Positions 1 to 64,000 of a stretch of 64,000 bases of DNA are shown here, in pieces. A program made the position numbers and the translations under genes. Every line of letters starts with the position of its first letter. Position 1 is the stretch's first letter. Under the pieces are notes generated by a model. It was not told where the DNA came from, made no database searches, and saw only the letters and a program-made list of their open reading frames with translations. The stretch is from Zhaonella formicivorans. Lineage in GTDB: Bacteria; Bacillota; DUOV01; Zhaonellaceae. The stretch lies in assembly GCF_004353525.1 (NCBI RefSeq), contig NZ_CP085524.1, positions 1,398,142-1,462,141 of the forward strand, given 5' to 3'.

Positions 1-1361
1 TCATCTATGGAAACCCCTGAAACTGATTCCTTGCGACCGTTGAGTTGGTCCACCAGGGCTTGTTGGTTAAACTCGTTGGTTTTTGCCGCGTTGGCTGTAA
101 CCCCAATGCTGGAAATGAAGTTTTTATAATAGTTGCCAATGGTAGATTTCCCCAAACCGTCCAGGGCTGTCCTGGAGAGCTGGTAAATCTGCAGGGCAAT
201 TTCCCCATCGCCTTTGTTGTCACTGCCAGGGGTACTGGAAGCGGCTATCATGGAGACATCGCTTGCGATGGCAGAGTTTAAGCTTATAGTCAGTGCAGGG
301 TCTGTCGCATCGTACTCGAAGAAATTGATACCCGAGGGAGCAGTCGCGCCCAAACTGTATCCTGTCTGGTGCAGCTTATTTATTTCATCGGCAAGTGTAC
401 TAACCAGGGTATTTAAATCCTCCCTGTACTTGTTAACATTTTGCCTGGTATTTTCCAACCCTTTCATTTGGCCGTTTTTAACAACCACCTGGTAAACGAC
501 GTCGGGAGGACCGGCAACCGTAAGCTGCAGTTTTTCGTCTCCTTTTATCGCAGGATCATCGCTGAAACTCAGCAAGTTGACAATATTGCCGTCCACCAGG
601 TTTACCGCCTGTTCGGAAGGCGGTGAGACGGAATTATCCAATACGTTAATTTGAATATTAATGGAGCCTGTGTTTGTTTCCTCGTAACTATAGTCGATGA
701 TCTTTGCCAAATCATCCAGGAGCGCGTCCCTTTGATCCCTTAGATCGTTCGGTTGATCGCCGGCAGCCTGGATAGCCTCAATCTGCCCGTTGAGGCTGGC
801 AATTTTATTGGTGATGGCGTTGATTTCGCTGACCCTTATGGCAGCAACCTGGTTGAGGTCATTGTAGACTGTGTCCAACTGCCGGGCCAAGTGATTTAAA
901 TTGTCGGCCAGAGTTACCGACAGTTCTTTAAGACTGGTCCTGATGGGGGAGTTTTCCGCGTTTTTGCTCAGTTCGCTCCAAGCTTGCCAAAAGTCGTCAA
1001 AGATTTTGGAAAGGCCTGTATCCCCGGGCTCCATAAAGATGGTTTCCACCTGGCCCATGGTCTTCCATTCTTCCTCGTACCGGCCCAGGCTCTGCAACTC
1101 GGCGCGAATCTGTTTATCCAGAAAGAGATCCCGTATTCTCCGTATCTCCGCAACATCCACGCCGGTACCCAGTTGCCCGGCCCCCCCTGGCCTATTTAAG
1201 GAGGGCAAGGGAAAAGGCGCCGTTGTTTCCATAATCGCCTGCTGTCTGGTAAACCCGGGCGTGTTGGCGTTGGCTATATTATGTGCTGTAGTGTTTATAG
1301 CCTTTTGCTGGGCAAATAAGCCCCGCAAGGCTGTATTAAAACCGAAAAATGTACCGGACAC
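1..1361 (-). CDS. flgK: Flagellar hook-associated protein 1 (FlgK), 3' end outside window
   Basis: FlgK forms the first hook-filament junction ring outside the cell. The reading frame starts at a GTG (1359-1361) preceded by AAGGTGG at good spacing, and runs open to the left edge, giving about 453 residues without the C-terminus. The N-terminus has the typical rod/hook family signature (FFGFNTALRGLFAQQKA, then HNIANANTPGFTRQ near residue 35). The middle holds a coiled-coil-rich stretch (residues ~160-200, LNQVAAIRVSEINAI), and the visible end reads GVSID, the start of the conserved FlgK C-terminal segment. It follows flgN and flgM on the same strand, the usual order in Firmicutes. Truncation is only due to the window edge. 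High confidence. Confidence 0.93.
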   Translation of the reverse strand, partial: MSGTFFGFNTALRGLFAQQKAINTTAHNIANANTPGFTRQQAIMETTAPFPLPSLNRPGGAGQLGTGVDVAEIRRIRDLFLDKQIRAELQSLGRYEEEWKTMGQVETIFMEPGDTGLSKIFDDFWQAWSELSKNAENSPIRTSLKELSVTLADNLNHLARQLDTVYNDLNQVAAIRVSEINAITNKIASLNGQIEAIQAAGDQPNDLRDQRDALLDDLAKIIDYSYEETNTGSINIQINVLDNSVSPPSEQAVNLVDGNIVNLLSFSDDPAIKGDEKLQLTVAGPPDVVYQVVVKNGQMKGLENTRQNVNKYREDLNTLVSTLADEINKLHQTGYSLGATAPSGINFFEYDATDPALTISLNSAIASDVSMIAASSTPGSDNKGDGEIALQIYQLSRTALDGLGKSTIGNYYKNFISSIGVTANAAKTNEFNQQALVDQLNGRKESVSGVSID

Positions 1362-1380
1362 GTTTCTATAACCACCTTAC

Positions 1381-1470
1381 TTTAGTTAATTTTGAATTTT
1401 GAATTATGAATTTTGAATTAAAAAGAAACGAAACAATTCATAATTCAACATTCTAAATTCAAAATTATAA
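1381..1470. repeat. AT-rich direct/inverted micro-repeats (TTTGAATT units)
   Basis: The flgN-flgK gap is made of repeated TTTTGAATT and AATTCATAATT units that can fold back on each other. A similar AT-rich unit occurs at 33160-33210. No gene is visible here. Confidence 0.6.
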
Positions 1471-1968
1471 TTAAACGCTTTTGTCCAACTTGAGACTTGG
1501 CTGTGCAGAAGAGGTGACTTGGCCGTTTTGCCCGTAAGTTGCCTGGCTTTTTGTCATTACAACTCTCAGCATTTTATTGACGTAGGCCAATGACTGGCGA
1601 ATCAACAGGTTGTTGGTTTCGTTCAGTTCTTTTAATTTAAGAAAGTTTTCCTTCAAAGTTTTGCCAATGGCCGCCACCTGCTCGCTTCCCGGCAATTCTG
1701 CATCCGTCAGCTCTTTTAAGGTCAGTTGACCGGTTAGTTTCAGACGGTCAGCCAGTTCAGTCTGCAGGGCAATTCTCTCTTTTTCCAGCACTGCTAACCG
1801 CTCGCTTAACACCTGCTGCTTGCCGGTAATTTCCTGGAGTTCGTCCAGATTGTCGGCTTTCAATGCCAGCAGTTCTTCCTCCCCAAGCCGCAGCAGTTCC
1901 AGCACCAGGTTGTTTTGTTTTTCCAGAAGCATACCTAAGGTAGCCAGACTCTTGTCCATCCCGTTCAC
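1471..1968 (-). CDS. flgN: FlgN-family flagellar export chaperone
   Basis: A 165-residue, almost entirely helical protein with strong heptad character (residues ~15-75 and 100-140), matching the FlgN family that keeps the hook-associated proteins FlgK and FlgL export-competent in the cytoplasm. Family members are usually 140-160 residues. It lies directly after flgM (1-nt gap) and before flgK, exactly the context expected. The annotated start is the ATG reading MNGMDKS; the second ATG (MDKS) is a possible alternative. No cysteines or enzymatic motifs are present. Assignment rests on length, coiled-coil nature and neighbours more than on single residues. Confidence 0.88.
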   Translation of the reverse strand: MNGMDKSLATLGMLLEKQNNLVLELLRLGEEELLALKADNLDELQEITGKQQVLSERLAVLEKERIALQTELADRLKLTGQLTLKELTDAELPGSEQVAAIGKTLKENFLKLKELNETNNLLIRQSLAYVNKMLRVVMTKSQATYGQNGQVTSSAQPSLKLDKSV

Positions 1969-1969
1969 C

Positions 1970-2263
1970 CTAATTTCTCTCTTGTACTATTTCCCCATAC
2001 AGTTTTTCCGCCAGCTTGGCGGCAGGGACCTGGTAAGCATTGGCAGCTAATTTCTGTTTAAGGCTTTTAACTAATTCTTCCCGTACCTCAGGGATGTTGC
2101 CGGCCTTTTTTTGCAGCCGGGCTATTTCTTTTGCCTCAGCGGAAAGCTCAACTGAATCGGCCTCTGCCTTTTCGTTTTTCAGGATTTGCCCCGCCTTTTG
2201 GTAGGCGGAGATGATCTTGGCCCCTTTCGCGCCGTTCACCGGCCCTTGGCCCTGAATTTTCAC
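1970..2263 (-). CDS. flgM: Anti-sigma-28 factor FlgM
   Basis: FlgM holds sigma-28/sigma-D inactive until the hook is complete and FlgM is secreted. The sequence shows the family pattern: an N-terminal flexible part (MKIQGQGPVNGAKGAKIISAYQK style), a DSVELSAEAKEIARL motif in the middle, and a C-terminal helix (REELVKSLKQKLAANAYQV) that binds the sigma factor. The frame is open to a GTG at 2275, but the GTG at 2261-2263 has GGGTGG eight bases upstream and gives the usual MKI N-terminus, so I prefer it (97 residues). It heads flgM-flgN-flgK and is preceded by a sigma-D-type promoter, a typical autoregulatory arrangement. Confidence 0.9.
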   Translation of the reverse strand: MKIQGQGPVNGAKGAKIISAYQKAGQILKNEKAEADSVELSAEAKEIARLQKKAGNIPEVREELVKSLKQKLAANAYQVPAAKLAEKLYGEIVQERN

Positions 2264-2280
2264 ACTAGACACCACCCACG

Positions 2281-2308
2281 TTAAGAGTTAAGAGTTAAGA
2301 GTTAAGAG
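2281..2308. repeat. Tandem 7-bp repeat TTAAGAG x4
   Basis: Four perfect head-to-tail copies of TTAAGAG in the flgM leader, between promoter and start codon. Copy number may vary between strains; a role is not evident. Confidence 0.8.
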
Positions 2309-2369
2309 TTTTGAACCATGAGATTCAAGTTTCGTCTAATCGCTTACGTATATAGGAGGTTTATTATTT

Positions 2370-2396
2370 ATATCGGCTTTTTATATAAAAACTTGA
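2370..2396 (-). promoter_or_regulatory. Sigma-D (sigma-28) type promoter for flgM-flgN-flgK
   Basis: On the minus strand a TCAA (2393-2396), a 15-base spacer and GCCGATAT (2370-2377) match the Bacillus sigma-D consensus TAAA-N14-16-GCCGATAT with one change. It sits between the cheB stop and flgM, about 107 bases before the chosen flgM start. Confidence 0.8.
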
Positions 2397-2411
2397 GGGC
2401 TTTTTGCGTTT

Positions 2412-3473
2412 TTACCGGCTGACAAAATTTATAATTTCCCCGGCAATTTGCGGTAAGGGAACAACTTTATCGGTAAGGCCGGCCTCAACCACTGCCCGGG
2501 GCATGCCGTAGACGACACAAGAGCTTTCAGCTTCTGCGAGCCCATAGGCCCCCTGTTCCTTCATGGCCTTAAGGCCCCTCAGCCCGTCATTGCCCATCCC
2601 GGTCATCACTACCCCCAGGCTTTTGCCGCCGTAAACCCTGGCTACCGATAAAAACAGCACATCAACGGAAGGTTTGAAGAGTGTCTCCACAGGGGTTTCC
2701 TTGGACAGCCTAACCCGCACTTGGCCATCCTCCCTTACCACTTCCATCTGCCAGCCTGCCGGAGCCAGCAAAGCTCTTCCCTTCTGCACCAAATCGCCAT
2801 CGCCGGCTTCCTTGACAGGTATTGTCCCCAAGTCATTTAAACGTTGAGCCAAAGTAGCAGTGAACCCTGGCGGCATGTGCTGTACGATCAGCATGGCAGC
2901 CGGCAGCCCTGGAGGCAGTGAGCGGATCAGGGTGTGTAATGCCGCAGGACCACCCGTACTGGTACCTACGGCCACCACTTCAATTTGCTTTTTACTGGCA
3001 GCAAAAAATTTAGGGGGCGTTTTGGGAGGAGTAAGTAACAGCTCCGGTTTCCTCAGCCGGCATACCTTGGCCACCTGCACTCCGGCAGCCATTTTAACCT
3101 TGCGCGGCAATTCGTTGGCAAGCTGCCCTATCTCGGTCCTTTTTTCCGGTTTGGTAACAAAGTCTACCGCCCCCAACTCCAAAGCCTTGATGGTAGCCTG
3201 GGCCCCGTTGGTTGTTACAGCGCTTAGCATCACGACCGGAGTAGGTGCTTGACACATCAACTGTTCCAATGTTTCCAGGCCGCTTATCCCGGGCATTTCT
3301 ACATCCATGGTAACCACATCCGGTTTGAAGCGCTGGACTTTGTCCAGCGCTTCCTGGCCGTCCCTGGCGTAGCCCACCACTTTAATCTCCGGGTCAGCTT
3401 CCAGCATTTTAATTATAACTTGCCGCATAAAAGCTGAATCGTCTACTACCAGCACTTTAACCTGCGAAGGCAT
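2412..3473 (-). CDS. cheB: Chemotaxis protein-glutamate methylesterase CheB
   Basis: CheB removes methyl groups from chemoreceptor glutamates during adaptation. An N-terminal receiver domain (residues 1-120) shows the acidic pair VVDDSAF, the phospho-acceptor D57 in VTMDVEMPG and a conserved Lys in TKPE. The C-terminal methylesterase domain shows the catalytic Ser in GTSTGGP, His in QHMPPGFT and Asp in MTGMGNDG. The start chosen is ATG 3471-3473 with AGGGGT upstream; a longer frame from 3497 lacks a better site. It overlaps the 3' end of cheA by 17 bases, so the two are translationally coupled. Confidence 0.95.
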   Translation of the reverse strand: MPSQVKVLVVDDSAFMRQVIIKMLEADPEIKVVGYARDGQEALDKVQRFKPDVVTMDVEMPGISGLETLEQLMCQAPTPVVMLSAVTTNGAQATIKALELGAVDFVTKPEKRTEIGQLANELPRKVKMAAGVQVAKVCRLRKPELLLTPPKTPPKFFAASKKQIEVVAVGTSTGGPAALHTLIRSLPPGLPAAMLIVQHMPPGFTATLAQRLNDLGTIPVKEAGDGDLVQKGRALLAPAGWQMEVVREDGQVRVRLSKETPVETLFKPSVDVLFLSVARVYGGKSLGVVMTGMGNDGLRGLKAMKEQGAYGLAEAESSCVVYGMPRAVVEAGLTDKVVPLPQIAGEIINFVSR

Positions 3474-5562
3474 ATGATTCAACCCCTGTTTGTCCAATCA
3501 ATCCTCTTACGTCCAGAATCAATGCAACCCGTCCATCCCCCATAATTGTGGCTCCGGCCAACCCTGCTACCTGTCCGATGTACTCGCCCAGTGATTTGAT
3601 GACTATTTCTTGTTCACCAAGCAGGGCATCTACTACTAATCCTACCCGCTTCTCCGAGATGCCGCACACAACCACCGGGAACTTATCGGGCAATTCTCCC
3701 TGGGCGCCCCCGCCATGCAGCACTTGGCGCAGCTTGACCAAAGGCAGAACTTCTCCCCTGACCAGGACTACGTCCCTCTTTTGCACCCGCTGAATATTCT
3801 TGCGCTCCACATTGATAATTTCCACCACACTGGACAAGGGGAAAGCAAAAACGCTCTCATCCAGGTAGACCAGGAGAGATCTGTTGATCGCCAGCGTCAA
3901 AGGCAGTTTTATGGTAAAACGGGTACCTTTGCCTTGCACTGTTTCTATATCAATGATGCCGTTAATTTTTTCAATATGGTTGCGTACAATATCCATGCCG
4001 ACGCCCCTGCCGGATACATCGCTGATAGTTTTAGCAGTAGAAAAACCCGGCAGGAAGATCAGGTTGATGGCCTCGCGTTCACTGAGTCTGGCAGCCGTGT
4101 CAGGTGAAATGAGACCTTTTTCTACGGCTTTCCTGCGCAGCTTATCAGCATCAATCCCCCGACCGTCATCTTCAACGGTAATGATGATTTGGTTCTCCCG
4201 GTGGAACGCATTCAACCGCACGGTGCCTTGCACCGGTTTCCCCAGGGCTTTTCTCTCCTCCGGGGATTCAATGCCGTGGTCAATGGAGTTGCGCAACAGG
4301 TGAATCAAAGGGTCGCCAATCTCCTCGATGACAGTCCTGTCCAGCTCCGTTTCCCGGCCTTCAACGATAAAGTCTACCTCTTTACCCGCCTTTTGCGCCA
4401 AATCCCTGACCATGCGGGGAAAGCGGTTGAAAACTTGCTCGATGGGGAACATCCTGGCCTTCATAATCTCTTCCTGCAAATCGGTGGTAATCCTGCCGAT
4501 ATGGACAGATACCTCCTCCATGGTTTCAACCATATCCTGGTTACCCAATTTATTCTTCAGTCCCTGGCCCACATCCAAAAGGCGGGTCCGGTCAATCACC
4601 AGCTCGCCGACCAGGTTCATCAAATTCTCCAGGCGCTGTACATCAACCCTTACCGTTTGGGTCACTTTTGCAGCCGCCGCGCTGCCTTGGAAGGCTTTTT
4701 TCCCGCCGGTAGATCCTACTGCGCTCTTTTCGCTTATCACCGGGTCAGCAGCCTTGTTCTCCTGTTCCGTAACTACCGGTACGACAGCCACACTATCAAT
4801 TTCTGAAACTGATTTTATAATATTAGCAACGGTATCAGCATCCTCCCGGCTGATGAGCACCAGCTCAAAAGTACGGTCAAACTTCTCTTCTTCAATTTCC
4901 TGAATAGATGGAATGGTTTTAATGACTTCTCCCGCATCTTTGAGGTTATTAAATACAATATATGCCCTGGGAGCTTTCATCAGGCAGTCTTCAGCAAGCT
5001 TAACCGCCACATGCCAAATGTGGTAGCCTTTAACTTCCGCAGAATTAATCACGTTTTTTTCAATATCGTCCAGTTCCAAAGCGCTCACCTTTACCTGCTC
5101 GGTCTGAATTTCCGTCGCCCGCTTATCTACAGCCGGCGAGACAGGTTCTGCAGGAAGCGTTTCAATTACCACACCCTCGGCCGCTTTTTTAAGTTTGGCA
5201 ATTACCCCTTCCACATTAACCTGCTGGTCCTGCCCGCTCACTATTTCGTTCTTTAAGAGCTGCAGGTTATCCAAAGCTTCCAGCAATAAATTAACAATTT
5301 CTGTGGAAACCGCCAGGTCCCTATGGCGCAAACGGTCTAACACATTTTCCATGGCATGGGTCAGATGCGCCATTTTATCAAAACCCATAGAAGCAGAAGA
5401 GCCTTTTAAGGTGTGCGCAGCCCGGAAAATCTTATTGAGCAGTTCCATGTTCTCCTTATCCTGCTCCAATAAGATGATGGATTCGTCCAGTATTTGTATT
5501 TGTTCTTCCGCTTCATCCAAGAAAATGCCCAGGTACTGGGAAATATCAAAATCAGATGTCAT
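3457..5562 (-). CDS. cheA: Chemotaxis histidine kinase CheA
   Basis: CheA autophosphorylates in receptor arrays and passes phosphate to CheY and CheB. Domains in order: P1 HPt with the phospho-His H50 (RAAHTLKGSSASMG); a P2-like response-regulator-binding segment (~165-270); P3 dimerisation helices (~303-370, RLENLMNLVGELVIDRTR); P4 ATPase with N box LLRNSIDHGIES and G boxes DDGRGID and GRGVGMD; P5 CheW-like regulatory domain (~560-700). All key residues are present at the standard 701-residue length. It lies between cheW (15-base gap) and cheB (overlap), so cheW-cheA-cheB is one operon. Confidence 0.96.
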   Translation of the reverse strand: MTSDFDISQYLGIFLDEAEEQIQILDESIILLEQDKENMELLNKIFRAAHTLKGSSASMGFDKMAHLTHAMENVLDRLRHRDLAVSTEIVNLLLEALDNLQLLKNEIVSGQDQQVNVEGVIAKLKKAAEGVVIETLPAEPVSPAVDKRATEIQTEQVKVSALELDDIEKNVINSAEVKGYHIWHVAVKLAEDCLMKAPRAYIVFNNLKDAGEVIKTIPSIQEIEEEKFDRTFELVLISREDADTVANIIKSVSEIDSVAVVPVVTEQENKAADPVISEKSAVGSTGGKKAFQGSAAAAKVTQTVRVDVQRLENLMNLVGELVIDRTRLLDVGQGLKNKLGNQDMVETMEEVSVHIGRITTDLQEEIMKARMFPIEQVFNRFPRMVRDLAQKAGKEVDFIVEGRETELDRTVIEEIGDPLIHLLRNSIDHGIESPEERKALGKPVQGTVRLNAFHRENQIIITVEDDGRGIDADKLRRKAVEKGLISPDTAARLSEREAINLIFLPGFSTAKTISDVSGRGVGMDIVRNHIEKINGIIDIETVQGKGTRFTIKLPLTLAINRSLLVYLDESVFAFPLSSVVEIINVERKNIQRVQKRDVVLVRGEVLPLVKLRQVLHGGGAQGELPDKFPVVVCGISEKRVGLVVDALLGEQEIVIKSLGEYIGQVAGLAGATIMGDGRVALILDVRGLIGQTGVESYAFAG

Positions 5563-5577
5563 TCTCCAAACCCCCTG

Positions 5578-6078
5578 CTATTCAACCCTAGCTGCGGCCT
5601 CTGCAAAGCTCTGCTGCTGCAATTCCTTTTGTTCCTTTTCATGCAGCACTTTATCCAAATCCAATAAGATTATTAACTGTTCCTGCCATTTGCCGACGCC
5701 CCGCAAATAAGCGGAGTCAATTCCTGCGGAAATCACCGTCGGCGGCGGCTCAATGTTGGCCACCGGTAGGCGCAGCACTTCCGATACCGAATCCACGATC
5801 ATCCCTACAGTAACCCCTGCAACTTCCACTACGATTATCCGGGAATGCTGCGTTTCTTCTGAAACAGGCAAGTTAAATCTTTTATGTAAATCAATTACAG
5901 GCACTATTCTACCCCGGAGGTTGATTACACCTTCAACAAAATGGGGTGTCCTGGGCACTTTGGTAATAGTCTGAAGCCTGATAATTTCGTGGACTACAGA
6001 AATATCGATGCCGTAGGTCTCTCCCCCGAGATTAAAAACCACCAACTGTTCTTCCGCGTTAATATTCTTTTCTTCCAT
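5578..6078 (-). CDS. cheW: Chemotaxis coupling protein CheW
   Basis: A 166-residue single CheW domain (residues ~10-145, beginning QLVVFNLGGETYGIDI and containing VINLRGRIVPVIDL), which couples chemoreceptors to CheA. The start ATG has AAAGGG upstream. The C-terminal 20 residues form a Gln/Glu-rich helix beyond the domain. First gene of the cheW-cheA-cheB operon. A TCCGATAT (6132-6139, minus) upstream resembles a sigma-D -10 box, but no convincing -35 is present. Confidence 0.94.
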   Translation of the reverse strand: MEEKNINAEEQLVVFNLGGETYGIDISVVHEIIRLQTITKVPRTPHFVEGVINLRGRIVPVIDLHKRFNLPVSEETQHSRIIVVEVAGVTVGMIVDSVSEVLRLPVANIEPPPTVISAGIDSAYLRGVGKWQEQLIILLDLDKVLHEKEQKELQQQSFAEAAARVE

Positions 6079-6227
6079 TAATATTCACCCTTTCATATAG
6101 TTATATTTTTTAATCACTAAAAAAGCAGGTAATATCGGAAAGTATTGGATACATGATCAAGTTCAATAAAATTGAAAAAAATCCTTTTCTTCTTCGACTT
6201 TTTGTCTAAAAAATCGCAGATTGAAAG

Positions 6228-6250
6228 AAAAAAGCCGGCATTGTGCCGGC
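6228..6250 (-). terminator. Rho-independent terminator after dacF
   Basis: On the minus strand the stem GCCGGCA / TGCCGGC with a 3-base loop is followed by six T, starting a few bases after the dacF stop. Confidence 0.85.
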
Positions 6251-6256
6251 CTAAAG

Positions 6257-7489
6257 TTATAAACCTCGGTAAATACTGGATCTTCGGGAAAACGTGCGGT
6301 ACTTTGTTCTTCTCCTGCCATTGATGATTCTGAGAGTAAGCATAATTGCCAGCAGGACAAAGACAAAGGAAGTAAGCCGTACCCACCAGTCAAAAAGGGT
6401 AGTCCTGTTTTGAACCGCGTTTTGCGCTACCAGCTCGACCCGACCAATTTCCTCATTTTCCCATAAATATTGAATTTCTCCCACTTTTTCTCCTTTTCCC
6501 ACCGGGGCCTTCAGTGGCAAAAGGTTAATCTTAGCCTGAGGAAAGACGGGGGTCCACCTGGACTGCAGGTATGCCAGGTCCGATATAGGAGTTATGCTCA
6601 AGTTTTGTCCTTCCAGGCTGATTTCGGCCACAGTTTCCCCTTTTCGGGCCAAGGATTGAGTGTAATAGTTTTCAAAAGCGTAATCCAGCAGCTTTTTGCT
6701 GTCCGATATAACACTGCTCTTAGTTTGGCTGCCCAGAACCACAGCTAAATACGTATCTCCATTCCTGCGGGCTGCGCTGACCAAGCAATTTTTTGCCTGA
6801 CTGGTATAGCCTGTTTTTACTCCTATAGTTCCTTCATAAGTAGACAAGAGATCATTTTGGTTAATTAAGGTACTTTCCCATTCGGCCCCGTGCCATTTTC
6901 TGGTCTTGGTAGCCACTATTTCCCGAAACTTCGGATTTTCCATAGCGGCTCTGGCGATCAGAGCCAAATCGTAGGCTGTCGTATAATGCCCTTCTGCATC
7001 CAAACCGTTGGGGGTGACAAAATTGGAATTAACAGCGCCTAATTCCTGCGCCTTTTTGTTCATCATCCGGGTAAAATTTTCCACATTTCCCCCGATATAC
7101 TCCGCAATGGCGTAGGCTGCATCGTTGGCGGAATTTAAAAGCATGGCGTAAAGCAAGTTTTCTAAACTCTGCTTTTCTCCCGCAACCAAATAGACCCTGG
7201 TTCCTTCTACCCGCACAGCTTCCTCGCTCACGGTAACCAGATCATCCAGCTTTCCTTTCTCCAGGGCAATAAGGGCAGTTAAAATTTTGGTTGTACTGGC
7301 GGGTGCCCTTTTGACATGTTCATTTTTAGCCCAGATGACCTGTCCACTTGTCATTTCAAGCAAAATCGCCGATTCTCCATTAATCTGGGGTTCCTGTATG
7401 GCCCAAGCAGGAGCCTGAGCTAACGGTGATGCTGCGTAAAGAACAGCTATTAGCACGACAAAGGCCAAGGAACGCCACAAAAAATGCAT
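6257..7489 (-). CDS. dacF: D-alanyl-D-alanine carboxypeptidase (DacF/PBP5 family)
   Basis: A low-molecular-weight penicillin-binding protein (peptidase family S11) that trims the terminal D-Ala from peptidoglycan stem peptides on the outer membrane face. With the start at ATG 7487-7489 (GGGAGGAG upstream) it has a signal peptide (residues 1-30, ending APAWA), the active-site motifs S65xxK68 (ASTTK), S120-A-N122 and K225-T-G227, a C-terminal beta domain, and a final membrane helix (~375-395) followed by a basic tail. Length (410) is normal. It is monocistronic with its own terminator. Sporulation (DacF) versus vegetative (DacA) role cannot be decided from sequence. Confidence 0.92.
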   Translation of the reverse strand: MHFLWRSLAFVVLIAVLYAASPLAQAPAWAIQEPQINGESAILLEMTSGQVIWAKNEHVKRAPASTTKILTALIALEKGKLDDLVTVSEEAVRVEGTRVYLVAGEKQSLENLLYAMLLNSANDAAYAIAEYIGGNVENFTRMMNKKAQELGAVNSNFVTPNGLDAEGHYTTAYDLALIARAAMENPKFREIVATKTRKWHGAEWESTLINQNDLLSTYEGTIGVKTGYTSQAKNCLVSAARRNGDTYLAVVLGSQTKSSVISDSKKLLDYAFENYYTQSLARKGETVAEISLEGQNLSITPISDLAYLQSRWTPVFPQAKINLLPLKAPVGKGEKVGEIQYLWENEEIGRVELVAQNAVQNRTTLFDWWVRLTSFVFVLLAIMLTLRIINGRRRTKYRTFSRRSSIYRGL

Positions 7490-7525
7490 TGATTTTTCTC
7501 CTCCCTGGGTAAAATAGTACACCCT

Positions 7526-7534
7526 ATTATACCA
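7526..7534 (-). promoter_or_regulatory. Extended -10 promoter element for dacF
   Basis: TGGTATAAT on the minus strand, 37 bases before the dacF start, fits an extended -10 (TGnTATAAT). No good -35 is visible. Confidence 0.45.
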
Positions 7535-7664
7535 TATGTTTTTTCCGGAAAGGCTTGTTTTTTCTTTCCAAGCAAGAACAAAAGCATTTTTATGTCCAGG
7601 AAACTATCCACAGTTTTTTCGCAAGTATAGTTTCCTATACAATTACAATGAGATAAAATGAGAA

Positions 7665-7702
7665 AAATACAGGCTGCTGAATAACAGGTATTCAACAGCC
7701 TG
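7665..7702 (-). terminator. Terminator after the FapA-family gene
   Basis: A 14-bp stem (7670-7683 with 7689-7702, one wobble) with a 5-base loop, followed on the minus strand by a T-rich tract, 11 bases after the stop. Confidence 0.8.
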
Positions 7703-7712
7703 TATAAATGTA

Positions 7713-9494
7713 TCAAATTCCTTCTAAAATCAGACCGTGAGTCACAGAGTTAATTTTTTCCACCCGGGCTCCTGCTTTAATGGTTACCCCAGGATAGGCC
7801 CGGTCAACAGTAATTGTCCTGTCCTTGCCTACCTGGGCAAGTGTAATTGCTTCTGCCTGACTTCCCAACTCCCGAACCTTAATATTACCGCCGGCAATAA
7901 TTTCACCACCCCTGAATACTCCCGGCGAGCCGTAAATAAGGACGTTTCCTCCTGCGTAAATATTGGAGCTGTAGCATCCTTTACCGGTGATATAAACGTC
8001 ACCGCTGGATTCCAGATGGGAATTTTGCACATAGGGTACCGATAGCTTTGCCTTTTCCCTGGCTCTTTCCTTCAGCACCTGGCTGACGTTTTTGATTTCA
8101 CCGGTAAATTTTGTACAGAACTCCTGAATAAGAGCCACCGTTTTAAGCTCCAAAGGAACACGGGCGCAAAATTTTTTAGTAAAGTCACTGAATGATTTCC
8201 GGAAATAATCCAACTCTTTGCTTTCAACGGCTCCAACCAATTTCTCCAGATCTTCCTCAATTTCTTTTAAAACAGCCGGGATCTGTTTGAACTTGGTATC
8301 CAGAAGCATTTTAACCAGCACTCCGTCGCCCAGCCTCTCCAGATCCCTGTTTCTGGACACGGTAGGATGTTTTTTTAACTGGGTTATTGCCGGAACAAGC
8401 TGCATCAGGTACTGTTGCAGAGTAGTTAGACTTGCAATTAACCTTTGGCAAATGGCAGAAACTCCACCGGCTCTAACCGTACCGCCTACCAGATTTTGGT
8501 GGATTACCACATCTCCACCGCCAATTATGGTGGCATTAGCCACATAGCCGTTCACCACCACCTTGCCGCTGGCCTCCACTTTCATGCCATCCAAAACGTT
8601 GCCCTGGATAATAACGTCACCTTTAAAAAGAACTTGTCCTGTTTTGGCATCTACGTCACCATTTAAAGTATAGCTTGGATAAACGGTAACAGTATGACCG
8701 CTAAGGACAGGCCGACCGGCAATAAGGGCCTTAGCCCTGGTTCCTTCTTTGTTGACCTCTGCCCCGTTTCCTGCCGCCAGGACAATGTTCTTAGGCGCCG
8801 GCGGCAGGACAGGATTACCATAGACGTCTACCCCGCTCTTGCCCGGCTGGGGAGGAATTACTTCAGCTAAGAGTTCTCCCGGCTCTACGCTGATTACATC
8901 ATGCAAATGGATGAGAGGTGCTTCTTCCGGCTTGTTTTTTTGCAGTTTTTCCGCAAACACCAGTCTAATCTCTGCATCAATTCCCGGTACCGGTGGTACT
9001 CCCTGGGCAACAAGGTATTCGCTGTTTTGTTCTGAAGCAATGGCCAGCTGTACCATCTCCGGCATAATACCATGAACAATTCCTTTGGCTTGCAGGAGCT
9101 GAATCACTTCTTGTGTTGTAATTTCAGGCTTGATCAGCTCCTCTAGTTCAGCCTTTACAGTCAACTCATGGGCAGGGCCATGATCAAAAATCCGGTAACG
9201 GCTCCCCGGTGTGCGGTCAATTCTTACATAAGCATTCATTTTGTCTGAGCTGACTCTGATGTTTAACTGCCAATCAGGGGCGGAACAATCAGGTATCAGT
9301 TTTATTTCATCCTCGGCAGTAACTTGCTTTGGACCCGTAAGGGTCGAACCGTTCACCAGGACTTGGGCATGATCCCCCGGTGTTATCACAGCAGGTTTGC
9401 CGCCCTCCCGGGGATTGGTGACCAGCGCTTGCCCCTGGTAGATTGCCACTGTCCCATTTAAGGTTGTTGTATTATCCCCTGCCGCCTGCATCAT
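7713..9494 (-). CDS. FapA family (DUF342) polymer-like beta-solenoid protein
   Basis: Matches the DUF342/FapA (flagellar assembly protein A) family. The N-terminal third is a mixed domain. From residue ~230 the typical stretch begins (PGKSGVDVYGNPV, then GNVLDGMKVEASGKVVVNG and GGDVVIHQNLVGG), which forms a right-handed beta-helix of short glycine-rich turns. A helical hairpin insert (~370-490) is followed by a second solenoid part (SGDVYITGKGCYSSNIYAGG). The frame is open to a GTG at 9536, but AAGGAG lies just before ATG 9492-9494, so that start is preferred. The biochemical role of the family is unsettled: it has been linked to flagella, chemotaxis and cell-surface functions, and proximity to flagellar genes here is only suggestive. 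Confidence 0.85.
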   Translation of the reverse strand: MMQAAGDNTTTLNGTVAIYQGQALVTNPREGGKPAVITPGDHAQVLVNGSTLTGPKQVTAEDEIKLIPDCSAPDWQLNIRVSSDKMNAYVRIDRTPGSRYRIFDHGPAHELTVKAELEELIKPEITTQEVIQLLQAKGIVHGIMPEMVQLAIASEQNSEYLVAQGVPPVPGIDAEIRLVFAEKLQKNKPEEAPLIHLHDVISVEPGELLAEVIPPQPGKSGVDVYGNPVLPPAPKNIVLAAGNGAEVNKEGTRAKALIAGRPVLSGHTVTVYPSYTLNGDVDAKTGQVLFKGDVIIQGNVLDGMKVEASGKVVVNGYVANATIIGGGDVVIHQNLVGGTVRAGGVSAICQRLIASLTTLQQYLMQLVPAITQLKKHPTVSRNRDLERLGDGVLVKMLLDTKFKQIPAVLKEIEEDLEKLVGAVESKELDYFRKSFSDFTKKFCARVPLELKTVALIQEFCTKFTGEIKNVSQVLKERAREKAKLSVPYVQNSHLESSGDVYITGKGCYSSNIYAGGNVLIYGSPGVFRGGEIIAGGNIKVRELGSQAEAITLAQVGKDRTITVDRAYPGVTIKAGARVEKINSVTHGLILEGI

Positions 9495-9639
9495 ACCCGC
9501 TCCTTGCATCATATTGCCACAAACGCTATTATTCACCTAAATTTCTACTATATACACCTAAATTCCTGCCAACCATCACCTTAATTTAGACTGCCCTGAA
9601 AATAACTGTAACGCGGATACCCCGTCGCAAGTTCGTCAG

Positions 9640-9840
9640 TTATCAGCTTTCAGCCGCCAGCTATCAGCTCTCAGCAGGCTAGCGCCGTAGTCGTTAGGCT
9701 TAGTTGCATGTATTTCTCTGGAGCAGTCACCAGTCACCAGTCGTCAGTCCTCAGTATTAAAGACTAAGCCGGGACTAGGGACTGGGGACTGAGGACTCGG
9801 CCAAAGGCCGACGCAAAGTACTAACGACTAAGGACTAACG
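9640..9840. repeat. Intergenic repeat family C, copy 1 (CAGTC / TTAGTC arrays)
   Basis: Densely packed short units (CACCAGTC, CCTCAGT, GACTAGGGACT, ACTAACGACTAAGG) arranged so that left and right halves are partly inverted complements. The same units recur at 36583-36720. The right end provides the last codons of the neighbouring ccdA-like gene. The remaining 9495-9640 shows no gene. Confidence 0.7.
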
Positions 9841-10537
9841 ACGAGGTTTGCCCCCATAAATAGAGGAAATACATTCCTATCCCAATCAAAATAACCCCGC
9901 TGGCCAGATTTATATAACGGCTGAACTTCCGAAAAGCGGGCAAACTCTTTAAGAAAGACGTAAAAGTGCCGGCCAAAAGCAGCGGCAAGCCGTGTCCCAA
10001 GCCGTAAGTAAAGAGCAGGGAGCCGCCGTATAAAACCTGACCTTTACTTGCCACGTAGGCAACAATCACTACCAATACCGGAGTGGCGCACGGGGAGGCC
10101 ACTAGGCCAAATAAAAGTCCCACCAAGTAAGAGCCCACAACACCCCTTCCTTTAAAAGCAACTCCACAAAACCCGGGCAACTTGATTGTAAACACTCCCA
10201 AAAGGTTTAAACCCATGGCGATGGCTATTACACTTAGCACCAGGTACCAGGTGGAACCTATCCGACCGAAAACCTTGCCTAAAAAAGCGGCTGAAAGGCC
10301 AAGAATGCTAAATGTGGTGGCTAAGCCCAACACGAAAAAAGCGGATAAAAGAAAACCCCTCCACTTGTGCTGTTCGCCGTAGCCGCCTACGTAACCGACC
10401 ATGACCGGGAGCATGGAAAGGATACAAGGACTGAAACTGGTTAACACACCGCCTAAGAATACAATCAAATAGGCCAGCACTGACCGGCCTTGCACTGCAA
10501 CCGGAATAACATTGGTAAAAAAGTTCTCCAGCATCAT
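9821..10537 (-). CDS. CcdA/DsbD-type thiol-reductant transmembrane protein
   Basis: A polytopic membrane protein (six predicted helices, 238 residues) of the CcdA/DsbD-beta family, which carries electrons from cytoplasmic thioredoxin across the membrane. The two redox cysteines sit in the expected proline-flanked motifs: FSPCILSMLP in helix 1 and ASPCATPVL in helix 4. The N-terminus reads MMLENFF with GGAGA upstream; the second Met could be the start. The last seven residues (SSLVLSR) and the stop codon lie inside an intergenic repeat (family C), so the C-terminus appears to have been set by repeat insertion. No cytochrome-c or thioredoxin-like gene is adjacent, so the partner is unknown. Confidence 0.85.
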   Translation of the reverse strand: MMLENFFTNVIPVAVQGRSVLAYLIVFLGGVLTSFSPCILSMLPVMVGYVGGYGEQHKWRGFLLSAFFVLGLATTFSILGLSAAFLGKVFGRIGSTWYLVLSVIAIAMGLNLLGVFTIKLPGFCGVAFKGRGVVGSYLVGLLFGLVASPCATPVLVVIVAYVASKGQVLYGGSLLFTYGLGHGLPLLLAGTFTSFLKSLPAFRKFSRYINLASGVILIGIGMYFLYLWGQTSSLVLSR

Positions 10538-10642
10538 TTATCTCCTTTTACTTAATTACTATTTTCATATTTCGCTACTAATACCGATATTCCTGCCCTT
10601 TTACTACATCTTGTAATTTAATAAATTGGCAATAAACTTAAA

Positions 10643-10665
10643 ACTCCCGCAATGTTAGCGGGAGT
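10643..10665. repeat. Hairpin flanking repeat elements (left copy)
   Basis: A perfect-stem hairpin (ACTCCCGC / GCGGGAGT) nearly identical (20 of 23 bases) to 11073-11095. The two copies bracket the palindromic elements at 10671-11062. On the minus strand this copy is followed by a T-rich stretch and resembles a working terminator. Confidence 0.75.
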
Positions 10666-10670
10666 CAGAC

Positions 10671-10807
10671 TGTAGACAAAGCTCGCATGTATTATTTCGC
10701 TCTGGACAAGCTCGCACGCCGTTACCGGCGGCAAAGCCGCCGACGGCTGAGCGAAACAAGTCCCGCTCCATAATACATGCGAGCTACCAAGAATTTTGTC
10801 GACAGAC
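10671..10807 (+). repeat. Palindromic element family A, copy 1
   Basis: A ~137-bp imperfect palindrome. Ends: TGTAGACAAAGC and its near complement GTCGACA. Inner inverted repeats CGCATGTATTAT / ATAATACATGCG. The centre folds as a strong GC stem around GGCGGCAAAGCCGCC. Other copies lie at 35718-35853 and 60122-60256 (opposite orientation) and 46898-47026 (same orientation). It has no coding capacity. Confidence 0.85.
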
Positions 10808-10845
10808 ACCCATGCTGCTGTGCAGCACCATCAGAAGAATGAAAA

Positions 10846-11062
10846 ATTGTAACCCATTGTGTGCAGCTGCGACATATGACAAGCCATAGAGCGCTCTGTG
10901 AAGAGTTTGACTGTAAGCGGCCGAGCAGCATGGACGCTGCGAGAGCGCTGGAGTGGCATGGACGCCGCGTCAGCGCGTGCCGCTGGAAGTCAAACGATGA
11001 GCAGAAGCAGCGCTCTTGGCGAAGTCATCCCGGAGCAGCAGACACAAGGGTTAACATTTTGA
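10846..11062. repeat. Long imperfect palindrome, family B
   Basis: The left arm (from TAACCCATTGTGT through AGAGCGCTCT to GAGTTTGACT) is matched by the complement of the right arm (AGTCAAAC ... AGCGCTCT ... ACACAAGGGTTA), making a ~217-bp interrupted palindrome. A half-copy occurs at 45045-45100. Confidence 0.7.
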
Positions 11063-11072
11063 GGGTAGCCTG

Positions 11073-11095
11073 ATTCCCGCTATGTTTGCGGGAGT
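11073..11095 (-). terminator. Terminator-like hairpin after typA (right copy of duplicated hairpin)
   Basis: Eight-bp stem with a 7-base loop, 17 bases after the typA stop on the minus strand, lacking a clear T-run. It duplicates the hairpin at 10643-10665. Confidence 0.55.
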
Positions 11096-11111
11096 TTGTT
11101 AAAGGTAATCC

Positions 11112-12941
11112 TTATTGCAGGCTGGACGCTTTCTGTTTTTGTGCTTTCACCCGCTGGTCTTTATCAAGAAACCTCTTGCGCAAGCGAATATTTTTGGGCG
11201 TAACTTCAACCAGCTCATCTTCATTAATAAACTCTATTGCCTCTTCCAATGTTAAAATCCTGGGCTCCTTTAAACGGATTGCTTCTTCAGCTGTGCTGGA
11301 ACGGATGTTGGTCAAATGTTTTCTCTTACAGACATTGACCTCCACATCAACATCCCGGTTTCCTTCTCCCACAATCATTCCTGCATAGACCTTGGCACCA
11401 GGTTCAATAAATAGAGTACCCCGGTCTTCAATGGAATGCAGACCGTAAGTCGTGGCTTCCCCGGTCTCAAAAGCAATCAATGAACCGTTATAACGGGTTT
11501 TGATTTCTCCTTTATAGGGTTGATAACCGTTAAAAGTATGGTTCATTACCCCCTGCCCCCGGGTCTGGGTGAGGAATTCAGAACGAAAACCAATTAAGCT
11601 CCTGGCAGGGATGTTAAATTCCAGCCGCAATTGGCCCGTACTCAAGGTGGTCATGTTCACCAGCTCGGCCTTCCTTCCCCCAAGGTTTTCCATGACCGGC
11701 CCCATCATAGCCTGGGGAATATCAATTACCAGATACTCCATGGGCTCCATGACAACCCCGTTTTGGCGCTTAAAAATGACCTGGGGTTTAGAAACCTGCA
11801 GTTCATAGCCTTCCCGTCGCATATTTTCAATTAAAATGGACAAGTGCAGTTCCCCCCTCCCCGAAACTTTAAACATGTCTGGGCTGTCCGTTTCTTCCAC
11901 CCTTAAACTTACATTGGTATTAAGTTCTTTGAATAACCGCTCCCGCAGCTTGCGGGAAGTCACGAACTCGCCTTCCTGGCCGGCAAAGGGACTGTCATTT
12001 ACCATAAATGTCATGGACAGCGTAGGCTCATCTATAGTAACAGCCTCCAAAGCTTCAGGATTATCAACGCAGGCAACAGTGTCGCCTATAGCCACATCCT
12101 CAAGGCCTGCCACGGCAACTATTTCCCCTACAGTAGCTTCCTGAATTTCGTTGCGGGCCAAACCTTGAAAATTCATCAAACGGGCAATTTTACCTCTGGT
12201 CATGCTGCCATCGGGCTTCACCAAGGCTGCCTGCTGGCCACTCCTAACTTTACCTCGGTGAATCCTGCCCACTGCCACCCGGCCAATGTACGAGTCATAA
12301 TCCAGGCTGGTCACCAGCATTTGTAATGCACCGTCAGGTTCACCCTCAGGACAGGGGATATGTTCCAAAATTGCTTCAAACAGCGGCACTAAATCAACCC
12401 CTGTCTCCCCTAGTTCCCGCACAGCTGTCCCCTGCCGGGCGGAAGCATAAACAACCGGAAAATCAATCTGGGCATCATCCGCCCCCAGTTCTATAAAAAG
12501 CTCCAGCACTTCGTCCACAACTTCATTACACCTGGCTTCAGGGCGGTCAATTTTGTTAATCACAACGATAGGCTTTAGGCCTAATTGCAAAGCTTTTTGC
12601 AGCACAAACCTGGTCTGGGGCATGGGACCCTCAAAAGCGTCAACCACCAGGAGCACCCCGTCTACCATTTTTAAAACCCGTTCTACTTCGCCGCCAAAAT
12701 CAGCATGGCCAGGAGTATCTACGATATTGATCTTCACCCCTTGATACATCACGGCCGTATTTTTAGCCAGAATAGTGATACCTCTTTCCCGCTCCAGAGC
12801 ATTGGAATCCATAACCCTTTCTTCTACTACTTCGTTAGCCCGGAAAATTCCGCTCTGCTTCAGCATGCCGTCAACCAAGGTTGTTTTGCCATGATCAACG
12901 TGGGCAATAATAGCTATATTTCGTATATCAACTCTTTGCAT
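11112..12941 (-). CDS. typA: GTPase TypA/BipA
   Basis: A translational GTPase related to EF-G that binds the ribosome and supports 50S assembly and growth under stress. The start is ATG 12939-12941, behind AAAGGAGG. G1 HVDHGKTTL (residues ~14-22), G2 RGITI, G3 DTPGHADF and G4 NKIDR are intact, followed by domain II, EF-G-like domains III and V and the TypA-specific C-terminal domain (~480-609). Length (609) is standard. It has its own vegetative promoter. Confidence 0.96.
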
Positions 12942-12971
12942 CTGCTTTTCCTCCTTTGAACAACACACTTT

Positions 12972-13000
12972 AGTATAGCAGGTGCGATATTTTTGGGCAA
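12972..13000 (-). promoter_or_regulatory. Vegetative promoter for typA
   Basis: Minus-strand TTGCCC (12995-13000), a 17-base spacer and TATACT (12972-12977), with the start codon about 30 bases further on. Confidence 0.7.
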
Positions 13001-13097
13001 CCAGGAGATAGTGGTGAGTATTGTAACAGGGAAAGCAGGAAAAATTAAATGCGAGGCGAATTTAGTATAAGTTAATTATTAGATTAGGGTGGTTGTT

Positions 13098-13229
13098 ATG
13101 AAGAAATGGCAAATTTGGTTATTTCTGGTGATTTGGTTGGCTTTAGGCGTAGCGGTTAATGTGGTGAATAACATCGGCACAGAACATGGCGGCGAAGGCT
13201 CTGCCCTGGAAGAAGTAGAAGAACATTAA
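13098..13229 (+). CDS. 43-residue single-pass membrane peptide
   Basis: ATG preceded by AGGGTGG at good spacing opens a 43-codon frame. MKKWQIWLFLVIWLALG leads into one hydrophobic helix (residues ~5-22), followed by a short polar tail rich in Glu and Gly (EHGGEGSALEEVEEH). The stop codon runs straight into a strong terminator, which supports a real, separately transcribed gene. No family is recognised. The topology (basic start, acidic tail) suggests a small inner-membrane protein with the tail outside. Confidence 0.7.
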   Translation: MKKWQIWLFLVIWLALGVAVNVVNNIGTEHGGEGSALEEVEEH

Positions 13230-13256
13230 AAGGGCTGCGTCTCAGGCAGCCCTTTT
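13228..13256. terminator. Bidirectional terminator between small ORF and SLH gene
   Basis: Stem AAAAGGGCTGC / GCAGCCCTTTT with a 7-base loop and T/A tracts on both sides serves the plus-strand peptide gene and the converging SLH gene. Confidence 0.9.
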
Positions 13257-13268
13257 AATGTTTGAAGC

Positions 13269-15494
13269 TTACCAGCTGTATTTTTTCGTCCTGCTGTGCA
13301 CCACGCTTTTTACCAGGGTCTCGGCCAGCTCTTCCCAGGTCACTTTTCCCCCGGGCTCAAAATTCCCAGCTTTGGCGTCCATAATACCCAGCCCCAAGGC
13401 AAACCCAACATAATTCCTTGCCTCGGCAGAAACCTCATTCTTGTCCTGAACCGGTAGTTCAATCTTAATGGGCAGCTCCGCCACCGTGGCATAGTTCAAA
13501 GTTTTAACCGCCCAAACTGCCAGGGTTTCCCTGTCGATACTTGCTTCAGGGTTGAACTTACCGCCGGGAGCAAGCACTCCGCTGTCAACAGCGCCTTCAA
13601 TCAAGCGCCAATCGGGGTCTTCCGGGGAAACATCGCTGAAACTGCTTTCTTTGCTCTCCCCTTCTTCGTAATAAGGATAAAACCCTTGCACCGACCTGAG
13701 GGCCTTTATGGCCTGGCGGCGGGTCACAGCGCCGTCAGGGGAAGCATCAGCCGGTATCACTCCGCTGGAAATGAGGAGACTTAAAGCATTAGAAGTTGCC
13801 TCCATCTCTGGCACCTGTCGTTCCCGGCCCAACGGAAAACCTGTAAGTTTGCCGGATGCGGCATCAATCAAATTGCCCTGGGGATACTCCAGCTTATATA
13901 CTAACACAGGTTCACCCGGTCGCTCCTCGTACCTGTTGGTACTGATGTACGTTAAAGTAGGCTTGATGTTGGCCAGGAGTACTGCTTTTGCTTCTTCCCG
14001 GCTGATAATTTTATCCGGGGCGACAAAATTCATGTCGGCCCAACTGTAATTATATTGGATAACTTCGCCGGTATAGGAATTAACGGTCACGCGCACGCCG
14101 TCCCTGTTGAAAGGTATCCCGTTTACAAGGCGAACCCAGTTGAAATGTTGCTGCCAGTTTTCTTTGCTGTAAGGTGGATTTCCCTCCTGATTCAGGACTA
14201 ATTTGGCCAGCAGACCCGGCTGTACCTTGTTAATAAATTCCTCAGCTTTTTTTTGGGCTTCCTCCCTGCTCATAGGCTTCGGGGCGCTGCCCTTGGCCGG
14301 TTCCTTTAAACCTTCATCCCAGCGGTAAAAATTAACAACCTGGCCGGTGAACACGTCGACCCCCACACTTAAATTGCGCCCGACGTACGGTTTTCCCTCC
14401 TGCCCGGGCTCTTCGATGCTGTAAGTCCAGTGCTCCTCGTAATAATTTCCCGGCCCGTGGCTGGCACCGCCGCCGGAACGCCTTACCTGACCCGATACCC
14501 CCAGCGCCTTAAAAAATTCTTCTGCTTTCTTTATACCGGTCTCAGCACTGATGCGTTTCCGCTCAACAGGTCTACTCGAAAATAAACTGCCGCCTTGAAA
14601 TATAAATTCCCGTTTAAACTGGCGCAGTCCTCCCCAATCAACAATACGCCCGCTGTAATCCATTGGCTTCCCGGTCACAGCATCAACGTAGGCGAAGAGG
14701 CCGGTATTTAACCTATAGACCGGCTTAAGCTCAGGCCATGCTGTCGACTGGACAGCCCATTCATAAGGGTATTCATAGCTCAGGATAAGGCCCAGTTCTT
14801 CCACAACCTGTTCTTTTATCTTTTCCGGCTCTGCAACCGGCAAATCAACCTTGGTAATTCCCGGTGTCCAGCTGAATTGGTAGTTGGTAATCTTTCCGCT
14901 GACAGCATCTACGCTTACGCTGAAACCATCACCTTCAACCGGTATCCCGGCAAATTTGCGCTCCCATTCAAAGCGGTAGTTAAGGTCAATATAGCTGCCG
15001 CCGCCGGAGTAATACGCCGGTCTTTCCACAAGTTCCACTTCCCTGAATCTCTCCGGCTGCAGTTTTTTGATAAATGCTTCTGCCTGCCGGAGCGCTTCCT
15101 GGCGTGTAATGACACCCGAGGCAGGAGTATCATAGCTGTAATTTTCACTGAGTTGCACGATGTCGCCGGTAACCGCATCTACCATAGCTGACAGGTAAAA
15201 GGAAGGTCCCGATCTGCGGTTTTCGTCCCTCCATTCCAGGCGCCAAGCCTGTCTACCGCTAGGGTAATAGCGGCTCTCCAGGTAAGCATCGCTTTTGTAC
15301 TCGGGTTTAATGGCGCCTCCCACTGCTTTTTTCACTATTTCCATGGCCTGTTCCTGAGAAATCAGCGCTTTGGCTTCCCCTTGCACAGCTCCCTGCTGCA
15401 CCGCCTTAACTTGCAGCTGATTTGCCCACGCAGGACTTATGATACTGCCGACCATTAAAAGCGACAATAATGCTGCCAATGTCCTTCGCTTCAT
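13269..15494 (-). CDS. YcdB/YcdC-repeat protein with C-terminal SLH domains
   Basis: A secreted envelope protein of 741 residues. It has a signal peptide (1-25, ending PAWA), then repeated segments of the YcdB/YcdC (PepSY-like) type: each starts with an ISREEA/ITRQEALRQAEAFI helix and ends in VDAVTGDIVQ or VNSYTGEVIQYNYSW strands (about five units over residues 40-590). The C-terminus carries S-layer-homology segments (FSDVSPEDPDWRLIEGAVDSG near 625; FALGLGIMDAKAGNFEPGG near 695), which anchor proteins to pyruvylated cell-wall polymers. Start ATG has GGGGAGGG upstream. Function is unknown; PepSY-type repeats are often linked to protease inhibition, which is inference only. Confidence 0.85.
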   Translation of the reverse strand: MKRRTLAALLSLLMVGSIISPAWANQLQVKAVQQGAVQGEAKALISQEQAMEIVKKAVGGAIKPEYKSDAYLESRYYPSGRQAWRLEWRDENRRSGPSFYLSAMVDAVTGDIVQLSENYSYDTPASGVITRQEALRQAEAFIKKLQPERFREVELVERPAYYSGGGSYIDLNYRFEWERKFAGIPVEGDGFSVSVDAVSGKITNYQFSWTPGITKVDLPVAEPEKIKEQVVEELGLILSYEYPYEWAVQSTAWPELKPVYRLNTGLFAYVDAVTGKPMDYSGRIVDWGGLRQFKREFIFQGGSLFSSRPVERKRISAETGIKKAEEFFKALGVSGQVRRSGGGASHGPGNYYEEHWTYSIEEPGQEGKPYVGRNLSVGVDVFTGQVVNFYRWDEGLKEPAKGSAPKPMSREEAQKKAEEFINKVQPGLLAKLVLNQEGNPPYSKENWQQHFNWVRLVNGIPFNRDGVRVTVNSYTGEVIQYNYSWADMNFVAPDKIISREEAKAVLLANIKPTLTYISTNRYEERPGEPVLVYKLEYPQGNLIDAASGKLTGFPLGRERQVPEMEATSNALSLLISSGVIPADASPDGAVTRRQAIKALRSVQGFYPYYEEGESKESSFSDVSPEDPDWRLIEGAVDSGVLAPGGKFNPEASIDRETLAVWAVKTLNYATVAELPIKIELPVQDKNEVSAEARNYVGFALGLGIMDAKAGNFEPGGKVTWEELAETLVKSVVHSRTKKYSW

Positions 15495-15681
15495 GCCGTT
15501 CCCTCCCCCTTAATCATTATTTGGCTTTGCCCCGCTAACAATAATTATGTGGGCATTTAATATTTAGACTTCACCGAAGCGGAAAAAGTTCCCACTGGAT
15601 GGCATTTTTTTGCTATGTGGTATAAAAAACAGGTTCTTGGCAAAATTAAAATGAACATAATCTATCTGCAAGGTGGTTCCA

Positions 15682-17865
15682 TTGTCACTCAAAAAAATTT
15701 TCTTCGTTTTATTAAGCACTTTTTTTCTTCTGGCTTCTCCTGCCAGCGCTGAGGGGCCCGGAAAATTGGTTTTAATAATTGCCGATCACCTGAGCATCTA
15801 CGACCTGGCAAACTACCACTTGCCGAACATGCAACGAATCCTCAAAAGGGGTAGCGTTGCACTTTTAAACACCAATACCGCCGGTAAAATAATACCGGAA
15901 AATACTTATTTAACTATTGCCGCCGGGAGCCGCTCTTTGGGCTCCTCCTGGTCAGGACGGGCCTTCAACTACGCGGAGACCGGGGCAGCTTTTGCCACCG
16001 AGAAAAAGCCTCTGACCACTGCAGAGGTTTTACAAGGAATTGGAATACCTCAAATAAAAAGCGGCGAAATTAGCCATTTAGGCATTTATCAACTGCAAAA
16101 CACTGCCAGCAGGTTGAAATACTCAGTGGAAATCGGCGCCTTAGGAGAACTCTTGCAAACGACCGGCCTAACCACTTATATTTTGGGCAACGCCGATACT
16201 TATGCGGAGCCGCGGAGGTTTGCCGCCCTTTTAACAGTAAACCGGCAGGGGTTTGCCGGCAATGGCCAAATCGGCAGGGAAATCTTAACCAAGGACGACA
16301 CTTTCCCCTTTGGTTGGCGTACGGATTACGAGAAAATATATAGTTATTTTTCCAAAGCTTTACCCTATGCTGATTTTATAGTACTGGAAACCGGCGACCT
16401 ATCAAGGTTGGAAGAATATCAGCCCCTTATCTCCGCGGAAAATTTCAAGCAACAAAGAGAGCAAGCTTTGCGCCGTCTGGATTACCTGCTGGGCCGAGTT
16501 GCAAGCAGCCTGAAGCAGGACAGAGATCTGCTGATCTTGGCTTCACCCACACCCGGCAAAGAGGAACTGGCCAGGCACAACAATTTGACGCCGGTGATTA
16601 TGTACGGAAAAGGTGTACAGGCAGGCCTGTTGACTTCACCCAGTACGCGGCGCGAAGGGATAGTTGTAAACACAGACCTGGCTCCTACCATTGCCGCATT
16701 TTTCGGGCTGAATACCCCTGCTGCTTTTGTGGGCAGGCCCGTTATAAGCCACAGTTCGGAGAATAACCTCAACTTTTTGCTCAGGCTGAATACCAGGCTG
16801 ATAGAAATTTACAACCACCGACCGGTTATCTTAAAGAGCCATATAGTCATGCAGATCCTCTTTATCTTGAGTGCTATTGCCTTGCTGATCCTGACCACTA
16901 AAGAGTTAATTACCAGGATTATCAGTTTTTTTGTTTTTTATTTTCTGATAAGTACCCTGCTCTTAATTTTTTTCGGCTATTTTCAAACAGCCCGCCCAGC
17001 TTTATCGCTGGTAATTTTCCTTGGCCTTGGACTTGCTGTTTCAGCCCTGGTATATGCGCTGCCTTTTAACGGGTTGAAAAAGATCCAGGCCGTTGCCCTG
17101 TTGACCTCATTAGTCCTGCTGTTTGATCTGCTCTTTAAGCTGGGGATAATGCAAAATTCTCCGTTAGGTTACGACCCCATTATCGGAGCCAGATATTACG
17201 GTCTGGGGAATGAACTGGCCGGGGTACTGATCGGTTCCACGCTTTTAAGCGCTTCCCTCTTTTGGCAAGAGAACAGGGGTTATCTCCGGTTGCTGGGTGC
17301 AGCTTATCTTATTCTTACAGCAGCAGCCATCTTTTTACCCCAGTACGGGGCCGATGTAGGCGGACTGATCACTGCGACGCTCTCCTTTGGCTATCTGCTC
17401 TTAAACCTGAAGCAGAAAAAATCGCCAGCTAGACTGGCGCTGATTTTACCCTTGGCTGCGGCCCTTTTGCTTTTTGCCGTGGCGGCAGCTGATTTTTACT
17501 TGAACAAAAACGACTACACCCATATGGCCTTAACCGTCAGCACCATTAAACAGGAAGGGTTAAATGAAGCTTTCAACATCATCAGCAGAAAAGTTAATAT
17601 GAATATCAAACTCCTGAACTATTCCATCTGGACAAAAGCTTTGCTCAGCTTTCTCCTGGCTTTTGCCATCCTGCTGGCTTGGCCCAAAGGCTTCGTGCTG
17701 CGCTTAAAAACCCATAACCCTATCCTTTACCAAGCCTTTGCTGCCATTTTGATTGCCAGCATAGTAGGGCTATTAGTGAACGATTCGGGAATCATCCAGG
17801 CCGCAACTACTTTTATTTATTTGATTTTTCCCCTGTTATACCTGGCCAAAAACGAAACAACATAA
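15682..17865 (+). CDS. Alkaline-phosphatase-superfamily ectodomain fused to polytopic membrane domain
   Basis: A ~727-residue protein. An N-terminal signal/anchor (LFFVL-type, ending SPASA) is followed by an extracytoplasmic alpha/beta domain (~25-345). Its motifs fit the alkaline phosphatase/sulfatase/PgmI fold: GKLVLIIADHLSIYDL, ENTYLTIAAGSRS, then the late VVNTDLAPTIAAFFG signature. Residues ~375-727 form about ten membrane helices with a GARYYGLGNELAG loop. The frame opens at GTG 15673, but that codon lies inside the AAGGTGG ribosome site, so TTG 15682 is preferred. It is transcribed divergently from the SLH gene. Substrate unknown; a role in envelope polymer modification is speculative. 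Confidence 0.75.
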   Translation: MSLKKIFFVLLSTFFLLASPASAEGPGKLVLIIADHLSIYDLANYHLPNMQRILKRGSVALLNTNTAGKIIPENTYLTIAAGSRSLGSSWSGRAFNYAETGAAFATEKKPLTTAEVLQGIGIPQIKSGEISHLGIYQLQNTASRLKYSVEIGALGELLQTTGLTTYILGNADTYAEPRRFAALLTVNRQGFAGNGQIGREILTKDDTFPFGWRTDYEKIYSYFSKALPYADFIVLETGDLSRLEEYQPLISAENFKQQREQALRRLDYLLGRVASSLKQDRDLLILASPTPGKEELARHNNLTPVIMYGKGVQAGLLTSPSTRREGIVVNTDLAPTIAAFFGLNTPAAFVGRPVISHSSENNLNFLLRLNTRLIEIYNHRPVILKSHIVMQILFILSAIALLILTTKELITRIISFFVFYFLISTLLLIFFGYFQTARPALSLVIFLGLGLAVSALVYALPFNGLKKIQAVALLTSLVLLFDLLFKLGIMQNSPLGYDPIIGARYYGLGNELAGVLIGSTLLSASLFWQENRGYLRLLGAAYLILTAAAIFLPQYGADVGGLITATLSFGYLLLNLKQKKSPARLALILPLAAALLLFAVAAADFYLNKNDYTHMALTVSTIKQEGLNEAFNIISRKVNMNIKLLNYSIWTKALLSFLLAFAILLAWPKGFVLRLKTHNPILYQAFAAILIASIVGLLVNDSGIIQAATTFIYLIFPLLYLAKNETT

Positions 17866-17893
17866 AAAAACATCCCCGGGGCTGCCGGGGATG
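17864..17893 (-). terminator. Terminator after the TRAP transporter operon
   Basis: Stem CATCCCCGG / CCGGGGATG with a T-run on the minus strand, 13 bases after the dctM stop. The plus-strand gene ends at its edge and may use the same hairpin. Confidence 0.85.
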
Positions 17894-17906
17894 TCTACCA
17901 TAGCAC

Positions 17907-19193
17907 CTAAACAGTGGGACCATAAACCATCCGAGGGATTATCAGCGAAACATCGGGTAAATAAGTTATTAGCAACAGTGCCACCAAGCTGATTAGAACA
18001 AATGGCATTACTCCCTTAATTATATTTACCATGCTCTCACCTGTTGCCGGCTGGGCCACGAAGAGGTTGAGGCCAAAAGGCGGAGTAAACATGCCAATGG
18101 CTGCGTTGGCTACCATGATTACACCCAAGTGGACAGGGTTGATCCCCAGTTGCATGGCGATGGGATAAACAAGAGGTGCAATAATGATAATAGCTGAAGA
18201 ACCATCGATAAACATTCCGGCAATGACCAAGATGATGTTGATCATCATCAAAAAGGCTACCGGGCCGAAGTTGCTGTCGATAATGAATTGGGCCAGGCTT
18301 TGCGGGACTTGACCTACCGTTAAAATCCAGCCAAAAACCGAAGCTGCAGCCAGCAGAATCATGACCTGGGCAGTAGCCTCAGCGGAAATTATACAAGTCT
18401 TAAACAGTGACTTCAGATCCATCTCCTTGTAAATAAACATGCTGACAAAAATAGCATAAACGGCAGCAATACCCGAAGCTTCAGTAGGAGTAAAGATTCC
18501 CAAATAAATTCCGCCCATGATAATTGCAGGAATTCCCAGCGCCCAGCTGGCCTCTTTGGTAGCTCTCCATTTTTCAGCATAACTTGCTTTTTTATCCACA
18601 GGCACCCCGGCTTTGCGGGCATACCAATAGCAATAGAGAAGGTAAACAATGCCGTATAAGATACCGGCTCCCAAGCCAGCCATAAACAAGGCTCCTACAG
18701 ATACGCCCGTCACAGCGCCGTAAATAATAGCACTTATGCTGGGAGGAATCAGCAAGGCCACGGAACCGCTGGCAGTGATCAATCCAACCGAAAACCCCCC
18801 GCCATATTGTTTTTCCTTTAAAGCAGGATACATCAAGCCACCAATGGCTACCACAGTAGCCGGTGAAGAGCCTGAAACAGCCCCGAAAAACATACATGCC
18901 ACTTCAGTAGTCAACGCCAAACCGCCTTTTAAACCGCCAACTAACGTATAGGCCCAGTTAAGAATCCTTCTGGCAATCCCGCCTACTTTCATTACATTGG
19001 CACCTAAAATGAAGAAAGGGATAGACATCAGGGCAAATTTGTCAATGCCGCCGAACATCCTCTGGGCTACCACTGTTAACGGCATGTCAGTATACAACAC
19101 GAATGCCAATAATGCCGACAAGCTTAGCGATATAAACACCGGCGAACTTAAAAACAACAGGGCAAAAAGCAAAATAAACAGTACAGTAATCAA
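17907..19193 (-). CDS. dctM: TRAP transporter large permease (DctM type)
   Basis: The 12-helix transport subunit of a tripartite ATP-independent periplasmic transporter, which imports organic acids or similar solutes using the ion gradient. Family hallmarks are present: FILGANVMKVGGIARRILNWA, the GAVSGSSPATVVAIGG loop and GMFIDGSSAIIIIAPLV. Length 428 is typical. The TTG start follows GGGGGTGG. It is 14 bases after dctQ, and dctP-dctQ-dctM follows the molybdenum hydroxylase genes on the same strand, so the solute is probably the substrate of that island. Confidence 0.93.
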   Translation of the reverse strand: MITVLFILLFALLFLSSPVFISLSLSALLAFVLYTDMPLTVVAQRMFGGIDKFALMSIPFFILGANVMKVGGIARRILNWAYTLVGGLKGGLALTTEVACMFFGAVSGSSPATVVAIGGLMYPALKEKQYGGGFSVGLITASGSVALLIPPSISAIIYGAVTGVSVGALFMAGLGAGILYGIVYLLYCYWYARKAGVPVDKKASYAEKWRATKEASWALGIPAIIMGGIYLGIFTPTEASGIAAVYAIFVSMFIYKEMDLKSLFKTCIISAEATAQVMILLAAASVFGWILTVGQVPQSLAQFIIDSNFGPVAFLMMINIILVIAGMFIDGSSAIIIIAPLVYPIAMQLGINPVHLGVIMVANAAIGMFTPPFGLNLFVAQPATGESMVNIIKGVMPFVLISLVALLLITYLPDVSLIIPRMVYGPTV

Positions 19194-19207
19194 GGCATAG
19201 CCACCCC

Positions 19208-19732
19208 CTACAGCCTGGACATATCTACGGAGCCGTCTTCAACAACCATGTCAACCCCGAAGGATTTGTCGGTTAAAATTGCATAAGCTGCTGCCACAAA
19301 CCTGATAGTCATCAAAGCGCTGCCCAGAGGCATGGCTATATAGACAATCCACATGGGCATCATCATGGCCGGGCTTTTTTGCGCTGTCTCAATAACCAGC
19401 TGGGTTGAGGCCCAACCGAAATAGGTAATAACAGCTGTAAAAAAAGCAGCACTTAACTGGGCAAGGGCCATTAAAACTTTTTTTACAGGTCTGGGTGCCA
19501 TTTGCACAAAAATATCAATGCCCACATGCATCTTGTTCCTGGCGCACATACTTCCACCAAAAAATGTAACCCAGACAATAGCATAGCGGATTGCTTCTTC
19601 AGCCCAAGTGGTTGAACTTTTAAAGACATAACGCAGCACCACGTTGACAAACAGCACTGCAGTTGCAGATAGGAGGAGCGCCCCGTTTACGGTTTCTTCA
19701 ATTGCTGTTAAAACTTTATCGAGCTTGGACAT
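19208..19732 (-). CDS. dctQ: TRAP transporter small permease (DctQ type)
   Basis: A 174-residue membrane protein with four helices and the DctQ signature region (WAEEAIRYAIVWVTFFGGSMCARNKMHVGIDIF, residues ~40-70). It pairs with DctM in the membrane. The start ATG has AGGAGG upstream. The C-terminal ~20 residues are acidic and cytoplasmic. Confidence 0.92.
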   Translation of the reverse strand: MSKLDKVLTAIEETVNGALLLSATAVLFVNVVLRYVFKSSTTWAEEAIRYAIVWVTFFGGSMCARNKMHVGIDIFVQMAPRPVKKVLMALAQLSAAFFTAVITYFGWASTQLVIETAQKSPAMMMPMWIVYIAMPLGSALMTIRFVAAAYAILTDKSFGVDMVVEDGSVDMSRL

Positions 19733-19781
19733 CCCTGTTTCCTCCTTCTAATGGATACATACTCCTACAGCATTGTTATTT

Positions 19782-19825
19782 GGGGACATATCCCAGCATC
19801 TTAGATGCAAAGGAGATATGTCCCC
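19782..19825 (-). other. Intercistronic stem-loop between dctP and dctQ
   Basis: An 11-bp stem (GGGGACATATC / GATATGTCCCC) encloses a second small hairpin (GCATCTTAGATGC). It lacks a T-run, so a role in partial termination or 3'-end protection of the more abundant dctP message is more likely than full termination. Confidence 0.6.
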
Positions 19826-19871
19826 CGGCCTTGGATAAAAAGATCGAAAGAACCTGCTATATACTGCAGTC

Positions 19872-20930
19872 TTACTTGTTCTCTTCAATAAACTTTAAAG
19901 TTTTGTCCAGCAACTCGGCGCCAATTACGTTTCTGAATTCATCGTAAACAGGCTGGCTGGCTTTCCGGAAAGCTTCTCTTTCCTCCGGTGAGAGTACTAT
20001 GACCTCGGTGCCAAAGGCTTTGATATTTTTCAAATAACCTTCGTTTGCTTCTTGCATTAAGCCTTTGTGATATTGGGCCACTTCTTTACCGGTATCAACT
20101 ATAACTTTTTGCAGTTCCGGGGACAACCCGTCAAACCACTTCTTGCTTACAGTCAAAATGTAGGATAAATAAGCATGGTCACCCATGATCATATATTTTT
20201 GAACTTCATAGAACTTCATGTCGTGGATGCTGAGCAAGGGGTTTTCCTGCCCGTCTACAACCTTCTGTTGTAAAGAGTTATACACTTCAGCGAAGTCTAT
20301 GGGTACCGGGTTGGCCCCCCAGGCTTTATACTGAGCCATAATTACCGGGGCTTCCATGGTACGGATCTTCATACCTTTAAAATCTTCAGGTTTGCGGATA
20401 GGTTTGTTATTGGTAAATGCTTTAAAGCCTTCTGCATAAAATGCAATACCTTTGATGCCGATGTTTTCTAGGCCGCTCATGATTTCCTGACCGATTTCCC
20501 CGTCCAGCACTTTCCAGAGCACTTCTTCATTGGGGAACAGGAAAGGCAAGTCAACTAAAGTCAGCCTTTGGTCGAAACCACCGAATTTTGCAGTTGGCAG
20601 TAAGGTTGCTTCGATGGTACCCATTTGCAAGCCTTCAATCATTTCCCTGGAACTGCCCAACTGTTGAGCCGGGTAAATTTGCACTTCAATTTGTCCGTTG
20701 GACCTTGCTTCCACCAACTCTTTAAATTTCTCTGCCGACTTCTGGAAAGGAGAACTGGTCATGTGGTCATGGCCAAGTTTCAAGACGATTTTCTTCGGAG
20801 CAGCATTATCATTTCCCTGGTTTTTCTCAGCGTCTGAGCTCTGTTGTCCACCGCCACAACCGGCAAGGATAGCAAGGGCAAAAATACACAACACTAAAAC
20901 AGACATTTTTTTGTACCAGGCTTTCTTCAC
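19872..20930 (-). CDS. dctP: TRAP transporter solute-binding protein (DctP family)
   Basis: A 352-residue extracytoplasmic receptor anchored as a lipoprotein (lipobox LAGC at residues ~21-24, then GGGQQSSDAEKNQG). It shows the DctP signature: LGHDHMTSSPFQKSAEKFKELVEARSNGQIEV, the KFGGFDQRLTLVDLPFLF segment and the Arg in GMKIRTMEAPV that normally holds a substrate carboxylate (R~190). This supports a carboxylate-bearing ligand. The GTG start follows GAGGAGG. The gene lies 97 bases downstream of the Mo-hydroxylase operon and is probably transcribed with it. Confidence 0.93.
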   Translation of the reverse strand: MKKAWYKKMSVLVLCIFALAILAGCGGGQQSSDAEKNQGNDNAAPKKIVLKLGHDHMTSSPFQKSAEKFKELVEARSNGQIEVQIYPAQQLGSSREMIEGLQMGTIEATLLPTAKFGGFDQRLTLVDLPFLFPNEEVLWKVLDGEIGQEIMSGLENIGIKGIAFYAEGFKAFTNNKPIRKPEDFKGMKIRTMEAPVIMAQYKAWGANPVPIDFAEVYNSLQQKVVDGQENPLLSIHDMKFYEVQKYMIMGDHAYLSYILTVSKKWFDGLSPELQKVIVDTGKEVAQYHKGLMQEANEGYLKNIKAFGTEVIVLSPEEREAFRKASQPVYDEFRNVIGAELLDKTLKFIEENK

Positions 20931-21026
20931 TTTAAAAACCTCCTCAAAAATTTATATACTGGGAGCCTGCGAAAAATCAATTTTAAATTTATCTCACCCC
21001 CTAGCCTAAACGTGAAAATATGTTTG

Positions 21027-22016
21027 TTATTTATCTTTAGCAACAAGCTCAGCCAAAATCTTCTCGGGAGTTACAGGCAAACTGGTGATTCTAACGCCTA
21101 CCGCGTCATAAATGGCATTGATTATGGCCACAGCCGTAGGAATAATTGCCCCTTCTCCCACTCCTTTGGCGCCGAAAGGACCTTGCGGTTCCAAATCCTC
21201 TACAATAATTGGTATAACTTTCGGCATGTCCAGGCTGGTAGGAATCAGGTATTCAGCAAATGTGGGAGTCATTGTCTTCCCACTATTTAAAATGACTTCT
21301 TCCATAATGGCGTAGCCAAGCCCCTGGGCAACCGCTCCTTCGATCTGTCCCTCCACCAGCTGCGGGTTGATCGCCCGACCGCAGTCATGGGCAGCCACCA
21401 CCTGCAGCACTTTTACTTCACCTGTTTCCGTATCAACTTCCACATCAGCTACCTGGGTCGCATAGATATAGGTGGAATAGGCATCTCCCTGGTTGGTTTC
21501 AGGATCCACGTCTCGAGTCGTATTATCATGCCAACCGAGCCCTACAAAAGGCTTGCCCCGTTTATGGGCTTCCATGGCTACGGTGGCAAAAGGCAGGCAT
21601 TTGTCCGCCTCAATCCTGGAATAAATCTTCTGCTCCCCGACAATTAATTCTTCGGTCGTACAATTTAGAATTTCCGCTGCCAAATTGATCATGTGTTTTT
21701 TCGCTTCCATTGCAGCTTTTTTAACTGCATTGCCGGAAACGTAGGTTTGCCTGCTGGCTGTAGTTGGCCCGGCATCGGGAGTTACACCTGAATCAGCGCT
21801 GATTATTCTTACCCAGCTAAAAGGTATACCCAGTTCTTCGGCGACTATTTGACAGAGCACCGTATCCGAGCCCTGACCAATTTCGCAGCATCCGCTCAGA
21901 ATGGTAACAGTACCGTCGTCAGCAATTTCCACATAGGCCGCTGCATGGTCCGGGCGGTTAAAGCCAAAGCCAACACCGTAAAGGTTGCAACCTATGCCCC
22001 TGCCCCTCTTCTTCAC
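21027..22016 (-). CDS. Molybdenum hydroxylase, C-terminal half of Mo-binding subunit (NdhM-like)
   Basis: Corresponds to the C-terminal half of the xanthine dehydrogenase-type molybdopterin subunit. It carries the cofactor-binding EIGQGSDTVLCQIVAEELG and the active-site glutamate in FGAKGVGEGAIIPTA near residue ~290. The GTG start is only 4 bases inside the end of the preceding half and has a strong AAGGAGGT eight bases upstream, so it is a separately translated polypeptide (329 residues), not a sequencing frameshift. The known precedent for a two-chain Mo subunit is nicotinate dehydrogenase of Eubacterium barkeri (NdhL plus NdhM), whose chain sizes match. The substrate here is unproven. Confidence 0.88.
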   Translation of the reverse strand: MKKRGRGIGCNLYGVGFGFNRPDHAAAYVEIADDGTVTILSGCCEIGQGSDTVLCQIVAEELGIPFSWVRIISADSGVTPDAGPTTASRQTYVSGNAVKKAAMEAKKHMINLAAEILNCTTEELIVGEQKIYSRIEADKCLPFATVAMEAHKRGKPFVGLGWHDNTTRDVDPETNQGDAYSTYIYATQVADVEVDTETGEVKVLQVVAAHDCGRAINPQLVEGQIEGAVAQGLGYAIMEEVILNSGKTMTPTFAEYLIPTSLDMPKVIPIIVEDLEPQGPFGAKGVGEGAIIPTAVAIINAIYDAVGVRITSLPVTPEKILAELVAKDK

Positions 22017-23287
22017 CGGTCTGCACCTCCTTGCTTATCAAGATACTCTTTAGCTTTGACCAGCGTTTCATAAATCCCAACGCTGGAATCAAACACCTGA
22101 CCGGTGGCGGTGCTAAGGCCTGGCCGCAATGCATTGAGCATCCTGATTTCCCATGGGGAAATTCCTAATTTTTCCGCCAACATATCCATTTGCGATTCAT
22201 GGGCGAAGGCTGCCTGCAGAATACCAAAACCCCGGTAAGGACCGCAGATAGTATTATTTGTATAGACCGCATAAGTATCTATGCTGATGTGTGGAATATA
22301 GTAGGGACCTGCCAAATGCAGTCCAGTCTTTTTAGTGATAAAGTGCCCAATAGAACAATAGGCCCCTTTATCACTGTAGACTTTGCCTTCCAATGCCACC
22401 AGTTTCCCGTCCTTGGTGGCGCCGGTACGGCACCAAATTGTCATCGGATGCCTTTTGGTCGAGGAGATCATGGACTCTTCCCTGCTCCAGGTCACCCTCA
22501 CCGGTCTTCCGGTTTTTAAAGCCAGCAAACCGGCCTGAATTTCCGTGGTAATATCATCTTTACCCCCAAAAGCACCGCCGGTTACAGCCTGAATAACCCG
22601 CACTTTGTTAACCGGCAAACCTAAAACAGGGGCAATCTGTCTTCTGTCGCGAAAAACATATTGGGTAGACGTCCAGATAGTCACGTTTCCGTTGGAATCC
22701 ACTGCAGCCAGTGAAGTTTCAGGCTCCATATAAGCATGTTCAGCCCGTTGAGTCTGGTAAGTATTTTCCACTATGACATCAGCCAGGGCAAACCCTTCTG
22801 CAATGTTACCCTTGCGCACTTTGGTATGCTGCAGCAAATTGGTGCCTAATTCTTCGTGTACTAAGGGAGCATCCTCAGCCAGACCTTCCTGGGCAGAAAA
22901 GACGCCGGGAAGTTCCTCGTAAGTTACCTTAATAGTCCTAATGGCTTCCTCTGCTATCTCCAAACTTTCTGCAGCAACCAATGCAACAGCGTCTCCTCGC
23001 ATCCGTACTTTGGATTCTGCCAAAACCGGCTGGTCTTGAATTGCTAAACCGAACTTATTTACTCCCGGGATATCCTTGGCTGTTAAAACGGCACGTACAC
23101 CGGGAATTTTTTCGGCTGCAGCAGTATCAATTGCGATAATTTTGGCATGGGCATAAGCGCTGCGCAGGGCTTTACCAAAGAGCATGCCAGGCATTTCAAT
23201 ATCCCCGGTATATACTGCCTTCCCGGTAGCCTTGGCAATGCCGTCAACTCTTGGCACTGACTGACCAACTACATTGAATTCCGGCAT
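22013..23287 (-). CDS. Molybdenum hydroxylase, N-terminal half of Mo-binding subunit (NdhL-like)
   Basis: The N-terminal half of an xdhA/coxL-type subunit (424 residues), starting ATG 23285-23287 behind AAGGAGGG. The first domain begins VGQSVPRVDGIAKATGKAVYTGDI. The Mo-cofactor region has AVTGGAFGGKDDITTE (~residue 240) and CGPYRGFGILQAAFAHE (~350). It ends with a normal stop right where the second half starts (ATGA-type overlap). Together with the FAD and 2Fe-2S genes upstream it completes a four-chain molybdenum hydroxylase that would insert an oxygen from water into a substrate C-H bond. Confidence 0.9.
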   Translation of the reverse strand: MPEFNVVGQSVPRVDGIAKATGKAVYTGDIEMPGMLFGKALRSAYAHAKIIAIDTAAAEKIPGVRAVLTAKDIPGVNKFGLAIQDQPVLAESKVRMRGDAVALVAAESLEIAEEAIRTIKVTYEELPGVFSAQEGLAEDAPLVHEELGTNLLQHTKVRKGNIAEGFALADVIVENTYQTQRAEHAYMEPETSLAAVDSNGNVTIWTSTQYVFRDRRQIAPVLGLPVNKVRVIQAVTGGAFGGKDDITTEIQAGLLALKTGRPVRVTWSREESMISSTKRHPMTIWCRTGATKDGKLVALEGKVYSDKGAYCSIGHFITKKTGLHLAGPYYIPHISIDTYAVYTNNTICGPYRGFGILQAAFAHESQMDMLAEKLGISPWEIRMLNALRPGLSTATGQVFDSSVGIYETLVKAKEYLDKQGGADR

Positions 23288-23288
23288 T

Positions 23289-23786
23289 TTATTCTCCCTC
23301 CTTCCTCGCTGCACTTTCTACCATTATTTTGCTGGCTTTTTGAACGGCAGCAATTATTTTTTGATAGCCGGTACAGCGGCAAAGGTTCCCGGATATGCCC
23401 AGGCGAATTTCCTCCAAAGACGGTTCAGGATTGCTGTCTAAAAGAGCTTTGGCAGATAAAATCATACCAGGAGTGCAAAATCCGCACTGGATCGCCCCTT
23501 CCTCCACAAAAGCTTGTTGCAACGGGTGAAGATTTTCCGGACTGCCTAATCCCTCAATAGTAACCAGTTCCTTGCCTTCTGCCTGCACTGCCAAAACCAG
23601 GCAGGAGTTAACCGCTTTGCCGTCCAGCAGTACGGTACAGGCTCCACAGTCACCTTCGCCGCACCCTTCTTTGGTGCCCTTCAAACCTAATACTTCTCTG
23701 ATTAAGTAGAGCAAGTTTTTGTCCTCTTCAACCCGCACAGTAGTTTGCTTACCGTTAACTGTTAAGGCCAATTCCACCAGAGCCAT
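23289..23786 (-). CDS. Molybdenum hydroxylase 2Fe-2S subunit
   Basis: A 165-residue CoxS/XdhC-type iron-sulfur subunit with two 2Fe-2S clusters. The N-terminal ferredoxin-like cluster has GCGEGDCGACTVLLDG and a later Cys in NSCLV; the C-terminal four-helix cluster has CGFCTPGM and CRCTGY. It carries electrons from the molybdenum centre to FAD. Start ATG follows AGGAGG. It lies 3 bases after the FAD gene and 1 base before the first Mo half. Confidence 0.95.
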   Translation of the reverse strand: MALVELALTVNGKQTTVRVEEDKNLLYLIREVLGLKGTKEGCGEGDCGACTVLLDGKAVNSCLVLAVQAEGKELVTIEGLGSPENLHPLQQAFVEEGAIQCGFCTPGMILSAKALLDSNPEPSLEEIRLGISGNLCRCTGYQKIIAAVQKASKIMVESAARKEGE

Positions 23787-23788
23787 TT

Positions 23789-24649
23789 TTATTCCTCCTC
23801 CACTCGGGCCAAAGTCTGTAACGCCCGCTTCACAAGCACTTTGGCCAGGTGCCTGCGATGCCCGGCCTCAGCCCTGATGTCGCTGATCGGAGAAATGTCA
23901 CCTTCAACAAGCTCCTGGGCTTTAAGAATAACAGCTTCATCTATTTTCTTTCCTAATAAAAAAGCTTCAACCTGCTTTGCCCTTACCGGGGTAGGCGCCA
24001 CAGCTCCAAGGGCGATACCCACATTGACGCATTTTCCTTCTGAGTCTGATTCCAGACAGGCGGCAAGGTTAATCAGTGAGATCGCCATAGCATTCCTTTT
24101 TCCGATTTTATAAAAAACTGACTTGGCAGCAGGATTAGTCTTGATGGTAACTTTGCTGACAAGTTCAAAAGGCTCCAACACTGTTTTGCCTGGCCCGGCA
24201 AAAAACTTGTCTGCTGCCACTTCCCTGTGCCCGCTCACACTGACCAGAGTCAACACCGCTCCCAGGGCCAAGAGCGGGGTAGCAGTATCGGCGGCCGGGG
24301 AAGCGCTCTGCAGGTTCCCCGCCAAAGTACCCCTGTTTCTGATTTGCGGGCCGCCAACCATCCCTGCGGCAGTACGCAGTCCAGCAAAAGGACCGTCCAA
24401 AAGGGAGTTGGAAGCCAACTGGGCATGAGTAACCAGGGAGCCAATTTCCAGCACACCGTTATTCAATTTTATTTCTTTCCACTCATCAAGCCGGGATAAA
24501 TCAACCAATGCTTTAGGCCTAATTTTAGCGCGATGCAGGTCTACAAGCACGTTTGTTCCCCCGGCTACCGGCAATAATTCCCCTTGGTTTGTTTTCAGCA
24601 TTTCCAATGCTTCGCTGGAATTCCGGGGAGTTAAAGTTTTAAAACGCAT
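23789..24649 (-). CDS. Molybdenum hydroxylase FAD-binding subunit
   Basis: A CoxM/XdhB-type flavin subunit. The FAD-binding motifs are visible: LLPVAGGTNVLVDLHR near residue 27 and QIRNRGTLAGNLQSASPAADT near 105. A CO dehydrogenase flavoprotein C-terminal domain follows. An ATG at 24647-24649 behind AGGAGAGGG is preferred over the GTG two codons earlier. It is the first of the four hydroxylase genes, 28 bases after the amidohydrolase-type gene. Confidence 0.93.
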   Translation of the reverse strand: MRFKTLTPRNSSEALEMLKTNQGELLPVAGGTNVLVDLHRAKIRPKALVDLSRLDEWKEIKLNNGVLEIGSLVTHAQLASNSLLDGPFAGLRTAAGMVGGPQIRNRGTLAGNLQSASPAADTATPLLALGAVLTLVSVSGHREVAADKFFAGPGKTVLEPFELVSKVTIKTNPAAKSVFYKIGKRNAMAISLINLAACLESDSEGKCVNVGIALGAVAPTPVRAKQVEAFLLGKKIDEAVILKAQELVEGDISPISDIRAEAGHRRHLAKVLVKRALQTLARVEEE

Positions 24650-24676
24650 TTTCACTCCCTCTCCTTTTCCTTTGAA

Positions 24677-25552
24677 TTACAAGTTCAAGAGAGCTTTCGG
24701 GTTGTCTACCATTAACAGGCGCAGCTCTTCTTTTGACATTCCGCATTCATACAAGCACTGGGCAAACACTCTCAAGCTTTCGTGCGGCATAGGGTTGTGC
24801 CTCTGCCCGGCGTCGCTGATGATAATGGCGTTTTCAGCCCCAATTTCTTTGAGGGCTGCCGTCACTTCCTGTACAGTTGCGTAATGCCACATGGGTGATA
24901 CTGTGCAGTAGCCGAATTCAGCTTTCGCTCCCATGGCAACCAGTTCCTTCAGTTGACTGACGGACAAAGCGGGGACTTTGAAAAAGGGGTGAGTGATGAG
25001 TATCTTTTTTACACCCAGCTCTTTTGCTGCTTTGACTAATTTATAAATTTCGTCCGGGGACAAATGGCAGGTCCCCAAAATCACATCAAATTCCGCTACC
25101 AATTTTAAAACTTCTTTGGTTTGCCGATTGATGTTGCCTTCACTGTCTAAAACGTTGACTCCTTTAATCTCACTGCCGTCACCGGTGCTGCCGCCTTCCT
25201 GAACGTCATATTTTCCTTTAGAACCATGGGCTTTGGCATGGTTATCGGCATCAATCGTAGGCATCCAAACTTCCTTGGCGCCCATTTTTAAGGCCGCCTC
25301 CACGGCTTGCGGATTAATGCCCCCTACATACTCGTTCAGAACAATGCCGCCAAAAACTTTGAAATTATCGAATTCCCTCTGCAACTCCCTGGCTCTGCTT
25401 ACAGTGCTTTCATGGTGGCACTTGAGCATCATGCCTGCCAAACCGGCTTGAGCGGCAGCTGTTACTGCCGCTCTGTCATCACACAGCCTGGGAAAAAGAC
25501 AGGGATGGGTATGAACGTGTAAATCGTAAGCCCCTTCCAAACTAATCAGCAC
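24677..25552 (-). CDS. Metal-dependent amidohydrolase-like protein (possibly DUF6282)
   Basis: A 291-residue TIM-barrel-type hydrolase candidate. A metal-binding HxH occurs at the start (AYDLHVHTHP), with further ligands plausible at KCHHEST (~residue 45), GTCHLSPDE (~160), ITHPFF (~186) and SDAGQRHNPMP (~248). This pattern fits the amidohydrolase superfamily; I think of the DUF6282 group but cannot confirm it. The GTG start follows GGGAGGC. Placed between the PreA-like reductase and the hydroxylase, it could hydrolyse the ring or amide formed after hydroxylation and reduction, as enamidase does in nicotinate fermentation. That role is inference. Confidence 0.7.
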   Translation of the reverse strand: MLISLEGAYDLHVHTHPCLFPRLCDDRAAVTAAAQAGLAGMMLKCHHESTVSRARELQREFDNFKVFGGIVLNEYVGGINPQAVEAALKMGAKEVWMPTIDADNHAKAHGSKGKYDVQEGGSTGDGSEIKGVNVLDSEGNINRQTKEVLKLVAEFDVILGTCHLSPDEIYKLVKAAKELGVKKILITHPFFKVPALSVSQLKELVAMGAKAEFGYCTVSPMWHYATVQEVTAALKEIGAENAIIISDAGQRHNPMPHESLRVFAQCLYECGMSKEELRLLMVDNPKALLNL

Positions 25553-25568
25553 TTTTAGGCCTCCCTTG

Positions 25569-26750
25569 CTAATTTGCCGTCTTTAAACATTCACTTGCTT
25601 CCCTAAGCTCAATAGCCCCGCTGGGACACCACTGAGCGCACAGGCCACAGCCGTCGCAATTGGCTTGCGTAACATAATGGGCCGTATCTCCCGCGGAGAT
25701 AGCGCGGTACATGCATACTCTTTCGCAAATGCCGCAGTTTGTACACTTCTCAGCCTCAATATTGGCATATTTGGCAGGCAACTTGGCCAGTTCTTCTACG
25801 GTAGTAATGTGCGGTAAAGCTATGCCGCGGATTTCATCCAGGGACTTATAGCCTTTGGCATCCAGCCAGTTCTCCAGATCTTTAAGCAGTTTGGGAATAA
25901 TTTGATAACCGTTCCACATTACCGCAGTACAGGTTTGTACGGTGGTAGCTCCCAACATGATATATTCAACGATTTCTTTGAAACTCATCACACCGCCAAC
26001 GGCGGAGATAGGAATATCAACATTCCGGGCAACCTCAGAGAGATGTCTCATGATAATAGGTTTGATAGCAGGTCCTGTATATCCGCCGTATCCCCTTAAA
26101 AGCGGCATGCCTGTCTCAATATCCACGCCTGCGAAAGAACGGACGGAGTTGCTGATGGTGACCCCGTCTGCCCCGGCTTCTTTGACGGCTTGAGCAATTT
26201 CCACCATATCGGAAACGTTAGGTGTTAATTTCACAGTCAATGGAATTTTGGCAGCGCTTTTAGCGGCTTTGGCCTGCTGGTAAGTCCGCTCCGCGCTTTT
26301 GCCGATGTGCATACCTACAGTTGAGGCCGGCATAGGACAAGAAACGTTTAATTCCAAAAGATCAGCCATACCTGTAGCCTGAATTTCCTCTACCAGCTGG
26401 GCGGTTTCTTCAGGGTGAGGCATTGCCAGTACGCTTACCTGCATCACTGCTCCACCTTCCTTGGCAATAGCCAGGTCCTCTTTAATCCATGCTTCCCTTG
26501 TTTTTGTGGTGAACAGTTCCAGGTTGACCATGCCTATTGGCTTTCCGCCGTGCCGGATGAGCTGCAGTCTGCCGTTACAAGGGTGGGCTGCCCAGTCCTG
26601 GACCGGACCTATAGTCTTAGGTATGACACCTCCTATACCAGCCAGTCCTGCCCGCTTCATGCCTTCACCATCCCAGCCTGGGGTAGCTGAAGCCAGTACC
26701 AGCGGGTTTTTAAATTCCACTCCTGCATAAGTTACTCTTAAATCTGCCAT
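25569..26750 (-). CDS. PreA-like dihydropyrimidine/dihydroorotate dehydrogenase-family protein with 2x[4Fe-4S]
   Basis: A 393-residue FMN TIM-barrel protein of the dihydroorotate dehydrogenase/dihydropyrimidine dehydrogenase (PreA) family with a C-terminal ferredoxin domain. FMN-barrel motifs: GVEFKNPLVLASATPGWDG, LELNVSCPMP (catalytic-loop Cys), VKLTPNVSDMVEIA and ISAVGGVMSFKEIVEYI. The ferredoxin part has CTNCGICERVC and CDGCGLCAQWC (residues ~340-385). The start is ATG 26748-26750 with AGGTGG; the longer frame has no ribosome site. No PreT partner is next to it. It probably reduces a ring double bond in this pathway; the true substrate is unknown. Confidence 0.85.
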   Translation of the reverse strand: MADLRVTYAGVEFKNPLVLASATPGWDGEGMKRAGLAGIGGVIPKTIGPVQDWAAHPCNGRLQLIRHGGKPIGMVNLELFTTKTREAWIKEDLAIAKEGGAVMQVSVLAMPHPEETAQLVEEIQATGMADLLELNVSCPMPASTVGMHIGKSAERTYQQAKAAKSAAKIPLTVKLTPNVSDMVEIAQAVKEAGADGVTISNSVRSFAGVDIETGMPLLRGYGGYTGPAIKPIIMRHLSEVARNVDIPISAVGGVMSFKEIVEYIMLGATTVQTCTAVMWNGYQIIPKLLKDLENWLDAKGYKSLDEIRGIALPHITTVEELAKLPAKYANIEAEKCTNCGICERVCMYRAISAGDTAHYVTQANCDGCGLCAQWCPSGAIELREASECLKTAN

Positions 26751-26808
26751 AAATTTCCCCACCTTTCGACAATTTTGATTAGTTAAAGCAGTCTGAAAAA
26801 GATATTTT

Positions 26809-26832
26809 GTTGAACAACCAGTTGAACAACCA
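26809..26832 (-). promoter_or_regulatory. Tandem 12-bp repeat, candidate operator upstream of preA-like gene
   Basis: Two exactly adjacent copies of GTTGAACAACCA, each with GTTG/CAAC half-sites, about 60 bases before the start of the preA-like gene. Confidence 0.55.
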
Positions 26833-26882
26833 TTTGTTACGTTTAGAGTTCTGCATCGACAGTACACCTTCCTCTGGACCGC

Positions 26883-26895
26883 TTAACCAATCTTT
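26883..26895 (-). promoter_or_regulatory. PucR-box-like site
   Basis: The minus strand reads AAAGATTGGTTAA, differing at one position from the PucR box described in Bacillus subtilis (WWWCNTTGGTTAA, from memory). It lies between pucR and the preA-like gene, so the local PucR-type protein may act here. Confidence 0.5.
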
Positions 26896-26924
26896 AATTG
26901 CCGTTTTTGTACCATCCGACCAGG

Positions 26925-28625
26925 TTAGCAGACTTCTACAGCTTTTATGACACTCTCGCCTATAAACTGGCTCAGCTTTAAACTCAACTGCAAATTAAAA
27001 CGTTCATCGGGGTCATTCATATTAAGTCCTGTAATTTCTTCAATTTTTTTGATCCGGTAGATCACTGAGTTTTTATGGATATAAAGGCTTTCGGCAGTCA
27101 AGCGCAAATTGCAGTCATTTTTAAAATAATGAATCAATGTTTTGACCAGTTCGGTATTGTTCTGCTCGTCATAGGAAATCAGCTTTCCCAGAGTCTCCCG
27201 GTAAAAACCATGCATGGCCGGTGAATCTTTCAGTTCATAGAGAAAACGGTATGGACCTAATTCTTCGAAAAAAGTGAGACTGGAATGTCCATGCATAAAC
27301 CGCCCGATTTGCAAAGCGGCTAAAGCCTCCTGGTAAGAATCTTTAACGAAACGCACTCCGGAAAAAGGTCGGCCCACGCCAACGGAAATTTTCAATTTGG
27401 GCAGTTTGCCTGCCAGTTTTTCCATTATATCGTTGAATTTTCGCCGCAGCAGCCTTTCTTCATTTTTGTTGGAGAGACGCACCAAACCCGTTATGCTGTC
27501 ACTTTTGGCTAAAAGCATGGCTCCGCCGGGATAATCTAAGAGGGCGCTGTGCACCGCCTGATGAATTTCAGCTTTTACTGTCTGGACATGGTTTTCATCT
27601 TTCCCGGCTTCACGCAACAGATAACGTTCAAAGCAATCAATGTCAATTACAAAAACAACCAATCTTGCATTTAAATTAAAATTCAAATGGCTGGCCCTTC
27701 TGATCACAACTTCTTCATATTGAAAATTGCCGCCAAGCAGATCTTCCAGAAGCTCTCCTCTGATTTGACGCTCCGCCTCAAAAACCGCCTTCTCTTTCAC
27801 AAATTCCAGGGCCACAATAGTGGAAGCATGTTCTAAAGCCATCAGGTCCTGCTCATCCAAAACCCTGCAGCTTTCAAGAATGGCAAGCCAACCCTGAAAT
27901 GAACCATTTATTTCCACAGGAGCAACTACCAGATCAGCTCCAATCTCCTCCAATGCCAGCCCCATGCGGTGCCAGCGGTGGGGGTCAATGGAAAGAAGTT
28001 CTTGCAGCCGCCCCTCTAAATGAGTGACGATAACTTCCTCCCATTTCTCAGGAGCTTCACATTCCGTAAAGGCCGGCCACGTGCAGGCCAATATGTTGCT
28101 TGCCCTGTCGATGATTAGCGCCGGGTTTCCTGCCAGTTGCGACAGAGCCTGGCAAATACTGGGCAGACCTTGCCCTTTTAATACCACTTCCAACAGCCTG
28201 TTATGAATTTCCTCGGATTTCTTTAAGAGGTAAAGTTGATTATTGATTAAGATCTCGAAAATAGGAATCATAAAATCCATATAAGGCACATCAGGGGGCA
28301 ATTCAATCAACGGAAGTCCAACCGCATTGGCGTGTTCAATCATATCTTCAGGAACTTGCAAGAAGTACTGACCGGGCTTTATGCCAAAGGCGGCTACCCC
28401 TTTTTGGGCCAAATCATAAATCAAGTTGCGTCGAAGTTGGGCGTTGTCCTTTAAAGTGAAACCAGCGGTTACCAGGAGTTCACCGCCCTTCATCCATTTA
28501 GCAACCTGGGGCACTTCCATTATGTTTACAAAAGTGATTACGTTATCTAACCCCTGATGTCCGCCTACTACCCTTGCTTTTTTTAAAGCTGAGATCTCTA
28601 AAGCCTGCCTTACAGTGATTCCCAT
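26925..28625 (-). CDS. PucR family transcriptional regulator
   Basis: A 566-residue regulator of the PucR/CdaR type. The N-terminal PucR domain (residues ~5-125: ALEISALKKARVVGGHQGLDNVITFVNIMEVP) senses a ligand, a GGDEF-like middle follows (~290-400), and the C-terminal PucR HTH (~500-560: LRLTAESLYIHKNSVIYRIKKIEEITG) binds DNA. Such proteins usually activate purine or related nitrogen-compound catabolism when substrate is present. Start ATG follows AAAGGAG. It is embedded in the gene cluster it likely controls. Confidence 0.9.
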   Translation of the reverse strand: MGITVRQALEISALKKARVVGGHQGLDNVITFVNIMEVPQVAKWMKGGELLVTAGFTLKDNAQLRRNLIYDLAQKGVAAFGIKPGQYFLQVPEDMIEHANAVGLPLIELPPDVPYMDFMIPIFEILINNQLYLLKKSEEIHNRLLEVVLKGQGLPSICQALSQLAGNPALIIDRASNILACTWPAFTECEAPEKWEEVIVTHLEGRLQELLSIDPHRWHRMGLALEEIGADLVVAPVEINGSFQGWLAILESCRVLDEQDLMALEHASTIVALEFVKEKAVFEAERQIRGELLEDLLGGNFQYEEVVIRRASHLNFNLNARLVVFVIDIDCFERYLLREAGKDENHVQTVKAEIHQAVHSALLDYPGGAMLLAKSDSITGLVRLSNKNEERLLRRKFNDIMEKLAGKLPKLKISVGVGRPFSGVRFVKDSYQEALAALQIGRFMHGHSSLTFFEELGPYRFLYELKDSPAMHGFYRETLGKLISYDEQNNTELVKTLIHYFKNDCNLRLTAESLYIHKNSVIYRIKKIEEITGLNMNDPDERFNLQLSLKLSQFIGESVIKAVEVC

Positions 28626-28648
28626 TCTATCGCTCCTTTAGTTTATGC

Positions 28649-29338
28649 TTATAACCGGCTGTTATTTTTGCCAAGAACCTCCAGAGCAGCTTCAAGCGCA
28701 ACCTGATTGCTGGTAATAACCGGAAGGCCAAGTTTTGCTTGCAACTCTTTATAGACCTCCATAGCCCTAAAATTAGTGCAGGATAAAAAAACGCCGTCCA
28801 CTGTAAGCCCTTGAACTTTTTCCATAGTAAATTGAAATATTTCCTCAGGTTTCACCATGCCAATGGAATGATTGTGATCGATACCCAGACCGTGTATCGC
28901 CGCTACCTCTACCCCATCGGCTTCCAGACTGGCTTTAATTCGCTGATTGAGAGCTTCAATGTATGGCGTGATTACTGCTACCTTGTGAAGTTTTAATTTT
29001 TCAATTGCTTTGCGCACGCTGGCAATAACACTTATACTCGGACACTTGGCAACCTCAGTTATCTTTTCGCACAGCTTAGCATCATAAGCATTTCCCCGCA
29101 AAGCACCGGCGGAAGTACAGCCAAATACTACGGCATCTGGCACCACAGTGGCCAAGTCGCTAAGCGCCTTGGGGAAGTGCACATCCAACATCTCCTCCTC
29201 CCCGGCCACCGTAGTATCGTATAGATACATCCGCGCCACATGCAGTGTAATATCTTCCGGCAAATTCCTGTAAAAATCCACCTCCATTACACTATTGGAA
29301 GAAGGGACGATTAATCCAAGCCTTTTTCTTTCCGTCAT
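28649..29338 (-). CDS. Asp/Glu racemase-superfamily enzyme, maleate isomerase-like
   Basis: A 229-residue protein of the maleate cis-trans isomerase/arylmalonate decarboxylase group. It has the N-terminal LGLIVPSSNSVMEVDF and two candidate catalytic cysteines in the expected half-barrel positions: FGCTSAGAL (~residue 76) and SCTNFRAME (~190). The two-Cys pattern fits maleate isomerase or racemase chemistry through thiolate attack. First gene of the catabolic cluster, 23 bases before pucR, behind a palindromic operator region. Exact reaction uncertain: isomerase, racemase and decarboxylase are all possible. Confidence 0.8.
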   Translation of the reverse strand: MTERKRLGLIVPSSNSVMEVDFYRNLPEDITLHVARMYLYDTTVAGEEEMLDVHFPKALSDLATVVPDAVVFGCTSAGALRGNAYDAKLCEKITEVAKCPSISVIASVRKAIEKLKLHKVAVITPYIEALNQRIKASLEADGVEVAAIHGLGIDHNHSIGMVKPEEIFQFTMEKVQGLTVDGVFLSCTNFRAMEVYKELQAKLGLPVITSNQVALEAALEVLGKNNSRL

Positions 29339-29470
29339 TTAATCACCTTCCTGAACTGGTTATGTCGGGTGCGGAAAGTCTAATTTGTTGAATTTTTCCC
29401 ATTCTTCAAAACAACTCCGCACCTTGTTCATTTGTTATATTGGTACATTCGGCACATTTGCCAGTATTCC

Positions 29471-29521
29471 TTTGTACCATTGGTACAAATAAAAAAACTT
29501 TTAGATTGTGCCAATGGTATA
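29471..29521 (-). promoter_or_regulatory. Paired palindromic operator upstream of the catabolic cluster
   Basis: A perfect 19-bp palindrome TTTGTACCATTGGTACAAA (29471-29489) is followed by a related imperfect one, TGTGCCAATGGTATA (29507-29521); a half-site GGTACATTCGGCACA lies nearby (29441-29455). The sites lie 130-180 bases before the first gene, where a promoter would be expected. Confidence 0.65.
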
Positions 29522-29547
29522 ATCATCAAGAAAAACATTTGCAAAGC

Positions 29548-29582
29548 AAAAAGGCAAGTCAACCGTTGTGGTCAACTTGCCT
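29548..29582 (-). terminator. Terminator after the cbi-yigZ operon
   Basis: Stem around GGCAAGT / ACTTGCC with a T-run on the minus strand, 11 bases after the yigZ stop. Confidence 0.75.
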
Positions 29583-29592
29583 GGCAGGTACT

Positions 29593-30183
29593 TTATTCAA
29601 TTAAACCAAACTGCTCTAAAACAGCCTTCAATTCCTTAGCCAAGCTTTCCCGCACCGCAATCTTAAGCCGGGCTTTGACTCCATAGTCACTTTCCACAAT
29701 TTCCGCCTCATATTTATTTAGATGGTACATCACGCTGTTCAACGCGGGATAATCACATTTTACGGCAAAGGTTGAAGTTATAACCCTGGTGACGATACCG
29801 GCAGTTCGAATTGCATCCTTGGCAACTCCGCCGTAGGCTTCAATCAATCCTCTTACCCCCAGTTTTTTGCCACCGAAATATCTGGTTACTACCACCACCA
29901 CATTGGTTATCTCACTGGACTTAATTGCGCCCAGAATGGGTTTACCCGCGGTGCCGCTTGGTTCGCCGTTGTCATCGGCAAAAGTTACCTCCCTGGGCGG
30001 AAGCCCGATACAAAAAGCAGAGCAGTTATGGGTAGCCTGTTTGTGTTCTTCTTTGATAGCACTGATAAATTCCCGCGCCTCTTCTTCCGTAGCAACCTCT
30101 TTCACATGGGCCAAAAACTCGGAACGGTTAATTACCGATTTGACCGTTATTGAACGAGCTACAGTTTGGTAAGAATCACTCAT
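29593..30183 (-). CDS. yigZ: YigZ/IMPACT family protein
   Basis: A 196-residue member of the YigZ (UPF0029/IMPACT) family. The N-terminal IMPACT domain has SEFLAHVKEVATEEEAREFI, HNCSAFCIG, DDNGEPSGTAGKPILGAI and VVVTRYFGGKKLGVRGLIEAYG; the C-terminal ~60 residues form the EF-G-like DUF1949 domain. The family is conserved but its role in bacteria is poorly defined. It overlaps the end of cbiO by 8 bases, so it is the last gene of the nickel/cobalt operon, a link that is probably incidental. Confidence 0.92.
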   Translation of the reverse strand: MSDSYQTVARSITVKSVINRSEFLAHVKEVATEEEAREFISAIKEEHKQATHNCSAFCIGLPPREVTFADDNGEPSGTAGKPILGAIKSSEITNVVVVVTRYFGGKKLGVRGLIEAYGGVAKDAIRTAGIVTRVITSTFAVKCDYPALNSVMYHLNKYEAEIVESDYGVKARLKIAVRESLAKELKAVLEQFGLIE

Positions 30184-31024
30184 GGTCGCAACACACCTTA
30201 TGATCTGCCACTAGACGTTTGATTAACGCTGTCGCTTGGCTGAAGGTTACCGGAGGCGTTACGTCAGCCAATTCTTCGATGGACTTAAAGAGCCTGGTAA
30301 CCACAGGGTAGCGCAAATTAGCCTTTTCCACTACCTCCGCACTGCTTAAAAGTTCTACTCCGCCCTGGGCCAAAATGGTTCCCGACCTTAACACAATCAG
30401 CGACTGCGCCCATTCGGCTACAAGGTCCACATCATGAGTCGCTATAATTATTGTTTTTCCCTGGTCATGCAGGTTATCGAGAATTACCAACAAATCCTCT
30501 TGGCCCTTAGGGTCAAGGTAAGCGGTAGGCTCGTCCAGCACGATGATCTCCGGTTCCATGGCCAGCACACCCGCTATAGCCACCCGTTTTTTTTGCCCAA
30601 AACTCAAATGCAGAGGGGTTTTATCCTTATAATTGAGCATGCCAACTGCCTGTAAGGCTTCCCTGGCCCGCAATTCAGCTTCCGCAAGCTTCAAGCCGAG
30701 GTTAAGGGGACCGAAAAGCACATCTTCCCAAACGGTAGGTGCAAATAACTGGTCGTCAGGGTCCTGAAAGACCAATCCTACTTTTGAACGCACCCATCGC
30801 TCATTTTGTGAAGTTATCTTTTGGCCCAGAATGAATACTTCCCCTTGCTGCGGAAGGTTTAAGCCGTTGAAATGCAGCAGCAAGGTAGATTTGCCTGCAC
30901 CGTTCGGGCCCAAAAGAGCTACCTTTTCCCCCGCCGAAATTTCCAGGTGGACACCGGCCAGAGCCTGCGTACCGTCGCCGTAACAAAAGTGCAAATCTTT
31001 TATGTTAATTGCCTTTATTACCAT
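30176..31024 (-). CDS. cbiO: ECF transporter ATPase CbiO (Ni/Co uptake)
   Basis: A 282-residue ATP-binding subunit of an energy-coupling-factor transporter: Walker A GPNGAGKSTLLLHF, Q-loop VFQDPDDQLFAPT (typical of CbiO/EcfA), signature HLSFGQKKRVAIAGVLA, Walker B IIVLDEPTAYLDP and the switch His in ATHDVD. It overlaps cbiQ by 7 bases. With CooT in the same operon, nickel is a likely metal. Confidence 0.94.
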   Translation of the reverse strand: MVIKAINIKDLHFCYGDGTQALAGVHLEISAGEKVALLGPNGAGKSTLLLHFNGLNLPQQGEVFILGQKITSQNERWVRSKVGLVFQDPDDQLFAPTVWEDVLFGPLNLGLKLAEAELRAREALQAVGMLNYKDKTPLHLSFGQKKRVAIAGVLAMEPEIIVLDEPTAYLDPKGQEDLLVILDNLHDQGKTIIIATHDVDLVAEWAQSLIVLRSGTILAQGGVELLSSAEVVEKANLRYPVVTRLFKSIEELADVTPPVTFSQATALIKRLVADHKVCCDHE

Positions 31025-31785
31025 CTCACCCAGCCTTTATCCAAGAGCAATAGTAGCATACTATATAATACCGCACCAATTCCCAAAGTGTTAGTGCCCT
31101 CCGTTTTTTGTTCCGGGATATAAGTTTGAAAATCACCGGCATACCCCCTGGACAGCATCGCCAGGTAAATTCGTTCACCCCGGCTAAGGGAGCGCAAAAA
31201 CAATACTCCTATCAACTGGGTCAAAGTGCGCATGACATTTGTGCGTATTATGCTCTGCCTAAAACTGAAACACCTGGCCTTCCTGGCCAGCTGCATCCTC
31301 GTTAACTCCGCGGCTACGAGCCCAAAATAGCGCAAGATGAACTCGGCAAGCCGGATAAAAAGCGCCGGCACTTTAAATAGACGCAGAGTATGCAAAAAGC
31401 GCCTGGTCCCTACCAGTTCCAGCAAAAGAAAAATTATTCCCAAAGAATTAAACATCCGCAATAACAGCCTCAGTGCCTTCCGGATACCTTCCGCCGAAAG
31501 CATAAGCGCAAATCCCCCGAGCCTTATCCCGGCTATTTCGTGACCAGGTGTGGACAAAGCAGCTGCCAACGCCAAAAAAACCGCCAGGGGACAAAGCAAT
31601 GCAAATTTTGTGAAAATGCCTCTAAAGTTGCAGCAGACTAACCGGAAAACAATGAGTACCAACAGCAAATTAAAGAGCAGCAGCCGTAAATCTTGGAGTA
31701 AAGTTACCACTGCTAATAGCAGCGCCGTAGCGGCCACCAATCCCCTGGGGTTAGCTTTGGTTAATAGCTTTTTAATTTTGTCCAT
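31018..31785 (-). CDS. cbiQ: ECF transporter transmembrane subunit CbiQ
   Basis: A membrane protein of ~255 residues with about five helices and the EcfT-type coupling motifs near the C-terminus (RMQLARKARCF with ARKAR, and a later LSRGYAG matching the second A-R-G motif), which contact the ATPase. The start is ATG 31783-31785; a TTG two codons upstream is an alternative. The gene follows cooT with a few bases between. Confidence 0.92.
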   Translation of the reverse strand: MDKIKKLLTKANPRGLVAATALLLAVVTLLQDLRLLLFNLLLVLIVFRLVCCNFRGIFTKFALLCPLAVFLALAAALSTPGHEIAGIRLGGFALMLSAEGIRKALRLLLRMFNSLGIIFLLLELVGTRRFLHTLRLFKVPALFIRLAEFILRYFGLVAAELTRMQLARKARCFSFRQSIIRTNVMRTLTQLIGVLFLRSLSRGERIYLAMLSRGYAGDFQTYIPEQKTEGTNTLGIGAVLYSMLLLLLDKGWVRW

Positions 31786-31791
31786 ACACAA

Positions 31792-31989
31792 TTAGGAATT
31801 AGGCAGCTCTTCCAGGATAATCTTATGGTTAACTAAAGCCAAGGACTGGATCTTAGCTTTTACAATTTTTTGCACTCCAAAAATATTGCGCAGCAGTAAA
31901 CCGTCTTCAAATGGCTCTACTTCATCGACTTGTTCCAAAATCAGTTCTTCCCGATCGCCTTTTTTAAGGTAAGCGTTAGCTTCGCACAT
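31792..31989 (-). CDS. cooT: CooT-family nickel-binding protein
   Basis: A 65-residue protein that starts MCEANAYL and has the compact beta pattern (LILEQVDEVEPFEDGLLLRNIFGVQKIVKAKIQSL) of the CooT family. In Rhodospirillum rubrum CooT binds nickel through the N-terminal cysteine (Cys2) and helps mature CO dehydrogenase. Cys2 is present here. The gene is inside a cbiMQO-type operon and a CooS gene lies 20 kb away in the same window, supporting a nickel route to CODH. Start ATG follows AGGAGGG. Confidence 0.85.
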   Translation of the reverse strand: MCEANAYLKKGDREELILEQVDEVEPFEDGLLLRNIFGVQKIVKAKIQSLALVNHKIILEELPNS

Positions 31990-32293
31990 ACCTATCCCTC
32001 CTTGACATCCTCTTGCTGAAAGTAATTGCTTTTCCCGCTATATATATTATAACAAAAGTCAATAGAGTTCCAACTGCGCCCGCTAAGGCAGTGGCCCCTT
32101 TTTCGTCGGTTATCCCCGGCATGACGTAATCCGGCATGGGAGACTGCAAGACCGCTTTTCCCTCTGATTTGCCTAGGAAACCAAAATCTTCCGCAACACG
32201 TTCCAAGCCGTCGGGATAGGAGGAAGCATATGGGCCCAGCAAGGCTGCTACAGCTAAGGCAGCCAATAAAAACCAAAATATTTTTTTAGACAT
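31976..32293 (-). CDS. PDGLE-domain / CbiN-like membrane protein
   Basis: About 105 residues with two membrane helices and an extracytoplasmic loop. After the first helix it reads SSYPDGLERVAEDFGF, the PDGLE signature of proteins that replace CbiN as accessory subunit in Ni/Co ECF transporters. Start ATG 32291-32293 overlaps the end of cbiM; the end overlaps cooT by 14 bases. Confidence 0.9.
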   Translation of the reverse strand: MSKKIFWFLLAALAVAALLGPYASSYPDGLERVAEDFGFLGKSEGKAVLQSPMPDYVMPGITDEKGATALAGAVGTLLTFVIIYIAGKAITFSKRMSRRDRYVRS

Positions 32294-32933
32294 TACTCTC
32301 ACCGGCCTTTCTCCCTATGCTTAAAAACAAGCCTCCCTTGATACTGGTCAAATAAGAGATCACTCCTGCAGTAATCAGTCCCTCCCCAATGCCAATTAAG
32401 CTATGCCACCCCAGCATGGCAGGTAAGACCAACTTTAAGGCTATCGTATTGGAAAAGGCCAATTCCAAAGCAGTTGCTGCCGCTGCAGCCATGGTGGAAA
32501 ACCAAGCTGCCAGAAATATTTTTACCGGTCTGTTGGCAATTACCCTGTTTAACAGCCGATAAACCCAATATCCCGAAAGGGGTGCCAGTACAGCCATATT
32601 GAAAATGTTTGCTCCTAGGACGGTAACGCCGCCATCATTGAAGAATAATGCCTGCAGACCAACTATGGTTGCCATGATAATGCAAGCAGGCCATGGCCCC
32701 ATAGTCAGAGCCAGAAGGGCACCCCCCAGCAGGTGGCCTGAAGTCCCCCCTGCTACCGGGAAATTTACCATTTGAGCAGCAAAAACAAAAGCCCCCATGG
32801 CTCCCATGACGGGAATCTGCCTGTCCTCAAGCTCTCTGTTGGCCTGAGTTAGGCCATAGGACAGAGCCCCTGCCGACAGAGCAGCCGTACTTAACCACGT
32901 TTTGGCATCCAAGAATCCGTCTGGTATATGCAT
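32286..32933 (-). CDS. cbiM: Ni/Co-specific ECF substrate-binding membrane protein CbiM
   Basis: A 215-residue polytopic protein starting MHIPDGFLDAKTW; the N-terminal Met1-His2 loop in this protein family places His2 as a metal ligand. Therefore ATG 32931-32933 (behind GGAGG) must be the start, not the frame two codons longer. Other family positions are seen in FPVAGGTSGHLLGGALLAL. It heads the operon cbiM-PDGLE-cooT-cbiQ-cbiO-yigZ. Specificity between nickel and cobalt cannot be read with certainty; CooT favours nickel. Confidence 0.93.
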   Translation of the reverse strand: MHIPDGFLDAKTWLSTAALSAGALSYGLTQANRELEDRQIPVMGAMGAFVFAAQMVNFPVAGGTSGHLLGGALLALTMGPWPACIIMATIVGLQALFFNDGGVTVLGANIFNMAVLAPLSGYWVYRLLNRVIANRPVKIFLAAWFSTMAAAAATALELAFSNTIALKLVLPAMLGWHSLIGIGEGLITAGVISYLTSIKGGLFLSIGRKAGESNV

Positions 32934-32965
32934 TGTCATCCTCCTTTAATTATAGATCAGGCTAC

Positions 32966-33064
32966 ACACTTTTCATGCATGAAGTGTCGTTTGCAGTATT
33001 TCCCCAACAAGACAAATAGCCAAGCAAGCCTAAACCCCTGCCAGGGTTTCTAGACCTACTTGGC
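32966..33064 (-). promoter_or_regulatory. Structured 5' leader of the cbiM operon
   Basis: Two hairpins precede cbiM. The distal one (33019-33064) has a 13-bp outer stem, with wobble pairs that keep pairing, around an inner stem AAACCC / GGGTTT. The proximal one (32966-32987) is ACACTTTTC / GAAGTGT-like. I recognise neither a cobalamin nor a NiCo riboswitch, so the regulator is unknown. Confidence 0.5.
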
Positions 33065-33159
33065 CTATTATCCAAAAAATAACAAGCAACAGCAGCGCCT
33101 TCATGGCGCATTTACATATCATGTATAGTCTATTTTATTCTAGCTATCAACAAAAATTC

Positions 33160-33210
33160 CTGCTGTCAAATTTCAAATTATTGAATTTCAATTTTAAATT
33201 TAATTTTATT
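33160..33210. repeat. AT-rich micro-repeat after tupA
   Basis: Repeated TTTCAAATT / TTGAATTT units between tupA and the hairpin GCGCC/GGCGC at 33098-33112, similar to the flgN-flgK spacer. Confidence 0.4.
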
Positions 33211-34083
33211 TTAGCTGTCCTTCTTCCCTGCATCGGGGAAAAACAACGGCTCACCGTATTTGTCCACACCAAAATTTTTGATCATTTCCTGAGTTTCAGG
33301 AGAAATCATAAATTCCACGTAAACTCTAGCACCTTCCGCATTGACTTTGGGAAATTTCTCCTGATTAACCTGCATGACGTGATAGATGTTTAAGAGGGAT
33401 TTTTCACCCTCGAACAGGATTTTTAGCTTGAGATTCTTTTTTAAAGCCAGGTATGTCCCTCTGTCTGAAAGCGTATAGCCCTGCTTGTCATTGGCAATAG
33501 CCAGGGTTTCACCCATGCCGGTGCCCGATTCCTGGTACCAGCCGCCTTCATTTTTGACGTTAGCTTTTTGCCACAAGCTTAATTCCTTCTTATGGGTTCC
33601 AGAATCGTCGCCTCTGGAAATAAAGAGGCTTTGACTTGCTGCTATCTTTTGCATCGCTTCCATAGCTGTCTGGGCATGGCTGATTCCTGCAGGGTCATTC
33701 TCCGGGCCCACAATGACAAAATCGTTATGCATCACCAGCCGGTAGTTGGTGACTACACCTTCCTCCAGCAGTTTCTTTTCCGCTTCGGGAGCATGTACCA
33801 GCAGGACATCGGCATCTCCCCGTTCCCCCATGGCTAAAGCCTTACCAGTGCCGGTTGGAATCGTTTTTACCACGTAGCCGGTCTTTTCTTCAAAGACCGG
33901 GTTCAGAACATCCAGCAAGCCGCTATCTACAGTACTGGTAGTAGTTGCTAGGATTATTTCTTTCATACCCTGGTTTTCTGCTGCCTTGTTTTCCGGTTGT
34001 TGGCTTTCCCTGGCGCAGCCGGCCATTATAGCAAATAAAAGTAGACTTAAGAAAAACGTTAAAATAACTTTTTTACCTTTCAC
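33211..34083 (-). CDS. tupA: Tungstate-binding protein TupA (ABC receptor)
   Basis: A 290-residue lipoprotein (lipobox MAGC, residue ~23) with the TupA signature IILATTTSTVDSGLLDVL and the VHAPEAEKKL, SRGDDSGTHKKEL and DRGTYLAL segments that bind the oxyanion. TupA binds tungstate with very high affinity for TupBC. No permease or ATPase gene lies next to it, so it is either served by a distant TupBC or works alone as a scavenger. Its leader holds a molybdenum-cofactor-type riboswitch with a terminator. Confidence 0.9.
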   Translation of the reverse strand: MKGKKVILTFFLSLLLFAIMAGCARESQQPENKAAENQGMKEIILATTTSTVDSGLLDVLNPVFEEKTGYVVKTIPTGTGKALAMGERGDADVLLVHAPEAEKKLLEEGVVTNYRLVMHNDFVIVGPENDPAGISHAQTAMEAMQKIAASQSLFISRGDDSGTHKKELSLWQKANVKNEGGWYQESGTGMGETLAIANDKQGYTLSDRGTYLALKKNLKLKILFEGEKSLLNIYHVMQVNQEKFPKVNAEGARVYVEFMISPETQEMIKNFGVDKYGEPLFFPDAGKKDS

Positions 34084-34176
34084 AACTGTTCGAGCCCTCC
34101 TATTTTTACTGCTAAAATGTGCTTAAAAGGGAGAAGTTATTATATTGACACAGATCACCTCCAACCGGGCCCCGTT

Positions 34177-34319
34177 AAAAAAGCCAGGCGGGTAGAAAGA
34201 GCCTGGCTTTTAAATAACACAAGGAACCCCTTTCCACATTGGGAGGCATAGCAGTTTCCCGCTATACCCTATGGACTTTACTCCATGGCCGAAGCTTTAG
34301 GCGGTAAAGTTCGGAGCAT
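34177..34319 (-). ncRNA. Moco (molybdenum/tungsten cofactor) riboswitch with terminator
   Basis: The minus-strand leader of tupA has the blocks I associate with the Moco RNA: GCTCCGAAC, CGGCCATGGAGTAAAG, a GNRA-capped P3-like stem (TAGCGG-GAAA-CTGCTA) and GCCTCCCAA followed by GGAAAGG. CTCC pairs with GGAG and CTTT with AAAG. A strong terminator follows (34177-34210: AAAGCCAGGC / GCCTGGCTTTTTT), fitting ligand-controlled termination. The P3-like stem favours Moco over the tungsten variant. Identification is from memory of the consensus. Confidence 0.7.
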
Positions 34320-34429
34320 AAAAATAAAATATGGAGTTGTTACATAAAATTTATTCTACGTACAAAAACTGATACCTGCTGTTCTTAAAAATTATTCGGC
34401 TAGGGCAGAATACATATTTCAACAAAAAA

Positions 34430-34459
34430 TGGACATATCAGTAAAAGTATTGTTATACT
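34430..34459 (+). promoter_or_regulatory. Vegetative promoter for the flavo-diiron gene
   Basis: TGGACA (34430-34435), an 18-base spacer and TATACT (34454-34459), about 40 bases before the start codon. The remaining divergent spacer (34320-34429) shows no other structure. Confidence 0.6.
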
Positions 34460-34497
34460 GGTAATACGTGTACGTAATCATGAAAGGAGATGAATTA

Positions 34498-35694
34498 ATG
34501 CCACCAGTACAAATTGCGGAAGGAATCCACTGGGTAGGTGCGGTAGACTGGAACATTCGCTTTTTTCACGGCCCTGCCTACAGCACCCACCGGGGCACAA
34601 CTTACAACGCTTACTTAATTATTGACGAAAAAATCGCTTTGGTTGACACTGTTTTTAGGCCCTTTACCAAAGAACTGATTGCCAACATCTCAGCTCTCGT
34701 TGACCCAGGTAAAATAGAAGATATAGTTGTCAACCATATCGAGCCGGACCATTCCGGGGCTTTGCCGGAAATCATCAAGCTTTGTCCTGACGCTAAAATT
34801 TACTGCACTCAAAAAGCTAAAGAGGGTCTAATCAAACACTATGGCTTGGAGTGTGATTTCCAGGTAGTCAAAACCGGCGATGAACTAAACTTAGGAAAAA
34901 GAAGCATTAAATTTTTGGAAGCACCGATGCTGCACTGGCCGGACAGCATGTTTTCTTACATTGAAAAGGAACAGCTGCTTATGCCTAATGACGCTTTTGG
35001 CCAGCATCTGGCTTCTTCCTTTTTGTTTGACGACCAGGTGGACGAGCATGAGGTCATGGATGAGGCAGCCAAGTACTATGCCAATATCCTTTACCCATTC
35101 AGCCCGCTGGTACTCAAGAAACTGGAGGAAGTTCAAAAGCTGGGCTTGAAAATCAAAATCATTGCCCCCAGCCATGGAATAATCTGGCGGAAAAACCCGG
35201 AAAAAATCATTCAGGCTTACCTGAAATGGGCTAAAGGAGAGGCGGATAATAAGGCCGTAATAGTCTACGATACCATGTGGGAAAGCACCGAAAAGATGGC
35301 TAAGGCCATTTTGAACGGAATTGTGGCAGAAGGAGCAGAGGCTAAATTATATAAGCTCTCAGTTACCGACAGGAACGATATCATCAAAGAGGTCCTGAAT
35401 TGTAAAGCCATTGTAGTCGGTTCTTCCACCATCAACAATGATATTTTACCGGTAATGGCTCCATTTCTGGATGATCTGAAAGGATTAAAGCCAAAGAATA
35501 AGATTGGCGCGGCTTTCGGCTCCTTCGGCTGGGGAGGCGGCGCCGTGAAAACTATTGAGGAAAAACTGTCCTCGGCAGGTGTTAACCTGATCATGGAAGG
35601 TTTGCAAGTAAGGTGGGTACCCACAGAAGAAGAAATCAGCCGGTGCTATGAATACGGCAGGCAAATCGGCCAAAAAATCAAAGAACATAAGTAA
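34498..35694 (+). CDS. fprA: Flavo-diiron protein (FprA, A-type flavoprotein)
   Basis: A cytoplasmic O2/NO reductase that protects anaerobes. The N-terminal metallo-beta-lactamase-like domain has the diiron ligands H80-x-E82-x-D84-H85 (VVNHIEPDHSG), H146 (MLHWPDSM), D165 and H226 (APSHGIIW). The C-terminal flavodoxin domain (~residue 250 on: VIVYDTMWESTEKMAKAI, then GAAFGSFGWGGGAVK) binds FMN. ATG 34498 behind AAAGGAG is the start. The 398-residue length is standard. Single-gene unit with a promoter and terminator of its own. Confidence 0.95.
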   Translation: MPPVQIAEGIHWVGAVDWNIRFFHGPAYSTHRGTTYNAYLIIDEKIALVDTVFRPFTKELIANISALVDPGKIEDIVVNHIEPDHSGALPEIIKLCPDAKIYCTQKAKEGLIKHYGLECDFQVVKTGDELNLGKRSIKFLEAPMLHWPDSMFSYIEKEQLLMPNDAFGQHLASSFLFDDQVDEHEVMDEAAKYYANILYPFSPLVLKKLEEVQKLGLKIKIIAPSHGIIWRKNPEKIIQAYLKWAKGEADNKAVIVYDTMWESTEKMAKAILNGIVAEGAEAKLYKLSVTDRNDIIKEVLNCKAIVVGSSTINNDILPVMAPFLDDLKGLKPKNKIGAAFGSFGWGGGAVKTIEEKLSSAGVNLIMEGLQVRWVPTEEEISRCYEYGRQIGQKIKEHK

Positions 35695-35717
35695 AGCGGG
35701 TAGTCATAACCCGCTTT
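35694..35717 (+). terminator. Terminator after fprA (left copy of duplicated hairpin)
   Basis: Stem AAGCGGGT / ACCCGCTT right at the stop codon followed by a short T tract. A near copy is at 35860-35880, beyond the inserted family A element. Confidence 0.75.
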
Positions 35718-35853
35718 AGACCGTCGAAAAACTATTATTAGCCCGCATGTATTATGGAGCGGGACTGGTTTCCTCAGCCGTCGGCGGCTTTGCCGCCGGT
35801 AACGGCGTAGGAGCTTGTCCAGAGCGAAATAATACATGCGGGCTTTGTCTACA
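35718..35853 (-). repeat. Palindromic element family A, copy 2
   Basis: A ~136-bp copy in the orientation opposite to copy 1. The right end TTTGTCTACA equals the complement of the copy 1 left end. The inner repeats CGCATGTATTAT / ATAATACATGCG and the central GGCGGC-TTT-GCCGCC stem are conserved. Confidence 0.85.
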
Positions 35854-35859
35854 AGCTGA

Positions 35860-35880
35860 AGGGGTAGTCATTACCCGCTT
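35860..35880. repeat. Right copy of the fprA terminator hairpin
   Basis: Matches 35696-35714 at 16 of 19 bases (GGGTAGTCATxACCCGC) and also ends in T-rich sequence. The two copies bracket family A copy 2. The following 35881-36035 holds no gene except the leader of the next one. Confidence 0.7.
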
Positions 35881-36035
35881 TTCATCATGCCGGATTATGC
35901 TGTTGGCTGCTGGCCAGCGGCCGAATACCGTGTTTTCTACCTAGTGGATGCACTGAGAATAAAACAGTGTAATCCAGGCAGGATTTACCTAATACTAGGG
36001 GAATAAAAACAAAAAGTGCAGAAGGAGGTTGTAAC

Positions 36036-36581
36036 ATGTACTGGGAAAAAGCAGGAACTGAAAACACACAGGCAACCGTAAAACTTGCTGTGGAGAGGGC
36101 AAAGGAATTGGGCATCAAACGCCTGGTGGTAGCATCTTGCAGCGGTAAGACCATAGAGGCATGTCTGGGAAAAGGACTGGAGATCGTTGGCGTTACTCAC
36201 CATGTTGGTTTTGCCGGACCGGGGGAAGATGAAATGACAGAGGAAATGCGTAAAAAACTTGCCCAGCAAGGGGTAAAACTTTTAACCACCACCCACTTAA
36301 TGGCTGGGTTGGACCGGGCGGTGCGCAACAAATTCGGTGGGCTTTACCCGGCAGAAATCATTGCGGCGAGCCTACGGATGTTAGGGCAGGGACTAAAAGT
36401 GTGCGTGGAAATAGCGGGAATGGCGTTAGATGCTGGCCTCATTCCTTACGGGGAAGAAGTGGTTGCAGTTGCCGGCACCGGCGAAGGGGCTGATACGGCG
36501 GCGGTAATCCTGCCTGCCCATTCCAATAACTTCTTCGAGACTAAAGTCAAAGAGATAATTTGTAAGCCCAGAGAATTCTAA
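36036..36581 (+). CDS. Pyruvate-kinase alpha/beta-domain-like protein
   Basis: A 181-residue stand-alone protein resembling the C-terminal alpha/beta domain of pyruvate kinase (ENTQATVKLAVERAKELGIKRLVVASCSGKTIEACL), a domain that binds effectors in the enzyme. The rest continues as a Rossmann-like sheet (GLEIVGVTHHVGF, GMALDAGLIPYGEEVVAVAGTGEGADTAAVI). No catalytic pyruvate kinase barrel is present. Start ATG follows AGAAGGAGG. Function unknown; perhaps a small-molecule-binding protein. Confidence 0.8.
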   Translation: MYWEKAGTENTQATVKLAVERAKELGIKRLVVASCSGKTIEACLGKGLEIVGVTHHVGFAGPGEDEMTEEMRKKLAQQGVKLLTTTHLMAGLDRAVRNKFGGLYPAEIIAASLRMLGQGLKVCVEIAGMALDAGLIPYGEEVVAVAGTGEGADTAAVILPAHSNNFFETKVKEIICKPREF

Positions 36582-36582
36582 G

Positions 36583-36720
36583 GCAGTCACCAGTCCTCAG
36601 TCACCAGCATCGGCTAAAAGCCGCGTCCTTAGTCCTTGGTCGTTAGTCCTTAGTTACGACTAAAGACTAACGACGCGAAGCAGGTCGCCACTGGGGACTA
36701 GGGACTGATGACTTGTCACT
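36583..36720. repeat. Intergenic repeat family C, copy 2
   Basis: Same unit vocabulary as 9640-9840 (CACCAGTCCTCAGTC, CTTAGTCGTTAGTC, GACTAGGGACT), here arranged as nested inverted repeats that could fold into one long hairpin between two converging genes. Confidence 0.7.
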
Positions 36721-36722
36721 AA

Positions 36723-37382
36723 TCAGGCGGCCTTGCCGCTTTCTTTTGCAGTTTTGGCCAGATAAAAAGCGTACCAGGCTACTATTAACGTTACAACACC
36801 CAGAATGCCGATTCTCCAAAGCAAGTCGCTGACTGTTCCAAAAATTCCTAAATAGCCAAACAAGATAAAGATACTGCCGGAAACCAATTTAACCGCTTTC
36901 TCCGGGATCTTCTTCCCTAGAACAACCCCTACCACGATGCCGATGATATTGGAAATGATCATACCGGTAGTAGTGCCCATCCAAACCCAAAGCAGGGAGT
37001 TGTATTTGGCAGCCAAAGCAATGCTGGCCAGCTGGGTCTTATCGCCCATTTCCGCAATAAAAAAGGCAATGGTCACGGTCCAAAAAGGGCTGAAGTAATC
37101 TTTTTTATCCTCTCCTTCCAGTTTATCCCCCCGCAGCGTCCATAGGCCAAAAAAGATGAAGGATAGGGCAGCAATGAACTGGATGTAATTGAGAGGAATG
37201 AAGTTTGTTAAATAATCCCCTAATGCTACTGCTATAAAGTGATTAGCCAAAGTTGCCACCAGCACGCCTGCCAATACGGTAAGAGCTTTAAACCTGGTGG
37301 CAAAGGCCATCCCCAGCAGTTGGGTCTTATCACCCATTTCTGCTAAAACTACGAAGACTGTTGAGGCAAGATACGCTTCCAT
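36723..37382 (-). CDS. GDT1/TMEM165 family cation exporter
   Basis: A 219-residue membrane protein with six helices in two repeats, each starting with the family motif E-x-G-D-K-T: LAEMGDKTQLLGMA and IAEMGDKTQLASIA. The family exports Mn2+ (and Ca2+ or H+ in eukaryotes). The start is ATG 37380-37382 behind GGAGG. A yybP-ykoY manganese riboswitch with terminator precedes it, so manganese efflux is strongly suggested by context as well as family. Confidence 0.92.
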   Translation of the reverse strand: MEAYLASTVFVVLAEMGDKTQLLGMAFATRFKALTVLAGVLVATLANHFIAVALGDYLTNFIPLNYIQFIAALSFIFFGLWTLRGDKLEGEDKKDYFSPFWTVTIAFFIAEMGDKTQLASIALAAKYNSLLWVWMGTTTGMIISNIIGIVVGVVLGKKIPEKAVKLVSGSIFILFGYLGIFGTVSDLLWRIGILGVVTLIVAWYAFYLAKTAKESGKAA

Positions 37383-37512
37383 TTTATGCACCTCCGTATT
37401 TATAATTATTGTAAAATAAAAAAGCATTAAACAAAGATTGGCCTAGGAAGCTTTTTTGTTGCTCGTAACGGAAAGTAATGAATTAAGGAAGAATATACTT
37501 TCCAACTCGTAA

Positions 37513-37640
37513 TAAAAAAGACCTATGGACACACTTATAGTGTGCCAAAGGTCTCGTTAAACTGTTTTCAACCAGCCGGTAAAGCCAGGCCATTGCCAGT
37601 CTGTTGACTTTACCTGTGTAAACTACTCCCCTTAGGCTTA
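37513..37640 (-). ncRNA. yybP-ykoY manganese riboswitch with terminator
   Basis: On the minus strand the leader of the GDT1-type gene shows AAGGGGAGTAG (37622-37632) and AACGAGACCTTTG (37546-37558), the two conserved loops of the yybP-ykoY RNA, joined by two helices. The AGACCTTTG strand can instead pair downstream to form the terminator at 37514-37554 (stem AGACCT / AGGTCT, six T). This mutually exclusive pairing is the known expression platform: Mn2+ would prevent termination. Confidence 0.88.
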
Positions 37641-37786
37641 TGTATTCAACTAGCGTTATTATTATATCAGTCACCTCACCGGTTGACAAGCATTAATTTT
37701 TACTAGCACTTGCAATCGAATTTTATCTTCATTTTGCTCAAAGCCGGAGGCAGCAAAGCAGGAGACTATACATTTTCCGGTCAAAA

Positions 37787-40700
37787 TCATACTTTAACTG
37801 CCTTTCCCGCTTCAAAAAGGTAAAGGATTTTTTCTTTCACCGGGCGTCGTAAAATTGTCTCCACCGCTCTGGCATAAAGATAAAGCTGACCGCGGTAAGT
37901 CTGAACCAGTTTGTCTATCCGCCCTTCCTCAACCTGATCGGTCTTGTAGTCAATCAGCACGAACCCATCCCCCTCATCCAGCAAACAGTCGATTACCCCC
38001 TGAATCAATACCTGCTCATCGCTTTTCTCCAGTTCCGGGTATATTTCGTGGGCAGGCAGCATTAAGCTAAAAGGCATTTCCTTGTAGATTTTAGCTGCTT
38101 TCCGCATGCGAACCCCCAGCGGGGACTCAAGAAATTCCCTGATTTTCTCTACATCCACGGCTGCCTTTTGTTCAGCGGTTAATATTTCTTCAACTTCCAG
38201 TTCAGCTAAGAGCATGATGAGTTGGTCGGAATCGAGCTGGTGCTGCAAATCAAGGTGCTGCATTACCAGGTGCATGGCAGAACCCCGTTCTGCCGCCGAA
38301 AGCCCTTTGCTTTCCTGTAAAAACCGGGGACGTTCCAACACGGGAGGCTGATAAACACTTACCCGCCCCTCCCTGTCAAGATGGGCAAACCGCTCTTTAA
38401 CCTCGGAAACAGCCAATTTGGCCGTTACCCCGGCGAATTGGCTGTAAGGGTATCTCCAGCTTAAGCGGTCTCTTAAAAAAGGCGCCTTAACTCCTTCCAC
38501 CTCAACCGGTTCAAAACGGCGGACTTTTTCCCATAAGGCCTCCTCCCTTGCCGGTGTGAGTTGCTCGCCTTGCAAGCTGTTTTTATCCCACAGCTTAATC
38601 TCCCAGACTGAAGGGTCAACGACAATTTCCGGCTGCAGATCCACCTCCGCCCCGGCTGTTTTGCTTAAAGGCAAACCTGCCGGGTGCCGGGCCAGCGCCG
38701 GACAGATCCAGTCCAAAAAACATTTGGCGGCAGCCAGGCTTGCCTCCGCCAGTGGCCAGCCCCGGGTAAAAGCATGCTGCACCCAAGTGCCCGACGCTTT
38801 TGCCAAATCGGGCACAGTCCCCACCATAATCAGTTTTTCTCTGGCCCGGGTCATGGCAACATATAGTACCCGCATTTCTTCCGCCAGCATCTCCAGCTTC
38901 AAGCGGTGTTTAATTGCCAGCTTGGCTAAGGTGGGATAAACCAATCGCTCTTCGGGTCTCACCAGCGCAGGGCCAATTCCTAATTCTTGATGCAAAAGCA
39001 TCTCCTTATTTAAGTCCAAAAGATTAAACCGCTTTCCCAGCCCGGCGAGAAAAACAACAGGAAATTCCAGGCCTTTGCTTTTGTGGATGCTCATGATGCG
39101 CACAACATTTTCATTTTCGCCCAAAGCTCTGGCTGCACCCAGGTCGCTGCCGCTGTCCTGCAGCCGTTCGATAAACCGCAAAAACCTGAACAACCCCCGG
39201 TAAGTAGTCTTTTCGTACTGCCGAGCCCGGTCATGGAGAGCTCTCAGGTTAGCCTGGCGCTGTGCTCCCCCCGGCATGCCGCCTACATAATCGTAGTAAC
39301 CCGTTTCCCTGTAGATGGTCCAGATCAAATCAGCCAAGGTGTTCCGGCGGGCCAAAGTACGCCACCTGTTAAGGCGCTCCAAAAAACTTTTTAGCCGCAG
39401 CCCCAGTTCATCTTTTTCCCGGGCTTTACATTTTACCGCTTTGTAGAAATCCCCCTGGATGGAGCAAAGCCGGATATAGGCTAACTCCTGGGCTGACAGT
39501 CCTACCAGCGGGGACCGCAAGACTGCAGCTAAAGGGATGTCCTGTAACGGGTTATCTATTACCTTTAACAACGCCAGGAGGGTTTCTACCTCCGCTGCAG
39601 CCAAGTAGCCTGTGCCCAATTCGGCATGAGCAGGTATGCCCAACTGCCTGAACTCCTCCAGGAAAACATTGGCGCTGTTTTTTGTGGCCCTAAGCAGCAC
39701 CACTATATCCCGGTAAGTAACCGGCCTGTAGCTCTTCATTCCTCGATCAAACACCAGGAAAGGCGAACCATTTTTACCTGCCAACAGTTCCTGGATACGC
39801 CGCCCAATGAACCTGGCTTCCAGCTGAGTAGCGCCCAGCTCCTCGACATCGCTTTCATGTTCTGCAGAAATATCCTTTTCTTCCCCCGCTTCCTCCGCAG
39901 GCGTTTCAGGAGTTTTCCTGTCAATCAAGTGCAGCTCGGCTGGCCACTGCCCTTCCACGGGAGGATAATCAGCTCCGTAAACCAGCTCAGCCTTGGCATC
40001 GTAAGCCATTTCCCCAAACCGCTCCGTCATGATTTGCCGGAAAATAAAGTTGGTGCCATCCACCACTTCCCTCCGGCTGCGAAAGTTTTTACTAAGATCT
40101 ATTCGCCGCTCCAAAGTGCCGGGTTCAGATGCATAGCTTTTGTACTTGTGGAGGAAGAGGCCCGGCTCTGCCAACCTGAAGCGATAAATGCTTTGCTTCA
40201 CGTCGCCCACCATAAAAAGGTTGGGCCACGTGCTTCCCTGTCGGGAAACAAGCTGGAGTATGGTATCCTGCATAGAGTTGATATCCTGGTATTCATCCAC
40301 CAGCACCTCAACAAAGCGCTCCCGCAGCTCTGCAGCTATCGCCGAAGGGATTAAGTTCCCCGGTCCCGATTCAGGTTCCATGAGCAGTTCCAAACTAAAA
40401 TGCTCCAGGTCGCTGAAATCAACCAGGCAGCGTTTTAGCTTGGCCTGACGGTAAGCCTCCTGAAACTCCGCTGTTAAACGGCAGAGCATTTTAACTAAAG
40501 GTTCAAGCTCGGAAAAGTCCTGGAACCAATCTTCCGGTTCCCGCAAAAAATATGCATCTCTTAACTGGACCGTTAATTTCTTTGCCTCGTCCCTAAAAGC
40601 TTGCGCCTGTTTTTTTAGGTTTTCATCCACATCGCTTTGGCAGCGCTTCAGTGTCTTAAATTTAAACCCCCGGAAAGCGGCACCCATCTCCTTCCAAGGT

Positions 40701-41503
40701 AAGCAGCATGCTGCTTTCAGTTCCTGGATAAGAGCGAGATCCTCCTCTAAATTAGCTTCGTAAGGAGCCGGGCCCCCCGGTTGACGGCTGATGACCAGAG
40801 CCCTCATGAGCAAACTTTCTGCCTTCTCCAATTCCAAAAAAATGCTTTCCTTCAAATTCTTTATCCATGGCAATTCATCCGGCGAAATCTCCCCCGGCAA
40901 CCTGAAACTAACGGCTGCCTGCTCAAGCCACTGTTTAGGCCAGGGTTGACTCCGGGCAAATGTATCCAGGCGCAGGATCAAGTCCTGTAAAGCTGCATCA
41001 TCCCTTTCCCCTCCGTAGCATTCAACCAACCGGAGAAAGTCCGGATCTTCTTTTTCATAATAAGTTTCCAAAAGCTCCTCTAAAACTTCAAGCCGCAGTA
41101 AAACAGCTTCCGTATCATCGGCAATCCGGAAATTGGGATCCAGGTCTAAACGGTAAAAATGCTGTCGCACCAGCTCAAGGCAAAAGGCATGCAGCGTGGT
41201 GATGGGGGCGCGGTTTAACAGGGACAATTGCCGCTCCAGATGCCGGGAGCCAGGATTAGCATTGAGCGCTTGCAATAAGGCTGTACCGATCCGTTCCCGC
41301 ATCTCAGCAGCCGCAGCATTAGTAAATGTCACGACCAAGAGCCTGTCCACATCTACCGGATCTTCTTCACTGCTGATCCGCAAAAATACCCGTTCCACCA
41401 ACACCGCCGTTTTACCTGCCCCGGCCGCTGCCGCCACCAGGAGGTTAGAGCCCCTGGCGGTAATCGCGCTCCACTGCTCCTCCGTCCAATTCCCTTTACT
41501 CAA
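37787..41503 (-). CDS. addA: ATP-dependent helicase/nuclease subunit A (AddA)
   Basis: The helicase-nuclease subunit of the AddAB recombination and repair complex. UvrD-like helicase motifs: Walker A AAAAGAGKTAVLVERV (near the N-terminus), DEYQDIN (motif II), MSIHKSKGLEFPVVF and VAMTRAREKL (motif VI). The C-terminal RecB-type nuclease has LIQGVIDCLLDE and LIDYKTD with the catalytic Asp/Lys. I prefer TTG 41501-41503, with AAGGGGG upstream, over the TTG eight codons earlier; it overlaps the addB end. Length (~1238) is standard. Confidence 0.95.
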   Translation of the reverse strand: MSKGNWTEEQWSAITARGSNLLVAAAAGAGKTAVLVERVFLRISSEEDPVDVDRLLVVTFTNAAAAEMRERIGTALLQALNANPGSRHLERQLSLLNRAPITTLHAFCLELVRQHFYRLDLDPNFRIADDTEAVLLRLEVLEELLETYYEKEDPDFLRLVECYGGERDDAALQDLILRLDTFARSQPWPKQWLEQAAVSFRLPGEISPDELPWIKNLKESIFLELEKAESLLMRALVISRQPGGPAPYEANLEEDLALIQELKAACCLPWKEMGAAFRGFKFKTLKRCQSDVDENLKKQAQAFRDEAKKLTVQLRDAYFLREPEDWFQDFSELEPLVKMLCRLTAEFQEAYRQAKLKRCLVDFSDLEHFSLELLMEPESGPGNLIPSAIAAELRERFVEVLVDEYQDINSMQDTILQLVSRQGSTWPNLFMVGDVKQSIYRFRLAEPGLFLHKYKSYASEPGTLERRIDLSKNFRSRREVVDGTNFIFRQIMTERFGEMAYDAKAELVYGADYPPVEGQWPAELHLIDRKTPETPAEEAGEEKDISAEHESDVEELGATQLEARFIGRRIQELLAGKNGSPFLVFDRGMKSYRPVTYRDIVVLLRATKNSANVFLEEFRQLGIPAHAELGTGYLAAAEVETLLALLKVIDNPLQDIPLAAVLRSPLVGLSAQELAYIRLCSIQGDFYKAVKCKAREKDELGLRLKSFLERLNRWRTLARRNTLADLIWTIYRETGYYDYVGGMPGGAQRQANLRALHDRARQYEKTTYRGLFRFLRFIERLQDSGSDLGAARALGENENVVRIMSIHKSKGLEFPVVFLAGLGKRFNLLDLNKEMLLHQELGIGPALVRPEERLVYPTLAKLAIKHRLKLEMLAEEMRVLYVAMTRAREKLIMVGTVPDLAKASGTWVQHAFTRGWPLAEASLAAAKCFLDWICPALARHPAGLPLSKTAGAEVDLQPEIVVDPSVWEIKLWDKNSLQGEQLTPAREEALWEKVRRFEPVEVEGVKAPFLRDRLSWRYPYSQFAGVTAKLAVSEVKERFAHLDREGRVSVYQPPVLERPRFLQESKGLSAAERGSAMHLVMQHLDLQHQLDSDQLIMLLAELEVEEILTAEQKAAVDVEKIREFLESPLGVRMRKAAKIYKEMPFSLMLPAHEIYPELEKSDEQVLIQGVIDCLLDEGDGFVLIDYKTDQVEEGRIDKLVQTYRGQLYLYARAVETILRRPVKEKILYLFEAGKAVKV

Positions 41504-44500
41504 CGGCTTCCACCCCCTTAAGAGCAAACTTCAGCCATATTTCTTCCTTGCAATCCTCGCTGAGCAACCTGTAGACGTTGTCTTCCAACAACAGGTCAAA
41601 TTGACATACCGGTTTGAAATTGCAGTACTGGCAGGACGTGTTATTGCCTTTGCGGTACGGCTCAATTTTCACCTTCCCTGCCATAATTTCCCTGCCCACT
41701 AGCTGCAGAGTTTCCCGTAAGTGCTTGCGCAGCAGTTCGAACTGCTCCGGAGTCAGTACCCGGGAATTGGCATGAAAGGTGCCATCGTTTTTTAAAGCCG
41801 CAGGAATAAGTTCCGAATGTCCTGCGATGGCCCGGTCCATTTCTCTGACCACCTCGGCATCGGCCAGCACATAACCCTGCATTTTTAATTTTTTATAGAT
41901 TTCTTTTTCCAATTGCTCCAAAGGCATGGGGCCACCGCCAGGGATCAAAGGATCTTTTACACTGAAATAGAGTATCCCTGCCGGTTTACCCGGTTCACCC
42001 GTGAGGAGCTCCGCATGGTTTAGAATCACATCCAGGTAAGCTAAAAGCTGCAGTTTCAGGCCATGGTAAATATCCTCCAAAGTAAGCCGGGAAAAATTGG
42101 ATTTATAATCAATAATCCGGAAATAATTGCCGGTGGCACACCTGGCCAGATCCACCCGGTCAATCCTGCCCGTGAGCTCCATAGTCAAACCGTTACCCAA
42201 ATCAAAAAGGAGCGGCGGCAGTTTTTCCCCGGTGCCAAATCCCAGTTCCAGACCTACAGGGCGGAAACTGCCGCGCCGGGCATGCTCTGTCAGCACCAGG
42301 GCAGCCCGTTCCACTGTCTGCTGCAATTTTCGGGTTAAATAACGATAGCGGGCGGTACTGAGCAAAATTTCATTTTGCAGCTTGGGGGCCAGTTCCTTGA
42401 CTACCTCAGAAGTCAACCGACTGCATTCTTGACGGCTTAAAACTCCCCATTCCAGGTTTTGGGCTTCTAATCTTTCCACAAAAATTTTCAGGGCAGCATG
42501 AAAAAATTGACCCAGATCGGGCGCCGCAAGCCGGTAGATGCTTCGCTCCTGCAGCCTCAATCCGTAGGATAAAAAATGGGCAAAAGGACAGGAGGCGTAC
42601 TTCTCCAAGCGGGAAACACTGCTTCTAAAACGCTTGCCGTAGAGAGCCCGGCTTACCGTCCCCGAAATATTGCCCTCATTGTTGCGGTGGAACAAACTCT
42701 GCAAAACCCACCTGCTTTTTGCGGCGTATAGAGGATCGTCCACAAAATAATTATAGACTTCCCACCAGAGCGGGCTTAATTCCCGACCCGCCTTGGCTTC
42801 TCTTAGCCTTGCAGCCAGGAAGGACAGAGTGCGTCCGGGATGGGAGATAAACTCCTCTTCATCTTCACCAGATACTGTTGGCTCAACGGTACATATCTTT
42901 TCCGGCAAATGGGGCAAGAGCTCCTTAATCCGGGCAATTACAACCGAAGGCATTAAAGCCCGGCCTTCTTCGTCTGCCAGCGGGTAGCTCAACCACAGGT
43001 ACCGGCTGGCCCTGGTCAAAGCCAGGTAAATTAAAAATTGTTCGTCGAAGAGGCGCCGCCTGCTTCCCGGGGCAAGTTCCAAACCGTAGCGTTTGAGATT
43101 TTCCCGTTCAACCTCGCTAAAAAGACCTTCTTCCTTGGCGCGCTGCGGAAATACGCCGTCATTAATCCCCAGCACAAAGGCAGCTTTTACATTGGGATTG
43201 CGGGAGTGCTCCAGATTGTTGACCAGCACCTGGTCCAAAGCCGGCGGGATTAAGCCCAGCCGTAAACTTTCCAGACCCGTCTCCAATACTTTGCTGAAAT
43301 ATTCCAGGGATAATTCTTCTTCGCCCAGTGCTTCCACTATTTGGTCCAAGAGGTTTAGAATTTCATTCCAAACCTGTACGTGCTCCCGGGCTTCCTCCAG
43401 GCGTCCCTGCTGCTGTGCAGCCTTGCTCCAAGCATTCAGCTTTGCTTGTACATTGAGAGAAGCCAGAAGTTCAAAGAGAGCAGTTGCCATTTCCCGCACA
43501 TTTTTCGCCTCTTTAAGTTTTTGGGATAGAACCAGTAAATCCCCGGCAGCCACTGTCCTTGCCTCATTGATCAGTGCCAATTCCTGCTCTTCCCAGGGGG
43601 TCAGTTCCGTTTCCTCCCCCACAGTATATTGCCGACGGTAGCTCCAGGGCTTACCATCAGTCCAGCTTTTCCCTCTCAGACCATGGGCCAAGCAATAGTT
43701 TTCCAGAAGGTCAACCTTTTCCCTGGAGAGAGGGACTAAATCGGTTTTCAGATATCTGAAGACCGGCTCGTAATTCCAATTGGTCTCAATCACTTCCAAA
43801 GCGGAGCGAATTAACTCCACCAGCGGATGGTGGAGTACCGTCTTCTTGCGGTCGATAAAAAATGGAATGCCGTGGTCGGTAAAAACGGTGGCGATTAATT
43901 GCTCGTAAGGTTCCAAATCCCTTAAGATCACAGCTATTTCCCGCCAGCGCAAGCCTTGCTCCCGGCTCAGCCTGGCAATCTCTCTGGCAACCCCTTCCAC
44001 TTCCGCCCGGCGGTTAGCGGCAGCTACTAATTTTATGCGCGAAGTTTGGCCTCGATAAGGAGCGGCAGGGCGCTGAAAAAAGTACTTTTCCAGGTAGGCC
44101 AACTCCTCTGCCTCCCGGAAGCGGTAAGGTACGGCAGCAGCAAGCACCACTGGCTCCCTGACTGTTACCCCTAACCGTCGGGCTAAGGACTCCACTTTAA
44201 ATAAGGTTTCCTTAGTAGGATAAAACAGTTCTGTTTCATTAGGCTTTTGAGAGCTGCCCTTAGGTTCCAAGCAAAGGGTTATCTTCACTTCTCCGGCAAC
44301 CTGCAGAAGCTTTTCCAATACTTTGTATTCCTGGGGCGTAAAGCCTGAAAAACCGTCCAGCCAGATTTTGGCGTCCTGCACAGTAGGGGACTTTTCTAGG
44401 CGTTCAGCCAAGAGCAGCAGGTAGTCATCGGGGTCCAGGTATTGTGAGGCCAGGTATTCCTCTAATTTCTGGTAAAGCAAATAAAGGTCTTGTAGTTTCA

Positions 44501-44969
44501 CGCCAAGCAAACCGTGAGCAGCCAGCAGGCCGGAATCCAAAATCCCTTTAATAGTCGCAGGAGTAAGGCAATAGGCTTTTAATTCAGACAGGGCAGCGGC
44601 CAGGCTATCAATAAAACCCGGCTGGTCAGCCGCGCGGTAAAAAAGCTGCAGCTTATCTTTATGCTGCTCCACAAGCCCCCGGAGCGCCATCCTTTTTCCC
44701 AAGTCATCCAGCAGTACCCGGGCCGATCCACCTACTTCCTGGAGCACACGCCAGGCTAACCGTTGAAAGCTCAGGACCTGGGCCCGCATAATCCCCCCCA
44801 AACCAGGGGTAGAGGCTAATGCCAGTTCATTTTGAAAGGTGGCTTGTTCCGGGACGAGGAGAATTAAAGGCTGGCTTACCTCTGCCTGCTGCAATTCCCA
44901 CCTGATATCCTCCCAGCAGGTATGGGTTTTGCCCGAACCGGCCCGCCCGAGAATAAACTGTAAGCTCAA
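41496..44969 (-). CDS. addB: ATP-dependent nuclease subunit B (AddB)
   Basis: Partner of AddA in processing DNA double-strand ends. The N-terminus has the Walker A LGRAGSGKTHTC, and an inactivated helicase core follows. The C-terminal nuclease has IIDYKSNFS (catalytic Asp/Lys). The iron-sulfur cysteines are in SCPFAHF (~residue 805) and the late SCQYCNFKPVC. TTG 44967-44969 with GAGGAGGGG is the start, giving MSLQFILG. About 1157 residues. First gene of addB-addA. Confidence 0.95.
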   Translation of the reverse strand: MSLQFILGRAGSGKTHTCWEDIRWELQQAEVSQPLILLVPEQATFQNELALASTPGLGGIMRAQVLSFQRLAWRVLQEVGGSARVLLDDLGKRMALRGLVEQHKDKLQLFYRAADQPGFIDSLAAALSELKAYCLTPATIKGILDSGLLAAHGLLGVKLQDLYLLYQKLEEYLASQYLDPDDYLLLLAERLEKSPTVQDAKIWLDGFSGFTPQEYKVLEKLLQVAGEVKITLCLEPKGSSQKPNETELFYPTKETLFKVESLARRLGVTVREPVVLAAAVPYRFREAEELAYLEKYFFQRPAAPYRGQTSRIKLVAAANRRAEVEGVAREIARLSREQGLRWREIAVILRDLEPYEQLIATVFTDHGIPFFIDRKKTVLHHPLVELIRSALEVIETNWNYEPVFRYLKTDLVPLSREKVDLLENYCLAHGLRGKSWTDGKPWSYRRQYTVGEETELTPWEEQELALINEARTVAAGDLLVLSQKLKEAKNVREMATALFELLASLNVQAKLNAWSKAAQQQGRLEEAREHVQVWNEILNLLDQIVEALGEEELSLEYFSKVLETGLESLRLGLIPPALDQVLVNNLEHSRNPNVKAAFVLGINDGVFPQRAKEEGLFSEVERENLKRYGLELAPGSRRRLFDEQFLIYLALTRASRYLWLSYPLADEEGRALMPSVVIARIKELLPHLPEKICTVEPTVSGEDEEEFISHPGRTLSFLAARLREAKAGRELSPLWWEVYNYFVDDPLYAAKSRWVLQSLFHRNNEGNISGTVSRALYGKRFRSSVSRLEKYASCPFAHFLSYGLRLQERSIYRLAAPDLGQFFHAALKIFVERLEAQNLEWGVLSRQECSRLTSEVVKELAPKLQNEILLSTARYRYLTRKLQQTVERAALVLTEHARRGSFRPVGLELGFGTGEKLPPLLFDLGNGLTMELTGRIDRVDLARCATGNYFRIIDYKSNFSRLTLEDIYHGLKLQLLAYLDVILNHAELLTGEPGKPAGILYFSVKDPLIPGGGPMPLEQLEKEIYKKLKMQGYVLADAEVVREMDRAIAGHSELIPAALKNDGTFHANSRVLTPEQFELLRKHLRETLQLVGREIMAGKVKIEPYRKGNNTSCQYCNFKPVCQFDLLLEDNVYRLLSEDCKEEIWLKFALKGVEAVE

Positions 44970-45039
44970 TGTTTCCCCTCCTCGGCGCATATTTTCAAAA
45001 AACCTTTAGTGCATGCTGACAATAAATACTCATCATATA

Positions 45040-45100
45040 CCCTGAAAATCTTAACCCTTGTGTCCGCTCCTTCTTTTGACGAGCCATATAGAGCTCTGAA
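45040..45100. repeat. Half-copy of family B repeat
   Basis: TAACCCTTGTGTCC, TTGACGAGCCATATAGAGCTCTGA here corresponds to one arm of the long palindrome at 10846-11062. The second arm is absent. Confidence 0.55.
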
Positions 45101-45102
45101 CC

Positions 45103-45135
45103 AAAAATAATCCTCCCCTCTGCAACAAGGGGAGG
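45103..45135 (-). terminator. Terminator after the zinc-ribbon/HTH gene
   Basis: Stem CCTCCCCT / AGGGGAGG followed on the minus strand by a T-rich stretch, seven bases past the stop codon. Confidence 0.85.
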
Positions 45136-45141
45136 TGGCTG

Positions 45142-45759
45142 TTAAATATTATTTTCCATCAAAAATCTTTCCAATTCAGTTTTAGCCACAATATATGACC
45201 TGCCGGGTTTTTTGGCGGACAACTTACCTTTATGGATCAGATTCAATACTTTTTGATAAGCATTTTTTGTAGTGAAGCCCAGCAGTTCTGCAGCCCTTAC
45301 GGTAGACAAATACTCTTCGTCATCAAGCGCCGCCATGTTCACCGGATGGGTATTTTGCCCAGTGTATTCCACAGGCAGGAGTCCTGCCTGCTTTAGTTCT
45401 CTGACCAAACCGAGTATAGTATCTACCTTGGCGTTGATGGTGGTTTGATTTTCCGCTATTTCCCGCAAAACTTCTTTCAACTGCTCTAAACTCTCCGTTT
45501 GTTTTTCCGGCTCTTGTGGTCTGCCTTCTTGCCGTCTCCGGGCTGCCCTGTTTGCCTCATTGTAAATAGCGGCTGTTTTCCTGCTGCTGCCCCCAGTCAC
45601 CACCCCCACCGGCTCCCAGGGATCAAAGATAACCTGGGTATAGCCACATTTGGCACAAGAAAAATAAGCGTTATTAAAACTGCGGAAGCGGTAAATGAGG
45701 TAATCGCCTTTACAGGAAGGGCAATTGCCGTAAAACTTCTTTTTCTTGACGGGAAACAT
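45142..45759 (-). CDS. Zinc-ribbon, coiled-coil and HTH protein under c-di-GMP riboswitch
   Basis: A 205-residue protein in three parts. An N-terminal zinc ribbon (GNCPSCKGDYL with SCAKCGYTQ, residues ~12-40) is followed by a basic patch and a coiled coil (~75-115). The C-terminal winged HTH of the excisionase/MerR-like type (~145-200, LSTVRAAELLGFTTKNAYQKVLNLIHKGKLSAKKPGRSYIV) probably binds DNA. No named family is recognised. Start ATG follows AAAGGAG, which abuts a cyclic-di-GMP-I riboswitch, so its translation is probably controlled by that messenger. It may link c-di-GMP to transcription; this is inference. Confidence 0.75.
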   Translation of the reverse strand: MFPVKKKKFYGNCPSCKGDYLIYRFRSFNNAYFSCAKCGYTQVIFDPWEPVGVVTGGSSRKTAAIYNEANRAARRRQEGRPQEPEKQTESLEQLKEVLREIAENQTTINAKVDTILGLVRELKQAGLLPVEYTGQNTHPVNMAALDDEEYLSTVRAAELLGFTTKNAYQKVLNLIHKGKLSAKKPGRSYIVAKTELERFLMENNI

Positions 45760-45773
45760 CGTAATTCTCCTTT

Positions 45774-45850
45774 CGGCAGCTGGCTGCCATAGCTTTCAGC
45801 TTTAGGCCCTATAGCTTTGCGTCACCGGCTTTAGCCGGTTTTGCCTTTTC
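45774..45850 (-). ncRNA. Cyclic-di-GMP-I riboswitch (GEMM-I)
   Basis: The minus strand reads GGCAAAACCGGC-TAAA-GCCGGTGACGCAAAGC (two blocks), then GGGCCTAAAGC-TGAAAGCTATGGCAGCC. These are the hallmark blocks of the GEMM-I aptamer: P2 hairpin, conserved GACGCAAAGC, GGGCCUAA and AUGGCAGCC. The closing P1 strand (TGCC) lies directly before the AAAGGAG ribosome site of the downstream gene, pointing to translational control; no terminator lies between. Confidence 0.92.
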
Positions 45851-45926
45851 GTTGGTTACTATTTTACTTTGCTATTTTTGCAATAAATCCTCCTTTGCAG
45901 GCTTAACTTAGTTAAAATTTTTATTT

Positions 45927-46388
45927 TTATAAAAGCTCACAGCTATGTTCCGCTGTATTTTTACCCTCCTGTACTTGCTCATGACAATTGGCCAACAATT
46001 GGGCACAATACTCAATTATTTCGCTCCTGCGCACAATCCCGATAAAGATCCCCATATCATCCTCAACAGGTACAAAATTTTGTACCTTAGCCAAGCTAAT
46101 TAGATCCAGCATTTCCGCATCAATCCGTACCGGTTTGTTTTCCATCCGGCGCGGCACTTCTTCTAAAGTGTATTTGTGAGCATTTTCAAAGCTCAGACCA
46201 GGTGTATTTTTTATCTTCCACAGCAGATCCCCTTCGGTTAGGGTCCCCACGTACCTGCCCTCCCGGTCGATAATGGGAACTGCTGTATAGCGGTGCCGCT
46301 CCATTCTTTCTAAAGCTTGCCTAATAGTTGATTGGGGCGTCAAATAAACTACTTCGTCTTTGGGCAAAAGAAAAAAGGCGATGTTCAT
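45927..46388 (-). CDS. CBS-domain protein
   Basis: A 153-residue protein made of two CBS motifs: LTPQSTIRQALERMERHRYTAVPIIDREGRYVGTLTEGDLL and a second starting MENKPVRIDAEMLDLISLAKVQNFVPVEDD. Such pairs bind adenine nucleotides. A short Cys-containing tail (AEHSCELL) follows. Start ATG follows GGGAGGG. There is no effector domain, and the partner is unknown. Confidence 0.88.
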   Translation of the reverse strand: MNIAFFLLPKDEVVYLTPQSTIRQALERMERHRYTAVPIIDREGRYVGTLTEGDLLWKIKNTPGLSFENAHKYTLEEVPRRMENKPVRIDAEMLDLISLAKVQNFVPVEDDMGIFIGIVRRSEIIEYCAQLLANCHEQVQEGKNTAEHSCELL

Positions 46389-46511
46389 GGTTGCATTTCC
46401 CTCCCAAAGTTATTATAGCTATCTTTGCGAAAATATCACAAGGAATATTTTTTCGCATTTAGGGTAGCAATATAAAGGAGGAAATCTTTTTAAAGAAAAG
46501 GATGGGGTAAA

Positions 46512-46838
46512 TTGGACACCATAGAAGAAAACCTGAAATACTTTATGGATAAGCATGGGAAAATATACGAAGCTTACGAGGACTACGGCAAACTGGTCCA
46601 TTATGAAGGAGGGCCATTGGACGAAAAGACCCGCTGGCTAATCAAAGTAGCGTTGTCAACCGCCTGTCAGTACGAATATGCCTTACGCACCCATATCATT
46701 AAAGCAATTAAAAGCGGGTGCACTAGGGAAGAAATTGAACACGCCATCATGCTGGTGGCACCTACGGCAGGATTTCCCAAGACCATGGAAGGGTTTCTAA
46801 TTTTGAGGCAGGAGATGGGGGAAACACTGTCTTCATAA
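46512..46838 (+). CDS. Carboxymuconolactone decarboxylase/AhpD-like protein
   Basis: A 108-residue all-helical protein of the CMD/AhpD fold. It shows the core pattern LDEKTRWLIKVALSTACQYEYALRTHIIKAIKSGCTREEIEHAIM, with one Cys (~residue 55) and His (~62) placed like the family's active-site Cys-His. The second CxxC Cys of peroxidase AhpD is missing (CQYE), so a classical disulfide reductase mechanism is unlikely. The TTG start follows AAAGGATGGGG. Role unknown. Confidence 0.82.
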   Translation: MDTIEENLKYFMDKHGKIYEAYEDYGKLVHYEGGPLDEKTRWLIKVALSTACQYEYALRTHIIKAIKSGCTREEIEHAIMLVAPTAGFPKTMEGFLILRQEMGETLSS

Positions 46839-46897
46839 TCACCTGCATAATTAAAAAACTGACCCCCTATCCTACAAGGATAGTAAGAGCCAGCTTA

Positions 46898-47026
46898 TGA
46901 ACACTTCTCAAATGTATTATTTGCTCTGGACAAGCTCGCACACCGTTAGCGGCTGCAAAGCCTTCGGCCTAGGGCGAAACCTGTCCCGCTCCATAATACA
47001 TTCGAGCACATAATAGTTTGTTGACA
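46898..47026 (+). repeat. Palindromic element family A, copy 3 (diverged)
   Basis: The most diverged copy: the TIR is ATGTATTAT / ATAATACAT, the left outer end is decayed and the right end is TTTGTTGACA. It lies between converging genes and next to a hairpin at 46869-46885 (CTATCCT-ACA-AGGATAG). Confidence 0.75.
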
Positions 47027-47066
47027 GCCCGACACTCAAGCCTTATAAAGCAGGGAGGTGTTTTAG

Positions 47067-47861
47067 CTATGCCAACAGCAAACGGTCGTTGACCATAGCG
47101 CTTCCACTGGTCCGTTCAAACAACTTCAGCAAATCGTCAACTTGCAATTTTTTCTTTTCAGAGGAATCTATATCCAGTATAATTTTGCCTTCGTGCATCA
47201 TGATGGTGCGGTTTCCGTATTTCAGAGCATCCCGCATATTATGGGTTACCATAAGAGTCGTTAAAGAGTCGGTTTTGACAATTTTATCTGTGAGGTCAAG
47301 GACCTTTTGCGCTGTTTTGGGGTCGAGAGCTGCTGTATGTTCATCCAAAAGCAGCAGTTTCGGCTTGTTAATGGTGGCCATTAGCAGTGTCAAAGCCTGG
47401 CGCTGTCCACCGGACAGGAGTCCCACTTTTGCTCTGAGCCTGTTTTCCAGGCCCAGTTCCAGCTTGGCCAGCTGTTCCTTGAAAAAATGCTGCTCTTCTC
47501 TGGTAACACCCCATTTTAATCCCCGCTTTTTACCCCTGCGCAGTGCCATGGCCAGGTTCTCCTCAATAGTCATGGAAGCGGCAGTGCCCAGCATTGGGTC
47601 CTGAAAAACACGACCGATATATGCTGCCCTGCGGTGTTCCGGCAATAAAGTAAGCACCGACCCATCGAGAGAAACAGAGCCTTGATCAGGTGGATAGACA
47701 CCGGCGATAATATTCATCAGCGTCGACTTGCCGGCACCGTTGCCGCCGATAACAGTTACAAAGTCGCCCGCCTCCAGGTGCAGAGTAACACCGTCCAGGG
47801 CGATCTTTTCGTTGACACTCCCTTTGTTAAAGGTCTTTCTAACATCTTCCACCTTAAGCAC
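47067..47861 (-). CDS. ABC transporter ATPase (TrpZ-like)
   Basis: A 264-residue ATPase: Walker A GGNGAGKSTLMNIIAG, signature LLSGGQRQALTLLMA, Walker B KLLLLDEHTAALDP (His in place of the usual Pro after Asp-Glu, as in this subfamily) and switch TVMVTHNM-like TTLMVTHNMRD. Start GTG 47859-47861 with GGAAGGAG upstream; the end of the permease gene overlaps by 8 bases. It belongs with the permease and receptor of the COG2984/COG4120/COG1101 system, sometimes called TrpXYZ; substrate not certain. Confidence 0.9.
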   Translation of the reverse strand: MLKVEDVRKTFNKGSVNEKIALDGVTLHLEAGDFVTVIGGNGAGKSTLMNIIAGVYPPDQGSVSLDGSVLTLLPEHRRAAYIGRVFQDPMLGTAASMTIEENLAMALRRGKKRGLKWGVTREEQHFFKEQLAKLELGLENRLRAKVGLLSGGQRQALTLLMATINKPKLLLLDEHTAALDPKTAQKVLDLTDKIVKTDSLTTLMVTHNMRDALKYGNRTIMMHEGKIILDIDSSEKKKLQVDDLLKLFERTSGSAMVNDRLLLA

Positions 47862-48756
47862 TTTGCCCACTCCTTCCGGAAGCAATCAAGCCCTGCAGTT
47901 TATCCTTTAAAACAGGAGAAGCCAGAGCCAGCGCAACAATCAACGCCGTAAACAATCGCAGATCCGTGGGTGGCAGCCCCAGTTGGAGCACAATGGCTAT
48001 TACCATCCTGTAAACAATGGAACCCAAAACAACTGCAATCAAAGTGCGTACCATTGTTTTATTCCCAAAGAGCACTTCGCCAATAATGATGGAAGCCAAA
48101 CCAACAACGATTGTCCCAATGCCCATACCCACATCGGCAAAGTTCTGGTACTGGGCAACCAAAGCCCCGGAGAAAGCCACCAAAGCATTGCTGATCCCCA
48201 GCCCTGCCATCTTCATCACGTTGGTATTCACCCCGAGGCTGCGGATCATCTGCTGGTTATCACCGGTGGCCCGCATGGCAAACCCTATCTCCGTATTGAG
48301 GAATAACCAGAGCAGCAGGATAACTATGCTTGCGCTCGCGAGACCGATGACAAGCACTGCCCATTCCCCGGGCACCCCTAAACCAGTAAGCCTGCTGATT
48401 ATGGTTTCCATCCGGAGCAAAGAGATATTAGCTTTGCCCATCACGCGTAAATTAACGGAGTATAGGGCAATCATGCTTAAAATACCCGACAAAAGGGGAG
48501 CAATTTTAAACTGGGTATGCAAAATCCCGGTAATTACACCTGCCACGGCCCCTGCAGCCAAAGCCACTATTGTCCCTAGCCAGGGATCATACCCCTCAAA
48601 AACAAGTCTGGCCGCTACAGCTGCCCCCAGGGCAAAACTGCCGTCTACTGTTAAATCAGCATAATCCAGGACCCGGAAAGTTACATAAACGCCCAGAACC
48701 ATGATTGACCATAATAAGCCTTGTTCGAATGCTCCTGCGAAGATGCTCAAATCCAT
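47854..48756 (-). CDS. ABC transporter permease (TrpY-like)
   Basis: A 300-residue branched-chain-type membrane permease of 8-9 helices (LWSIMVLGVYVTFRVLDYADLTVDGSFALGAAVAA at the start, FAMRATGDNQQMIRSLGVNTNVMKMAGL near 175 as the coupling loop). It is the membrane partner of the preceding receptor and the following ATPase. Start ATG follows AGGTGA. Confidence 0.9.
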   Translation of the reverse strand: MDLSIFAGAFEQGLLWSIMVLGVYVTFRVLDYADLTVDGSFALGAAVAARLVFEGYDPWLGTIVALAAGAVAGVITGILHTQFKIAPLLSGILSMIALYSVNLRVMGKANISLLRMETIISRLTGLGVPGEWAVLVIGLASASIVILLLWLFLNTEIGFAMRATGDNQQMIRSLGVNTNVMKMAGLGISNALVAFSGALVAQYQNFADVGMGIGTIVVGLASIIIGEVLFGNKTMVRTLIAVVLGSIVYRMVIAIVLQLGLPPTDLRLFTALIVALALASPVLKDKLQGLIASGRSGQSA

Positions 48757-48779
48757 TCCTCTGTCACCTATTCGTTAAT

Positions 48780-49778
48780 TTATTCAACAACCTGCGCCTT
48801 ATCCAGTATTTCCTGTGGAATCGTCACGCCCATGCGCTCTGCTGCCTTTTTATTTACTACTATATCTATCGATTTCAGGCTTTCAATAGGCATACTTGCC
48901 GGGTCAGCACCTTTAATTACTTTTAAGGCCATTTCACCGGTTTGACGTCCAAGTTTGTAGTAATCAATTCCAATGGTAGCCAGGGCTCCGCCTTCTACCA
49001 TACCTTTTTCACCCACAATTAAAGGCAGCTTGGCCGCTTCCGCAACAGATACCACACTGGCGATGGATGAAGCCACCACGTTATCAGTAGGGACATAGAT
49101 GGCATCAACCTTGCCCACCAAAGATTGGGTCACCTGCATCACTTCCGCGCTGCCGGTTACAGTGGCTTCCACAATCTCCAAGCCAAGTCCGGCGGCTGCT
49201 TCTTTGGCAATTTCCACCTGCACCTCTGAATTGATTTCGCTGGAGTTATAAATAACTCCCACCTTCTTGGCGGCAGGCACAATTTTTTGCAACAGATCCA
49301 ATTGCTCCTTTACCGGCGTCATATCAGTGGTACCGGTTACATTGGTGCCTGGCTCTTCATTGCTTTTAACCAGCTTGGCCGTCACCGGATCAGTAACAGC
49401 AGTAATCAGAATAGGTATCTTGTCTGTTTCGCCGGCCATGGCAATAGCAGATGGAGTTGCAATAGCAAACGCCATGTCCACCTTGTCAGTTACAAATTTC
49501 TGGGCAATAGTCTTGAGGTTGGACTGATCACCCTGGGCATTTTGGTAGTCAACTACTAAATTCTCGCCCTCTTTGTAGCCGTTTTCAGCCAGCACGTCAA
49601 GAAAACCCTGACGGGATGCATCCAAAGCGGGATGCTCAGCCACCTGAATAATCCCAAGTCTGAATTTCTCTCCCCCTTGGGCTTCCTTGTTGGCGTCGCC
49701 CGTCCCTTGGGAGCCGCATCCTACAGCGGCCAATGCTAAGGCCAACACCACAGTCAACAGCAAAGCAACTTTTTTCAT
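48780..49778 (-). CDS. ABC transporter substrate-binding lipoprotein (TrpX-like)
   Basis: A ~332-residue receptor of the COG2984 family: lipobox AAVGC (~residue 20), then FRLGIIQVAEHPALDASRQGFLDVLAENGY, GTTDMTPVKEQLDLLQKIVPAAKKVGVIYNSSE and VPTDNVVASSI. The start is ATG 49776-49778. Members have been linked to tryptophan or other aromatic solutes on comparative grounds only. The leader has a promoter and terminator but no T-box. Confidence 0.9.
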   Translation of the reverse strand: MKKVALLLTVVLALALAAVGCGSQGTGDANKEAQGGEKFRLGIIQVAEHPALDASRQGFLDVLAENGYKEGENLVVDYQNAQGDQSNLKTIAQKFVTDKVDMAFAIATPSAIAMAGETDKIPILITAVTDPVTAKLVKSNEEPGTNVTGTTDMTPVKEQLDLLQKIVPAAKKVGVIYNSSEINSEVQVEIAKEAAAGLGLEIVEATVTGSAEVMQVTQSLVGKVDAIYVPTDNVVASSIASVVSVAEAAKLPLIVGEKGMVEGGALATIGIDYYKLGRQTGEMALKVIKGADPASMPIESLKSIDIVVNKKAAERMGVTIPQEILDKAQVVE

Positions 49779-49824
49779 CTCTCTTCTCCCTCCGTTTGAT
49801 TCGGCAGGGTAGCAGTAAAGCAAC

Positions 49825-49917
49825 AAAAAACACCCAGCATGGGTGTTTATAATCAGCATAACTCCCCACTACCGTTCTGCCGTCCTGCTATAAATTTATC
49901 TTGTACCTACCGTACTC
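49825..49917 (-). promoter_or_regulatory. Attenuated leader of unknown ligand before the TrpX-like gene
   Basis: From the predicted start (~49917) about 65 bases carry three ACGG(T/C)AG units, then a terminator (49825-49848: AAACACCC / GGGTGTTT, six T) ends upstream of the receptor gene. A premature-termination switch is likely. No known riboswitch motif is recognised. Confidence 0.55.
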
Positions 49918-49923
49918 ACCTAG

Positions 49924-49953
49924 ATTTTACTCTAACAGGACAAATGCTGTCAA
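49924..49953 (-). promoter_or_regulatory. Vegetative promoter of the TrpXYZ-like operon
   Basis: TTGACA (49948-49953), 18-base spacer, TAAAAT (49924-49929) on the minus strand. Confidence 0.75.
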
Positions 49954-50051
49954 CGTAAACCCATTGGCAGTGTTGTTAATTTTAGAAAGCCCCCACTTGG
50001 AGGTGAACTGCCGTACTATAAAACAGCCCTCTGCCGTGGCTGATGGCAGAA

Positions 50052-50075
50052 AAATTCCCGCTAGTTCATAGCGGG
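50052..50075 (-). terminator. Terminator of the cysK-cooS-ABC operon
   Basis: Stem CCCGCT / AGCGGG directly after the ssuB-like stop, followed by AATTTTT on the minus strand. A second weaker hairpin lies at 50026-50051. Confidence 0.75.
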
Positions 50076-50858
50076 TTAAATTACAAAATCTTCTATTTGT
50101 TCGGGTTTCAGGGAAAACTCCACAAAAATCTGTTCCCTGTTCCTGGTAAAATCATAACCGGTCCGGTCCCGCATCCGCCCCATGGGAACTGAGACAATGC
50201 TTTTTACCTTGCCCGGCAAAGGAGTCATTATCACGACCCGGTCAGCCAGGTAAACGGCTTCATCTATGTCGTGGGTGACAAAGATAATTGTCTTATTAGT
50301 CTCCTGCCAGATGCGGACAATCTCCTCCTGCATCTTGTAGCGGGTTATGGCATCAAGGGCACCAAAGGGTTCATCCATAAAAATGACATCAGGCTCCACA
50401 GCCAATGCCCGGGCAAGGGCCACTCTTTGTTTCATCCCACCCGAAAGTTCCCGGGGGTGATGGTAGGCAAATTGTTCCAACCCCACCAGCTGAATATACC
50501 GCCGAGCCACTTCTTCCCTTTCAGCCCGGGGCATTCCGGCAGACTCCAGTCCAAAAGCCACGTTGTCCAAAACGGTCCGCCAGGGAAAAAGCCCGTATTC
50601 CTGGAAAATGGTGATATGTTTTGGGTTGGGCTTAATGACTTTTTCGCCGTCGATGAGGATTTCCCCCGCCGATGGCTGGCTAAAGCCTGCCAGCATGCTG
50701 AGCAGCGTGGTTTTGCCGCACCCGCTGGGACCCAGCAGGCACACAAATTCCCCCTCATGGATATCCAGGTTTACTTTCGCCAGGGCCTGCTGTTTTTCGC
50801 CTCGGTTATTGATATAAAATTTTTCCGCATCTCTGATTTGTATCTTAACTTTATGCAT
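50076..50858 (-). CDS. NitT/TauT-family ABC transporter ATPase (SsuB-like)
   Basis: A 260-residue ATPase with Walker A GPSGCGKTTLLSMLAG, Q-loop FQEYGLFPWRTVLDNV, signature LSGGMKQRVALARAL, Walker B VIFMDEPFGALD and the switch His in VTHDIDEAV. The Q-loop wording is typical for sulfonate, nitrate and taurine importers. It overlaps the permease gene by 8 bases and is last in the cysK-cooS operon. Confidence 0.93.
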   Translation of the reverse strand: MHKVKIQIRDAEKFYINNRGEKQQALAKVNLDIHEGEFVCLLGPSGCGKTTLLSMLAGFSQPSAGEILIDGEKVIKPNPKHITIFQEYGLFPWRTVLDNVAFGLESAGMPRAEREEVARRYIQLVGLEQFAYHHPRELSGGMKQRVALARALAVEPDVIFMDEPFGALDAITRYKMQEEIVRIWQETNKTIIFVTHDIDEAVYLADRVVIMTPLPGKVKSIVSVPMGRMRDRTGYDFTRNREQIFVEFSLKPEQIEDFVI

Positions 50859-51624
50859 CGCTTTCCACCCCTAGTCCCCACCGCTTGTTGACCCATCTTT
50901 CTCCCATGGTTATAAGCCTATCAATTATTAGGCCAAATAAACCGATAAAAATGATTCCGGTAATGACAAGCTCATAGCGGATGGTATTCCGGGCATCAAC
51001 AATCAGAAACCCGAGGCCGGAACGGACTCCCATCATTTCACCCGCCACCAAGTGAATCCATGCCGAGCCAAGAGCAATATGTAAACCCACGGCAATATAA
51101 GGAAATGAAGCCGGGATCACGATTTTGCGCAAGATGTCCAGTTCCTTGGCACCGAAATTTCGGGCCACTTTCAGGTAAACCTGGTCCACGTTACGCACTG
51201 CCGCCACCGTAGCAAGCAGAATCGGGAAGAAGGCGGATATAAAGATGATGAATATGGGTGAAGCATCCACAGAAAACCATAATACGATAAGCGGCATCCA
51301 GGCAATGGGAGACACCGGACGCAGTACCTGCACAAAGGGTTCCAGTGCCGTCCAAAGCCTTGTGTACCAACCGCAGAGTAGACCCACGGGGATGGCCAGG
51401 AGGGCCGCCGCCCCGTAGCCCAAGAGCATCCTGAAAAGGCTGACTCCGATATGCTCAAACAGTTGACCGCCGGTTAACAGTTCCAACATCCCCTGGAGTA
51501 CGGCCAAAGGAGAAGGAAGCAGGTGCGGGGGAAACAGTTTCCCCCAGATGAGCCCCTGCCAGATCAAAAGCACAATGCCAAAAGTAAATAATGGCAAAAT
51601 ATACTTTTCAACCCTTGCGGACAT
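50851..51624 (-). CDS. NitT/TauT-family ABC transporter permease (SsuC-like)
   Basis: A 257-residue BPD-type permease with six helices and the EAA-like loop LKVARNFGAKELDILRKIVIPASFPYIAVGL (~145-175), where it docks to the ATPase. The N-terminal LFPPHLLPSPLAVLQGMLELL is typical of the SsuC/TauC group. Start ATG follows AGGTGA. Confidence 0.93.
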   Translation of the reverse strand: MSARVEKYILPLFTFGIVLLIWQGLIWGKLFPPHLLPSPLAVLQGMLELLTGGQLFEHIGVSLFRMLLGYGAAALLAIPVGLLCGWYTRLWTALEPFVQVLRPVSPIAWMPLIVLWFSVDASPIFIIFISAFFPILLATVAAVRNVDQVYLKVARNFGAKELDILRKIVIPASFPYIAVGLHIALGSAWIHLVAGEMMGVRSGLGFLIVDARNTIRYELVITGIIFIGLFGLIIDRLITMGERWVNKRWGLGVESDA

Positions 51625-52614
51625 TTATTTCACCTTCTCATAGGCCTTGACAGCGTACCGGTCCGCTACCAATTCGTCAATGTTCACTTTCCCCTGTAAG
51701 AGGCCCATCTCAACCAGGTAATCCTGCACAGCAGCAAATTCTTCTTTTTCAGGCTTGAGGTTGGAATAACTGATATATTTGAGGGACTCCTCCCACAGCT
51801 CACTCTTGATGTTCATGTATTCCTGGGCAATCTTTACAGCCTCCGCCCGGTTTTGGTCAATATACCGGCCAGCTTTGACGAAACTGTCCATAAACTCCTG
51901 GGCAGCCTCGGGGTTCTGCTTGATGAATTCTTGATTGAGGACCAGGCCGCAGCAGATCCAGTCGGGCCAGATATCATTAGCCTTAAGGAGTACCTTGCCC
52001 TGACCCCCTTTTACCGCTTGCGTGCCAAAAGGCTCTGCTACAATGTAGCCGTCCACCTCTCCCCGGTTCAGCGCACCCATCATATCAGGCGGCGGCATTT
52101 CAATCCAGTTTATTTCCTCGTACTTTATGCCTGCTTCTTTTAAAGCCTTATATAGTAAAATATTATGACCTGATAAGCGGTGGGGGATAGCCACGGTTTT
52201 GCCTTTCAGGTCGGCCAGGGAGTTGATCTCATTTTTTACGGTGAGGAAATCCCCGTTGCGGTGACTTAAAAGCTGCATCTGGGTGGGAATTCCCTTTTCG
52301 TAACTTGCCATAGCGAGCTCCGACATGGTAATGGCGCCCTGAATCTGGCCGGAATTTAAAGCTTCGGTAAGCTCCGGCCAGGAACTGAACTTGACCGGCT
52401 CAACGTTGACATTTTTAAAGTTAGCGTTGTCCAGCTTGTGGCTGACTACCAGCGGCAAAGAATGGGTAATGGGTAAATAGCCGATTTTAAGAGTAATTTT
52501 TCCACTGCCATCCGGACCGGCAGCCTGCTCTTTCCCGCCGCCGCAACCGCCGACAACCAGCCCGACGCCGATGAGCAGTACAATTAATCCTAACCATAGC
52601 TTCCTCTTCCTCAC
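51625..52614 (-). CDS. NitT/TauT-family substrate-binding lipoprotein (SsuA-like)
   Basis: A 329-residue receptor: lipobox VVGGC (~residue 24), then KITLKIGYLPITHSLPLVVSHKLDNANFKNVNVEPVKFSSW, ALNSGQIQGAITMSEL, and IPHRLSGHNILLYKALKEAGI. It resembles the SsuA/TauA/NMT1 group; the ligand cannot be read off. The GTG start follows AAGGAGAG. It sits 28 bases downstream of cooS, so the imported compound may serve CODH metabolism, for example as a metal complex or sulfur source; this is inference. Confidence 0.9.
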   Translation of the reverse strand: MRKRKLWLGLIVLLIGVGLVVGGCGGGKEQAAGPDGSGKITLKIGYLPITHSLPLVVSHKLDNANFKNVNVEPVKFSSWPELTEALNSGQIQGAITMSELAMASYEKGIPTQMQLLSHRNGDFLTVKNEINSLADLKGKTVAIPHRLSGHNILLYKALKEAGIKYEEINWIEMPPPDMMGALNRGEVDGYIVAEPFGTQAVKGGQGKVLLKANDIWPDWICCGLVLNQEFIKQNPEAAQEFMDSFVKAGRYIDQNRAEAVKIAQEYMNIKSELWEESLKYISYSNLKPEKEEFAAVQDYLVEMGLLQGKVNIDELVADRYAVKAYEKVK

Positions 52615-52641
52615 TTTTTATCTCTCCTTATTATGGTCATT

Positions 52642-54612
52642 TTAGTTCCAACCCAGGGCTTGACGCTTGCGGTGAATATGCATGCGGACGGTCTGAGCCG
52701 CCAGCTTAGGATAGGGTTCAGTGTAAACTTTGGCTCCTACTTTTTCATAGAGCCCCTCACCCGCAAAGAAGTCCACAATGTCGTTGCTGCCCCGCTCCAA
52801 GTCATCCTGGGACTGGGCATTCTCTTTTAATTTCGGGATGGGTACCGGAATAGGAGCCGGGTATCCAATGCAGTTGCTGACCCCATGGGCCAGGAAACTG
52901 ACCCCTTGTCCCACAGTCTTCTCATTGCCCGGTTCGGGGCCCACAAAGATAAAAGGCATGTCCTTAAGGTCCACCCCGGCTGCCTTTGCCAATTCGATAA
53001 AGAGTCGCAGAGTCCGGGTGTTGTCTACGCAGCCCCCTACTGCCAGTACCGGCGGGATGCCAAGTTCACGGCAAACTCTACCCAGTCCCTCTCCCGCCAG
53101 CTCTGCGGCTTCCGGCGCACACAGTCCGTTGTTCAACAGGGCATGGGAGCAGCAGCCGGTAGTGGTAATAAGAATATTGGCTTCAATCAGATTTCTGGCA
53201 ATGGTCACCTGGCTGTGCTCATAAGGCACCTTGGGGTTATTGCAGCCCACCACGGTGGCTATACCTTTAATAGTGCCGTCTTTAATGAGCGAAAGGAGCT
53301 TATCCCTGCCGCCAAAGGCCTCCAGGATGGATTCAAAACTCCAGCCACTCATAGCGGTAGTTATTTCTTTGGGAATATGCATTTTGGAACGGTCCCGCTT
53401 GGCGAAAGCCTCCACCGCCGTCCTGGCAACCAGCATGGCATCGTCATCCAGAGTTTCCGGATGGTCCACATCAAAAGGTATATGGATAGCGCCAGGGATC
53501 CTGTTGGAATTACAAGTAGTGATGATCTCTGTGCCGAAGCAGTCAGCCACGATCTTCATCCCTGGGATTACGCACTGCATATCCACCACAACCGCATCAA
53601 CGGCGCCGGTACCCAGGGCAAACTCCTGTCCCAGAATATTGGTAACCGTAGGTATGCCATAGCGGGCCAACAGTTCATCCCCTGTGCAGCACATGCCTCC
53701 TATCACGATCCCTTTAGCCCCAACCTGACGGGCCAGGTCCTGTATTTCCGGAGTGGCTATTTTCTCCAGGATTTTCTCAACCATTACCGGGGAATGGCCA
53801 TGGACCAGAATATTAACATGGTCTTCCTTCATGATCCCGTAGTTGACCTTGGTGAGTTTCGGCTTGGGGATGCCGAAGAGTATTTCCGTAGCCATGGAGG
53901 ACCCAAAAAGAGTGCTGTAGCAGTAAGCCAGAGCTGACCTGAGCTCCTGGGAAGCCAAAGCAGTCCAGTCGGAACAAGCCCCAAGAGTGGTCATGTGCAG
54001 CGTCTCCATGGTTTCATAAGCGGCTGAGCGAGGTATAACTCCCAAGCTTTGCCAGGTTTTTTTTCTTTCTTCGGGAGCAAAAACCTCCAGCAGCTTGATA
54101 GGCTCTGCCGTCATCCGGCTGAGGTCCTGAAGCAGGACCAGGGCTACCTCTTTAGCTGCCTGTAGGAGCTCTTTATCACCTGTATTAATGCCTAATTTTT
54201 CAGCCAGTTCCCAGACCCTCTCTTCCCCCTTCAAGGTCAGGTTGGCCTTGCCGTCGGCAGCGGCGATAATGCTCATGATCACTTCATGGGCGTGCATGGC
54301 GTGGCCGCTCAAGCCGGCTACCAGGGCACGCACGATGTTGCCCATGATCGTTGAATTCATGTCTTTTCCGCAGATTCCCCGCGGCGCTTTCTCGCTCAGT
54401 CGGCAGGGGCCCCACTGGCACATGCGGCAGCACAGCCCCCGCAGACCATAGCCGCACATGGGCTGCTGGGCTTCAAAACGGTCCAAACTGGTCTCTACGT
54501 TCATTTTGTCCAGGCGCTCAATTAGCTCCTTAGTTGCCGGGTTGGGTGTCATTTTAAGGACATCTTCTTTTCCGGGCATTTCTGCGTTTAAAATGTGATA
54601 CTGGTATTTCAA
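52642..54612 (-). CDS. cooS: Ni-dependent carbon monoxide dehydrogenase catalytic subunit
   Basis: The 656-residue CooS homodimer subunit, which oxidises CO to CO2 at a Ni-Fe-S C-cluster. The N-terminal D-cluster and B-cluster cysteines are C53, C61 and C62, C65, C70, C81 (CGYGLRGLCCRMCQWGPC, then CGKD). All C-cluster ligands are in place: His in LVHGHSPVM, Cys in GGMCCTGDE, VVDMQCVIPGMK, VVGCNNPKV, TGCCSHAL and GGCVDNTRT. The TTG start has GGGGGAG upstream. It follows cysK by 20 bases. No CooF, CooC or ACS gene is next to it, so its electron acceptor is not evident. Confidence 0.96.
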   Translation of the reverse strand: MKYQYHILNAEMPGKEDVLKMTPNPATKELIERLDKMNVETSLDRFEAQQPMCGYGLRGLCCRMCQWGPCRLSEKAPRGICGKDMNSTIMGNIVRALVAGLSGHAMHAHEVIMSIIAAADGKANLTLKGEERVWELAEKLGINTGDKELLQAAKEVALVLLQDLSRMTAEPIKLLEVFAPEERKKTWQSLGVIPRSAAYETMETLHMTTLGACSDWTALASQELRSALAYCYSTLFGSSMATEILFGIPKPKLTKVNYGIMKEDHVNILVHGHSPVMVEKILEKIATPEIQDLARQVGAKGIVIGGMCCTGDELLARYGIPTVTNILGQEFALGTGAVDAVVVDMQCVIPGMKIVADCFGTEIITTCNSNRIPGAIHIPFDVDHPETLDDDAMLVARTAVEAFAKRDRSKMHIPKEITTAMSGWSFESILEAFGGRDKLLSLIKDGTIKGIATVVGCNNPKVPYEHSQVTIARNLIEANILITTTGCCSHALLNNGLCAPEAAELAGEGLGRVCRELGIPPVLAVGGCVDNTRTLRLFIELAKAAGVDLKDMPFIFVGPEPGNEKTVGQGVSFLAHGVSNCIGYPAPIPVPIPKLKENAQSQDDLERGSNDIVDFFAGEGLYEKVGAKVYTEPYPKLAAQTVRMHIHRKRQALGWN

Positions 54613-54631
54613 CGGGTGCTCCCCCTTTTTG

Positions 54632-55561
54632 TTATTGCAAGTTTGAAAATAAGGATGTAGACAGGTAGCGCTCGCCCGTATCCGGAAGCACTACAACCAG
54701 GCGCTTGCCGGCGTTTTCCGGCCTTTTGGCGATTTGCAGGGCCGCAAATGCAGCCGCTCCTGAAGATATTCCGACCAGAATCCCCTCTTCCCGGGCAAGC
54801 TTTCTGGCAGTCTCCATGGCCTCCTCATCGCTTACCTGGAAAATCTCGTCGATGACTTCCACATTCAATATTTCCGGCACAAATCCGGCGCCAATACCCT
54901 GGATTTTATGGGGCCCGGCCATCCCGCCGGAAAGTACAGGCGACGCTGCCGGCTCAACAGCTACCACCTTTAGGCCGGGAAGCCGCTTTTTCAAAATCTC
55001 GCCAACCCCTGTCACCGTGCCTCCGGTGCCCACACCGCCAACAAAAATATCCAACCGACCGTCAGTATCGGTTAAGATTTCCTCAGCCGTGGTCAGGCGG
55101 TGAATCTCGGGATTAGCAGGGTTGGCAAACTGCTGGGGAATAAAGGCATTTTCGTATTCCTCCGCCAGTTGCTCTGCTTTTCTGATAGCGCCTTTCATTC
55201 CCTCCGCGCCGGGAGTGAGCACCAATTCCGCCCCATAGGCTTTGAGCAGGTTGCGGCGTTCAAGGCTCATGGTTTCCGGCATGGTCAGGATCAGCCTGTA
55301 ACCTTTAGCCGCGGATACAAGGGCCAGGCCGATGCCTGTATTGCCGCTGGTAGGCTCAATAATGACCGTGTCCTGATTAATTAAACCCTGTTTTTCTGCA
55401 ACCTCAATCATATTGAGGCCAATCCGGTCCTTTACACTTCCCCCCGGATTAAAAGACTCCAGCTTGGCCAGCACCTCAGCCTTAGAGGTGTTTAATTTGT
55501 TTAGCCTGACTAGCGGGGTACTGCCAATAAGTTGAGTAATATTCTGGTAAATTTTTCCCAT
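54632..55561 (-). CDS. cysK: Cysteine synthase A
   Basis: O-acetylserine (thiol) lyase, a PLP enzyme making cysteine from O-acetylserine and sulfide. The PLP lysine is in [12 protein letters not shown] (~residue 43), substrate loop PTSGNTGIG, phosphate-binding [12 protein letters not shown] and late [13 protein letters not shown]. The 309-residue length is standard. First gene of the operon with cooS, which needs much sulfur for its clusters; the link may be functional. Confidence 0.95.
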
Positions 55562-55625
55562 GTTCTTCCTCCTTTTACAAAATTTAATCCATAGTTAATT
55601 GATATGATATTATGTATTTATCTGT

Positions 55626-55653
55626 ATTATAGCATCAATCCCTAGTTAGTCAA
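55626..55653 (-). promoter_or_regulatory. Promoter of the cysK-cooS operon
   Basis: TTGACT (55648-55653), 16-base spacer, TATAAT (55626-55631) on the minus strand. The spacer and -35 lie in an imperfect dyad (ATCCTATTGAC / CTAGGGAT), a possible repressor site. Confidence 0.65.
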
Positions 55654-55676
55654 TAGGATTTATTTGTTTTAGAGGT

Positions 55677-55714
55677 AAAAAAACAGCAAGCCCTCCCTAA
55701 AAGGCATGCTGTTT
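55677..55714 (-). terminator. Terminator after the 110-residue hypothetical gene
   Basis: Stem AAACAGCATGCC / GGCTTGCTGTTT on the minus strand followed by T-run, 25 bases after the stop. Confidence 0.8.
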
Positions 55715-55738
55715 TACATAAAAACAACTCTTCTATTG

Positions 55739-56071
55739 TTATAAGCTGACTAAATCCAAGAGTCCTTGGTCAGTGATTGTTACGTTCAGCACTGTCCCCT
55801 CTTCGGGGTTAAAGAAATACAACACGTTATCCTTGGGAAAACAAATGTTGTACGCAATATAGTCCACACCTTCCGCATCCAGGAAACGCCTGACATCAGG
55901 ATGCAGCATAAGGGAATGGCCTGCTTTATCTACATTCAATCCAAGTCCATTTTTATCAGCTATTTCTTGCGCCAGCTTAGTAGCCCTCTTATAAATTTCA
56001 TCAAAAGTCAGATTAGCTACAAAAAACTCATTGCCCACACAGTTTCTTTCGATTCTAGCCCTAACCCACAT
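55739..56071 (-). CDS. Hypothetical protein, 110 residues
   Basis: Start ATG 56069-56071 behind CAAGGAGG, giving MWVRARIERNCVG. Not recognised. A mixed alpha/beta protein: helix 25-40 (FDEIYKRATKLAQEIADKNG), then GLGLNVDKAGHSLMLHPDVRRFLDAEGVDYIAYNICFPKDNVLYFF. No signal peptide or membrane helix. It has its own terminator and stands alone between the cysK operon and the LysM gene. The compact size and absence of catalytic motifs give no clue to function. Confidence 0.7.
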   Translation of the reverse strand: MWVRARIERNCVGNEFFVANLTFDEIYKRATKLAQEIADKNGLGLNVDKAGHSLMLHPDVRRFLDAEGVDYIAYNICFPKDNVLYFFNPEEGTVLNVTITDQGLLDLVSL

Positions 56072-56267
56072 CAGCTTCACCTCCTTGACTTTCGCAATAC
56101 CGCAAATTAACCAAACCACCAGCTTGCGGTGAGCTTGTTACCAAGATAATTTTACATAATACTTGGGGTCAAAGAAATAGAATTTATTGCATTCATTGGC
56201 AATTGGGGACATTTTGCAATGCATTTGCATAAGTTATACTAGAATCCATACAAAAAGGAGCGATAGC

Positions 56268-57158
56268 ATGTCTAACGAAACCCGTCAACCGCCATGTCCG
56301 GGTGGCAATCTGTATACTATTCGCCCTGGTGATACGCTTTTTTCCATAGCTCAGCGTTTCAGAGTATCCCTTGATGATTTGCTGGAGGCAAACCCGGGAA
56401 TAGATCCTGAGAATTTGAGGCCTGGTCAAATCATCTGCATCCCTTTAGCCGTACCTCCGGTGCAGTGCCCTCCCGGTTCCATTGTCTATGTAGTGCGTGC
56501 CGGTGACACCTTCTTCAGCATTGCCCAACGTTTTGGTGTAACTGTTCAGGCGCTGATCGCCGCCAACCCCGGGGTAGATCCTGAAGCTCTACTGGTTGGA
56601 CAGCAGATCTGCATACCTGCGCAAGTACAGCCACCGCCCACCGGTTGTCCGGCAGGCACCACGCCCTATACAATCAGAGCAGGGGATACTTTCTTCGCCC
56701 TGGCCCGCCGCTTCAATACCACTGTTGAGGCCATCCAGGCAGCTAACCCCGGCGTCAATCCCAACAACCTCCAGATCGGGCAAGTCATCTGCATCCCTGG
56801 CAGGCCCCAGCCTACCGGCTGTCCTCCAGGTACTATGCCTTATACTGTCAGGTCGGGGGACACTTTCTTCGCCCTGGCCCGCCGCTTCAACACCACTGTT
56901 GAGGCCATCCAGGCAGCTAACCCCGGCGTTAACCCCAATAACCTGCAAATCGGGCAGGTGATCTGCATCCCTGGCAGGCCCCAGCCTACCGGCTGTCCTC
57001 CAGGTACTATGCCTTATACTGTCAGGTCGGGGGACACTTTCTTCAACCTGGCCCGCCGCTTCAACACCACTGTTGAGGCCATCCAGGCAGCTAACCCCGG
57101 CGTTAACCCCAATAACCTGCAAATTGGGCAAGTCATCTGCATCCCAAGGCGTGTATAA
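56268..57158 (+). CDS. Five-LysM repeat protein
   Basis: A 296-residue protein consisting of five LysM modules (each [45 protein letters not shown]) that bind N-acetylglucosamine polymers such as peptidoglycan or spore cortex. Modules 3-5 are nearly identical, with a 58-residue (174-bp) period joined by [14 protein letters not shown] linkers. No signal peptide is evident, so a spore or non-classical location is possible. No catalytic domain is attached. ATG 56268 follows AAAGGAG. Confidence 0.9.
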
Positions 57159-57181
57159 ACCAAACTTTGCGACCCTTTAAC

Positions 57182-57211
57182 AAAAGCAGCGCTTACCAAA
57201 CGCTGCTTTTA
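57182..57211 (+). terminator. Terminator after the LysM gene
   Basis: Stem AAAAGCAGCG / CGCTGCTTTT with 9-base loop, 23 bases past the stop. Confidence 0.85.
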
Positions 57212-57214
57212 TGT

Positions 57215-57511
57215 TTAAAATAGGCCGCAAAATCGAGCCAGCCTTGCAAAAAAGGTCTGTTAACTGCCGGTTTATTTTTCTACCCAGAAGTTTTATCACG
57301 GTACCTGCTCCTCTGGTAAACCCGATTGCTGCCATCCCAGCCAATGTACCATCATGGCGCACCACTAACTTACGGTAGAGTTTGTTGAATTCATCCCTGC
57401 AAGCATGTACAACGCAACCTTCTCCCCCGGGATAAACAATTCCCCCGCTGCATAAATGCCGGCAATATTCGTCTGCAAGAAATTGTCAACTTGCTTTAGA
57501 ACCAACTCAGC
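57215..57511 (-). pseudogene. Decayed C-terminal fragment of an FAD-dependent pyridine-nucleotide oxidoreductase
   Basis: On the minus strand one frame reads LKQVDNFLQTNIAGIYAAGE, the C-terminal FAD-binding signature of such oxidoreductases. The continuation (FNKLYRKLVVRHDGTLAGMAAIGFTRGAG) is in another frame, and a stop interrupts the first. There is no start or N-terminal domain. The closest intact relatives would be nitrite-reductase/rubredoxin-reductase-like flavoproteins. This and the next feature account for most of the 57.2-57.6 kb gap. Confidence 0.65.
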
Positions 57512-57516
57512 TCCAT

Positions 57517-57570
57517 GGTAACGAGAAAATGTGACAAAGCATAAATGCTTTTTTGGTTTTTCGCGTTACC
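57517..57570. repeat. 54-bp inverted repeat upstream of sigma gene
   Basis: GGTAACG-AGAAAA ... TTTTTCGCGTTACC with an inner AAGCAT-AA-ATGCTT. It lies 47 bases before the sigma-factor start and may be a regulatory hairpin or operator. Confidence 0.6.
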
Positions 57571-57616
57571 ATTTAAGCCGGAGTTCGTCTATATAGATAG
57601 TTAAGGAGGCGCGCCT

Positions 57617-58105
57617 ATGCAGCGTTTTTTAAAGTTGTACGACCAATATTTTGATGATGTATACCGCTACACTTATTTTAAGACGGGCAACAGCTGGGAC
57701 ACCGAAGACCTGGTCAGTGAAACTTTTCGTAAAGCATTTGAAAAAGCTCATACCATCAAAGGCTCCCCAAAAGCCTGGATCATGACCATAGCCCGGAATA
57801 CGATAAACGACTGGTACCGTAAGAAGAAAGAAATCGTTACCGGCGATGAAGATTTGGACAAATATGCTTATTCCTATTCATTTGAAGAAATTTTTGAGCA
57901 AAAAGAGGAAATGAATTGTTTGAAAAGATCATTACAAGACCTGACAAAAGAAGAATTAGAGATTATAAACCTCAAGTATTTCTCAGGGCTAAAGCATAAA
58001 GAAATCGGCGCAATGCTGGGCAAATCAGTGGACGCAATCAAAATGAAATCCCTAAGAATTATCAAGAAGCTTGGGGAACTGGTAGAAAAATGCATGGAGG
58101 GATAA
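57617..58105 (+). CDS. ECF-like sigma-70 family RNA polymerase sigma factor
   Basis: A 162-residue sigma factor with region 2 (YDQYFDDVYRYTYFKTGNSWDTEDLVSETFRKAFE, residues ~8-45, then AWIMTIARNTINDWYRKKK) and region 4 (LTKEELEIINLKYFSGLKHKEIGAMLGKSVDAIKMKSLRIIKKL, ~115-155). Region 3 is absent, as in ECF sigma factors. Start ATG follows AAGGAGG. It is followed after 3 bases by a membrane protein gene that is probably its control partner. Confidence 0.92.
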   Translation: MQRFLKLYDQYFDDVYRYTYFKTGNSWDTEDLVSETFRKAFEKAHTIKGSPKAWIMTIARNTINDWYRKKKEIVTGDEDLDKYAYSYSFEEIFEQKEEMNCLKRSLQDLTKEELEIINLKYFSGLKHKEIGAMLGKSVDAIKMKSLRIIKKLGELVEKCMEG

Positions 58106-58108
58106 AGC

Positions 58109-60088
58109 ATGGATGAAAAACTATTGGAAAAACAGCTCAGCAGGCTCAAAAATCAACTGCCTGTCAATCAGCAGTTCAAGCAAAACCTAAGGCAATCCTT
58201 TGTTCAGCTAAGACAAAACAAATGGCGCTTGAAGTCCTCGGCAGCTTTAGTTGCCGCGGCAGCCTGCTTGGCGTTTTTAATTTATTTGCTGTTTCCCGGC
58301 TATTTTGTGGACAAAGCCAATGCCGCAGCTTTAAAGATCTCCAATCAAATCTCCTTTGTGGATATCGGCGGCGGCCCGAATCTGGGGGTGGCAGAATACA
58401 ATGGAACCATTTATCTCCCAATTGCCGGCAAAGGGCTGTTTGCTTATGACCAAAAAGGTCTGCACAAGCTGTCCGGCGAGGAAATTGGGTTTGTCAGGGC
58501 GTCTTCTGACGGCAACAAACTGGCGCTTTCAGTTGGCGGCAGCCTTAAGGTTTATGATTTGGTTAATGATACAATTACGGAAATATTGGCCGGAGACAAG
58601 ACATCTACCTATTATGAGCAGCCGTCCTGGTCGCCAGACAACCAACGTATTATTTATACCAAAAAGGTTATAGCGCCACAGGAGCCCCATGGGTTCACGG
58701 TAAAAGAGTCAGGGATATATGAAATTAATGTCAACACCCGGAGCATTAGCCGGAAATTGGCTGACGGAGCTTATCCTTCCTATGTAAAAGGTTCTGAAGG
58801 AATCATTTTTGAGAGGGAAAATAAAGTGATCTTTAAAAATTTGCAAGACGGCTCGGAAAAAGTAATTGATGCCGGCAGGTTTCCCTCCGTCTCCCCCAAT
58901 GGGGAATACGTTGCCTACGTCAAAACGGAACGCAAAGTACGAAAGCTTGCCGGAAATGCCTCGGTAGGAGAGTCTTTAAGCAATGTATGGATAGCAGACG
59001 TTAACTTAGCCACTAAGAAACAGGTTACTAGCAACTTCCCTTTGCGTTCTGTTGATGAAAAAACATGGGTCGCAGGACTGCAGGCAAGCAGCGTCCCACA
59101 AACACTGGAGTTTTCTGGCATGTATGATTACTATGACCCTGTTTGGGCCGGCGATTCCGGCAGCCTTTTCGTGCTGAAAAACTGCAATGGGGAAGGCGGG
59201 CCTATGCGGCTGATGCGCATCGACTTTTCAACCGAAAAAATGACGGCTGAAAATACTGTAAAAAAGTACCTGCAAGCTGTAGTGCTGAGGGATGATGACT
59301 ATGCCAAAAGCTTAATGAAAAATCCCCCGGAAATCCTGACCGTATCTAACCCCCACCCGGTGGGTTATAAGATTATCGGTACAGGTCAGGAAAACGGCAG
59401 AGAATATGTGGAGGCAGAACTCTATTCCGCCTATACTGCCAACCCCTATTTTGCCGTCGTAAAGTCCAGGTATTACCTCTCCCCCGCTGCTGATGGCTAT
59501 ATTATTGACAGCATTGTTGATCTGGACAGCGTAGAGGTTGGTTCCAAGGATGGTAAAACCGTGACTCTATTCAGTGGGGGAAATGAAAAGGTATTATTTA
59601 AAGACAGCGACCTCCCGGCAGAATATATGCCAGGCGGGCAGCACCGATTTGCCTCACTGGCCTATGACGGACAAACCAACACCGTGGTATTTACGGTCCA
59701 GGCCTTGCAAGACAAAGAACAAAAGGCGGCTGTAAATATCCTGAGCTACAATTTGGCACAGCAAAAATTTAAATTAATCGATCAGGTGAATACCTTAAAC
59801 GGGCAAGTCAATATTGGCGTTGAAAACCTGATTATGGAGCCTGCAGGAAGGTATATAGCGTTGGACCTGTTTTCGGATGACGACCCGGCCTATAGAAGCT
59901 ATGTACGGGTTTATGATTTAAAAACCGGCAAAAAGGTTGATCTGAATTCTTTGTTGGTGCCAAGCGAGATCGAAACTTTACACACCAATTTCTGGGATGA
60001 AGACAAGCTGATAGTCAGGGCCACCGGCCACGGACAAACAATGGGATACATCTACAACTCAATTGAACAAAAACTGCACAGCTTTTAA
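58109..60088 (+). CDS. Membrane-anchored beta-propeller protein, candidate anti-sigma partner
   Basis: A 659-residue protein: a short cytoplasmic N-terminus (residues 1-45), one membrane helix (~47-63), then a large extracytoplasmic part with TolB-like propeller blades (PSWSPDNQRIIYTKK, GRFPSVSPNGEYVAYVK, DPVWAGDSGSLFVLKN, residues ~70-390) and a second mixed domain. The cytoplasmic part lacks an obvious ZAS zinc motif. The 3-base spacing to the sigma gene is typical of sigma/anti-sigma pairs, so an anti-sigma or signal-sensing role is likely, not proven. Confidence 0.7.
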   Translation: MDEKLLEKQLSRLKNQLPVNQQFKQNLRQSFVQLRQNKWRLKSSAALVAAAACLAFLIYLLFPGYFVDKANAAALKISNQISFVDIGGGPNLGVAEYNGTIYLPIAGKGLFAYDQKGLHKLSGEEIGFVRASSDGNKLALSVGGSLKVYDLVNDTITEILAGDKTSTYYEQPSWSPDNQRIIYTKKVIAPQEPHGFTVKESGIYEINVNTRSISRKLADGAYPSYVKGSEGIIFERENKVIFKNLQDGSEKVIDAGRFPSVSPNGEYVAYVKTERKVRKLAGNASVGESLSNVWIADVNLATKKQVTSNFPLRSVDEKTWVAGLQASSVPQTLEFSGMYDYYDPVWAGDSGSLFVLKNCNGEGGPMRLMRIDFSTEKMTAENTVKKYLQAVVLRDDDYAKSLMKNPPEILTVSNPHPVGYKIIGTGQENGREYVEAELYSAYTANPYFAVVKSRYYLSPAADGYIIDSIVDLDSVEVGSKDGKTVTLFSGGNEKVLFKDSDLPAEYMPGGQHRFASLAYDGQTNTVVFTVQALQDKEQKAAVNILSYNLAQQKFKLIDQVNTLNGQVNIGVENLIMEPAGRYIALDLFSDDDPAYRSYVRVYDLKTGKKVDLNSLLVPSEIETLHTNFWDEDKLIVRATGHGQTMGYIYNSIEQKLHSF

Positions 60089-60121
60089 GTAAACACCCCT
60101 TACTAAATAGTAAGAGGCTCA

Positions 60122-60256
60122 GACCGTTGACAAACTCCTTTAGCCCGCATGTATTATGGAACGGGACTTGTTTCGCTCAGCCGTCGGCAGCTTTGCCAAA
60201 GGTCAACGCGTGCGAGCTTGTCCAGAGCGAAATAATACATGCGGGCTTTGTCTACA
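60122..60256 (-). repeat. Palindromic element family A, copy 4
   Basis: A ~135-bp copy oriented like copy 2: left GTTGACAAACTCC, inner CGCATGTATTAT / ATAATACATGCG, right TTTGTCTACA. It lies between converging genes and after the small hairpin TTACTA-AA-TAGTAA. Confidence 0.85.
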
Positions 60257-60268
60257 AGCTGGGCTTTT

Positions 60269-61240
60269 TTATTGAAGCATATTCCACACCAAGGCTGCTG
60301 CCCCAACCACCCCGGCATCCTTGCCCAAAGCAGCCGGTACAATTTCGGCCCGGGCTGCGGGGCCGAAGCCCAGCTCCCGGACCTGGCGGCGCACAGGCTC
60401 AAAGAGCACTTCTCCCACATTGGCTACGCCGCCGCCAATTACCACCCTTTCGGGGTTTAACACGTTAACCAGATTAGCTACACCAACACCCAGGTACAGC
60501 AAAGCCCGCCGGATTACAGCCGCAGCCAGCTCATCCCCTAACTGCCGGGCTTGAAAAACATGCTCGGCCTTTATTTCTCCTCCACCTGCCAATTCTGTCA
60601 CCATGCTTTGTTCGCCCCGGGCTATGCGCCGGCGGACCTGGCGGGCAATAGCGCTGCCCGAGCTAATTGTTTCCCAACAGCCACAATTGCCACAATTACA
60701 AAGCTCTCCCTGAGGGTCTAGCACCATATGCCCCACTTCACCGGCCACACCCCAGGCGCCATGCACCAGGCGACCATCTTGAATAATCCCGCCGCCGATC
60801 CCGGTGCTGATGGTCAGATATAGCATGTGGCGGACGCCGCGTCCACTGCCAAAAAGGTATTCCCCCAAAGCAGCGGCGTTGGCATCATTATCCACTGCTA
60901 CGGGCAAAGAGTAACGCTGCTCAAAACGCTCTTTCAGATTAACGTTTCTCCAGCCGGGGAGATTAGTCAGGTTATGAACAATTCCTTCTTTCCAATCTAC
61001 TATACCCGGCGCACCAATACCAATTCCGGCGACTTGCTCCGCGGAAACGCCGGCTTTGGCCAGGGCTGCATCAAACAAGCAGTTGATCCTTGCCAGCACC
61101 CTTTCAGGGCCTTCTTCACCCCGGGTCCATTCTTGAACCCGTTGCAGAACCTGACCGACAGTATCGACAACGGCCACGGCAATTTTGGTCCCCCCTAAAT
61201 CTATGCCCACAAGGTATTTCCTACAGCCCCCTTGATGCAT
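60269..61240 (-). CDS. ROK-family sugar kinase (glucokinase-like)
   Basis: A 323-residue ROK kinase. N-terminal phosphate loop LVGIDLGGTKIAVAVVD, catalytic Asp in PVAVDNDANAAALGEY, the zinc motif CNCGNCGCWE with the His of EVGHMVLD, and C-terminal VVIGGGVANVGEVL. It phosphorylates glucose or a related sugar. Start ATG has GGAAGGTG upstream. The lacI remnant 57 bases upstream on the same strand suggests former co-regulation. Confidence 0.93.
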   Translation of the reverse strand: MHQGGCRKYLVGIDLGGTKIAVAVVDTVGQVLQRVQEWTRGEEGPERVLARINCLFDAALAKAGVSAEQVAGIGIGAPGIVDWKEGIVHNLTNLPGWRNVNLKERFEQRYSLPVAVDNDANAAALGEYLFGSGRGVRHMLYLTISTGIGGGIIQDGRLVHGAWGVAGEVGHMVLDPQGELCNCGNCGCWETISSGSAIARQVRRRIARGEQSMVTELAGGGEIKAEHVFQARQLGDELAAAVIRRALLYLGVGVANLVNVLNPERVVIGGGVANVGEVLFEPVRRQVRELGFGPAARAEIVPAALGKDAGVVGAAALVWNMLQ

Positions 61241-61296
61241 CCCATCGGCACCTTCCTATCCATTGAATTTATTTAACTATATCATTTATCCAACAA

Positions 61297-62199
61297 CTAG
61301 TCTTTACGCTTACAAGAATTTCTAACCACCAATCGTGGTTGCACTATGATCTCCTCTAGGCCCTGCTGTCCTTCAATCAGCTGAAGCAAACGTTCCATAG
61401 CCAATCTTCCCAGCTCAAAGGTTGGGTTTTCGACGGTTGTCAGCGGCGGAAAAACGCTGGCCGCTATATCTGTATTGTCATATCCCACCACCGAAACATC
61501 ATCGGGCACCCGGTAACCATGGGCATACAAAGCCCTGATAGCCCCGGCAGCCATATAGTCGTTGGCACAGAAGATCGCTTCAGGGGGAGGGCCTGCCTGT
61601 AACATCCGTTCCATAGCCTCGTAGCCGCTGCCGGTTGTAAAATCGCCATACTGCAGCCAACCTTCTCTAACTTTTACCCCAGCCTGCATCACGGCATCAA
61701 CAAAACCCTTTTCCCTGACTACCGCATCATAGTGGTTAGCGGGCCCGTTTATAAAGCCTATACCGGTATGTCCCAAATCTATTAAATGCCCAGTGGCCAG
61801 CCTGGCACCATGATAGTTGTCCAAAGTTACGTTTTTGCTCCTGTTCGGGCAAGCGCTAGGGTTTAGCAGCACATAAGGAAAGTTTCCACGCTCAAGGTCC
61901 TGTAAAAAGCTGTAGTAATAGTTATACTGGGGCACAATGATCATCCCGTCGTTTGATTGATCACGGGACTTTTGCACCAGTAAATTGGTAGCCTCAATCT
62001 CCTCCCAGGTCTTGACGGAAAAGTTGAGTGCATAACCCCGCTGCTCCGCCACGCTCAAAATACCCCGCAACATAGGATAAAAGTATGAGCATTCTCCTGT
62101 CAGATCGGGGTTATGCTGGCTGTTAAGGATATAAAGGCCGATGGTGTTACTTTTCCCGGTAATCAAATTACGCCCCACCGAACTTTGAACATAATTCAA
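61297..62199 (-). pseudogene. LacI-family regulator, 3' portion cut by IS1380-type element
   Basis: From the IS boundary the frame reads LNYVQSSVGRNLITGKSNTIGLYIL, then the full periplasmic-binding-protein-like effector domain (PQYNYYYSF, GARLATGHLIDLGHTGIGFI, AIFCANDYMAAGAI, SVVGYDNTDIAASVFPPLTTV). The open frame extends to 62346, but its first ~49 residues come from the IS end, not from LacI. The HTH lies beyond the IS at 63916-64000. Removing the IS and one target copy restores a normal continuous frame (SRKLN then YVQSSVG). The protein cannot bind DNA in this form. Confidence 0.85.
62195..62199. repeat. 5-bp target-site duplication, left copy
   Basis: TTCAA directly before the IS left end, matched by TTCAA at 63916-63920. 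Confidence 0.8.
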
Positions 62200-63915
62200 T
62201 CTGAAATATTCATAGCCATAATAGGCCATGGAAATTTTGTAACAAAATGGTGTTAAGATATATCTTGCTTTCTCATGTTGGCCCTGTAACCTGTTGTAAA
62301 AAACACGCACAAGGCATTGATATGGTATACGATGTAAGAGATGCATAAAACTGGATGATTTGAAGCTATAGCTGCCCCTTGTTCCTTAATTATGGCTTAA
62401 AAACTAGTTTTTTTAGTAATTTATTCATTTACTAAACAAGGCAAACTGCTTATATTTTGCAAGGTTTGTATAAATGAATTTTGGTATATATAAGAGCTGC
62501 ATAACTTCCAGGTCCAGTAGCGAGCGGAACGTACCAGTTTCCCTGCAATTTTGATTAATTTCAACCGCAGTGTCTCCATTCGGTTTGGTTTCATTGGTTC
62601 AGGCAAGCACAACCTACGAAACCAGTTGTTAAAGTTGTATGCCAACATGGATAACTGCAGTTTTACTGCATTGGATTCAAAGTTAGTGCTGCTAAGTTTG
62701 TGACAAGCGAATCCATTTTTGGCTTCCTTAATAAAGTTTTCCATATGTCCACGTTGACAGTAAAAACGAACGATATTACGCGGTTGTAGTTCCATGTTTG
62801 TCACGATAAACGTGAATTCAAAGAACAATTGTCCAGCAGGCCGTTCCATTTTGACAACAACGCGGCGGGCACGATCCCAACTAGTAGCTTGATACAGAAA
62901 TTCCCGGTAGTGGACTTGCCTTTCATGCAGTCTTTCAGGGTTTAATACTTGGTCCGCCATGGACTGTGCAACAGATTGAAGACGAGCATTGGCTTTTAAG
63001 CGAATTACATATTTATGACCCTTGGTTTCTACTAGTTTAAAGAGTTCTGGAACGGCAAAACCACTATCTGCGCGCAAAACAATTAAAGGATTGCTAACCC
63101 AAGCCTCATACCTTTTAAGGAGTGGACCGACAAATCGCACCACCTGACGAGAAGTATATACGTTGCCAGCACGAAGCTCGGCTTTAAGGCAATCACCTGT
63201 TAGTCCATCAAAACAAAATAGAGGGTGAAACCCCCACTCTTGATAATGAGAATTGAAGTTTGCTCCATATTGATTACCGTAAGCAGTAAAGCCGGAAGAA
63301 TCAAGATCCATAACAAACTGGTCTTGGGGTTTAAGCATATATACTCGCTTTTGTAAGATTTCATTAATATGTTCCAATGATTTTGCAGTTGCAATATTCG
63401 CTTTTTCATTGAACCGGGAGATTGTTGGCTGCGAGGCCAAGCGCTTTTTCCCAGTAAAGCGGTGAGTAGGGGTTCTTCGGCTAACTCATCCGCATGATCA
63501 TCAGCGTGATAACCAGCAAGATGCTGATAAAGCTTTTGGATAACCACATCACTATTAGGATGATCTCGGTGCATAACAGGGTCATCAACTACCAGCATTT
63601 TTTCAACAGTTTCTGAAAGGCCGAGTTTATAATCAAATTCCTTATACAATAACAACCCTGCATCTGAAGTTAGGTCGCCACCATTGAAATTAACTTTTAT
63701 TCGGGAGTTGAAGTTCATGCTATATTCCTGTACACTTTTCATAAGAAGAGTCCTCCTTTGGTAAAGGTTGGTTTGCCAACACCATTACAATACCAAAGTT
63801 TGGGCTCTTTTTCCATGCTTTCATTTCACTTAATGGGTGATATGCTAAAGGCTTATTAATTCTTATTGCACTAAGGTTTTAAAGCTCAACAGATTTTTTA
63901 TATGAATATTTCAGG
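62200..63915 (-). mobile_element. IS1380-family insertion sequence
   Basis: A 1716-bp element bounded by terminal inverted repeats (left TCTGAAATATTCATA, right complement CCTGAAATATTCATA, 14 of 15 bases), inside a 5-bp target duplication TTCAA/TTCAA. It carries one transposase gene in two frames. The 220 bases after the transposase hold only a T-rich region. Confidence 0.88.
62421..63742 (-). CDS. IS1380-family transposase in two overlapping frames
   Basis: A ~440-residue DDE transposase. Frame 1 (from 63742) runs MKSVQEYSMNFN to LLTALLGK. The family sequence continues KRLASQPTISRFNEK in frame -1, to the stop at 62421. DDE residues: D in FVMDLDSSGF, D in VLRADSGF and E in HMENFIKEAK. The switch occurs in the heptamer G GGA AAA (63446-63452), a canonical slip site, where a -1 shift gives exactly the expected GKKRLASQP. 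Either programmed frameshifting or a one-base loss in an A-tract; family members are usually in one frame, which favours mutation. Confidence 0.85.
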
Positions 63916-64000
63916 TTCAATTTTCGCGAGGCTTCAAGCACACGTTTTTTTGTTTCCGCGTTTACCCCGTAGCCATTGTTTAGCGCCAGGCTGGCTGTGG
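63916..64000 (-). pseudogene. LacI-family regulator, N-terminal HTH portion (continues beyond right edge)
   Basis: From the right edge the minus strand reads TASLALNNGYGVNAETKKRV then LEASRKLN, the second half of a LacI-type HTH and the start of the hinge helix, running into the IS end. The start codon and first helix are outside the window. It joins in frame to the 61297-62199 segment when the IS is removed. Confidence 0.85.

Follow-up and report, generated by a model that had tools for sequence, protein, structure and literature searches.

Four copies of one short palindromic element lie in the window, by which we mean the whole 64,000-nucleotide stretch of the Zhaonella formicivorans genome analysed here, and sequence comparison aligns them to one another in both orientations, as the original prediction had stated. 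Copy 1, a ~135-bp palindromic unit (10671..10807, minus strand) recognised by alignment, by its 96% match to the consensus and by its fold, sits inside a 407-bp composite element (10666..11072, minus strand). Reading of the sequence shows that the composite joins a part from a ~265-bp family (left end CAGGCTACCCTC) to a part from the ~135-bp family (right end TTTGTCTACAGTCTG). Its left end is unusual (CAGRCTACCCTC), and the same junction was also found at loci L027, L030 and L044. The duplicated target hairpin of the composite flanks it as 23-bp repeats that differ at three positions. The left hairpin copy (ACTCCCGCAAACATAGCGGGAAT, 11073..11095, minus strand) lies 16 bp past the stop codon of a BipA-like gene, in which BipA domains were found; the right copy (ACTCCCGCTAACATTGCGGGAGT, 10643..10665, minus strand) agrees with it by inspection at 20/23 positions.

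Copy 2 is a 142-bp MITE (35717..35858, plus strand) bounded by a 22-bp hairpin repeat, with the left hairpin copy (AGCGGGTAGTCATAACCCGCTT, 35695..35716, plus strand) directly 3' of a flavodiiron-like gene and the right copy (AAGGGGTAGTCATTACCCGCTT, 35859..35880, plus strand) at the other side. Copies 3 and 4 each lie between convergent gene ends. Copy 3 is a decayed 141-bp MITE (46891..47031, minus strand; boundaries by inspection) in whose flanks inspection recognised no direct repeat. Copy 4 is a 142-bp MITE (60120..60261, plus strand) at which the gapped flank comparison detected no repeat; a hairpin (CCCCTTACTAAATAGTAAGAGG, 60096..60117, plus strand) stands to its left, and by inspection the right side retains only GGCTTTTTT.

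Compared with shuffled sequences, copies 1, 2 and 4 fold far better as single strands (z −3.5 to −8; −7 to −8 for copy 1); folding is less pronounced in copy 3 (z −1.7 and −3.2). A search of the window against Rfam placed no family over any of the four copies and matched only two riboswitches elsewhere, a molybdenum cofactor (Moco) riboswitch at 34211-34328 (minus strand, 68.7 bits) and a c-di-GMP-I riboswitch at 45772-45855 (minus strand, 80.2 bits).

The four copies are part of a family with about 45 copies in the genome. The whole-genome search recommended by the original prediction returned 40 strong full-length matches to the element consensus in the 3.31-Mb genome, and 45 sites match a 27-bp internal stretch with at most three mismatches, compared with 0 for a reversed-pattern control. 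When the ends alone were searched for (CAGNNNGTNGACAAA), 72 sites were found versus 5 for the control; many of the end pairs are spaced 142, about 200, about 265 or 408 bp apart and enclose quite different interiors, the ends common to all length classes being CAGACCGTCGACAAA...TTTGTCTACAAGCTG. The unit proper extends from CAG to CTG over 142 bp, rather than the ~135 bp first proposed. It is short, non-coding and multi-copy, and its ends of ~15 bp (CAG..YGTMGACAAA) are inverted at the two sides. Just inside the ends are arms (AGCCCGCATGTATTAT / ATAATACATGCGGGCT), followed by a GC-rich core. The arms differ among copies yet mostly remain complementary, and in some copies the changes are compensated (AGCCAG/CTGGCT, AGCAAG/CTTGCT, AGCTCG/CGAGCT).

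Several members depart from this plan. In L021 and L024 the core (about 1501-1605 in each) lies in the opposite orientation with respect to the ends, which suggests recombination between the inverted arms. The ~200-bp variant (L033, L034, L035, L038, L039, L040 and L045) carries an extra insert inside the core with GGGGACA...TGTCCCC arms, a nested repeat of another kind. Unpaired single ends with no second end nearby occur at L046 (genome coordinate 2299905) and L034 (2432562) and are apparently truncated elements.

To characterise insertion sites, left and right flanks were compared with gaps, using as threshold the 99th percentile of mis-paired flanks. Direct repeats above this threshold flank 36/51 paired-end elements and in most cases abut the element ends. 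A stem of at least 6 pairs is present in 96% of the 27 repeats that could be scored cleanly (16-32 bp), compared with 2% of random genomic stretches; L002 (AAGCGACCTTTGGTCGCTT) and L015 (AAACCTGGTAATAAACATATTTACCAGGTTT) are examples with the identical hairpin on both sides. What is duplicated at the target is thus the complete stem-loop, with one copy of the hairpin standing in direct orientation at either end of the element. The terminator-like hairpin that had been noted beside each element is, in the intact copies, this duplicated target, and its presence on both sides had been missed. The proposed preference for terminators is upheld, and the claim that elements occur only at gene 3' ends holds for most of them, with 46/50 classified elements touching a gene 3' end under a simple ORF-based rule. 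The hairpin copies at L045 (genome 1862918-1863118) now differ from each other, and the changes come in pairs (AGCCAGC..GCTGGC versus AGCCGGC..GCCGGC) that leave both stems intact.

The MITEs and their autonomous partner, described below, show the same whole-hairpin duplication behaviour. Across 66 target sites, the duplicated stretch is 19 to 42 bp long (mean 26), and base pairing is about 95% inside it and 77% at its outermost base. Beyond its edges, pairing starts at 76% and has come close to the 45% background within three bases. Of the 66 sites, 61 have a T4 or A4 tract. Together, the pairing profile and these tracts would place the join in the A/T-rich foot of the terminator stem.

An autonomous element with the same ends, which the original prediction had proposed to look for, was found in other genomes and not in that of the window (G000), where the search yielded no P0001-like (partner) transposase. 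Matches to the partner transposase occur in 17/299 genomes of the phylum. In the genome G038 about 34 pairs of ends were located, mostly with a spacing of 1595 bp; the 1595-bp element ends in CAGACTGTCGACAAA...TTTGTCTACAAGCTG, its 15-bp ends being nearly identical to the MITE ends. A full 486-codon gene is kept in 12/15 of the single-length G038 copies fetched. Against the IS1182 equivalog model NF033551 its 486-aa product scores 468.5 bits, well past the curated cut-off of 270, and contains the domains PF13751, PF05598 and PF01609; judged by these sequence matches, the protein is an IS1182-family DDE transposase. In other genomes, nearly identical 15-bp ends bound complete insertion sequences of the IS1182 family, which supports the earlier view of the window copies as non-autonomous mobile elements; they differ from the insertion sequences in encoding no protein.

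All ten of the sampled G038 insertions (10/10) are flanked by perfect whole-hairpin repeats of 22-35 bp, and relatives in other genomes at 43-72% identity behave in the same way. Among 78 loci of relatives in named genomes, a repeat is detectable in 56, and all 56 are whole hairpins of 19-42 bp; no repeat was detectable at the remaining 22/78, some of them because they lie at contig ends. A 25-bp hairpin repeat also accompanies an element of 39% identity on an Aminobacter (proteobacterial) plasmid; one ISEfa7 copy showed no such repeat.

Within the window's genome, the IS1182-model matches at L071-L074, which score 84-98 bits and fall below the cut-off, were considered as partners and rejected. 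Three of them (L071, L072 and L073) are copies of a 1707-bp insertion sequence whose 441-aa transposase frame shows weak similarity to the IS1182 model, and have different ends (GAGCTAATTG...AAAAAGCTC) and 5-bp repeats; the fourth, L074, has no convincing ends. None of the single-ended sites traced in this genome led to an autonomous element. Because no P0001-like transposase was found there, the elements of the window's genome look like orphaned MITEs and are probably immobile relics, and for the same reason their link to the partner rests on shared ends and target behaviour.

Comparison with relatives, where the original prediction had suggested looking for empty sites, supplied four such sites, all corresponding to G038 insertions of the autonomous partner. 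Queries were built by joining the G038 flanks with one hairpin copy removed. For all four insertions, G249, which belongs to another species of the same genus, has a corresponding element-free site with a single hairpin. The alignment runs straight through the junction at three of the four sites, and at the fourth (L164) the close-up alignment reaches up to and including the single hairpin.

Hairpin targeting is already known in the IS1182 family from IS1272, and whole-hairpin duplication was previously hypothetical in the literature accessible to us. IS1272 and TnSha1 of staphylococci, members of this family, insert at hairpins whatever their primary sequence, and many of these hairpins are terminators (PMC4923244, PMC5678879). 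With IS1272 the stem-loop is lost or replaced and no duplication arises, whereas here the whole stem-loop is duplicated. Duplication of a whole stem-loop was drawn as a hypothetical pathway in PMC5678879 (Fig. 13, pathway b), which also points to an earlier review that mentions palindrome targeting without detailed data. Our search of the accessible literature, with most subscription journals outside it, found no report of whole-hairpin duplication by IS1182 elements, and only the two IS1272 papers surfaced. The family is reportedly listed in ISfinder with a very wide range of repeat lengths. Published duplications for ISPse1 (PMC3281130) and ISCaa15 (PMC3196728) are 4 bp and not whole hairpins. 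The ISMac2 MITEs of Methanosarcina acetivorans are likewise non-autonomous IS1182-family derivatives, 160-169 bp long with direct repeats of 4 bp or 0, and no hairpin duplication is reported for them (PMC3852290). ISCfr1, a distant IS1182 member (28% identity to P0001), has a DDE transposase and the same family name but differs in its ends (ATTCTGTTGAAAAAG) and in a 6-bp repeat, CGGCCG, in one copy examined.

We consider it very probable, at roughly 0.92, that the four copies are MITEs which a DDE transposase of the IS1182 family moved in trans and joined to the feet of terminator hairpins, with duplication of the stem-loop. Of the two classes named in the original prediction, MITE or REP-like, the former fits; the latter is unsupported, since the ends used for mobilisation are terminal inverted repeats of the DDE type. 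The elements do recall REP/BIME repeats: they are short, palindromic, extragenic and abundant, and their GC-rich core starts GGAG or GTAG and is an independent repeat in related genomes. Movement by a REP-associated tyrosine (HUH) transposase is nonetheless very unlikely, given ends that match DDE-type IS1182 terminal repeats, and is weakened further by the long target duplications seen here. REP/BIME repeats are mobilised by another class of enzyme and make no target duplication, and HUH single-strand transposition would not be expected to yield long duplications. Still less weight falls on a structured RNA gene or a 3'-UTR regulatory RNA kept by selection with no mobile element involved: the strong folds and the compensated arm changes of some copies would suit it, but the copies lie at unrelated loci where each duplicates the local hairpin, and elements with unrelated interiors have the same ends and behaviour. 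The original prediction would itself have given up its mobile-element reading for want of both further copies and empty sites, or in favour of a conserved RNA gene; the genome holds over 40 copies, and no Rfam family matches.

The two flanking hairpins could also be thought to arise by tandem duplication or terminator-terminator recombination rather than by transposition, and a few elements do have different hairpins on their two sides (e.g., L095 in G038). This is most improbable, given that almost every intact element has its repeats no more than a few bases from its ends, and that the sister species G249 has the single hairpin without the element. Insertion that replaces or deletes the stem-loop, with a coincidental second hairpin, has a precedent in the blunt stem-loop deletion without duplication by IS1272/TnSha1 (PMC4923244, PMC5678879), and window copy 4 has no repeat. 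Yet a stem-loop is found on both sides in 36/51 MITEs and 10/10 sampled G038 insertions, the repeats are identical or nearly so within a locus and different between loci, and the single-hairpin empty sites in G249 contradict replacement as well; we regard it as equally improbable.

Under the preferred reading, transposition of the MITEs by an IS1182-type enzyme, the transposase would bind the ~15-bp ends, mobilise the element and join it, on each strand, to the 5' foot of an intrinsic-terminator hairpin in the target. Joining at the 5' feet would leave repair synthesis to copy the entire stem-loop to both sides. Target duplications of DDE enzymes are normally short and of nearly fixed length, set by enzyme geometry, and a linear stagger so long and variable would be unusual for such an enzyme. 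If the hairpin were extruded as a cruciform, its two feet would be placed side by side, and this adjacency may explain the variable duplication length. The observations suggest a transposase that reads the shape of a target and not its sequence.

The GC-rich core of the window elements is also an abundant repeat in G002, G083, G117 and G145 (L248-L277), where it was found by similarity search, the exact core pattern being too strict in these genomes. Its outer arms there are locus-specific yet complementary, with 7.5 of 8 pairs compared with 3.0 pairs for arms taken from other loci of the same genome, at an offset chosen to maximise pairing. Several core loci resemble terminators with the core in the loop, such as L250 (AAAGGCCC[core]GGGCCTTTT). 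The core may be a second hairpin-associated, possibly hairpin-directed mobile repeat captured between IS1182-type ends. More broadly, we think it rather likely that much of the IS1182 family gauges its target by shape and not by length, joining both strands at the feet of an extruded terminator hairpin with a duplication equal to the hairpin length, and that the core is perhaps a separate hairpin-directed element.

In many species the duplication is as long as the hairpin it copies, so that recognition of DNA cruciforms can be tested directly in living cells. IS1272 removes its hairpin, and set beside it these elements form a natural pair for finding the part of the transposase that decides between duplication and replacement. 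The proposed insertion also gives a simple account of how many such elements could build up with little harm: one hairpin copy would be left beside the T-tract, so that the gene could keep its terminator and such sites would tolerate insertion.

Follow-up and report, generated by a model that had tools for sequence, protein, structure and literature searches.

The window, the 64,000-nucleotide stretch of DNA analysed here, contains a c-di-GMP-I (GEMM-I) riboswitch that is probably genuine and probably governs, at the level of translation, a 205-residue putative DNA-binding protein specific to this lineage. The computed basis of this reading is the full aptamer, the Shine-Dalgarno (SD) sequence at its 3' end, the open reading frame with its HTH_17 domain, the terminator (Table 1), and the absence of the whole unit from the corresponding place in G002, a genome from another genus of the family. 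Binding of c-di-GMP would alter ribosome access to the adjoining SD, and the 205-aa protein would bind DNA and pass the c-di-GMP signal on. The second-tier regulator of the initial annotation is plausible; if the protein does bind DNA, the switch would be another RNA sensor that feeds the transcription layer.

Table 1. Features of the unit in the window, and first genes behind c-di-GMP-I switches of the same genome (L001, L003-L005)
Feature	Position	Strand	Basis or content
c-di-GMP-I (GEMM-I) riboswitch aptamer	45772..45855	-	RF01051
Shine-Dalgarno AGGAG, directly 3' of aptamer	45767..45771	-	sequence; layout comparison
Possible anti-aptamer hairpin GGCAG-CCAG-CUGCC, re-uses aptamer 3' strand	45775..45788	-	thermodynamic prediction only
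Orphan 205-aa zinc-ribbon-like/helical/HTH_17 protein	45142..45759	-	ORF, ATG; Pfam
HTH_17 domain, residues 150-203	45151..45312	-	PF12728, 28.1 bits, cut-off 27
Zinc-ribbon-like four-cysteine segment, residues 13-38	45646..45723	-	CxxC-18-CxxC; sub-threshold Pfam; L001 paralogue
Intrinsic-terminator-like hairpin and T-run	45112..45135	-	9 pairs, 6 G-C; 6 nt past stop codon
L001			first gene: 60-aa zinc-ribbon protein
L003			first gene: window gene (205 aa)
L004			first gene: HD protein with C-terminal Spo0E-like domain
L005			first gene: HD protein

The initial annotation had called a GEMM-I switch and named an RF01051 scan as one check. The Rfam scan of the window bore this out with a match of 80.2 bits (gathering cut-off 35, E 3.6e-14) that covers model positions 1-87 of 87 and is thus full length. 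The ligand-selectivity position, which PMC9262584 gives as G20 of Vc2, is G in the window copy (AAGGCAAAA; position assigned from our own reading of the motif) and not A as in the G20A/cGAMP type. The base preceding CAAA is G in all seven aptamers of the genome, like in c-di-GMP-type switches, and seven GGDEF matches over cut-off provide a candidate source of the ligand. Judged from sequence, the identity of the c-di-GMP-I riboswitch and its placement on the 205-aa gene are solid. The further claim that P1 lies next to the ribosome site was loose, as the element adjoining the SD is the aptamer 3' end (CCGAA segment). The Rfam model RF01051 has no P1 pairing at the aptamer ends, and no good 5' partner for P1 was seen at the window aptamer. 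A terminator-like site on the + strand (45824-45839) was discarded as merely the complement of an aptamer hairpin. By eye, an AGGAGG resembling an SD was noted 5' of the aptamer, together with a short TTG frame.

The full-length aptamer at this score, together with the well-placed SD, makes it quite unlikely that the aptamer is a non-functional leftover and that transcription of the gene comes, regardless of c-di-GMP, by read-through from the upstream CBS-domain gene or another promoter. Such a leftover would be consistent with the finding of no sigma-70-like promoter on the - strand between the CBS gene and the aptamer, and some C. difficile class I switches are reported as non-functional (PMC6366702).

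The gene had been placed directly behind the switch, and this held: AGGAG begins at the base after the aptamer end and is followed 7 nt further by the ATG, which lies 12 nt past the aptamer. No terminator-like hairpin is listed between aptamer and gene on the - strand. The switch direction was addressed by three fold calculations. Free-state folds, in two fold calculations, predict the anti-aptamer hairpin, and the SD is predicted to be paired in both the free and the aptamer-forced states, with alternative folds existing. In an ON version, the bound aptamer would take up the 3' strand that otherwise can pair with the SD. The cost of opening the SD with the aptamer 3' strand removed versus present was 1.4 v. 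2.8 kcal/mol with 30 nt downstream and 1.1 v. 2.2 kcal/mol with 45 nt, and the 2.7 v. 2.5 kcal/mol obtained with 60 nt does not favour ON. We lean slightly towards ON over OFF. A tentative alternative, which differs in direction only, is translational OFF by direct occlusion, in that the bound aptamer, ending 3-4 nt before the SD, would block the 30S and the protein would be made at low c-di-GMP as a motile-state factor. The adjoining SD fits this mechanism, and PMC9262584 describes Vc2-tfoY as a translational OFF switch. However, the opening costs lean weakly to ON at two of the three lengths, and the L001 and L002 switches of the same genome overlap terminators in an ON-predicting way.

Known class I switches show both likenesses and differences. 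Vc2 controls tfoY in Vibrio cholerae, and PMC9262584 and PMC11218506 describe a class I aptamer placed directly on a small regulatory gene and acting at the translational level, as we propose here. In contrast to Vc2-tfoY, the SD adjoins the aptamer and no P1 is evident in the window switch, the host is presumably a Bacillota-type anaerobe, and the 205-aa protein has no demonstrated relation to TfoX. Cd1, Bc1 and Bc2 of C. difficile and B. thuringiensis belong to the same aptamer family, and Cd1 is likewise described without P1 (PMC9262584). The targets of these switches are flagellar, MCP or adhesin genes, controlled via terminators, whereas no terminator separates the window aptamer from its gene.

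For comparison of layouts and target genes, 126 aptamer loci of this phylum (7 own + 30 + 29 + 60) were surveyed, which are a subset, tilted to high scores, of the matches in 299 genomes; a first gene was picked by script in 123 of them. The start codon lies at most 20 nt from the aptamer in nine of the 123, and the SD-adjacent layout is uncommon, because only six remain after three doubtful ORFs (L013, L014, L100) are dropped. It recurs ahead of the L005 HD protein in the same genome, ahead of an HD gene from a different genus within the family (L116) and, in two Acidaminobacter, ahead of a transglutaminase-like gene. Read by eye, these two Acidaminobacter loci (L187, L190) show a c-di-GMP-I-GGC aptamer, an SD directly 3', a U-run and a GTG start. 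The window aptamer shares 83% identity with the L005 aptamer (mean against the 125 others 70%, sd 5; L144 84%, L131 82%), but the sequence is too constrained for this to prove copying.

The 205-aa protein carries two CxxC knuckles (C13-x2-C16-x18-C35-x2-C38), and zinc-ribbon families match at about residues 12-42 (16.8 bits at best, against 29 and 25.4). The zinc ribbon of the initial annotation is supported by the knuckles and by these matches, which lie below the Pfam cut-offs. The DNA-binding claim stood by a narrow margin, in that HTH_17 passes the gathering cut-off by 1.1 bits only. For the coiled coil, the sole support is a long predicted helix (residues 85-124) in a single-sequence structure model that is poor (mean pLDDT 58) and further contains a helix at 61-77 and three in the HTH region. 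Since HTH_17 is near its cut-off, the ribbon sub-threshold and the model poor, we refer to a putative DNA-binding protein. Its likeness to HTH_17/excisionase proteins (PF12728, TIGR01764) is in the C-terminal 50 residues. It differs from them by the extra zinc-ribbon-like N-terminus and the long helix, and it scores below the excisionase cut-off (NCBIfam TIGR01764, 26.9 bits v. 28.8).

A strong terminator comes after the gene, so that it appears to form a single unit with the aptamer and this terminator. Upstream lies the CBS-domain gene (Pfam), and downstream are genes that we take to be addB and addA from our own reading of the sequence. The CBS-domain protein (45927-46388, -) resembles CbpB, which binds c-di-AMP, at a score below the cut-off (60.7 bits v. 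125). Flagellar genes had been placed in the same window, and chemotaxis/flagellar genes (CheB, CheA, FapA) are indeed present at 2.4-9.5 kb; they are 36 kb or more away, a distance that gives no functional link to the 205-aa gene. The window further contains a molybdenum cofactor riboswitch (34211-34328, -; RF01055, 68.7 bits) and a transposase of DDE group 1 (62421-63440, -; PF13701).

Across 101 genomes, a full-length homologue of the 205-aa protein was found in its own genome only, with weak partial matches in two others. L010 and L012 were rejected as orthologues, being HTH proteins without a zinc ribbon, as was L009, a plainly different protein. A peptide scan of genome contigs confirmed none. 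A zinc-ribbon profile run against 398 genomes matched in 28 at E <= 0.01, own genome included. Ten of the 27 foreign loci were read by eye, and none held an orthologue; they encode known but unrelated ribbon proteins, among them AccD-like, radical SAM and ribosomal L24-like ones, or lack a ribbon protein. An RNA-family check of 20 of these 27 loci returned a single GEMM-I (L059), ~900 bp away on the opposite strand. When the pattern of aptamer end, SD and CPxC was searched in genome contigs, 15 stretches were obtained, and among the 14 scanned (L186, of 293 bases, was left out) two had an aptamer, both from Acidaminobacter and of family RF03167. No zinc ribbon lies behind either of them, the gene being the transglutaminase-like one.

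In G002, the CMD, CBS and addB genes have the same order; CBS and addB are adjacent there, ~80 bp apart, and an aptamer is absent. Rfam scans of 20 addB-region loci (1 own, 19 others) found an aptamer in our own only. G002 is the sole like-for-like comparison, because among the eight other loci with the flank read it alone has CBS as the addB neighbour. With so few relatives, the absence in G002 fits gain here and loss there alike. By these comparisons the unit appears lineage-specific.

Lineage specificity would also suit an excisionase-like or mobile-element protein that landed by chance behind a copied riboswitch and is no c-di-GMP output regulator. The HTH_17/excisionase-type fold, with its sub-threshold TIGR01764 score, and a match to the DNA-binding phrog_6401 (E 4.9e-5) point the same way, as does an 8-bp direct repeat, AATCCTCC, near both unit ends (window near 45111 and 45887). 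We nevertheless consider this origin unlikely. A rough estimate for the search that gave the repeat places it within chance. Next to the unit, where the neighbours are CBS, addB and CMD, no gene was identified as an integrase or phage gene, and searches of phages, plasmids and viral contigs gave no match to the protein. Moreover, a second zinc-ribbon unit of the genome has a switch too.

This second unit, L001, encodes a zinc-ribbon-only protein of 60 aa, also behind a c-di-GMP-I switch. When the genome was searched for relatives of the window protein, this protein was the sole one obtained (44% identity over 36 aa); it shares the two CxxC knuckles. By E-value ranking, its aptamer best fits the sister model RF03167. 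In the predicted fold of the leader, the 5' arm of a terminator is the aptamer 3' strand. L001 is therefore predicted to be a transcriptional ON switch, because the terminator overlaps the aptamer and ligand binding should permit transcription. Behind this gene, too, the sequence has a hairpin-like, GC-rich stretch and a T-run. Near the ATPase gene that precedes the L001 unit, a c-di-GMP aptamer was found in none of five other loci (L201-L205). One of these relatives has a c-di-AMP riboswitch near the ATPase gene (L204, 711-846, -; RF00379).

Switch and target may travel together as a unit, as is suggested by finding, in a single genome, a pair of related zinc-ribbon proteins each under a switch of its own. 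More speculatively, and in our view improbably, the two self-contained units of aptamer, zinc-ribbon gene and terminator, with their different platforms, might form a private two-member c-di-GMP circuit. The full DNA-binding version would be under translational control and the 60-aa ribbon-only version under an overlapping terminator, and the small protein could pair or compete with the large one. If true, this would be a c-di-GMP-gated regulator with its modulator.

Class I c-di-GMP switches are mostly found on motility, adhesion and signalling genes. The genome has seven such switches. Besides the loci in Table 1, the first genes are presumably a type II secretion F/PilC-like gene followed by a pilin-like gene (L002), an MCP-like protein (L006) and a secreted protein with a copper-amine-oxidase-N-like domain (L007), all read by eye. 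Among the 25 most frequent of the 87 Pfam families in the 123 first genes of the survey were HD (16), HAMP (12), Flp pilin (8), flagellar rod (8), MCP signal (5), Spo0E-like (3) and sigma-54 activators (2). Ten first-gene proteins, chosen by hand, were scanned more closely and yielded sigma-70 matches (L108, L147), HTH_16 (L133), sigma-54 activators (L141, L161) and a response-regulator receiver (L162). Because of the sigma-70, HTH_16 and sigma-54 activator matches, at least five of the 123 first genes besides the window gene, or six with L162, are likely transcription regulators. A regulator gene behind a class I switch is thus not unusual and of a kind already known, with Vc2-tfoY as its studied example. 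The sensor itself is ordinary; what is unusual is that the protein is an orphan and that a further zinc-ribbon gene of the genome is also preceded by such a switch. Within the set of papers searched, none combined 'c-di-GMP riboswitch' with 'zinc ribbon' or 'Spo0E', and a limited literature search found no c-di-GMP work in this lineage. The Spo0E-like domains in three of the 123 first genes hint that c-di-GMP may be connected to the sporulation phosphorelay. In the genome studied here, the L004 switch (G000:C1:1236973-1237058) lies ahead of such a fusion of HD and Spo0E-like domains.
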